The notes beneath the pieces are model-generated. The model was given only the letters and a program-made list of their open reading frames with translations. It had not been told where the DNA came from and made no database searches. From Rhodospirillales bacterium (GTDB lineage Bacteria; Pseudomonadota; Alphaproteobacteria; Rhodospirillales; JAPHRK01): 33,115 nt of DNA. The stretch is from the NCBI GenBank assembly GCA_026196105.1, contig JAPHRK010000039.1, forward strand, positions 1 to 33,115, given 5' to 3'. The translations under genes were made by a program, and so were the position numbers. Shown here piece by piece: positions 1 through 33,115 of this stretch. The first letter of the stretch is position 1. Each line of letters opens with the position of its first letter.

Positions 1-15
1 AAGATAAAACAAGTC

Positions 16-49
16 ATTCATTGAGAGAATCTCCTTTGCCTCAATGAAT
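16..49 (-). terminator. Possible terminator hairpin downstream of the large hybrid kinase
   Basis: Bases 16-25 (ATTCATTGAG) and 40-49 (CTCAATGAAT) form a perfect 10-bp inverted repeat around a 14-base loop. On the minus strand the hairpin is followed by a T-rich stretch containing TTGTTTT, so it could end transcription of the kinase whose stop lies at 137. It is about 90 bases beyond that stop, and the T-run is interrupted. It may equally belong to a gene left of the window. The remaining bases, 50-136, hold no gene that I can see. Confidence 0.4.
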
Positions 50-136
50 CACAGATTAGCTCAATTGGGAATCTTAAAATTTAATGGGTCCTGAGCCTAC
101 AATGTAACTATCAGACCAACTCTGAGCTATGGTAGA

Positions 137-3100
137 TTAGGTTAGAGAAATTTTAAGGGTTTTGGCAATTTTAGCCAAATCAATGGCAGCCCCTTTTAAA
201 TCTAAACGAGCGATTTTTTGATCCATCGTTTGTAGTTCTTGTTCAAAAGCTTGCTGATCGATCATCTCTTTTAATTCAGCAAATTTCTTTTTCGCCATGA
301 GATTATTTCTCTTCAAAAAGCGATGCAGTTCTAACAATAGCTCTCCTAACCCGTCATTATCTTGCCCATCATCCGCCTGCCCCCAACTAAGCAACTGGTC
401 AATTGATCCCACAACGACCTTAAAAGCATCACTCGTTGCTTTTAAGAGATCATTCAGTTCCTCCGTTCGTTCTTCTTTGATGGCATCATCAAGGGATTTC
501 GCAACATTATAGAGATCTGTCGCTGCAACATTTCCTGCCACCCCTTTGAGGGAATGAGACAATGCTTTTGCTTCTGTCATGTTCCCCACAGCAACAAGCT
601 TTACAAGATTCTTGACGACTGTAGCCTTATCTTTTTTGAATAGATTAAGAATTTTTCCATAAGCAGCTCGGTTACCGTTTAATCGATCTAGAGCCCCTTT
701 CACGTCCAGCCCAGGAAGGGTATCAGGCCAATCCCCATTGGTTGATTTCTCAGAAGGGTTTGGAGTCGGCATAACTTCTTGTTCAACTTGTTGGGGCTTA
801 ACCCCGTGAGTTTTTTTCTTAATCCACCGGACTAAAGCGGTAAAGAGAACCGCAGGGTCAACAGGCTTAGCCACATGGTCATTCATCCCTGCTTCAATGC
901 ATTTTTGCTTCTCTTCATCAAGTGCATGGGCTGTCATTGCAATTATGGGCATTTGTTCTGGGTTATATTTTCCTCGTATTTTCGCTGTAGCTTCAAAACC
1001 ATCCATTACAGGCATCTGTAAATCCATCAATACAGCATCAAATTTATCCACCCCCCCTGCTTGCATAATCTGATCGACCGCCTCTTGACCATTATTGGCG
1101 ACTTCAACAACAAAGCCTGCATCTTCAAGAATACCGCTAGCCACAAGTTGGTTAACCTCATTATCTTCAACCAACAGGACTTGCGCCCCGGCAATAGTTT
1201 TTACTAAATCTTGGGGATTGCTTACTTCATGGAAAGTGTCCGTAATTAAATATTGGTCATCAGCAATGGCAATAAGCGCATCAGATAAACTCGTAGGCTC
1301 TAGGGGTTTAAGCAAAAGTCCGTTCAAGCGAATACCATGAATTTTTTCTTCGGCTTCAGCTTTCTTCTCTCCTGAAACCATCAAAGCATATCGGGAATGT
1401 TTGTCGTCTTTATTTTGCTTTTGAAGCTCTTTTAATAAGGTGACACCATCTATATTTGGCATGTCTAAATCGGTCACAATCAAGTCAAAAGCCTGATCGG
1501 GAACTCTGTCTTTATTTAACTTTAATGCCTCCTCACCAGATTTTGCAGTGGTGACTGCTAATTTGAGGTTACCAAACATTTTAGACAATACTTTCAAACT
1601 CGCAGCATTGTCATCGACCAGCAAGACAGAACCATTTGCAATATTTGCAGGAACCAAAGCAGCGCGGTCTTCAACTTCATTAAACTTAAATTTGGCTGTA
1701 AAGAAGAAGAGGCTCCCTTTGCCATGAGAACTTTTTACACCGATCTCCCCCCCCATCAATCTGGCGAGGTTTTTACTGATGGTTAAGCCAAGCCCAGTTC
1801 CACCATATTTCCGAGTAGTTGATGCATCAGCCTGAGTGAAAGATTCAAAAAGACGATCAACTTGGTCAGGGGTAAGACCAATGCCAGTATCTTCAACAGT
1901 GAAAGCTAAAAGCACTTCATCGCCCTCAGTATCCATACGACGGATATCAATCGTAATTTCCCCATCATCTGTAAATTTAAGAGCATTATTGGTGAGATTG
2001 ATGAGGATCTGGCTGAGGCGTAATGAATCACCAACTAAACAAAAAGGCACATCTGGCGCCACGGAGAAAATGAATTCCAACCCTTTTTCTTCGGCTTTGG
2101 GGAGCATCATCGCGCTGATGTTATGGAGAACTTCTTCCAGAGGAAACTCAACAGCTTCCAGCTCCATCTTGCCTGCTTCAATCTTAGAGAAATCCAAAAT
2201 GTCATTGATAATGCCTAGCAAGGTTTTTGAGGCGACACTCATCTTGTGGAGGTATTCTCTTTGTTGGATCGACAAATCAGTTTGTTGAGCCAGATAATTG
2301 AGCCCAAGAACCGCATTCAAAGGCGTCCTGATCTCATGGCTCATATTGGCTAAAAAATCACTTTTAGCTTTTGTTGCAGCTTCAGCAGCCTGCCGCGCTT
2401 CATCAATAGCTTCCTCAGCTTTTTTCCGTTCAGAAATATCTGTAAAGGTACGAACAAAACCCCCATTTGGAAGAGGGTTATTTCGGACCTCAAGCGTTAT
2501 ATCATGTGAGGAAACTTCAAACATTTCATAGCGGTTGCGCCGTGTAACCTCAAAAGCACTTTCCAACCCCTTTTTGTCAATATTGTTAACCTCAAACCAA
2601 TGCTCCGTCGCAGAATCAAAAGAGGGGGTTCCCATTAGGTAATCTTCCTCAAACCCGCTCAGTGTCGTCATTCGTTTATTAAATAAGATGACGTTATGGT
2701 CAGGGTCGGCAAGAACAATTCCCTGGTCAACACTTGAAATAATGGTTTGGAGCATATCGGTTTGACGAGCGAGCTCTTCTTCAGCTTTTTTCCGATCCGT
2801 GATATCCACAGCAATAATGAGAACACCGCCATCTTCCGTTGGGGTTCGGCGTAGTTCTAAGGTTTGCCCATTTGGTATATTTCTCTCATACACGTTTACT
2901 TGAGAGCTAAAGAACGCTTCTACTGCTTTTTCTGTGAGGATATCGATATCCCCCTCACCTAAATCACCTCGTTTCGCTTGGAATTTATATAAATCATGAA
3001 TTGAAGACCCAATTTCAGCCACCCCGTCAGGAAATTGGAACAGTTTATAGAGTAGGTCGTTTGTGCGAGTAATAATGCCCTTTTTATCCGTCTGGAAGAG

Positions 3101-4099
3101 ACTACCAGGAATATGATCTATGGTTTGTTTTAACTGAGCAGATGTTTTAGCTAAGGCTTCTTCGGCAACCCTACGTTCTGTGACATCAACACAAACGGCC
3201 ATTGCTGCAACAACATTGCCTTCTGCGTCTTTAATGGGGGCTACACTTAAATCTCCCCACAGGATGCTTCCATCTTTGCGGACGTAGCGTTTTTCAACAC
3301 GAAAGAAATCCAGTTCGCCCTGTATGAGTTTTTGTAACTTACTCCAACTATCTTCTCGATCATCTGGGTGAGTGATATCTGCCGGCGTCAGACTATCTAA
3401 TTCTGGGCGTTCATAGCCCAACATCTCAGCCCACAAGTCATTAAACTGAATAAAATGCCCTTCCGTATTGGTCGTGCTGATACCAACGGCAGCGTTATCA
3501 AATAATGCCCTAAAAAACTCTTCTCGTTCCCTAAGAGCAATCTCCATCAACTCTCGGGTTTCAATCTCTTCATTAAGGGCCTTGGTTCGCTCATCAACCA
3601 ATTCAGAAAGATGATCCCGGTAAGTTTCCAGCTCCTGTTCCGCACTTTTTTGAGCCGTAACATCAGTAACAAACCCACAGCTTACAGCGGGTTTTTCATT
3701 TTCAAATTGAAGTGTTGAAGCCCTAACGATTGTATCAATTTTGAAGCCGTCATTATGAATCAAAGATAATTCATATGTTCGGTTAACGAATTTTCCCGAT
3801 TTACTTATGTTCTTTTTTAACACCTCCCAGGATTCTTTATCGATAAATCGTTTCGGAGACTTGCCCACCATGTCAACAGGTCCAACACCAAGCATGTCAC
3901 AAAACGCCTGGTTAACTTCCAGAAAAACATTGTTCTTAATATCAAAGACGAAGACCCCCTGACTTGAAGTCTCAATCATCTTTTTATATTTTTCACTGAT
4001 GGCTGTTGCATTGCCTCGGTACTTAAAAAATACCCAAGCCAAACAAACAACTAATCCGATAATAATAAGGGCAAGATGTATGAGATTGATTTCAATCAC
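137..4099 (-). CDS. Membrane-anchored hybrid sensor histidine kinase (4 PAS, HisKA, HATPase, 2 REC, HPt)
   Basis: This 1320-residue protein carries a complete phosphorelay in one chain. One membrane helix spans about residues 7-26. Four PAS domains follow at about 37-150, 195-310, 325-438 and 448-558, joined by short coiled linkers; each ends in a typical D-[VI]-[TS] motif. The kinase core has the phospho-accepting His588 in SHEIRTP, the N box near 701, DTGIGL near 737 and GGTGLGL near 766. Receiver 1 (about 824-945) has D829/D830, D877 and K931. Receiver 2 (about 972-1092) has E978/D979, D1026, T1056 and K1078. The HPt domain has His1182 in SHSLKG. A helical tail of about 70 residues follows. 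The start codon is GTG, with GGAGAGG seven bases upstream. With almost no periplasmic loop, sensing is probably cytoplasmic, through PAS. The ligand and output partner are unknown, and no response regulator gene adjoins it. Confidence 0.93.
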
Positions 4100-4112
4100 G
4101 GCTCAACCTCTC

Positions 4113-4142
4113 CGCCTATATCCCCCCCAAGGGGGACAGGCG
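4113..4142 (-). other. GC-rich hairpin in the leader of the large hybrid kinase
   Basis: CGCCT (4113-4117) pairs with AGGCG (4138-4142), and TCCCCC (4121-4126) pairs with GGGGGA (4131-4136), with a small internal loop between the two stems. The hairpin lies just upstream of the GGAGAGG ribosome binding site of the kinase, on the same transcript. On the minus strand it has no U-run, so it is not an ordinary terminator. It could modulate translation or stabilise the message. No function is known. Confidence 0.45.
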
Positions 4143-4239
4143 TAATTCCAGTTATTATTCTTATTATTTCATTCTTTATTTTCACGGTCTTATTCTAGCT
4201 TTCACAAGAACTTAGCACCCTACCGACCCCTGAATAAAA

Positions 4240-4268
4240 TGTAAAACCCTACACGTTCCAAGCGTCAA
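4240..4268 (-). promoter_or_regulatory. Candidate promoter of the large hybrid kinase
   Basis: On the minus strand TTGACG (4268-4263) is followed after 17 bases by TTTACA (4245-4240), a fair sigma-70-like pair. It overlaps the end of the tetR gene and would give a leader of roughly 130 bases. It was found by eye only. Confidence 0.3.
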
Positions 4269-4900
4269 GTTAACCCCTTGTGAAGAACGTTAGCCACTTG
4301 CTCAATGAGTTCTTCTTCATTGTTCAAGCCAACCCCTTCAGGCGTTATCTTACCACCGATAAGTAAAATTGCTAGTCCATGGACCATCGACCATGCTGAA
4401 ATCGTAACGATTGAAGGTGTTACGTAAGTTATTCCAGCTTCATCCATTCGAGCCGTTACCCCTTCAAGAATACGGTTAAAACTTTTTTGACCTTCTGACA
4501 TAAGTTCTGGATGGTTTTTTGGATCTGGTATTTCAGGCCCAAACATTAACTGTAAAAGGGCAGGATGCTTTAAGCCAAAAGTGACATACCCTCTTCCTAG
4601 TGCCAATATATTCTCTGCCGTATTTTCTTCCCCTGGGATAGAAATATTTTGGGCTGCTTCCATCATCATAAAGCCCTTAGCCGCGACAGCCGCCAACATC
4701 CCCTCCTTATCTTTAAAATGATGATACGGCGCTGTTTGTGAAACACCAACACGGCGAGCAACCGCTCTCAGGCTTAAAGCCTTCAAACCCTCATTCTCAA
4801 GGATATCAATGGCAGCATCCACAAGGGCTTCCCTAAGGTTGCCATGGTGATAGGCTTTCTTATTTTGTGAAGGACTTTTTTTAATATTCTTTTTAGGCAT
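4265..4900 (-). CDS. TetR/AcrR family transcriptional repressor
   Basis: This is a 211-residue DNA-binding regulator. Residues about 20-66 form the TetR helix-turn-helix, with the typical run from ALVDAAIDILE through SLRAVARRVGVS to APYHHFKDKEGM. The C-terminal half is the divergent ligand-binding, dimerising helical domain and resembles the WHG-type TetR C-terminal family. The ATG at 4900 is chosen because AGGAAG lies about six bases upstream. A start 18 codons earlier has no such site and would invade the divergent promoter region. The gene diverges from the flavoprotein gene at 5039, so it probably represses that gene and perhaps itself. The ligand is unknown; a lipid or isoprenoid is a guess from the neighbour. 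Confidence 0.88.
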   Translation of the reverse strand: MPKKNIKKSPSQNKKAYHHGNLREALVDAAIDILENEGLKALSLRAVARRVGVSQTAPYHHFKDKEGMLAAVAAKGFMMMEAAQNISIPGEENTAENILALGRGYVTFGLKHPALLQLMFGPEIPDPKNHPELMSEGQKSFNRILEGVTARMDEAGITYVTPSIVTISAWSMVHGLAILLIGGKITPEGVGLNNEEELIEQVANVLHKGLT

Positions 4901-4920
4901 CAGCTTCCTAGGATTCAAAC

Positions 4921-4992
4921 TTGACAATGTAAAGTTGCTCAGACATCTTAACACTGTAAACTTTGCGGTAAATCACCCCTTATGACAAGGGG
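4921..4992. promoter_or_regulatory. Divergent control region: candidate -35 element and TetR operator
   Basis: This lies in the 138-base spacer between the divergent tetR and flavoprotein genes. A perfect TTGACA at 4921-4926 could be a -35 element reading rightward, but the -10 at the expected distance (about 4944-4950) is weak. Two similar direct elements, TGTAAAGTTGC (4928-4938) and TGTAAACTTTGC (4955-4966), flank the likely start point. A perfect inverted repeat, CCCCTT-ATGAC-AAGGGG, occupies 4976-4992. Its 17-base size and position suit a TetR dimer. Which element the repressor binds is inference. Confidence 0.45.
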
Positions 4993-5038
4993 AAAGATAA
5001 ATCAAACCGTCCTTCAGGAGAGGCTAAGGAGAAATAAA

Positions 5039-6616
5039 ATGAGTGATGATCAAAATTACGATGCCATTATTATTGGCTCTGGCCTCGGGGCAATGACAAC
5101 GGCAAGTATCCTTGCCAAACTCCATAAAAAACGGGTTCTCGTTTTAGAGAGGCACTATGTTCTTGGTGGTTTTACGCATGTTTTCAAACGCCCCGGCAAT
5201 CATGAATGGGATGTAGGCATTCACTATATCGGTGAAGTTGGTGAAGGCACCACCATGCGTAAAATATTTGATTTCATCACCGATGGGCAGCTCAAATGGG
5301 CTCAAATGCCTAATGAATTTGACAAGTTTGTTTATCCTGACTTCACCTTTGGTCAACAGAGCAACCCAAAAGCTTTCAAACAAGATTTGATCGATAAATT
5401 CCCGACTGAAAAAGAGGGGATTGAAACTTACTTTGCTGATTTGCGCAAAATGAAGCAGTGGAACTATTTTCGCCTGCTTGCTGAAGGAAACAGTGGGCTC
5501 TTGCGTTGGTTCTTTAAAGGCAAGAAAGAGAAGCTTGATACTCTCGCTTTAACCACCACTCAAGAAGTACTCAATCGTCACTTTACTGATCCAAAGATTA
5601 AAGCTCTCGTCGCTTCCCAATGGGGCGATCATGGTTATCCCCCTTCAAAAAGTGCATTCGCCAGCCACGCCCTCATCGTCAACCATTACCTCTATGGGGG
5701 TTACTACCCCGTTGGCGGTGCTAGCAAAATTGCCGATTATGTGGTTCCTATTGTTGAAAAACAGGGTGGGAAATTTCTGATCAATCACGAAGTTCAAGAA
5801 ATCATCGTTGAAAACGGTCAAGCCGTTGGCGTAAAAGTTTTGAAAAAGAAAGGCAAGGGCGGCGAAGTGGTTCGCTATAACGCCCCAGCGGTTATCTCAA
5901 ATGCAGGGGCCTATCTAACATATGGCAAAATGCTTCCCGAAGAAATTGGGGGGGCCTATGCCAAGGAGCTCGAACCCCTCATTCCAGATACAACAACCGC
6001 GGTCCTTTATCTTGGCCTCAAAGAAGGCCCCGAAAAAATGGGGTTTGAAGGAGAAAACCACTGGATTTTTGATGGTTACGACCATGAAGAATATGCCGAT
6101 TCTGGCGGACCTTTCGATGGACCAGCAAAGGGGTGTTATCTGTCCTTCCCGTCTCTCAAAAACCCGGATGCCGTTACTCACACCGCTGAAGTCATTGGTT
6201 TTGTTTCTTATGATAAATTTGCTCAATGGGCAGGTGAACCTTGGAAAAAACGCGGTGATGAATACGAAGCCCTCAAGGAAGAAGTTTCCGAAAACCTATT
6301 GGCTTTGGTAGAGAAAAAATATCCCGGTTTCAAAGACCTCATTGTCTATAAAGAACTTTCCACTCCTTTATCTACAGAACACTTCACCGGTAGCCCAAAG
6401 GGTTCAATCTATGGCATGGGAAGTTCGCCTGAGCGTTATAAAAACAAAACACTTGCTGTCAAAACCCCGATCAAAAACCTCTACCTAACAGGTGCTGATG
6501 CCTTCATATTCGGGATCGGCGGTGCACTTATCGCAGGTGTTGCAACAGCAGCCCATCTCTCTGGTCGCTTCGGTTTTTTCAGAAATTGGAAAACCATCAT
6601 GGCCGAAAAAAGATAA
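5039..6616 (+). CDS. FAD-dependent oxidoreductase, retinol saturase / carotene isomerase-like
   Basis: This 525-residue flavoprotein belongs to the phytoene desaturase / CrtISO / RetSat amine-oxidase fold. The N-terminus has the dinucleotide-binding signature DAIIIGSGLGAM (Gly13, Gly15, Gly17), and an acidic residue (Glu37) ends the second strand in VLVLERHY. The GGFTHVFKR motif follows. Near the C-terminus is the second FAD motif, LYLTGADAFIFGIGGAL. Family members saturate or isomerise conjugated polyenes such as retinol or prolycopene; the substrate here cannot be read from the sequence. ATG 5039 is preferred because AAGGAG lies eight bases upstream. An in-frame ATG at 4982 lies inside the presumed operator. 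The gene diverges from the TetR gene, its likely regulator. No other carotenoid gene is in the window. Confidence 0.85.
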   Translation: MSDDQNYDAIIIGSGLGAMTTASILAKLHKKRVLVLERHYVLGGFTHVFKRPGNHEWDVGIHYIGEVGEGTTMRKIFDFITDGQLKWAQMPNEFDKFVYPDFTFGQQSNPKAFKQDLIDKFPTEKEGIETYFADLRKMKQWNYFRLLAEGNSGLLRWFFKGKKEKLDTLALTTTQEVLNRHFTDPKIKALVASQWGDHGYPPSKSAFASHALIVNHYLYGGYYPVGGASKIADYVVPIVEKQGGKFLINHEVQEIIVENGQAVGVKVLKKKGKGGEVVRYNAPAVISNAGAYLTYGKMLPEEIGGAYAKELEPLIPDTTTAVLYLGLKEGPEKMGFEGENHWIFDGYDHEEYADSGGPFDGPAKGCYLSFPSLKNPDAVTHTAEVIGFVSYDKFAQWAGEPWKKRGDEYEALKEEVSENLLALVEKKYPGFKDLIVYKELSTPLSTEHFTGSPKGSIYGMGSSPERYKNKTLAVKTPIKNLYLTGADAFIFGIGGALIAGVATAAHLSGRFGFFRNWKTIMAEKR

Positions 6617-6623
6617 AGGCGCA

Positions 6624-6652
6624 TTGACTTCCTCTGGGTTTGAGACAAAATA
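6624..6652 (+). promoter_or_regulatory. Candidate hsp20 promoter
   Basis: TTGACT (6624-6629) and an A/T-rich AAAATA (6647-6652) are spaced by 17 bases, just upstream of the first leader hairpin. Transcription would begin near 6659, giving a leader of about 127 bases that contains the whole hairpin series. The match is too poor to tell RpoD from RpoH use. Confidence 0.3.
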
Positions 6653-6659
6653 AGAGGGG

Positions 6660-6783
6660 ACGGACTGCCATAATTTGGAGTCCGTGCCTTTAAGAGTAGT
6701 TTGTGAATAAGCAGAACTACTCTCAGGTGCCGGAAGAGCCGGGCCAGAATGTGTTAAACCCTCGCTCACTAGAGGAGATGGTT
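6660..6783 (+). promoter_or_regulatory. ROSE-like RNA thermometer in the hsp20 leader
   Basis: Four successive hairpins can be drawn. (I) ACGGACT 6660-6666 pairs with AGTCCGT 6679-6685. (II) GAGTAGT 6694-6700 pairs with ACTACTC 6716-6722. (III) GG 6726-6727 and CCGG 6730-6733 pair with CCGG 6739-6742 and CC 6744-6745. (IV) AACC 6757-6760 pairs with GGTT 6780-6783, and CTC-G-CTC 6761-6767 pairs with GAGGAG 6772-6777 around the loop ACTA. Hairpin IV buries the whole Shine-Dalgarno sequence AGGAG and leaves one unpaired G opposite it. That is the UYGCU signature of ROSE elements, which melt at heat-shock temperature and control small heat-shock genes in rhizobia and other proteobacteria. The position directly before an hsp20 gene agrees. 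Folding was done by eye. Confidence 0.85.
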
Positions 6784-6785
6784 CT

Positions 6786-7247
6786 ATGCCAAGATTATCT
6801 ATGTTCAATAGCCCTTTACTACTAGGCTTCGATCACTTTGAAGAAGTGCTAGACCGAGTTTCAAAAAGCTCAGCAGAAGGCTATCCCCCCTATAATATAG
6901 AACAGATCGGTGAAAATCAGCTTTGCATCACCTTGGCTGTTGCCGGTTTTTCCAGCAACGACCTCTCCGTAACTATTGAAGATGCGCAATTAGTTGTCAG
7001 GGGGCGACAAGTTGAAGAAGAGGATACGGGGCGAATTTTCCTTCACCGCGGCATTGCAGCCCGGCAGTTCCAGCGCAGTTTTGTTTTAGCTGAAGGCATT
7101 GAGGTCACAGGCTCCCGCCTCGAGCAAGGCTTACTGCACATTGACCTGCATCGTCCAACACCTGAACCCGTAATTAAAACCATCGAAATCACATCTACCG
7201 AAGAAAAAACAGCCCCAAAGAAAAAGACTAAAACCATCGACATATAG
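6786..7247 (+). CDS. Small heat shock protein, Hsp20/IbpA family
   Basis: This is an ATP-independent holdase chaperone of 153 residues, the usual size. The alpha-crystallin domain spans about residues 36-128. It starts at YNIEQIGENQLCITLAVAGF, continues through the LVVRG strand, and ends in the LEQGLLHIDL element that corresponds to the family's A-x-x-x-[ND]-G-x-L signature. The C-terminal tail has IEI and a terminal IDI, matching the I-x-I motif that links dimers into oligomers. A small N-terminal part precedes the domain. The ATG at 6786 lies eight bases after AGGAG, which is sequestered in the leader's last hairpin, so translation should rise on heating. The next gene starts 64 bases downstream and may be co-transcribed. 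Confidence 0.93.
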   Translation: MPRLSMFNSPLLLGFDHFEEVLDRVSKSSAEGYPPYNIEQIGENQLCITLAVAGFSSNDLSVTIEDAQLVVRGRQVEEEDTGRIFLHRGIAARQFQRSFVLAEGIEVTGSRLEQGLLHIDLHRPTPEPVIKTIEITSTEEKTAPKKKTKTIDI

Positions 7248-7311
7248 AGAAATTTTCTAGTATAAGGTGCCCCTTGGTAGTTTTCTGATTTTTTTTGCGG
7301 GGCAGGCTGCG

Positions 7312-8421
7312 ATGTTTATTAATAATTTTTTGCGGCTCACCTTGCTGGCGACGCTCTTACTCATAGCGGCAAACAATCAATCCTTTGCCACCAAAAACTG
7401 CACATCTGATATAAAAAATGGAGCTTGCCAATCCAACCAATTGGGTGAGGGAAAGCTCATTTCAAAGCGTCAAATGAAATTGGGGAACCATCTAATTTCT
7501 TTAAGCGCAGGTATTCCAAAAAAAGCACGACCTGCGGTCTTCAAGTTAATTGCTGATAGCTTGAAACAAATCTACAAAGCCTCCCCTCAAGGCCCCAAGC
7601 TTGCCTCTGTTGCTCCAAATATTATTGTAAGAGCTGAAAACCGTTACAACCGTTATGTCGGATGGCACAATATTGCCAACAAGCCTGTATTGGTTATCTC
7701 AGCCAGCTTCCTCTTTGATAACGAACCAGGCTTTTTAACAAAAGCTATGACAGAGGAAATGAAGCGCAAAAGCGATCCTACATCGCCATCCCCCTATATC
7801 GTAACCATCAACGGTATCAGGCTTGTCGGCTCAATTTATCCAGACATTAAAAACAAAAGTTTTTTCAAGAATGTCAAAAAAGCCCTAGAGATGTCGAATA
7901 AACTCTCGCCTGATTTACAGAAATATATCAAAGCCGTTGATGAAATTCGTTACAACCCATCGTCTAAGTATTTTATCAAACAAGGAGCCATCGACGGAGC
8001 TGTTGCTTATTATAACAGGGTTATCAGCACTCCTGAAAAACGGATTATCTTTATTCGACGCAAAATGCTTTACAGCTCTCCGTTAGATACCCTCTTAAGT
8101 CTCGTTCATGAAGGTAATCATGTAGTCCAGCATGAAACAGCAGAGAAATACAATATGAAACTGCGCCAAGGCAAAGGGAGTAAAGAAGAACTCACCTATG
8201 TTGAAACCTGGCACAACATGAGCCGGACCAAAGCAAGTAGAAGTAATTTTGTTCAAAAATTTGAATGCGAAGCAACAGAAACAGAAATTGCTGTGTTAAA
8301 AAAACTTGGTGGCTCCCCCAGAACCATTGAGGGCTCTCAGTACCTCAGCATTTGCAAAGGGGCCAAAAGAAAACTCGTTCAGTGGAAAAATGAGAATTAT
8401 CGCCGAGCAAAAAAAGGGTAA
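7312..8421 (+). CDS. Putative secreted zinc metallopeptidase (HExxH), family not recognised
   Basis: This is a 369-residue protein with a clear signal peptide (MFINNFLRLTLLATLLLIAA, likely cut after SFA), so it is periplasmic or exported. It carries LVHEGNHVVQHE: His266, Glu267 and His270 make an HExxH zinc-binding motif. A glutamate cluster follows about 50 residues later in FECEATETE (Glu318 and Glu320), a plausible third ligand as in gluzincin-type proteins. The rest shows no domain that I recognise. Two cysteines (about positions 30 and 39) stand near the mature N-terminus. The start at ATG 7312 gives the best signal peptide; a GTG at 7267 would add 15 residues. The gene follows hsp20 closely and could be read through from it. 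Peptidase activity and substrate are inferred from the motif only. Confidence 0.65.
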   Translation: MFINNFLRLTLLATLLLIAANNQSFATKNCTSDIKNGACQSNQLGEGKLISKRQMKLGNHLISLSAGIPKKARPAVFKLIADSLKQIYKASPQGPKLASVAPNIIVRAENRYNRYVGWHNIANKPVLVISASFLFDNEPGFLTKAMTEEMKRKSDPTSPSPYIVTINGIRLVGSIYPDIKNKSFFKNVKKALEMSNKLSPDLQKYIKAVDEIRYNPSSKYFIKQGAIDGAVAYYNRVISTPEKRIIFIRRKMLYSSPLDTLLSLVHEGNHVVQHETAEKYNMKLRQGKGSKEELTYVETWHNMSRTKASRSNFVQKFECEATETEIAVLKKLGGSPRTIEGSQYLSICKGAKRKLVQWKNENYRRAKKG

Positions 8422-8481
8422 TTGCCCCTCAAACTGTTTGGTTATCAAACCATAATATCAGCCAAAAACCCTTGATTCTCC

Positions 8482-8510
8482 TTGAAAACCTTGACCTGGG
8501 CGCGTATAGC
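8482..8510 (+). promoter_or_regulatory. Promoter of the DAHP synthase gene
   Basis: TTGAAA at 8482-8487, a spacer of exactly 17 bases and TATAGC at 8505-8510 form a good sigma-70-type promoter, with transcription expected to start near 8517. This supports the ATG at 8551 as the start and argues against translation from the TTG at 8482, which is part of the -35 box. Confidence 0.6.
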
Positions 8511-8550
8511 CTTCGCTCTTGTTATTAATACTGATTCGGAATTAGAAACC

Positions 8551-9930
8551 ATGACCAAGAGCTGGACACCCACAAGTTGGCAGAGCAAACCTATTATTCA
8601 GGTGCCAACCTATCCTGACGCCAAAGAACTTGAAGCGACGGAAAAACTCCTGAGCGCTTATCCACCTTTGGTTTTTGCAGGGGAAGCTCGTAGCCTGAAA
8701 GCCTCCCTTGGTCGTGTTGCTGAAGGGAATGCTTTTTTACTTCAAGGCGGCGATTGCGCTGAGAGTTTTGCTGAATTCCACCCTGACAACATTCGCGATA
8801 CCTTCCGGGTCTTGTTACAAATGGCTGTTGTCCTCACCTTTGGCGCTGCTTGCCCCGTGGTTAAGGTGGGTCGTATGGCCGGGCAATTTGCCAAGCCTCG
8901 CTCATCTGACACAGAAACCATTGATGGTGTCACCTTGCCAAGCTACCGCGGTGATATGATCAACGGCTCAGGCTTCACTGAAGCTGAGCGTGTCCCTGAT
9001 CCAGCCCGCCTTGTTCAAGCCTACAACCAATCAGCCTCGACCCTTAACTTACTCCGGGCTTTTGCCCAAGGTGGTTATGCTGACCTGCACAAGATGCACC
9101 AATGGACCTTGAGCTTTGTGGAAGATAGCCCCGAAACAGCCCGTTATAAAGATTTAGCTGACCGCCTAGAAGAAGCCCTGGCTTTCATGGCGGCATGTGG
9201 TTTGACTGCAGCAACGGCCCCGCAAATTCGGGAAACAGAATTCTACACCTCGCATGAAGCTTTGTTGCTGAACTACGAAGTGGCCATGACTCGTGTCGAT
9301 TCTATTCGCGGTGAATATTACGATACCTCTGCCCACTTGCTGTGGATCGGTGATCGCACCCGCCAACCAGATGGCGCGCATGTTGAATTTTTGCGTGGTG
9401 TTCACAACCCCATCGGCATGAAGGTCGGCCCAACTATGGACCCCGACGAGCTTATTCGCCTGCTGGATATCCTAAACCCAGAAAATGAAGCCGGTCGCAT
9501 GACCCTGATTTCTCGTATGGGCGCTGGTAAAGTTGGCGATCATCTCCCCGCTTTAATTCGCAAAGTTGAAGCTGAGGGACGTTCCGTTGTCTGGTCTTGT
9601 GATCCGATGCACGGCAACACGGTCAAAAGCTCTACCGGATACAAAACCCGTCCGGTTGATCTGGTTCTTGAAGAAGTACGTGACTTCTTCGCTGTTCATC
9701 GCGCTGAAGGTACCCACGCTGGGGGTGTTCACTTTGAAATGACCGGGCAAAACGTCACCGAATGCGTTGGCGGAGCAGCTCATGCCGTGACTGAAGAAAC
9801 TTTGGGAGATCGTTACCACACCCATTGCGACCCCCGCCTCAATGCCGAACAGTCCTTAGAATTAGCTTTCTTGATTTCTGAGTCTCTAAAGGATGAACGA
9901 GATCACTTGAAAGCTGCTAAAGCGTCTTAA
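8551..9930 (+). CDS. aroG: Class II 3-deoxy-D-arabino-heptulosonate 7-phosphate synthase
   Basis: The enzyme condenses phosphoenolpyruvate with erythrose 4-phosphate, the first step of the shikimate pathway to aromatic amino acids. At 459 residues it has the usual length for the plant/Mycobacterium-like class II (AroAII) family. Visible signatures are [11 protein letters not shown] (Cys69, the metal-binding cysteine), [55 protein letters not shown] (metal-ligand His), [12 protein letters not shown] (Glu) and HCDPRLN (Asp). The ATG at 8551 fits the upstream promoter and the family length. The ribosome binding site is weak (GGAA about ten bases upstream). The nicotinate phosphoribosyltransferase gene follows after 19 bases, so the two are probably co-transcribed. 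Class II enzymes differ in allosteric control from the E. coli AroFGH type; feedback sensitivity cannot be judged here. The symbol aroG is by function. Confidence 0.95.
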
Positions 9931-9949
9931 AATTAAGGGAGAGGGGCCC

Positions 9950-11110
9950 ATGAGTGATCAAAACAAACCATCGCGCATGGCCTCTTATCCATTAAACCAA
10001 GATGTAACGGCCTGGACTGACCGTTATTTCGCCAAAACCAAACAGACCATTGAGCGGTTTGGCGATAAAGAAGTCACCTATGCGGTCTTTATGCGCCGTC
10101 CTGTTATCTTCACCCCCCGTATTGCTATCGACTGGTTGGAACAACTTTCTGCCGAGCGGCAGGTTAAATTCAAATTAGAGTCTAATTACGCAGAAGGAGC
10201 TTGGGTCGGAGCCGGGGAACCACTGATCTATATCACGGGTTCTTTTTACCATCTGGTTGATCTCGAAACCCTGTTGTTGCAAAAACTCGGTGCCGCTTGT
10301 GTTGCCGCCTATAACGCCTATACCATGTGCATGGACCTGCCCAACGTCAGCTTCCTCGCCATGGATGCTCGCCATTGCGCCGGAACGGAAATGGCGGAAC
10401 TGATGGCCTATGCCGCATCTGTCGGCTCCACTACAGCAAAATCCCAAGGCGGTGCAAAAGGTTTCATTGGCAACGCCACCGATGCCACAGCCCATTACTT
10501 CGGCAATGAGCGGGGCCTCGGCACCATGCCCCACGCCCTGATCGGTTATGCAGGCTCCACAGTTCGAGCCGCAGAGATGTACGTTGAAGGCTTTCCTGAT
10601 GAAGACCTCATCATCCTTCCCGATTATTATGGCAAAGAAATCAGCGACACCCTCGCGGTTTGTCATCGGTTCCCTGAATTGGCAGAAGAAGGCAAAATCG
10701 CCGTTCGTATTGATACCCACGGCGGACGCTTTATCGAAGGGCTGGACCCCCAAGATTCCTACAACGTCCTTGAGCGCAACGTTCCCCTCGCCGTACGTCG
10801 TTATCGCAATGAAGAAGAGCTGCGCTACCTTGTCGGCACCGGGGTTTCTGCTGCTGCCATTTTCCACATGCGGGAACAATTGGACAAAGCAGGCTTCAAT
10901 AAAGTTCGCATCATCGCCTCTTCAGGTTTTGGGGTGCAAAAATGCAAAGTCATGGCAGACGTCAAAGCTCCCATAGATGTCATCGGCACCGGCTCTTTTC
11001 TACCAAACTCCTGGTCAGAAACCTACGCCACCGCTGATATTGTCGCCTATGACGGAGTATCTTCCGTCAAAGTAGGCCGAGAATTCCTCCTCCGGAAAGA
11101 GCAAGAGTGA
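9950..11110 (+). CDS. pncB: Nicotinate phosphoribosyltransferase
   Basis: This enzyme joins nicotinate to 5-phosphoribosyl 1-pyrophosphate to give nicotinate mononucleotide, the salvage entry to NAD. The protein has 386 residues. Typical signatures are an N-terminal NQDVTAWTDRYF element, DARHCAGTEM, KGFIGNATDATAHYFG, the family's GTMPHALIGYAGS stretch, VRIDTHGGRF, and the phosphate-binding IIASSGFGVQK region near the C-terminus. The start has a strong site (AGGGAGAGG) about six bases upstream. The gene lies 19 bases after the DAHP synthase and nine bases before a small unknown gene, so the three look like one operon. It is somewhat shorter than E. coli PncB (about 400 residues) but lacks no obvious core motif. 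A nicotinamide-specific enzyme is less likely but cannot be excluded by eye. Confidence 0.88.
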   Translation: MSDQNKPSRMASYPLNQDVTAWTDRYFAKTKQTIERFGDKEVTYAVFMRRPVIFTPRIAIDWLEQLSAERQVKFKLESNYAEGAWVGAGEPLIYITGSFYHLVDLETLLLQKLGAACVAAYNAYTMCMDLPNVSFLAMDARHCAGTEMAELMAYAASVGSTTAKSQGGAKGFIGNATDATAHYFGNERGLGTMPHALIGYAGSTVRAAEMYVEGFPDEDLIILPDYYGKEISDTLAVCHRFPELAEEGKIAVRIDTHGGRFIEGLDPQDSYNVLERNVPLAVRRYRNEEELRYLVGTGVSAAAIFHMREQLDKAGFNKVRIIASSGFGVQKCKVMADVKAPIDVIGTGSFLPNSWSETYATADIVAYDGVSSVKVGREFLLRKEQE

Positions 11111-11119
11111 GCCCACGAA

Positions 11120-11389
11120 ATGAGCACTGAACAAGACGACAAAAAACTCCTCACCCTCGCGCTCACCACGGCGGCTTGGAAAAAGTGGAATAAAGAACGC
11201 ACAGGTCATGAGAGCTCTAGTCTAGAAATCAACGATTTCATCAAAGGCATGCTCACCGACCTCGGCGAAAAAAATGACCCCGTCTCCATCCTCTACATTG
11301 CCACCCAAGAGGCCACCTTAGAGCAAGACCTCATCGACAGTTTCATCGAACACAGCAAGATTTTCGATCATTTTGATGGCAAGGGATAA
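11120..11389 (+). CDS. Small protein of unknown function in the pncB operon
   Basis: This 89-residue soluble protein is not recognised. It is rich in charged residues and predicted helical throughout, starting MSTEQDDKKLLTLALTTAAW. It has no cysteine, signal peptide or membrane segment. The gene starts nine bases after the pncB stop, which supports its being real and co-transcribed. Its ribosome binding site is poor, so it may depend on translational coupling. A role linked to NAD salvage or aromatic biosynthesis is possible from position only. Confidence 0.6.
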   Translation: MSTEQDDKKLLTLALTTAAWKKWNKERTGHESSSLEINDFIKGMLTDLGEKNDPVSILYIATQEATLEQDLIDSFIEHSKIFDHFDGKG

Positions 11390-11401
11390 CGCTTTTTCTT
11401 C

Positions 11402-11506
11402 TCCCCCTTCGCAAAAAAACTGCATGGGGGGACTTAAAGAGTAGTCACACCTATACCCCACCTAACGTCACTCCCTGGAGGTGATTGCACCTGAAGAGAA
11501 ACTACT
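11402..11506 (+). other. Structured non-coding stretch of unknown type
   Basis: The 273-base gap 11390-11662 has no convincing gene, but its first half is full of complementary segments. CCCCC (11403-11407) plus GCA (11411-11413) can pair with TGC (11421-11423) plus GGGGG (11426-11430). AGTAGT (11440-11445) can pair with ACTACT (11501-11506), closing a 55-base interior. Inside, AGGTG (11479-11483) can pair with any of three CACCT copies (11448-11452, 11459-11463, 11488-11492), so alternative folds exclude one another. I match it to no riboswitch class that I know. The second half (11510-11650) is AT-rich and contains TATAAT at 11579-11584, a possible -10 for the next gene. Confidence 0.4.
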
Positions 11507-11662
11507 GGCTGATATTCTCCCCTTTTAAATATATCGCAATTTTTACTATCTACAAAAACAACCTTTTAGTGAATTTTTTATAATCACTGTCTTTATCGGT
11601 TGAATTATTCTAATCTATTTTTGGTAGTATTTTTAATAAAATTTCATCTAAAGGATTCGGTC

Positions 11663-12184
11663 ATGAAATATTTACGGTATGGTACGCTGGTTATATCACT
11701 GTTTTTAAGTTTAATGAACGGGGTACAGGCCGCTGATTTCAACACAAGGGTGAGTGTAGCTTTTAACATCCCTAGTATACTTAACTTAGTCACAGTGGAC
11801 TCAACAATGAACACTGACTGGTTTGTCGGGCATCCAGGAGGACGAACTGTCTATAGCACTGACACACTGATCGGAACGATGACGTATGGGAATCCCCCCC
11901 AAATTTATGCCCATGCTACCTGGGTAATAAACTATCAACCGAGCACAAACACCATAAATCTTAAACCGGGTAAAACCCACATTACGAATTGGTTCGGCAC
12001 GCAACGTTGCAATATTTATGAAGATGGCACCTGTAATTGTAACAACAACCCCAATTGGAATATTTGTGCATATACTCCCATGGCAGGTTACGTCACAGCC
12101 CTCAAAGCATATGCCATCGCCGCATCAGTCAACGCTAAAGTTGCTTTAGAAGCTCAAGGATATACGGTCGTTCGCAATCCATAA
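11663..12184 (+). CDS. Small secreted protein of unknown function
   Basis: This is a 173-residue protein with a signal peptide (MKYLRYGTLVISLFLSLMNG, likely cut after VQA), so it is exported. The mature part starts ADFNTRVSVAFN. It contains one compact cluster of four cysteines around residues 113-133 (QRCNIY, GTCNCNN, NICAY), which could form two disulfides. It is rich in Asn, Thr and Tyr, like many extracellular beta proteins. The ATG at 11663 is supported by AAGGA eight bases upstream; in-frame codons further upstream lack a site. The local composition is more AT-rich than the flanking genes, and the gene stands alone between two non-coding stretches. Recent acquisition is possible but unproven. 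No family recognised. Confidence 0.65.
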   Translation: MKYLRYGTLVISLFLSLMNGVQAADFNTRVSVAFNIPSILNLVTVDSTMNTDWFVGHPGGRTVYSTDTLIGTMTYGNPPQIYAHATWVINYQPSTNTINLKPGKTHITNWFGTQRCNIYEDGTCNCNNNPNWNICAYTPMAGYVTALKAYAIAASVNAKVALEAQGYTVVRNP

Positions 12185-12347
12185 CCAAATCTGTGCTTGC
12201 AATAGGAAGATGACCCAAATTTCAGCACTGATCGGCCATCTAAGAAGTAGTGTTGGTACTATAGTTATTTTATTATCAGCATAGGATTGACCACCATTTA
12301 TTGATGATGGTTACTCTAGCCATCCTCACAACTTCAACAATCAAGTT

Positions 12348-12368
12348 CAAAGGAACGGTGTTCCTTTG
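12348..12368. terminator. Strong hairpin in the 12185-12481 spacer, possible terminator
   Basis: CAAAGGAAC (12348-12356) and GTTCCTTTG (12360-12368) form a perfect 9-bp stem with a three-base loop. No U-run follows on either strand, so intrinsic termination is uncertain. The 297-base spacer otherwise holds only a 24-codon reading frame at 12210-12284 that I do not call, and a weak GATGG/CCATC repeat near 12306-12324. Confidence 0.35.
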
Positions 12369-12481
12369 TGGTTTGGGTGGTGCCCAAAATTGTCACACTC
12401 TTCTCCCTCATCTCACCTTGCTCAGAACCTTTCTAACCGTTACATTGCGCCGCACCTAAATTGTTTATAAGGATGAAACCT

Positions 12482-12913
12482 ATGCATGAGCTTCACGGCT
12501 TCTATTTTGAGGAACTGACAGTTGGTCAGACAGACGTCTATGGCAAGACGATTACGGATGCCGACATCCTCATGTTTGCGGGCGTTTCAGGCGATACCAA
12601 CCCGGTTCACCTGAACCATGAATTCGCCACTCCGACCATGTTTGAAGGTCGGATTGCTCATGGTATGCTTTCTGCCAGTTTCATCTCTACAGTGATCGGT
12701 ACTAAGATGCCTGGCCCTGGCTGCATTTACGTTGGTCAAAATCTTCGTTTTAAAGCGCCTGTTAAGGCCGGTGACACGGTTATGGCGCGGGTGACGGTAG
12801 AAGAACTTTTACCAGCAAAGAGAATGGCTAAGTTAAAAACCATCTGTTACGTGGGTGACAAAATCGTTATTGACGGTGATGCAACTGTCATGGTTCCCGC
12901 TAAGCCAGAATAA
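12482..12913 (+). CDS. MaoC-like (R)-specific enoyl-CoA hydratase
   Basis: This 143-residue single hot-dog-fold protein is of the PhaJ/MaoC type. Such enzymes hydrate trans-2-enoyl-CoA to (R)-3-hydroxyacyl-CoA, linking beta-oxidation to polyhydroxyalkanoate synthesis or acting in other acyl-CoA routes. The catalytic signature is visible: ITDADILMFAGVSGDTNPVHLN carries the Asp and His dyad (D and H of DTNPVH), followed by FEGRIAHGML. The ATG at 12482 is preferred because AAGGA (12470-12474) lies seven bases upstream; in-frame TTG 12461 and ATG 12473 overlap or precede that site. ribF starts 17 bases after its stop, so it may head the ribF-ileS transcript. The physiological substrate is unknown, and no PHA synthase is present in the window. 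Confidence 0.85.
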   Translation: MHELHGFYFEELTVGQTDVYGKTITDADILMFAGVSGDTNPVHLNHEFATPTMFEGRIAHGMLSASFISTVIGTKMPGPGCIYVGQNLRFKAPVKAGDTVMARVTVEELLPAKRMAKLKTICYVGDKIVIDGDATVMVPAKPE

Positions 12914-12930
12914 CGGGTTTAACACCAAAC

Positions 12931-13884
12931 ATGCGTATCTTCCGCCACTATCAGGATCTCCCCACTGAAGCCCGAGGCTGCTCTGTCGCCATCGGCAACT
13001 TTGATGGTGTCCATCGCGGACATCAAGCGGTGATTCATGAGGCGGGGGTATCGTCGAAAGACCTTGGCGGTCCTTGGACTGTGATGACATTTGAGCCTCA
13101 TCCGCGCATGTTCTTTAAACCCGACCAACCACCCTTTAGGTTAACCCCCATGCGGGTGAAGGCCCAGCAGGTTGAAGCTCTTGGAGCGGACTACATGGTG
13201 GTGCTGCATTTCGACAAAGCCCTCTCCAGCCTCTCAGCAGATACATTCATCAAGGAAGTCTTGGTAGATGCTTTAGGTGCACAGCATGTAATTGCAGGTT
13301 ATGACTTCCAATTTGGCCACGACCGCAAAGGCAATGCTGAACTGCTGCTCGCTAAAGGCCGGGAATACGGTTACCACTTTACGGTTGTTCGTCCAGTTAC
13401 TGATGATGATGGTCAGCCATTTTCATCAACCCGAGTGAGAGACTGTCTTCGTTCAGGAGACCCCAAAGGGGCTGCTTTTGTCCTAGGACGTGATTTTGAG
13501 ATTGAAGGCCGGGTTGAGAAAGGTGACCAACGGGGCCAAACCATTGGTTTCCCGACAGCCAACTTGCGCCTCGGCGAATATATGGAACCAACCCATGGGG
13601 TTTATGCCATCCGCGCCGGACTTGAAATAGACGGGCATTTCCAATGGTACGATGGAGTGGCTAATCTTGGGGTACGACCTACGGTCAATGACCGAGGCGT
13701 ATTGTTAGAAGTTAACCTGTTTAACTTTGACCAGGATATTTACGGTCAACACATGCGCGTAGCCTTGGCGGATTTCATCCGGCCTGAAAAGAAATTTGAC
13801 GGCCTTGATGATCTCAAAACCCAGATAGCTGAAGATGCTGATCGAGCAAAACTCATATTGGCTGGGCATTCCCGAATTATCTAG
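12931..13884 (+). CDS. ribF: Bifunctional riboflavin kinase / FAD synthetase
   Basis: RibF phosphorylates riboflavin to FMN and then adenylylates FMN to FAD. The protein has 317 residues, the normal size. The N-terminal nucleotidyltransferase half shows AIGNFDGVHRGHQAVI (the HxGH-like site), VIAGYDFQFGHDR and SSTRVRDCLRSGD. The C-terminal kinase half shows GFPTANLRL, the GVYAIRA strand and the VNLFNFDQDIYG region. The start has no strong ribosome binding site; the gene lies 17 bases after the hydratase gene. Placement before ileS and lspA is the common proteobacterial order. A strong hairpin overlaps the stop codon. Confidence 0.95.
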   Translation: MRIFRHYQDLPTEARGCSVAIGNFDGVHRGHQAVIHEAGVSSKDLGGPWTVMTFEPHPRMFFKPDQPPFRLTPMRVKAQQVEALGADYMVVLHFDKALSSLSADTFIKEVLVDALGAQHVIAGYDFQFGHDRKGNAELLLAKGREYGYHFTVVRPVTDDDGQPFSSTRVRDCLRSGDPKGAAFVLGRDFEIEGRVEKGDQRGQTIGFPTANLRLGEYMEPTHGVYAIRAGLEIDGHFQWYDGVANLGVRPTVNDRGVLLEVNLFNFDQDIYGQHMRVALADFIRPEKKFDGLDDLKTQIAEDADRAKLILAGHSRII

Positions 13885-13909
13885 TCCTCTGGACCGATCC
13901 AGGGGACTA
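13882..13909 (+). other. Strong hairpin at the ribF stop, between ribF and ileS
   Basis: TAGTCCTCTGG (13882-13892) pairs with CCAGGGGACTA (13899-13909): 11 base pairs with one G-T wobble and a six-base loop. The stem begins with the ribF stop codon. It is followed by A-rich, not T-rich, sequence, so it does not look like an intrinsic terminator. A smaller CCCC/GGGG hairpin follows at about 13938-13950. The pair may set the ribF/ileS expression ratio or protect the transcript from decay. Confidence 0.5.
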
Positions 13910-13974
13910 AAAAATAAAATACCTGAACATATTATTGCCCCATTACGGGGATAGAAATTAAGCGAGTCAAAAAG

Positions 13975-16839
13975 ATGAGCGTTGATTATAAAGAAACCGT
14001 ATTCCTCCCTAAAACAGACTTCCCCATGCGGGCCGGGCTGCCGAAGCGCGAGCCTGAGTTCCTTCAGCGCTGGCAAGATATGGGATTGTTTGAAAAACTC
14101 CGTGAAACCTCAAAAGGCCGGGAGAAATTTATTCTCCATGATGGCCCTCCTTATGCCAACGGCCACCTTCATGTGGGCCACGCCCTCAATAAAATCCTGA
14201 AAGACATCATCAACCGGAACCAACAGATGTTGGGCAAAGACGCCCACTATGTTCCTGGTTGGGATTGCCACGGTCTGCCTATCGAATGGAAGATCGAAGA
14301 GAAATATCGGGCCAAAGGCCAAGATAAAGACGATGTGTCGATTGTTGATTTCCGCCATGAGTGCCGAGAGTTCGCCCAAGGCTGGCTGGATATCCAGCGG
14401 GAAGAATTCAAACGTCTTGGTATTGAAGGTGATTGGGATCACCCCTACTCCACCATGACCTTTAAGGCCGAAGCCCAAATTGCCAAAGAGCTTGGTAAGT
14501 TCTTGATGAATGGCTCCCTGTTTAAAGGGGCAAAGCCAATCATGTGGTCGATCGTTGAAAAAACCGCTTTAGCAGAAGCCGAAGTGGAATATGAAGATCA
14601 CACTTCAACCTCGATCTTTGTTGGCTTCCCTGTCCAATCAGGCCCCGCGCAATTCCTGGATACATCAATCGTCATCTGGACAACCACCCCTTGGACCATC
14701 CCTGGCAACCGGGCACTAGCCTATGGGCCGAAGATTGAATACAAAGGCTTAGAGATCACGAGTGTCTTAGAAGGTAGCGGCCTGACACCCGGGGCAAAGA
14801 TCATTGTTGCCGCTAACCTGATCCCAGCTCTTATCGAAGAATTTAAAATCGAAAACCCCAAAGTGTTCTGGGAAGGTACAGGTAGCGACCTTGAAGGTAT
14901 CGTTTGCCGCCACCCTCTTCATGAAGGTGGGTTTGATTTCCCTGTTCCTGCCCTTGCAGCAGATTTCGCAACGGACGAAGACGGTACGGGCTTTGTCCAT
15001 ATCGCGCCGGGTCACGGTGCCGATGACTGGGTCTTGGGTGTCGCTAATGGCGTTCCTGTCCCTGATACCGTAGACGACGATGGTGTGTTCTTTGACCATG
15101 TCCCTATGTTTGCTGGACAAAAGGTCATGGAAGTTGGCAAGAAAAAGAAGATCAAATGGCCTGCTAACGCGACAGTGATCACTGCCCTTGCTGAGGCTGG
15201 AAGCCTTTACGGGGTGCGGCGCATTACCCACAGTTACCCTCACTCCTGGCGCTCTAAAGCCCCAGTGATTTTCCGCAACACCCCTCAGTGGTTCATCTCC
15301 ATGGAGATCAATGATCTTCGTAAAAAAGCTCTTAGCGCTATTGAAGAAACACGTTTTGTACCAGAGTCAGGTGCAAAGCGAATTGGAGGCATGATTGAGT
15401 CGCGTCCTGACTGGTGTGTCTCCCGTCAACGGGCCTGGGGTGTTCCCATCACCGTGTTTGTGAACAAAAAAACCAGTGAGCCATTGCGCGACCCTGAAGT
15501 GATGAACCGTATCGTGAGCGCCTTCCAGGAAGAAGGCTCAGACGCTTGGTTCTCATCTGACCCTACACGCTTCCTTGGCAATAAATACGACCCTGCTGAT
15601 TATGATCAAGTTACCGACATTCTTGATGTTTGGTTTGATTCTGGTTGTACGCACACCTTCGTTCTTGAAGGCGATGAATGGCCTAACCTTTCCTGGCCGG
15701 CCTCGTTATATTTAGAGGGTTCTGATCAACACCGGGGCTGGTTCCACTCTTCCTTGCTTGAATCCTGTGGTACTCGGGAAAGAGCACCTTATGACGCCGT
15801 TCTAACCCACGGCTTTGTCATGGCAGAAGATGGACGCAAAATGTCCAAATCTCTCGGTAATATTGTCTCTCCTCAAGATGTAGTGAAACAATCTGGTGCT
15901 GATATCCTTCGCCTCTGGGTGATGAGCTCTGACTATGCCGATGATTTGCGGGTTGGTCCTGAAATCATCAAACAATTGGCAGACAGCTACCGCCGTTTGC
16001 GCAATACCTTGCGCTTCATCATCGGTAACTTGAACGAGTTCAAAGATGAAGAGCGGCTTCCTGTCGAAGAAATGCCCGAGCTCGAGCGCTGGGTGCTTAA
16101 TCGGTTGTGGGAACTTGATGGCGATGTTCGACAAGCCAATGAGGACTTCCAGTTCCACCACCTTTACCACAAGCTCCATAACTTCTGTGCTATGGACTTG
16201 TCGGCATTCTATTTAGATATCCGTAAGGATGCCCTTTATTGCGACCGCAGCGACTCTATTCGTCGCCGCGCTGCGAGAACGGTGTTAGATGAAATCTTCA
16301 ACTGCCTCACTGCATGGTTTGCCCCTTTTATTTGCTTCACTGCAGAAGAAGCCTGGCTTGCCCGCAACCCTGGTGATGATCAATCGGTTCACTTGCGCAC
16401 CTTCCCTGAAATTCCTGCTGGTTGGCAAGATGAGAAACTTGCTGAGAAGTGGGGAACTATCCGTGACCTTCGTAAAGTGGTCACGGGAGCATTAGAAGTT
16501 GAACGAGCCAACAAAACCATAGGATCAAGCTTACAAGCCAACCCGGTTGTTTACGCTGATGCTCAATATATTGATGTTCTAAAAGAGTTTAGTGCTGATG
16601 AAGCCGCCGATCTGTTCATTACTTCCGGAGTAAGCTTTGGCGATGGAACGGCCCCCGAAGGCGCCTTTATCCTCGACGATGTCAAAGGCGTCGCCGTGGT
16701 TTTTGCCCAAGCTGAGGGTGAAAAGTGCCAACGCTGTTGGAAAGTTCTTAAAGATGTGGGAACAGTTGAGGCTCATCCTGAGGTGTGTCCTCGCTGTGCT
16801 TATGCCCACGAACATTTCACTTCACAAGCGGCTGAGTAA
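13975..16839 (+). CDS. ileS: Isoleucyl-tRNA synthetase
   Basis: This class I aminoacyl-tRNA synthetase charges tRNA-Ile with isoleucine in the cytoplasm. At 954 residues it is full length. The ATP-binding HIGH-type motif is HVGH (66-69) within DGPPYANGHLHVGHALNK. The KMSKS loop is residues 622-626 (DGRKMSKSLGN). An editing (CP1) domain lies between them, with the characteristic WTTTPWTIPGN stretch. The C-terminus has a zinc site, Cys918-x2-Cys921 and Cys938-x2-Cys941 (CQRCW, CPRC), as expected for the bacterial type that carries this zinc finger. The lspA gene starts five bases after the stop, so the two are almost certainly co-transcribed. The ribosome binding site is weak. No T-box leader is seen. 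Confidence 0.98.
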   Translation: MSVDYKETVFLPKTDFPMRAGLPKREPEFLQRWQDMGLFEKLRETSKGREKFILHDGPPYANGHLHVGHALNKILKDIINRNQQMLGKDAHYVPGWDCHGLPIEWKIEEKYRAKGQDKDDVSIVDFRHECREFAQGWLDIQREEFKRLGIEGDWDHPYSTMTFKAEAQIAKELGKFLMNGSLFKGAKPIMWSIVEKTALAEAEVEYEDHTSTSIFVGFPVQSGPAQFLDTSIVIWTTTPWTIPGNRALAYGPKIEYKGLEITSVLEGSGLTPGAKIIVAANLIPALIEEFKIENPKVFWEGTGSDLEGIVCRHPLHEGGFDFPVPALAADFATDEDGTGFVHIAPGHGADDWVLGVANGVPVPDTVDDDGVFFDHVPMFAGQKVMEVGKKKKIKWPANATVITALAEAGSLYGVRRITHSYPHSWRSKAPVIFRNTPQWFISMEINDLRKKALSAIEETRFVPESGAKRIGGMIESRPDWCVSRQRAWGVPITVFVNKKTSEPLRDPEVMNRIVSAFQEEGSDAWFSSDPTRFLGNKYDPADYDQVTDILDVWFDSGCTHTFVLEGDEWPNLSWPASLYLEGSDQHRGWFHSSLLESCGTRERAPYDAVLTHGFVMAEDGRKMSKSLGNIVSPQDVVKQSGADILRLWVMSSDYADDLRVGPEIIKQLADSYRRLRNTLRFIIGNLNEFKDEERLPVEEMPELERWVLNRLWELDGDVRQANEDFQFHHLYHKLHNFCAMDLSAFYLDIRKDALYCDRSDSIRRRAARTVLDEIFNCLTAWFAPFICFTAEEAWLARNPGDDQSVHLRTFPEIPAGWQDEKLAEKWGTIRDLRKVVTGALEVERANKTIGSSLQANPVVYADAQYIDVLKEFSADEAADLFITSGVSFGDGTAPEGAFILDDVKGVAVVFAQAEGEKCQRCWKVLKDVGTVEAHPEVCPRCAYAHEHFTSQAAE

Positions 16840-16844
16840 ATTTG

Positions 16845-17339
16845 ATGAAAAAGCACCCGACATTTTCTTTAGGGATCATTATTGCCCTGACGATTACCCT
16901 CTCGGATCTTATTTCCAAGTGGTGGATCGTCGAAAATGTCATGCAGCCACCCCATGTTATTCCCGTGACATCGTTTTTTAACATTGTCATGGCTTGGAAC
17001 AAGGGAGTGAGCTTCGGCATGTTTTCCTCTGACTCCCCCTATAATCAATGGATTTTAGCAGGCTTAGCCTTTTCTATAGCTATAGGGCTCCTCGTTTGGC
17101 TTTGGAGAAATGAAGATAAAATTATCGCCGTTTCGCTTGGCTTAGTTATAGGAGGTGCCTTTGGAAATGCGATTGATCGTTTGCATTATGGGGCTGTTGC
17201 CGATTTTCTAGACTTCTATATTGGAAGATATCATTGGCCCGCTTTCAATGTGGCAGATATTGCGATATCCTGTGGTGCAGCACTTCTTATTTTTGATTCC
17301 TTGTTCCGAAAACAGGAATCCCCTAAAAAGGATGAATAG
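16845..17339 (+). CDS. lspA: Lipoprotein signal peptidase (signal peptidase II)
   Basis: LspA cleaves signal peptides of diacylglyceryl-modified prolipoproteins in the inner membrane. This 164-residue protein has four hydrophobic segments (about residues 8-28, 40-60, 68-88, 94-150 in part). The catalytic aspartates are Asp120 (VADFLDF) and Asp138 (FNVADIAI), the dyad known from the family; GNAIDRLHYG precedes them. The ATG at 16845 is chosen over the adjacent TTG at 16842. It lies five bases after ileS, the usual neighbour. The next gene encodes a lipoprotein, a likely substrate of this enzyme. Confidence 0.95.
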   Translation: MKKHPTFSLGIIIALTITLSDLISKWWIVENVMQPPHVIPVTSFFNIVMAWNKGVSFGMFSSDSPYNQWILAGLAFSIAIGLLVWLWRNEDKIIAVSLGLVIGGAFGNAIDRLHYGAVADFLDFYIGRYHWPAFNVADIAISCGAALLIFDSLFRKQESPKKDE

Positions 17340-17347
17340 TTAGATAA

Positions 17348-17935
17348 ATGGTGGCAGTAGGAATGAAAAACACATTACGATTTATCTTCGTCTGCGGGAT
17401 TGGGGCCTTTGCTTTGACCGGATGTGATAGCATAAGTGAGAACTTAGGTTATTCCAAACGAGCCCCTGATGAGTTTGCTGTTTATCGGCGCGCCCCTTTG
17501 AGCCTTCCACCAAGCTATGCTCTTCGCCCTCCATCCGAAGCAGGCAAAGATCGTCCTGGTACTGAATCCATGACAACTGTCGCTCGGCGTTCACTCCTAA
17601 GCCAGAGTAGGCAAAAACGTGAAGCTGCTTTAGCAGAGGGCCGTAGTCTAGGTGAACAATCTCTGCTCCGCAGACTAGGAGCTTTAGATATTGACCCAAA
17701 TATTCGTCGCTTGGTTAATCGCGAAACCTCTATCTATATTGAGGAAGATAAAGAATTTACGGATAAGCTTCTGTTCTGGAAAGAGAAAAAACCTTTTGGC
17801 GACACGGTTGACGCTCTGAAAGAAAACAAACGTATCCAGGAAGGCCAAGCCCTTGGCAAAGAAATTGATGGCAAAGGGACTCCCAGTATTGGGAAGAAAA
17901 AGAAAAAAGGTCTCCTTGAGGGCCTTTTTGACTAA
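17348..17935 (+). CDS. DUF3035 lipoprotein, probable BamF-like outer-membrane assembly subunit
   Basis: This is a 195-residue lipoprotein. The signal sequence ends in the lipobox FALTGC (Cys26), so it should be cut by LspA and anchored by lipid. The mature part has the region APDEFAVYRRAPLSLPPSYALRPP, characteristic of the DUF3035 family. The family was described as BamF, an alphaproteobacterial lipoprotein of the beta-barrel assembly machinery; I recall that assignment rather than prove it. The C-terminus is strongly basic (GKKKKKG). The start may be the ATG at 17348 or the one at 17363. The latter gives a more canonical signal peptide, but neither has a clear ribosome binding site. It lies eight bases after lspA, and its stop directly abuts the M16 peptidase start. 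Confidence 0.8.
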   Translation: MVAVGMKNTLRFIFVCGIGAFALTGCDSISENLGYSKRAPDEFAVYRRAPLSLPPSYALRPPSEAGKDRPGTESMTTVARRSLLSQSRQKREAALAEGRSLGEQSLLRRLGALDIDPNIRRLVNRETSIYIEEDKEFTDKLLFWKEKKPFGDTVDALKENKRIQEGQALGKEIDGKGTPSIGKKKKKGLLEGLFD

Positions 17936-19300
17936 GTGAGTAATTTCCAGCGCCCCTTCTTTTTGTTTATTTTCATGCTGGCTTGGGGAGTATTTTCCCT
18001 AAGCCAAGATGTTGCTGCAAAAGTTTTCAATCCAGAAACTTTCACTTTGAAAAATGGTATGCAAGTTGTCGTGGTGTCCAACCACCGCGCCCCAATTGTT
18101 TCTCATATGGTCTGGTACAAAGTCGGTTCTGCTGATGAACTTGAAGGAAAATCTGGATTAGCCCATTTCTTTGAACACCTTATGTTTAAAGGAACTCCGA
18201 GTTACCCTGATGGTGAATTCTCAAAACTCGTTGCCCAAAATGGCGGCCAGGAAAATGCTTTCACGTCCTCTGATTATACAGCTTACTACCAAACAGTTGC
18301 TGTCGATCGTTTAGAATTGATGATGAGGTTAGAGGCAGACCGCATGACCAATTTAGCTCTGACGAAAGAGGTCATTGAGCCGGAACGGTTGGTTATTCTC
18401 GAAGAACGTCGCCAAAGGGTCGACAATAAACCTCGTTCTCTCTTGGCAGAGCAAATGAGTGCATCCCTTTTCCTCAACCACCCTTACCGAAACCCCGTAA
18501 TCGGCTGGGCCCATGAGATAGAAAAATTATCTCTGGAAGATTTACGCAAATTTTATAAAAAGTGGTACGCACCGAACAATGCTATTTTAGTGGTTGCAGG
18601 TGATATCACAGCTGCCCAGCTCAAACCTTTAGCAGAAAAATATTATGGGGTTATTCCCCGTAATCCTGATCTGCAAAAACGCAACCGTGCAGAAGAACCA
18701 CCTCACCGTGTCCCCAGACGACTGGTTTTAAAAGATGCGCGTGTACGGCAACCTATATGGAGTAGAACCTATCTTGCCCCAAGCTTGGTAAAGAGTGATA
18801 AAGCAACTCCGTATGCCTTAGAAGTTTTGGCTGAGCTTCTAGGGTCAGGCTCAAAATCCCGACTTTATAGGGAGCTAACTTTCAAAAAGAAGTTAACTGT
18901 ATCTGCAGGGGCGAGCTACTCCATGGGTGGGCGAGACCATAGTCGGTTCTCACTTTATGGCAGCCCAACACCCCAAACATCAATCGAACAGCTTGAAGCA
19001 GCTCTTGAAGCAGAAATTGCCAGTCTTTTAAAAGATGGGCTTAGCCAAATCGAGGTGGATGAAGCCAAGCAACGCCTCGTAGATAGCGCCGCTTTCGCTC
19101 GAGATTCGCTCACCGCTGGAGCTAGAGTTTTAGGTGCAGCCATCGCGAGCGGACAAACAGTCGACGATGTTGAAGCCTGGCCTAGCCGGATAAGCTTGGT
19201 CACCAAAGAACAGGTCATGGAGGCAGCTAAAATGGTCTTCAAGCCCTCTCATTCGGTCACAGGGCTTTTGCTTCCTGAAGATAAGCAGGTGGCAAAATAA
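17936..19300 (+). CDS. M16 family zinc peptidase, catalytic subunit
   Basis: This 454-residue periplasmic insulinase-family peptidase has a signal peptide at about residues 1-28 (MSNFQRPFFLFIFMLAWGVF, cut near VAA). The inverted zinc motif HxxEH is intact as His77-Phe-Phe-Glu80-His81, and Glu157 in LVILEERR, 76 residues later, is the expected third zinc ligand. A second M16 domain with the substrate-binding Arg/Tyr-type region occupies the C-terminal half. The start is GTG, directly after the stop of the preceding lipoprotein gene, implying translational coupling. The next gene overlaps it by one base and encodes an inactive M16 homologue, so the two probably form a heterodimer of the kind known for M16B proteins and mitochondrial processing peptidase. 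The substrate is unknown. Confidence 0.92.
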   Translation: MSNFQRPFFLFIFMLAWGVFSLSQDVAAKVFNPETFTLKNGMQVVVVSNHRAPIVSHMVWYKVGSADELEGKSGLAHFFEHLMFKGTPSYPDGEFSKLVAQNGGQENAFTSSDYTAYYQTVAVDRLELMMRLEADRMTNLALTKEVIEPERLVILEERRQRVDNKPRSLLAEQMSASLFLNHPYRNPVIGWAHEIEKLSLEDLRKFYKKWYAPNNAILVVAGDITAAQLKPLAEKYYGVIPRNPDLQKRNRAEEPPHRVPRRLVLKDARVRQPIWSRTYLAPSLVKSDKATPYALEVLAELLGSGSKSRLYRELTFKKKLTVSAGASYSMGGRDHSRFSLYGSPTPQTSIEQLEAALEAEIASLLKDGLSQIEVDEAKQRLVDSAAFARDSLTAGARVLGAAIASGQTVDDVEAWPSRISLVTKEQVMEAAKMVFKPSHSVTGLLLPEDKQVAK

Positions 19301-20610
19301 TGTATAAGAAAATTCTTTTTTCCTTACTCTTTTCTTGCCTGTTATCGGTCAGTGCCAAAGCTGTAGAAATTGAGAAAGTGACAGGTAAAAATGGCGTTGA
19401 AGCATGGTTGGTCGAAGATCATACCAACCCTATCATCACAGTCTCATTAGCTTTTCGGGGTGGGTCAGCCTTAGACCCAAAAGGGAAAGAAGGGGTTTCC
19501 AATTTTGTTTCAGGACTTCTTGATGAAGGCGCCGGGGAATTAGATTCCCAAGCCTTCAGGGGGAAAATGGAAGATCTCTCGATCTCTTTAAGTTTTAGAG
19601 CAGGCTTAGAAAGATTTACAGGCACCTTGGCAACACTCAGCAAAAACAAAGACGAAGCTTTCAATCTATTGCGATTGGCTTTAACTAAGCCTCGGTTCAA
19701 TCAAGAAGCCGTCACACGTATTCGATCACAGATACAAGCATCCTTAAAACAAGCCTCACAAAACCCTAATGTCATCGCTTCTGTTGCTTTTGAAGAAGCC
19801 CTTTTTCCTAATCATCCCTACTCGCGCCCGACCGATGGTACAGAAGAAACTCTCGCAACTTTGACCGTTGATGACCTCAAAGAGTTTGTAAAAAAACGGC
19901 TGGCTAAAGACAATCTGATTATTGGTGTTGTTGGCGACATCACGCCCCAACAACTTGCTGCTGTTATAGATAAAACATTTAGCGACCTTCCTGATAAAGC
20001 GGCACCATGGGAGCTTCCTGAAGTGCTTCCAGCGAAGGGGAACAAACCGATCATCATTGACCGCCCCATTCCACAGAGTGTCATTAGGGTTGGCCAAGTT
20101 GGAGTTAAACGTAAGCATAAGGATTTCTATCCGGCTTATGTTCTTAACTATATCCTCGGTGGGGGTAGCTTCTCCTCACGGCTATATAAAGAGATTAGAG
20201 AGAAACGGGGATTAGCTTATTCTCCCTACTCGTATCTTTATCCGATGAATTCATCTTCTCTTTTTGCAGGAGGCGCTGGGACAGCAAACGAACGGGTTGG
20301 GGAAACAGTTGACGTTCTACTCAAAGAGTGGCGTCGTATGGAGACCAATGGGGCCACGGCTGAAGAAGTAAACAATGCAAAAACCTATCTCACGGGCTCT
20401 TTTCCTTTGCGCTTTAGTTCCAGTTCAAACATTGCCAGTATTCTCGTTTCAATGCAGTTGAATGAATTAGGCGACCAGTTCCTCAATGAACGAAATAAGT
20501 TTGTTGAAGCTGTCACCCTTGAGCAAGTAAACAAAGTGGCTAAGTCACTTCTTGATACCGATAACCTTGTTGTTGTTATCGTTGGCCAACCAAAAGGATT
20601 AAAACAATGA
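19300..20610 (+). CDS. M16 family peptidase-like protein, non-catalytic partner
   Basis: This 436-residue exported protein has a signal peptide (MYKKILFSLLFSCLLSVSAKA). It is homologous in layout to its upstream neighbour, with two M16 halves, but the catalytic motif is gone: where the neighbour has HFFEH, this protein has NFVSG (68-72). It keeps the C-terminal substrate-binding region (GGGSFSSRLYKEIREKRGLAYSPYS), which in M16 partners completes the active site of the catalytic chain through Arg and Tyr residues. The start codon overlaps the preceding stop (TAATG), and its own stop overlaps the next start (ATGA), so all are translationally coupled. It most likely acts as the regulatory/binding subunit of the pair. 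Confidence 0.9.
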   Translation: MYKKILFSLLFSCLLSVSAKAVEIEKVTGKNGVEAWLVEDHTNPIITVSLAFRGGSALDPKGKEGVSNFVSGLLDEGAGELDSQAFRGKMEDLSISLSFRAGLERFTGTLATLSKNKDEAFNLLRLALTKPRFNQEAVTRIRSQIQASLKQASQNPNVIASVAFEEALFPNHPYSRPTDGTEETLATLTVDDLKEFVKKRLAKDNLIIGVVGDITPQQLAAVIDKTFSDLPDKAAPWELPEVLPAKGNKPIIIDRPIPQSVIRVGQVGVKRKHKDFYPAYVLNYILGGGSFSSRLYKEIREKRGLAYSPYSYLYPMNSSSLFAGGAGTANERVGETVDVLLKEWRRMETNGATAEEVNNAKTYLTGSFPLRFSSSSNIASILVSMQLNELGDQFLNERNKFVEAVTLEQVNKVAKSLLDTDNLVVVIVGQPKGLKQ

Positions 20611-21191
20611 GCGATTTTGGACCTAAGGTAACCTTAAATAATCCTGCATTTATCCACCCAAGCGCCCTCCTTTACGGCAAGGTCACGGTTGAAGAAGAAG
20701 CGAGTATTTGGCCTTATGTCGTCGCTAGAGCCGAGAATTATGAAATTAAAATTGGTAAACGAACCAATATTCAAGACTTTGTTATGCTCCACGTAGGTTA
20801 CGACACACCCACTATCATTGGCGAGAATTGCTCAATCACCCATCATTGCACCATCCACGGCTGCTCCATTGGCAACAACACTCTGGTGGGCATTAACAGC
20901 ACCATTATGGATGGCTGCATCATCGGCGATAACTGCATCATCGGCGCCCACACTTTTCTCAAAGACGGGACAGTCATTCCAGATAATTCTGTGGTGATGG
21001 GCTCTCCGGGCGAGGTTAAGAAAGAACGCAATTCCTATGTCGCCAATTGCATGAACGCAGAGCTTTACCTACGTAACGCCCACTTCTATGCCGAGGGCAA
21101 GCATAACGCCTGGGAAGGCCCAGAGTTCGCGGCTGAACTGATGGGAAAGATGAGTGATCTTGGAGCAGAGTTCAAAAAATTATACGGCTAG
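20607..21191 (+). CDS. Gamma-class carbonic anhydrase-like hexapeptide-repeat protein
   Basis: This 194-residue left-handed beta-helix protein belongs to the YrdA/PaaY/CamH group. Hexapeptide repeats run from about residue 15 to 130 (for example VTVEEEASIWP, IIGENCSITHHCTIHGC, SIGNNTLVGINS). The three zinc-site histidines of gamma carbonic anhydrases appear conserved as His62 (VMLHVG), His79 and His84 (THHCTIHG). Some homologues are carbonic anhydrases and others are thioesterases or have no shown activity, so the reaction is not certain. The gene overlaps the M16 partner gene by four bases (ATGA). A hairpin terminator starts at its stop codon and closes the long + strand block. Confidence 0.85.
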   Translation: MSDFGPKVTLNNPAFIHPSALLYGKVTVEEEASIWPYVVARAENYEIKIGKRTNIQDFVMLHVGYDTPTIIGENCSITHHCTIHGCSIGNNTLVGINSTIMDGCIIGDNCIIGAHTFLKDGTVIPDNSVVMGSPGEVKKERNSYVANCMNAELYLRNAHFYAEGKHNAWEGPEFAAELMGKMSDLGAEFKKLYG

Positions 21192-21212
21192 AGTTGAAAA
21201 CTCCAGCCGTAT
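21182..21212. terminator. Bidirectional terminator between convergent genes
   Basis: ATACGGCT (21182-21189) pairs with AGCCGTAT (21205-21212), and GAGTT (21191-21195) pairs with AACTC (21199-21203), with a single A/C mismatch between the stems and a GAA loop. It lies between the convergent carbonic anhydrase-like and PaaK-like genes and overlaps the stop of the former. On the minus strand a run of six T follows at once, making it a good intrinsic terminator for the liv operon. On the plus strand the following sequence is A/T-rich but lacks a T-run. Confidence 0.75.
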
Positions 21213-21240
21213 TAAAACTAATTATTGGTAACGAAGTTAC

Positions 21241-22473
21241 CTATTCGTAAGTGCGAATATCGTCGATGACTTTGCCATCGTTAGCAAGGGAACCTTTGTC
21301 AACGAGAGCGACTTCACCTTTAAGCTTACAGACTTGAGCCAAAGTTGCAGTAATTCCATCCACGGATGGTGATCCATTAACTTCACAGTTGAAAACCATA
21401 AAATCCTTGTTGTCTTTATTGTCGACAACCAAACGGCCTTTAATAATTTCTGGGTGACGTTTAACCACTTCAGCTACCTGTTCAGGGTGAACAAACATGC
21501 CTTTGATTTTGGTGGTTTGGTCCGCACGGCCCATCCAGCCTTTAATCCGTTTGTTAGTCCGCCCACAAGAGCTAAGCCCAGGCATAACAGCAGAAAGATC
21601 ACCCGTAGCAAAACGAATAAGAGGATAGAGTTTGTTCTCTAACAACGTAACGACGATCTCGCCAACTTCACCATCAGCAACAGGCTCACCAGTTCCAGGG
21701 CGTACGATTTCAACAATCACGCCTTCGTCCATAATCATGCCTTCAAGGGCAGATGATTCATAGGCAATGACACCAAGATCAGCCGTGGCAAAATTCTGAT
21801 ACATATCAACGCCACGGTCTTTGTATTGCTGGCGTAAAGAAGGAGGAAGTGCCTCACCGCCAACCATAGCTTTAGTAATAGAGCTTGCGTCCAAACCTGC
21901 TTCTTCAGCTTTATCAAGCAAGGTTTTCAAGAAAGACGGTGTGCCTGAATAGGCTGTTGGTTTAAGGTGGGCAATTGCCGCAACTTGTTGTTCTGTATTG
22001 CCAACACCAGCGGGGAAAATGGTGCAACCAAGCGCTCTGGCTGAAGCGTCCATAATCCAACCACCCGGCGTTAGGTGATAAGAAAAACTATTGTGAACGA
22101 GGTCACCTTTGCGGAAACCAGCAGCATAGAAAGAACGGGCACCCCGCCAAAAATCGCCATCGCCTTGAGGTTCAAAAATTGGGCCAGGAGATTGGAATAT
22201 CCGAGCCATCGCATCCAGTTCAACCGTGGCTAACCCCCCAAAAGGCGGTTTATCTTTTTGGCCTTGGATCAGGTCGTGCTTACGGGTAAGAGGTAACTTT
22301 GATAATGCCGCACGATCGGTCAAAGAGGCAGGATCAACGTCTTTAAAGACATCGCCATAATGAGATGACTTCTCTTTTGCCAAAGTAATTTGACTACGCA
22401 GGGCCTCAAAATGAGCGCTTTCCCGTTCGTCATCCGAGCGTGTTTCAAGCGCGTCGAAATGCTGATCCGACAT
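21241..22473 (-). CDS. PaaK-like adenylate-forming protein with a degenerate ATP loop
   Basis: This 410-residue member of the phenylacetate-CoA ligase family within the ANL superfamily has a recognisable middle and C-terminal core: TAYSGTPSFLK, the VGGEALPPSLR turn, RFATGDLSAV (the ATP-binding Asp motif) and GRADQTTKIKGMFVHPEQV (the hinge region). The P-loop, which in active ligases reads SSGTTGxP, is replaced by SPGPIFEP (95-102). Either it uses a divergent phosphate loop or it no longer makes acyl-adenylate. It is the last gene of the liv operon, 77 bases after livF, with a terminator-like hairpin between. The start has AGGAAGGA upstream. Its substrate may be what the transporter imports, but that is inference. 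Confidence 0.82.
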   Translation of the reverse strand: MSDQHFDALETRSDDERESAHFEALRSQITLAKEKSSHYGDVFKDVDPASLTDRAALSKLPLTRKHDLIQGQKDKPPFGGLATVELDAMARIFQSPGPIFEPQGDGDFWRGARSFYAAGFRKGDLVHNSFSYHLTPGGWIMDASARALGCTIFPAGVGNTEQQVAAIAHLKPTAYSGTPSFLKTLLDKAEEAGLDASSITKAMVGGEALPPSLRQQYKDRGVDMYQNFATADLGVIAYESSALEGMIMDEGVIVEIVRPGTGEPVADGEVGEIVVTLLENKLYPLIRFATGDLSAVMPGLSSCGRTNKRIKGWMGRADQTTKIKGMFVHPEQVAEVVKRHPEIIKGRLVVDNKDNKDFMVFNCEVNGSPSVDGITATLAQVCKLKGEVALVDKGSLANDGKVIDDIRTYE

Positions 22474-22507
22474 AACCTATCGATCCTTCCTTTGAAATTC
22501 TTTACTG

Positions 22508-22532
22508 AAAAGGCGGGTTAAGATCGCCTTTT
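22508..22532 (-). terminator. Terminator-like hairpin between livF and the PaaK-like gene
   Basis: AAAAGGCG (22508-22515) and CGCCTTTT (22525-22532) form a perfect 8-bp stem with a nine-base loop, flanked by A and T runs in the style of an intrinsic terminator. It could partly stop transcription inside the operon and lower expression of the last gene. Confidence 0.55.
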
Positions 22533-22550
22533 ACCCTTATCCTTGGCGTA

Positions 22551-23366
22551 TTAGCTGAGCCAACGCTTGCGGCGACGATAATGTTTCACATCGCGGAAGC
22601 TCTTACGCTCCCCAGACTCAAGCCCAAGGTAAAATTCTTTAACGTCTTCGTTGCTTCTGAGAGATTCACCATCACCGTCCATAACGACCCGGCCGTTCTC
22701 AAGAATATATCCATAATCGGCATAACGAAGCCCGACCATAGCGTTCTGCTCTGCAAGAAGAATACTAACACCTTCTTTTTTATTGAGCCTGTGAACGATT
22801 TCAAAAATTTCTTCAACCAGCTGAGGTGCGAGCCCCATTGAGGGTTCATCCAACAAGATCATCTTTGGGTTTGCCATCAAAGCGCGACCAATAGCGACCA
22901 TCTGCTGCTCACCACCGGATGTATACCCGGCTAAACTGGTGCTTCTTTCTCTTAACCTTGGGAAGTAATGAAAAACCTTTTCCAATGATTCTTCGATGGC
23001 TGCACGGCCATCTGTACGGGTATAAGCCCCGGTCATTAGGTTTTCTTCAACCGTTAAATGCTCAAAACAATGGCGGCCTTCCATAACCTGGATGACGCCT
23101 CGTTTGACAAGTTCAGACGGCGTAAGCTTATCAATCTGGTCGCCCATGTATTCGATGCTTCCTTTGGTCACATCGCCACGTTCTGCACCCAGTAGGTTTG
23201 AAACAGCTTTTAGTGTAGTGGTTTTCCCTGCCCCGTTGGCGCCGAGGAGAGCAACAATGCCCCCCTCGGGTACCTCGAGGGAAACCCCCTTCAGCACCAG
23301 GATGACGTGATCATAGATCACCTCAATGTTGTTGACGGAGAGAAGGGTGTTTCCTGTATCACTCAT
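22551..23366 (-). CDS. livF: ABC transporter ATP-binding protein, LivF type
   Basis: This is one of the two ATPases of a branched-chain amino-acid-type (HAAT) importer, 271 residues. Walker A is GANGAGKTT (42-50), the signature is TSGGEQQ (about 149-155), and Walker B is MILLDEP (about 168-174). The signature with EQQ and the GLAPQLVEEIFE stretch are typical of LivF rather than LivG. A basic C-terminal tail (HYRRRKRW) of about 20 residues extends beyond E. coli LivF. It lies 36 bases downstream of the binding-protein gene. Confidence 0.93.
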   Translation of the reverse strand: MSDTGNTLLSVNNIEVIYDHVILVLKGVSLEVPEGGIVALLGANGAGKTTTLKAVSNLLGAERGDVTKGSIEYMGDQIDKLTPSELVKRGVIQVMEGRHCFEHLTVEENLMTGAYTRTDGRAAIEESLEKVFHYFPRLRERSTSLAGYTSGGEQQMVAIGRALMANPKMILLDEPSMGLAPQLVEEIFEIVHRLNKKEGVSILLAEQNAMVGLRYADYGYILENGRVVMDGDGESLRSNEDVKEFYLGLESGERKSFRDVKHYRRRKRWLS

Positions 23367-23402
23367 TTCTAAGTTACCTTTTTTATTCCAATTAAGTACA
23401 GA

Positions 23403-24722
23403 TTACATGCACTTACGTGGAGTAATGCCTTTTTCTTTGGCGTACTTCATAGCTGCTTCTTTGTACATTGGACGAACCATTGCATGGTCAGGCATAATCC
23501 AATCGGAAACAGGTTTCCAAGTGTTGCCATCCCATTGTGTGATAATCAGCGGAGATGTACCTTCGTGATCAGCACATGAAAGTTTAATAGATTTCATGAA
23601 ATCCTTCATGCCAAGTTCGGCAAAACGTTCTTCAGTCATGTCCATGTTTTCAAAACCGTAAGCAATCTCAGTTCCGTTAACAGACCGGTTGCCAAATTTC
23701 TTTTGAGCAACCTTCATGGCTTCAATAATAATCGCGCCATTAACCATACCACGGTTATAAAGAACTTCACCCCAGTTATTTTTCAAAGCAGCAGCCTTGT
23801 CGCCACCATAAAGGCCTTTTAGGATATCAGCATGAAGCTTGGTGAAATTGCCAGGAACATAAAAACTTGCAGCTTTGTATCCAATGGAAGCTTTCCCTGG
23901 AGGACGGGTATCATTCTCGCTTGCTGCCCACCAGTTACCAATGAAGCGATCCATTGGGAATTTAACAGCGGCAGCTTCTTTAATAGCGGTAGAGTTCATA
24001 ACACCCCAGCCCCACATAACAACATAGTCAGGGCGGATTTTACGACCAATGGTCAGCCAAGTAGCTTTCTGTTCCAAACCTGGGTGCGCAACAGGGTGCT
24101 TAGTGAATTTAAAACCATACTTTTTGGAGAGAGCAATAAAGGTATTGATTGGTTCTTTACCATAAGCAGAATCATGGTAAACCAATGAAATTTTCTTGCC
24201 TTTAAGCTTGTCCATGCCGCCAACTTCAGAACCAATATATTTGGTAATAGCCGTTGCTTGTGACCAATAGGTCGCAGGTGCGGTGAAGACCAGTGGGAAT
24301 ACAGTACCGTCTGAAGCAGCCGTACGACCATAGCCCATTGAGTGAATAACGATGCCGTCTTTTGCAGCGCGTTCAATCAAAGCATAGGTGATACCGGTAG
24401 AAAGAGGCATTACAACAGCGCCTTTTTTACCGTCTTTAATTTTAATACGCTCATAGCACTCAACACCACGTGCGGTGTTGTAACCGGTGTCGCATTCTTC
24501 CCAGGTCAGTTTAACGCCGTTTACGCCGCCTTGAGCGTTAACGTACTTGAAGTAGTCAACCAAACCATTGGCGTAAGGAATGCCGCCTGGAGCATAAGGA
24601 CCACTACGGTAAACGAGTAGGGGCATGTATTGCTCATCAGCTTGCACTGGTTCAGCAACTGTGAGACCGGTTATACCAACTGCCATACCGACAGCGGCTA
24701 AAATAAGCTTCTTAAGTTTCAT
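23403..24722 (-). CDS. livK: Periplasmic substrate-binding protein of the Liv-type ABC transporter
   Basis: This 439-residue type I periplasmic binding protein (Peripla_BP_6 family) has a clean signal peptide (MKLKKLILAAVGMAVGITGL, cut after VQA). The mature chain has the family's early PYANGLVDYFKYVNAQGGVNG segment and LTWEECDTGYN. It is longer than E. coli LivK/LivJ (about 345 mature residues) and aromatic-rich. Binding proteins of this subfamily often bind aromatic acids, amides or other carboxylates rather than branched-chain amino acids. The ribosome binding site AGGGAGG, six bases before the ATG, is the strongest in the operon, as expected for a protein needed in excess over the membrane parts. 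The symbol is by role, not substrate. Confidence 0.88.
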   Translation of the reverse strand: MKLKKLILAAVGMAVGITGLTVAEPVQADEQYMPLLVYRSGPYAPGGIPYANGLVDYFKYVNAQGGVNGVKLTWEECDTGYNTARGVECYERIKIKDGKKGAVVMPLSTGITYALIERAAKDGIVIHSMGYGRTAASDGTVFPLVFTAPATYWSQATAITKYIGSEVGGMDKLKGKKISLVYHDSAYGKEPINTFIALSKKYGFKFTKHPVAHPGLEQKATWLTIGRKIRPDYVVMWGWGVMNSTAIKEAAAVKFPMDRFIGNWWAASENDTRPPGKASIGYKAASFYVPGNFTKLHADILKGLYGGDKAAALKNNWGEVLYNRGMVNGAIIIEAMKVAQKKFGNRSVNGTEIAYGFENMDMTEERFAELGMKDFMKSIKLSCADHEGTSPLIITQWDGNTWKPVSDWIMPDHAMVRPMYKEAAMKYAKEKGITPRKCM

Positions 24723-24854
24723 ATTGTACCTCCCTTAAGGTAATTTATCTCGGTTGTGAAAGTCTCAATTTTTTGTTTCTTCAGACAATCTGCAAATCGA
24801 GGGTTTCAAACTCTAACATTAATATTTTTCCAGGGGAAACCCGTAAACCTTGAT

Positions 24855-24877
24855 CTTTCCCAATTAGTGGGGGAAAG
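24855..24877 (-). other. Hairpin at the livM stop, before livK
   Basis: CTTTCCC (24855-24861) pairs with GGGAAAG (24871-24877) across a nine-base loop that contains the livM stop codon. On the minus strand no U-run follows. In other liv-type operons such intercistronic hairpins can stabilise the upstream or downstream message. The 141-base livM-livK spacer shows no clear promoter. Confidence 0.4.
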
Positions 24878-25943
24878 GCCAAAGCCGGAGTTTCTCCTTG
24901 GCTACTGTCCATAACCGCGCCAACCCATGAGGTTCAACGATTAGGAAGAAGATAATCAGCGCACCCATGATCATAAACTCAACATGGGAAATAACATCAA
25001 CTGGGATACTGAGGCCCAGCATACCAGGCAAGCTGCTGATGAGAATCGGTAAGACCATAATGAAAGCCGCGCCCAGGAACGAGCCCATAATACTTCCTAA
25101 ACCACCGATAATAATCATAAACAGGATTTGGAAAGAGCGGTTCACATCAAAAGATAACGGCTCAACAGATCCTGAATAAAGAAACGCCCAAAGAGCACCA
25201 GCTACACCACAGTAGAATGAACTCACAGCAAATGCAGAAAGTTTGGTCTGCATGGCGCGAATTCCAATGATTTCAGCCGCAATGTCCATATCCCGGATTG
25301 CCATCCAGTTCCGGCCTGTACCAGAGCGAGTAATGTTTTTCGCCGCCAGAGCAAAGAGAATAACAAATGTGACAACGAATAAATACTTGGACAAATGTGT
25401 AGCATCAGGACCCGTGATGAAGAAATCACCAAAGATAGCGCGTGGAGGAGCACTAATTACGCCTGAATCTGAATAGTTGGTAAACCATGGAACCCTGTTA
25501 AATAGCCACAAGAGGAAGAACTGTGCAGCCAGGGTTGCTACCGCTAAGTAAAAGCCTTTAATCCGCAAGGAAGGGATACCAAACATTACACCAACAAAAG
25601 CCGTGATACCACCAGAGAGGAGGAACACGATAATGATGTTCATGTCAGGGAACCCAGTTGATAGTTTATAGGCAGCAAAAGCGCCGCATGCCATAAACCC
25701 ACCTGTCCCCAGGCTTAATTGTCCTGCATAACCCGTCAAAATATTCAGACCAATGGCTGCAAGGCTTAAAACCAGGAATGGCAACATAATTGAGCCAAGG
25801 AAATAATCAGTCCCAAAGACAGGGATTATGACAAAGGCAACGACCAGTACAAAGTATATCCAAATGCGATCTTGAAGGATCGGGAAAATACCTTGGTCTT
25901 TGGCGTAATTGGTTTTGAATTGTCCTGCTTCACGATAAAACAT
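24864..25943 (-). CDS. livM: ABC transporter permease, LivM type
   Basis: This 359-residue inner-membrane permease is highly hydrophobic, with about nine or ten membrane segments. It shows the LivM hallmarks: GLNILTGYAGQLSLGTGGFMACGAF near residue 65, the FYLAVATLAAQ segment, and the cytoplasmic coupling stretch NWMAIRDMDIAAEIIGIRAMQTKLSAF. It ends with FLIVEPHGLARLW, as in the family. It lies five bases after livH, so the two permeases are translated together. Confidence 0.93.
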   Translation of the reverse strand: MFYREAGQFKTNYAKDQGIFPILQDRIWIYFVLVVAFVIIPVFGTDYFLGSIMLPFLVLSLAAIGLNILTGYAGQLSLGTGGFMACGAFAAYKLSTGFPDMNIIIVFLLSGGITAFVGVMFGIPSLRIKGFYLAVATLAAQFFLLWLFNRVPWFTNYSDSGVISAPPRAIFGDFFITGPDATHLSKYLFVVTFVILFALAAKNITRSGTGRNWMAIRDMDIAAEIIGIRAMQTKLSAFAVSSFYCGVAGALWAFLYSGSVEPLSFDVNRSFQILFMIIIGGLGSIMGSFLGAAFIMVLPILISSLPGMLGLSIPVDVISHVEFMIMGALIIFFLIVEPHGLARLWTVAKEKLRLWPFPH

Positions 25944-25948
25944 AGCCG

Positions 25949-26884
25949 TTACACCCGTTCAATAATCTTGTCGCCGAACAAGCCTTGCGGCCTGAACACG
26001 AGGAAAGCCATGGCGAGCATATAAGCAAACCAGTCTTCGATTGCGCCGCCCACTGCAGGGCCCCAAAATACTTCTGCTACTTTTTCACCAGCACCCACGA
26101 TCAAACCGCCGATGATCGCACCAGGGATTGAGGTAAAGCCCCCAATCATCAGCACGGGCAGAGCCTTAAGAGCGATGAGAGAAAGGGTGAACTGAACACC
26201 CAGCTTACTTCCCCACATGACACCAGCAACCAAACCAACGATACCAGCTACTGACCAAACCACCATCCAGATCGTTTTCAGAGGAATACCCACTGAAAGC
26301 GCCGCTTGGTGGTCATCTGCCACGGCCCGGAGGGCACGTCCGATACGGGTTTTTTGGAAGAAAATGGCAAGAACTGCCACCATCAAACCAGCAACAACAG
26401 CAGCCGTAATATCAAACCAGTTGATCAAAACACCGCCAACATCAATGGCATCAGAAGGAATGCCGACATCCAAGGGCTTAACGTCTGAACCCCAGATTGT
26501 TTGACCGAAACCGTCGAGGAAGAAGGCAATGCCTAGTGTCGCCATGAACAGAATGATTGGCTCCTGGTTAACCAGCTTACCTAGAACCAAACGCTCAATG
26601 GCATAAGCCAAAGCTATCATAACAGCCACAGTAGCGATTAAGGCCGCCCACATTGGCAAGCCATGTTCCATCAAGCCAACGAATGTCAAAGCTGCAAAGA
26701 GCACCATGGCACCCTGGGCAAAGTTAAATACGCCAGAAGCTTTAAAAATAAGAACAAAACCCAAAGCTACCAAGGAGTACATAACCCCTGTCAGCAAACC
26801 GCCGATGAGCACTTCCATGAAGAAGGTCGGGTATTCGATGATCTCGACAATCGGACCAATCGTCATTGCATGTAAAAATTCCAT
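25949..26884 (-). CDS. livH: ABC transporter permease, LivH type
   Basis: This 311-residue inner-membrane permease pairs with LivM. Typical elements are GLLTGVMYSLVALGFVLIFK, the GVFNFAQGAMVLF signature near residue 70, the coupling segment TRIGRALRAVADDHQAALSVGI, and the C-terminal GEKVAEVFWGPA. GGGGAGGGG lies just upstream of the start. The 78-base gap to livG is larger than others in the operon, but no terminator is evident. Confidence 0.93.
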   Translation of the reverse strand: MEFLHAMTIGPIVEIIEYPTFFMEVLIGGLLTGVMYSLVALGFVLIFKASGVFNFAQGAMVLFAALTFVGLMEHGLPMWAALIATVAVMIALAYAIERLVLGKLVNQEPIILFMATLGIAFFLDGFGQTIWGSDVKPLDVGIPSDAIDVGGVLINWFDITAAVVAGLMVAVLAIFFQKTRIGRALRAVADDHQAALSVGIPLKTIWMVVWSVAGIVGLVAGVMWGSKLGVQFTLSLIALKALPVLMIGGFTSIPGAIIGGLIVGAGEKVAEVFWGPAVGGAIEDWFAYMLAMAFLVFRPQGLFGDKIIERV

Positions 26885-26962
26885 TACTTATGCCCCTCCC
26901 CAAAGTTCCCATCGGGATTCACTACGGGATATAAAAAGGCAGCTCCCTGTCTTAAAATCTGC

Positions 26963-27751
26963 TTAGTCATGAGCAACCCCCAAGTAGGCATCAATAACAT
27001 CTTGATTATTCCGAACTTCATCGGGGGCACCATCGGCAAGTTTTTTACCATAATCAAGAACAACAACATGGTCGGAAATATCCATCACCACACCCATGTC
27101 ATGTTCAATCAAAACGATGGTCGTCCCGAATTCTTCATTCACATCGAGAACAAAGCGACACATGTCTTCTTTTTCCTCAATGTTCATGCCGGCCATTGGC
27201 TCGTCCAGTAAAAGAACATCTGGTTCAGCAGCTAAGGCACGGCCTAATTCCACCCGTTTTTGCAAACCATAAGGCAAGCGGCCAACGGGGGTTTTACGAA
27301 TGGAGTTAATTTCCAGGAATTCGATAATTTGTTCGGCCTTTTCCCGGTGCTCCAGTTCCTGCTTAAGGCTGGGGCCGAGGTAAAGAGCGTCTAAGAAGAC
27401 GTTGCTCTTCATCTTGGTATTACGTCCCGTCATAATATTGTCGAGCGTACTCATCCCTTTAAACAAAGCAATATTTTGGAAAGTCCGAGCAATACCGTTT
27501 CTGGCAGCTTCGTGAGACTTTTCAGGTTTACGCACAATCCCCCGGTAAGTAATGGTCCCTTCCTGGGGATGATAGAAGCCTTGGATACAGTTCAGCATTG
27601 AGCTTTTACCGGCACCGTTAGGTCCAATAATCGCTGTAAGCTGGTGCTCCCGAGCTTCGAAGCTGATATCGCTGAGGGCTTTAACACCGCCAAACGAGAG
27701 GCTGATGTTCTCAACTTTGAGAATTACATCGCCGGCTTCTGGTCTTGCCAT
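26963..27751 (-). CDS. livG: ABC transporter ATP-binding protein, LivG type
   Basis: This is the second ATPase of the importer, 262 residues. Walker A is GPNGAGKSS (43-51), the signature is the LivG-like LPYGLQKRVELGRAL, and Walker B is VLLLDEP followed by MAGMN. The family's C-terminal VLDYGKKLADGAPDEVRNN is present. It starts two bases after the acyl-CoA synthetase stop codon, evidence that ligase and transporter are made together. Confidence 0.94.
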   Translation of the reverse strand: MARPEAGDVILKVENISLSFGGVKALSDISFEAREHQLTAIIGPNGAGKSSMLNCIQGFYHPQEGTITYRGIVRKPEKSHEAARNGIARTFQNIALFKGMSTLDNIMTGRNTKMKSNVFLDALYLGPSLKQELEHREKAEQIIEFLEINSIRKTPVGRLPYGLQKRVELGRALAAEPDVLLLDEPMAGMNIEEKEDMCRFVLDVNEEFGTTIVLIEHDMGVVMDISDHVVVLDYGKKLADGAPDEVRNNQDVIDAYLGVAHD

Positions 27752-27753
27752 AT

Positions 27754-29727
27754 CTAGCTGGCCTTCTTTAAATGTGGTTGGACATCAAAGCACTTGGCGT
27801 CACGGATAGGTAAGTCAGCCGTAATACGTCCCTTACGGCCATCTTCAAAAGTAACTTCCGCATCCACATGAACTTCGGGTTTATCAGAATAAAGAGCGTC
27901 AATGAGTTGATCATAACGTTCAGCAATGAATTTACGGCGCACCTTACGGGTCCGGGTTAATTCACCATCATCGGCATCCAGTTCTTTGTGCAGAATAAGG
28001 AAGCGTTTGATTTGAGAACTCGACAAATGTGAGTCAGTGGACAAATCTTCGTTCACTTTCTCAACACAATCTTGAATCAGGTCGTAGACTTCTTTTCTGC
28101 CAGCTAAATCAGCATAACCAGAATAAGCTAAATCATTACGTTCAGCCCAACTGCCCACAGCCTCAAGATCGATATTAACAAAAGCCGTTGCATTGTCCTT
28201 TTGATCGCCAAAGGTAACTACCTCTTTGACAATCGGGAAGAACTTGAGTTTGTTCTCAACATATTTTGGCGCAAACATTGCCCCATCATTGAGCTTACCA
28301 ACGTCTTTAGCCCGATCAATGATCCGCAAATGGCCTTCATCATCCAAGAAGCCAGCATCTCCGGTATGGACCCAGCCGTCATCAGTTTTGGTTTCTTTAG
28401 TGGCTTCCTCATTTTTGTAATAAGCAACAAAAGTATAAGGACCGCGGTACATAATCTCACCATTGTCGGCGACATTAATTTCCACATCAGTGAAAGGCCG
28501 ACCAACCGTATCGGATCTGATTTCACCGTTAGGCTGAATGGTAATAAATACTGAAGACTCAGTTTGACCATAAAGCTGTTTTAGGTTGATACCGATAGAG
28601 CGGTAGAAAGCAAAAATCTCAGGACCAATCGCCTCACCAGCCGTATAACCCAATTTTACACGGGACATACCCAAGGAGTTTTTAAGCGGTCCATAAATCA
28701 TGAAATCGCCCAACATATATTTGAGCTTGTCCATCATGCCCACTGGCTTACCGTCAAGAATATCCACACCAACTCTTTTGGCGTGATCCATAAAGTATTG
28801 GAAGATCCCACGCTTAATCGAGCTCGCATCTTCCATACGAATCGTAATGGTAGTCAGCAAATTTTCGAAAATACGGGGGGGGGCAAAATAGTAAGTCGGA
28901 CCAATTTCACGTAAATCAGTCAGGATGGTATCAGGGGCTTCTGGGATATTGACACAATACCCTGCAGTGTATGCCTGAGCGATTGAGAAGATGTGATCAC
29001 CCACCCATGCCATAGGCAAATAAGCGAGAGTATCTTCTGTATCATCAAGCCCTTCAAGCTTAACGCTTTCCTTACCTGCTTTAACCAAATTGTTCTGGCT
29101 CAACATAACCCCTTTAGGGCGCCCAGTGGTGCCAGAGGTGTAGAGCATAATTGCAATTTCTTCACCGTGACCATCCGCAATAGCCTGCTTTAGATCTCCA
29201 GAGTTTTGATTGCGGTGCGCCTGGCCTTTAGCCTGCACGTCAACAAAATTATGGATAAAATCATAGTCACCATAATCGCGCATACCCCGACCCTCATCAT
29301 AGATGATGGTTTCCAAATTCGGGCAGCGGTCTTTAACCTCAAGCATCTTATCAACTTGCTCTTGGTCTTCGACGATCGCGACCTTCACTTCAGCATGCTC
29401 GAGAACATATTGCATCTCGTCTGCGACTGAATCTTGGTAGGTAGGGACAGGAACGGCACCAACTGCCTGTGCGGCAACCATGGTCCAGTAAAGACGAGGA
29501 CGATTATCGCCTACAATAGCAACCTTATCCCCGCGCTTGACCCCAAGCTCTATGAGCCCAGCAGCAAGGTTGAGGATTTCCTCAGCCATCTCTGACCAGG
29601 TCCAAACCTGCCAAATCCCTAAATCTTTTTCTCTCATAGCGGGGCGATCCCCGCGAACTCGAGCGTTTTCAATTAAGTACTTTGGAAATGTATCCAAAGA
29701 CGTATTGCTGTTTGCCTCAGCAGCCAT
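27754..29727 (-). CDS. AMP-forming long-chain acyl-CoA synthetase-like protein
   Basis: This 657-residue ANL ligase activates a carboxylic acid to its CoA thioester with ATP. The phosphate loop is intact as YTSGTTGRPKGVM (starting at residue 196). The TxxE-type motif is LYGQTESS, the ATP-binding Asp lies in GWVHTGDAGF, and the hinge is RIIDRAKDVGKLNDGAMFAPKYVENKLK. The last element is typical of the FadD15/bubblegum-like long-chain branch. The ATG at 29727 (AGGTGG upstream) is preferred; an upstream in-frame TTG would add 23 unremarkable residues. It is the first gene of the liv operon. Substrate chain length or aromaticity cannot be decided by eye. Confidence 0.88.
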   Translation of the reverse strand: MAAEANSNTSLDTFPKYLIENARVRGDRPAMREKDLGIWQVWTWSEMAEEILNLAAGLIELGVKRGDKVAIVGDNRPRLYWTMVAAQAVGAVPVPTYQDSVADEMQYVLEHAEVKVAIVEDQEQVDKMLEVKDRCPNLETIIYDEGRGMRDYGDYDFIHNFVDVQAKGQAHRNQNSGDLKQAIADGHGEEIAIMLYTSGTTGRPKGVMLSQNNLVKAGKESVKLEGLDDTEDTLAYLPMAWVGDHIFSIAQAYTAGYCVNIPEAPDTILTDLREIGPTYYFAPPRIFENLLTTITIRMEDASSIKRGIFQYFMDHAKRVGVDILDGKPVGMMDKLKYMLGDFMIYGPLKNSLGMSRVKLGYTAGEAIGPEIFAFYRSIGINLKQLYGQTESSVFITIQPNGEIRSDTVGRPFTDVEINVADNGEIMYRGPYTFVAYYKNEEATKETKTDDGWVHTGDAGFLDDEGHLRIIDRAKDVGKLNDGAMFAPKYVENKLKFFPIVKEVVTFGDQKDNATAFVNIDLEAVGSWAERNDLAYSGYADLAGRKEVYDLIQDCVEKVNEDLSTDSHLSSSQIKRFLILHKELDADDGELTRTRKVRRKFIAERYDQLIDALYSDKPEVHVDAEVTFEDGRKGRITADLPIRDAKCFDVQPHLKKAS

Positions 29728-29827
29728 GGCCACCTGCTTATGTTGTTGCTTCACTATTGGGCCAAGCACGGTAGAAGCCTCTCCGACGCTTAGCAAGTAC
29801 TCAATTTTTGTAGAGTATGAATGATTT

Positions 29828-29897
29828 ATCAGAACTTTATCATTCTGATGAAGGTCACCCCAACTCTCCCTAGTTTCACTCCGACAATCTAGTGTCG
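29828..29897 (-). promoter_or_regulatory. Inverted repeats upstream of the acyl-CoA synthetase/liv operon
   Basis: The 367-base spacer 29728-30094 between divergent transcription units holds no gene. It contains ATCAGAA (29828-29834) paired with TTCTGAT (29843-29849), a 22-base operator-like repeat, and CGACA (29882-29886) with TGTCG (29893-29897). A weak minus-strand promoter-like pair (TTGACG, then TACCCA 17 bases on) lies further upstream, near 29950-29975. A regulator sensing the imported acid or its CoA ester is plausible; none is encoded next to the operon. Confidence 0.35.
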
Positions 29898-30094
29898 ATA
29901 TTTTTTTACGTTAAAAAGGTTTTCCCCTTCAACGTGACAATGGGTAGACAGTTTGCCTAAACCCGTCAAGTGCGGCTTACTTAACCGTCAGCATAAATTA
30001 GGTTTCATACCGACTGAAGTGCATCAAGTGTAAAACCGAAATTCCTTAGGCTTTAAGCTATTCCAAAGTGAAAATGAAAAACATCCCTTGAATC

Positions 30095-32188
30095 GTGAAG
30101 AATTGTAAAAGAATGCTAATGCGCTTGCCTATTGGCTCTGAGAGCGCTTGGGTAAAGCATGAGAAAATTCTAGGACAAGACGAAATTATGATGACTCTGA
30201 ACAAGCGCCGGATTTCTGACGGGGACAAAGTTGACCTGCTCAAATCTGCTCTTGAATATCTAGATGAAGGCTTCTCCATTATGGATGAAGACCTAAAGCT
30301 ACGCGCTTGGAATCAGCAGTTTTTTACCCTTTTAGACCTTCCCCAATCATTGGCTTATGATGGGGCGCCCTTTGTAGATTTCATCCGTTTTAATGCAGGG
30401 CGGGAAGAGTATGGTCCTGGCGATATTGAAGAACAGGTGCGAGAAAGAACTGAGCTAGCTTTGCGGCTCGAATCCCACACAATGGAGCGAACCCGCCCTA
30501 ACGGAACCGTCTTAGAAATTCGCGGGAACCCCGTTCCAGGCATTGGCTTCATTACAATTTACAAAGATATCACAGAACAAAAAAAGGCGGAAGAAGCCCT
30601 CAATGAGGTTGTCGACAATTTAGAAAACCGAGTTAGAGAACGCACATCCGAGCTCCGTGAAACCCTTGAAACCCTTGAACAACGTGAACAATGGCTCCGC
30701 CTTGTCGCCAATGCTTTACCAGTTCTAATCGGCTATGTTGATAAAAAGAGAGTCTATCGGTTTTGCAATAAAATGTACGAAGAATGGTTCGGCCTCCCCA
30801 TAGAAGAAGTTGTGGGTACAAAGGTTGAAGACCTATTTAACGGTGAACTTTATGAAGGCCATTGGTACAATGCAGACACGGCACTCGGGGGAGAATTGAT
30901 CGCTCGAGAAATTCCTTTGGTGATTAAAGACGGCCGAACTATCCAAATCGCTTTTACCTATCTTCCTCACTACTCTGAAAACAATGAAGTCCTCGGCTAC
31001 TTTGTTTTAGGACAGGATATTACAGAGCGCAAACAAGCCGACGCCATTGTTCGTCAAGCGCAAAAAATGGAAGCCGTAGGTCAGTTAACTGGCGGAATTG
31101 CTCACGACTTCAATAACCTTTTGACCATCATTATTGGCAACTTAGCCCTCCTTGAAGATCAAGACGATTTAGGTAAAGAAACAGAATCCCTAGCCTCCGA
31201 TGCTTTGGCTTCGGCGAGGCGCGGTGCCGGCATGGTTAAACGACTCTTGGCCTTCTCACGTGAACGCCCTCTTAAGGCTAACGTATACGATCCAAAGCAA
31301 GTCGTCGTTGGTATGTCTGACCTTCTGCAACGAAGCCTAGGCGGGTCAATTGAAGTTGAGATTAGGTTCGATGGGGAAAATTGGACCATTCTTTCAGATC
31401 CAAATGAGTTTGAAAGTGCTGTCCTCAACATGGCGATCAACAGCCGTGACGCCATGCCTGATGGCGGGAAAATTACGATTTCAGTCAAGGGACACTATAT
31501 TGGCAAGGCGGTTCACGGTCCTCAAAATATTCCTGAAGGGGAGTATGTGATTGTCTCGGTAACAGATAATGGTTCAGGTATGACAGCCAAAGTTGCCGAG
31601 CGCGCTTTTGAACCTTTCTTTACCAGCAAAAAAATCAGCCGCGGCACAGGCCTTGGTCTTAGTATGGTTTATGGCTTTACCCGCCGCTCTGGTGGTCATG
31701 CAGAAATTAATAGCAAACTCGGCGAAGGCACCACTGTCACCCTTTATCTCCCCAGGGATAAATCTCAGCAGGAAATCTATGAAGTTTCTGCACAAACAAA
31801 AAACAATATTCCTCATGGCTCTGAAACCATTTTACTCGTTGAAGATGAACCTGAGGTAAGGACTTTTACCAGTAAAATTCTTGAAAAGCTCGGCTATGGC
31901 GTTCTTCAGGCCCAGGACGGTTCTGAGGGTATAGCGGCACTGGAAAATAATAATTCTATCGATCTCGTCTTGACGGATGTGGAAATGCCGGGTGGAATGA
32001 ATGGGTTGGATCTTGTCCGCGAGGTACGCAACCGCTGGCCAGAAACAAAAACTTTGGTCATGTCAGGGTTTCCTGATAATGCCCTCGGTCAAGAGGGAGT
32101 GGAAATCCCCGAAGGCGACTTGTTGCCTAAACCGTTTGAGAAAGAAGATATTGCTATTATGGTCAGACGAATTCTTGATCGCCCTTGA
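30095..32188 (+). CDS. Hybrid histidine kinase (2 PAS, HisKA, HATPase, REC)
   Basis: This soluble sensor kinase has 697 residues from the GTG at 30095. The first PAS domain (about 50-160) is of the PAS_7 kind (EYLDEGFSIMDEDLKLRAWN). A coiled linker (165-200) and a second PAS (about 200-312) follow. The phospho-accepting His337 lies in GGIAHDFNNLL, the NtrB-like variant. The ATPase shows NMAINSRDAM, VTDNGSGM and RGTGLGLSMVYG. A C-terminal receiver (about 578-694) has E583/D584, D628 and K679. There is no membrane helix. The true start is uncertain: GTG 30095 and ATG 30113 lack ribosome binding sites, and ATG 30188 has AGGA only at 12 bases. The OmpR-type regulator gene follows after 36 bases, so the pair is a two-component system. 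There is no HPt domain here. The signal is unknown. Confidence 0.9.
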   Translation: MKNCKRMLMRLPIGSESAWVKHEKILGQDEIMMTLNKRRISDGDKVDLLKSALEYLDEGFSIMDEDLKLRAWNQQFFTLLDLPQSLAYDGAPFVDFIRFNAGREEYGPGDIEEQVRERTELALRLESHTMERTRPNGTVLEIRGNPVPGIGFITIYKDITEQKKAEEALNEVVDNLENRVRERTSELRETLETLEQREQWLRLVANALPVLIGYVDKKRVYRFCNKMYEEWFGLPIEEVVGTKVEDLFNGELYEGHWYNADTALGGELIAREIPLVIKDGRTIQIAFTYLPHYSENNEVLGYFVLGQDITERKQADAIVRQAQKMEAVGQLTGGIAHDFNNLLTIIIGNLALLEDQDDLGKETESLASDALASARRGAGMVKRLLAFSRERPLKANVYDPKQVVVGMSDLLQRSLGGSIEVEIRFDGENWTILSDPNEFESAVLNMAINSRDAMPDGGKITISVKGHYIGKAVHGPQNIPEGEYVIVSVTDNGSGMTAKVAERAFEPFFTSKKISRGTGLGLSMVYGFTRRSGGHAEINSKLGEGTTVTLYLPRDKSQQEIYEVSAQTKNNIPHGSETILLVEDEPEVRTFTSKILEKLGYGVLQAQDGSEGIAALENNNSIDLVLTDVEMPGGMNGLDLVREVRNRWPETKTLVMSGFPDNALGQEGVEIPEGDLLPKPFEKEDIAIMVRRILDRP

Positions 32189-32224
32189 TCACTGACAATA
32201 TCGAGAAATGAAGGAACCGCTCCC

Positions 32225-32938
32225 GTGGGAAAAATTCTTGTTGTCGATGATGAACCCGAACTTTGCTCCTTAGTCAGAAGGTGCCTAGAACCTGGCGGGT
32301 TTTCAGTTTCTACTGCCCTGACAGGGAAAGATATGCTCAAGGAAATGGGGCAAGATACCTACGACCTGGTTATTTTGGACCTTAATCTCCAAGGCGAAGA
32401 CGGCCTCACCTATCTCAAAGAGCTACGGAAAGACCAACAGCAAGTCCCCGTTATCATTCTCACGGCTCGGGGCGAACCCATTGAGCGAGTTGTTGGACTA
32501 GAGTTAGGGGCTGACGATTATGTCTCCAAACCATTTGAGCCCCGGGAACTTTTGGCTCGGGTTCGCACCGTCTTGCGTCGTGCTAAGCCAACCGATCAAC
32601 CCCAAGAATTAAACAAACAGAAAAAATTGGTTTTTGAGGGGTGGGAACTCGATATGAACTCGCGTGAGTTAACCACGCCAAGCGGTGAGAAAGTCAAATT
32701 AACCACAGCCCAGTTTGATATCCTTGCAGTTTTGGTTACCCACCCGAACGAACCTCTCAATCGCGACCAAATTCTCGACCTCGCCCGTAACCGTATGGGT
32801 ACCCCTTTTGACCGCAGCATTGATGTCCATGTAGGTCATTTGCGGAAGAAGTTCCAAATCGATTCCCAAAGTCAGGAATTCATTAAAACGGTTCATGGAA
32901 TCGGCTACCTATTCTCTGCCGACGTCAAACCTGGATAA
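32225..32938 (+). CDS. OmpR-family response regulator
   Basis: This 237-residue two-component regulator has a receiver (1-120) with the acidic pocket D8/D9, phospho-acceptor Asp52 (VILDLNLQG), Thr80 and Lys102 (VSKPF). A winged-helix DNA-binding domain (about 135-232) ends in DRSIDVHVGHLRKKF and IKTVHGIGYLF, characteristic of the OmpR/PhoB class. The start is GTG, with AAGGA about ten bases upstream. It lies 36 bases after the hybrid kinase gene, its likely partner. Target genes are unknown; the divergent liv operon is the nearest candidate, but nothing shows it. Confidence 0.94.
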   Translation: MGKILVVDDEPELCSLVRRCLEPGGFSVSTALTGKDMLKEMGQDTYDLVILDLNLQGEDGLTYLKELRKDQQQVPVIILTARGEPIERVVGLELGADDYVSKPFEPRELLARVRTVLRRAKPTDQPQELNKQKKLVFEGWELDMNSRELTTPSGEKVKLTTAQFDILAVLVTHPNEPLNRDQILDLARNRMGTPFDRSIDVHVGHLRKKFQIDSQSQEFIKTVHGIGYLFSADVKPG

Positions 32939-33075
32939 AAAAATCACGCCTTATATTAAGTGTAATCAAATCATGGTTTTTCATTTTTTGACTACACCAC
33001 CTGTTTATTCATTTCATTTCTCGTTTCATCCGGTGCTATCGTTTGTTTAGCAGTCCTTTCGTAGGAACTGCCAAA

Positions 33076-33115
33076 ATGAAAGACGGGAAATTAGATGTTC
33101 GATATGTTGCAAGGT
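33076..33115 (+). CDS. Possible 5' end of a gene cut by the window edge
   Basis: An ATG at 33076 opens a frame (MKDGKLDVRYVAR) that runs off the end. AGGA (33063-33066) lies about nine bases upstream, inside a small hairpin formed by GCAGTCC (33050-33056) and GGAACTGC (33064-33071). Thirteen residues are too few for identification; the LDVRYVAR string vaguely recalls GatC N-termini. A second ATG at 33095 in another frame is also possible. The gap 32939-33075 shows nothing else firm. Confidence 0.3.
   Translation, partial: MKDGKLDVRYVAR

Follow-up and report, generated by a model that had tools for sequence, protein, structure and literature searches.

A Probable ROSE-Type RNA Thermometer in the Leader of an hsp20 Gene of a Rhodospirillales Bacterium and a Similar Core before rpoH

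The analyzed window, i.e., the whole stretch of 33,115 bp of contig JAPHRK010000039.1 of a Rhodospirillales bacterium, contains an hsp20 gene with the start codon ATG at position 6786. It is preceded by a leader in which four hairpins, designated A to D, were predicted. The features of this region are as follows:

6624–6651, forward strand: promoter-like site TTGACT-N16-CAAAAT (weak match)
6660–6685, forward strand: hairpin A with bulged G6667, form Y-G-CC...GG-R (predicted fold, −14.3 kcal/mol; counted by the bulged-G scan)
6693–6723, forward strand: hairpin B, without the Y-G-CC motif (predicted fold)
6726–6745, forward strand: hairpin C with bulged G6729, form GGU-G-CCGG...CCGG-GCC (predicted fold, alignments A3 and A5)
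6757–6783, forward strand: hairpin D, the putative sensing hairpin, with anti-Shine–Dalgarno (anti-SD) 6761–6767, bulged G6764, and clamp AACC/GGTT (letters and folds; the core is kept in relatives)
6772–6777, forward strand: Shine–Dalgarno sequence (SD) GAGGAG, sequestered by hairpin D (letters, predicted fold)
6786–7247, forward strand: hsp20 gene, IbpA-like (PF00011, 55.1 bits; NCBIfam IbpA, 108.7 bits with a cut-off of 212)

The original prediction of a ROSE-like leader was built on the pairing of CTC-G-CTC (6761–6767) with GAGGAG (6772–6777) around bulged G6764; letters and coordinates agreed with it, and the hairpin was formed by RNAfold at 37 °C. The proposed clamp of AACC (6757–6760) and GGTT (6780–6783) was also present, with a bulged AT (6778–6779) between GAGGAG and GGTT. 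Regarding the three hairpins proposed upstream of the sensing hairpin, A, B, and C were all predicted, but C was unstable in some folds: its lower stem paired elsewhere when 6658–6815 was folded at 37 and 45 °C. Hairpins A and C have a bulged G, like sensing hairpin D, and hairpin C is the counterpart of the GGGYGCC/GGGCCC hairpin conserved in alignments A3 and A5 (described below). At 25 °C, RNAfold preferred a different register and pairing into the coding region; the SD was still hidden.

Transcription is unlikely to start downstream of 6757: the promoter-like site would place the start near 6658, and a bulged-G hairpin located before 6757 is kept in relatives, with compensatory changes. 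The letters CTTGA[AC] were found upstream of 124 of 188 related leaders versus 14 of 188 coding control windows, while only ATTGAC was present in the window. Transcription of the leader is probably heat-inducible.

The whole leader was very stable in the fold: its energy (z-score of −4.57) was matched by none of 200 shuffles and, in a second run, by none of 300. Such stability would also be expected if the leader were simply a stable 5′ structure protecting the mRNA, or merely GC-rich, with an SD pairing devoid of a regulatory role; a function in mRNA stability was indeed proposed for hairpin I of Pseudomonas (PMC3669281). However, the conserved letters cluster at the SD, its anti-SD partner, and the bulged G, and both strands change jointly, which makes this explanation very improbable. 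Hiding of the SD alone is weak evidence because, among 300 shufflings of the upstream part, 6% equalled or bettered it; therefore, the case depends on relatives. The core pattern alone was likewise rejected as evidence: CTYGCTC-N3-14-GAGGAG occurred five times in the 3.9 Mb genome versus two occurrences of a control pattern. Three of the four other matches (L304–L306) had no obvious gene start in the stretch inspected, and the fourth was located in the rpoH region. Predicted melting was rejected as proof of thermosensing: opening of the window SD was slight in Vienna calculations, its unpaired value rising from 0.03 at 25 °C to 0.13 at 45 °C, but the proven E. coli ibpA thermometer, used as a control, misbehaved, its value dropping from 0.54 to 0.39.

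Relatives were collected on two levels. The order set combined 80 protein-matched loci from named genomes (the best 80 of 170; largely Rhodospirillales) with 30 that a search of 60 genomes had yielded, giving 104 distinct leaders after removal of the window and duplicates. UYGCU was found at positions −50 to −16 in 97 of them (mean of 6.54 and maximum of 16 in 50 shuffles) and was absent from the other seven. It is this conservation that places the core of the window above chance. The phylum sample was obtained by matching to E. coli IbpA (120 matches in 71 of 200 genomes); 110 leaders were used (30 supplied with the search and 80 fetched), while the window gene and nine further matches were left out. 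UYGCU was present in 98 of these 110 leaders; in the shuffle comparison, from which L237 was excluded because of a mis-set start, it was found in 97 of 109 (mean of 8.24, maximum of 14). One leader, L247, is common to both samples.

Several related leaders had particular features. In L104 and L105, which are among the seven without UYGCU, CUGCU occurs with GAGGGGG before hsp20; these are the letters of ROSE-G. In L066 (1–87) and in the leader L070, some 24 bases, with the core at their end, occur as a tandem duplication in front of hsp20. In one relative, a c-di-GMP-I riboswitch (L009:312–405, 71.6 bits) is located about 1.6 kb upstream of hsp20.

Compensatory changes, which the original prediction had named as a check, were present in the last two hairpins. 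Among 83 representatives sharing less than 80% identity, both of these hairpins were recognised by a script in 65, and 45 were chosen; six were then removed for poor alignment or odd composition, leaving 39 sequences in alignment A3. In A3, a selection that favours sequences that pair, 98.9% of cells were paired, and both partners had changed in 5 of 12 pairs; none of 500 shuffles reached this. The covariance model built from A3 to cover both hairpins had matches in 47 of 385 genomes of the class. In 29 of the 30 best loci the hsp20 start followed right after the match, and the remaining one (L148) was cut by a contig end. One of the 29 was the window itself, and another (L127) was letter-identical to L049, which had been used in the model. 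This left 28 loci independent of model building, 27 preceding hsp20 and one cut by the contig end, which formed alignment A5. A5 was aligned with the model and is biased in its favour. Of its cells, 99.7% were paired; both partners had changed in 5 of 12 pairs and in 19 cells (matched by 0 of 500 shuffles). The number of further pair types was not above chance (58 of 500 shuffles reached the value).

Four of the six pairs of the sensing helix are invariant in A3 and therefore unable to test the pairing. Informative in the SD helix were the innermost pair (C-G, U-A, A-U) and the lineages of L046, L047, L063, and L069, in which the SD and anti-SD are changed jointly (GGCATTGCTC with GAGGGTGCC) while the bulged G is kept. 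The strong letter conservation of CTCGCTC and GGGYGCC could also be expected if these blocks were DNA sites of a regulator rather than RNA structure, a view formerly held for ROSE (PMC4166951). Against this, pairing persists in the stems as letters change, the bulged base stays in place, and sigma32-type promoter letters precede the leaders; we regard DNA sites as the least probable explanation of all.

Thus, the reading of the leader as a ROSE-like thermometer is supported by an hsp20 gene at a fitting distance, by the core, and by the covariation of the last two hairpins, although no Rfam threshold was reached. The region from about 6658 to 6785 is very probably the 5′ leader of the hsp20 mRNA, acting as a ROSE-type RNA thermometer with the last hairpin opened by heat. 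The basis of this interpretation is conservation, together with the proven behaviour of ROSE elements elsewhere. At growth temperature, CUC-G-CUC would be paired with GAGGAG around bulged G6764, keeping 30S subunits off; upon heating, hairpin D would open first and translation would begin, while the bulged-G hairpins A and C would remain folded and support the fold of the leader. Comparative support for hairpin D covers its core and not the AACC/GGTT clamp. We infer transcription over the full length of the leader, melting at physiological temperatures, repression, induction by heat, and the part played by hairpins A and C.

Hairpins A and C share the shape stem-Y-[G]-CC-loop-GG-R-stem. The scan for this motif required inner CC/GG, a single bulged base on the 5′ side, and four or more base pairs in the outer stem. 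In the window, the scan counted hairpin A alone; hairpin C was not counted because its outer stem has 3 bp. In 82 order leaders, 77 matches were found, with at least one in 61 leaders and none in 21. The coding windows of the same leaders gave one match, and 80 windows located 350–500 bases upstream gave six. With A, C, or T as the bulged base, the order leaders gave only 1, 3, and 1 matches, respectively. The phylum sample had 105 matches in 80 of 110 leaders (none in 30) versus four in coding sequence, and 8, 4, and 9 matches for bulged A, C, and T, respectively; a bulged G with inner GC/GC was fairly common there (35 versus 105 for CC/GG). Among 80 fetched protein-matched sHsp leaders, a set containing one locus with a mis-set start, the motif was present in 59 (mean of 6.45 and maximum of 12 in 20 shuffles). 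The base preceding the bulge was C or U in 68 of 75 motifs, and the loop had four or six bases in 50 of 75. Stems vary by lineage; the scan itself requires pairing, which is addressed by the bulge-identity controls.

The same Y-G-CC...GG-R hairpin was found upstream of the sensing hairpin in the ibpA and ibpB leaders of E. coli K-12 (L122). Among the loci found with RF01832, the motif was present in all seven encoding an IbpA relative and absent from the three not encoding one. The same bulge is part of the first hairpin in the RF00435 model, so RF00435 loci, seven of eight of which have the motif, were not used as support for it. Two RF00435 matches below the cut-off, L120 and L121, had no Hsp20 within the 3 kb locus. 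In Pseudomonas aeruginosa, disruption of hairpin I led to derepression, though this hairpin does not melt (PMC3669281); the word bulge is absent from the main text of that paper. We failed to find a description of the shared motif among the open-access titles and abstract starts listed.

Of the three sHsp genes in the genome, two are preceded by ROSE-type leaders, namely the window gene and L002, which is also IbpA-like. The leader of L002 (reverse strand, 1911–2003) is a classical ROSE leader (28.9 bits with RF00435 when 221 bases were searched; gathering score of 45). No such core was found in the leader of the third gene, L001. In the alignment, the Hsp20 of the window and that of L002 have residues matching R93 and Y34 of E. 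coli IbpA, while L001 has neither. When loci fetched with RNA models were excluded, UYGCU preceded 140 of 147 sHsps with R93 versus 2 of 15 without it, and the bulged-G hairpin 115 of 145 versus 2 of 15. In the count of all 207 proteins, which is biased by the loci fetched with RNA models, UYGCU preceded 180 of 187 sHsps with R93 and 7 of 20 without it, six of these seven being enterobacterial ibpA loci.

These data bear on the possibility that the leader responds mainly to protein: free sHsp would bind to it, perhaps at the bulged-G hairpins, and repress translation until aggregates draw the sHsp off, temperature acting indirectly. Such a switch may coexist with melting. E. coli IbpA is the precedent: it represses its own mRNA via the 5′ UTR, R93 being required for the binding, and is also reported to repress the synthesis of IbpB and sigma32 (PMC10474464). 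The window Hsp20 keeps R93 and Y34, the co-occurrence of R93 with UYGCU points in the same direction, and the bulged-G hairpin of the ibpB leader, present there as in ibpA, fits the repression of IbpB by IbpA. However, common descent can explain the co-occurrence of R93 and the leader equally well; a bulged-G hairpin was sought in E. coli rpoH from −250 to +300 and not found, which does not fit the repression of sigma32; and in Pseudomonas ibpA, hairpin II alone was enough for thermoregulation (PMC3669281). A mainly protein-responsive leader is unlikely, as is binding of sHsp by the bulged-G hairpins, which we put forward as a hypothesis. A wider proposal, equally tentative, is that these hairpins are the recognition site of sHsps, and that the leader would sense both heat, through melting, and free chaperone, through binding, the two jointly setting the synthesis of sHsp and sigma32.

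The genome-wide search for the core of the presumed thermometer gave a match about 300 bases upstream of a sigma32 gene (TIGR02392, 343.7 bits; cut-off of 323.1):

L307:1455–1820 (contig C41 of genome G000): rpoH leader of the same genome (core search and predicted fold)

Its predicted fold contains three successive bulged-G hairpins, AGGUGGUU-G-CCGC..., GCCUC-G-CUC.../GAGGAGGC, and GUCAUAUU-G-CUC.../GAGGAUGUGAC, of which the first was not counted by the motif scan because of its three G-U pairs. The hairpins end at a possible ORF of 17 codons, and the rpoH start lies 183 bases further. A loose scan found the core before the best rpoH in all 30 genomes, including this one; in 20 of these 30, it precedes a possible ORF of 2–17 codons, with start codons chosen mechanically, that ends 92–186 bases before rpoH. 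The short ORF may act on rpoH by coupling, by release of downstream structure, or have no effect. In L309, L326, L329, L333, and L335, the core is located at the start of rpoH itself.

For a strict scan, 60 order genomes were searched, and 59 gave an rpoH match (rpoH leaders within L307–L366). The core was found in 40 of the 59 (mean of 0.35 and maximum of 2 in 20 shuffles); 19 best rpoH leaders failed the scan, L338 and L344 being near misses by eye. It was found in none of the 11 second rpoH copies fetched and in none of the 29 rpoH loci from the class search, among which L402 was again from the order. In alignment A4, comprising 38 distinct cores, 88.8% of cells were paired and double changes were seen in 21 cells (equalled by 0 of 500 shuffles). 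Two of the five measures were not above chance: the number of pairs with both partners changed was reached by 449 of 500 shuffles, and that of further pair types by 460. Of 39 rpoH leaders, 21 had a bulged-G hairpin upstream of the core and 4 had one downstream; an A-bulged variant lay upstream in 13. None of 20 rpoH loci matched an Rfam family at the gathering score. From these sequences we infer possible heat control through the rpoH core, as well as protein binding. No report of a ROSE core before rpoH was found among the open-access titles and abstract starts listed, and the core may have been described earlier; the words ROSE and thermometer are absent from PMC4843759, which deals with the evolution of alphaproteobacterial rpoH.

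As a presumed thermometer, the leader is of a known kind, in a variant missed by Rfam; interest is raised by two sequence findings, the bulged-G motif common to several hairpins and the cores before rpoH. The function of the 5′ hairpins of ROSE elements was called 'not fully understood' (PMC3669281). In the leaders of alphaproteobacteria, and as far afield as E. coli ibpA and ibpB, the bulged-G motif is common to the 5′ and the sensing hairpins; therefore, the role of the 5′ hairpins is open to a one-base test. Later work extended the targets of ROSE to ABC transporter genes (PMC11342760, PMC12857270) and to rhlA of P. aeruginosa (PMC13104619). If the core before rpoH is a true ROSE element, the heat-shock sigma factor itself would be under such control. 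If heat and free chaperone were both read, one RNA design would tie the synthesis of sHsp to that of sigma32, in this order often via a short leader ORF.

No Rfam family matched the window at its gathering score. RF00435 gave no match there up to an E-value of 10, and a permissive search with ROSE_2 (RF01832) aligned to 6739–6792 with 15.1 bits (gathering score of 65). ROSE matches were likewise absent from 18 relatives, from the two other sHsp loci of the same genome, and from 20 window-type leaders, all except L247 from outside the order; in the phylum sample, 2 of 20 leaders had one. In genome searches with strict filters, RF00435 matched in 8 of 190 genomes of the class, none above the cut-off, and RF01832 in 9 of 299 genomes of the phylum, three above it. 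The missing Rfam threshold says little because Rfam misses most relatives too, and the Rfam score was rejected as a criterion of class membership for its low sensitivity. The window element is not filed under RF00435 or RF01832, since it does not reach their gathering thresholds.

Compared with published descriptions of ROSE-like elements (PMC3669281), UCGCU (6762–6766) is imperfectly paired with the SD in the 3′-proximal hairpin, the four predicted stem-loops correspond to the two to four of the 5′ UTR described there, the element lies before a small heat shock gene (PF00011), and the pairing is kept among relatives. Like ROSE-G (PMC12857270), the window has a bulged G within the anti-SD helix; ROSE-G, however, has CUGCU, with G bulges facing each other on the two strands, and precedes ABC transporter genes, while the window has UCGCU with a single bulge, the SD strand being fully paired there. 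With RF00435, the window shares a bulged-G first hairpin and a UYGCU anti-SD hairpin with a bulged G upstream of an sHsp gene. It differs in its two additional 5′ hairpins, in the score below the threshold, in the absence of a hairpin between C and D, where RF00435 has an 8-bp hairpin between the first and the anti-SD hairpins, and in CUCGCUC/GAGGAG in place of AUGUUGCUC/GGAGGAUAU. The AACC/GGTT clamp had been thought longer than in the minimal ROSE; this did not hold, as the anti-SD hairpin of RF00435 has 16 pairs and extends past the start codon, and the novelty of the clamp was rejected. With ROSE_2 (RF01832, the E. coli ibpA type), the window shares the UCGCU core, in spite of its score far below gathering; a bulged-G hairpin lies upstream in E. 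coli ibpA and in 7 of 10 loci found. Finally, as in the short ROSE-like thermometers of Pseudomonas ibpA (PMC3669281), a stable GC-rich hairpin is followed directly by the UYGCU hairpin; those thermometers consist of two hairpins only, whereas four were predicted in the window.
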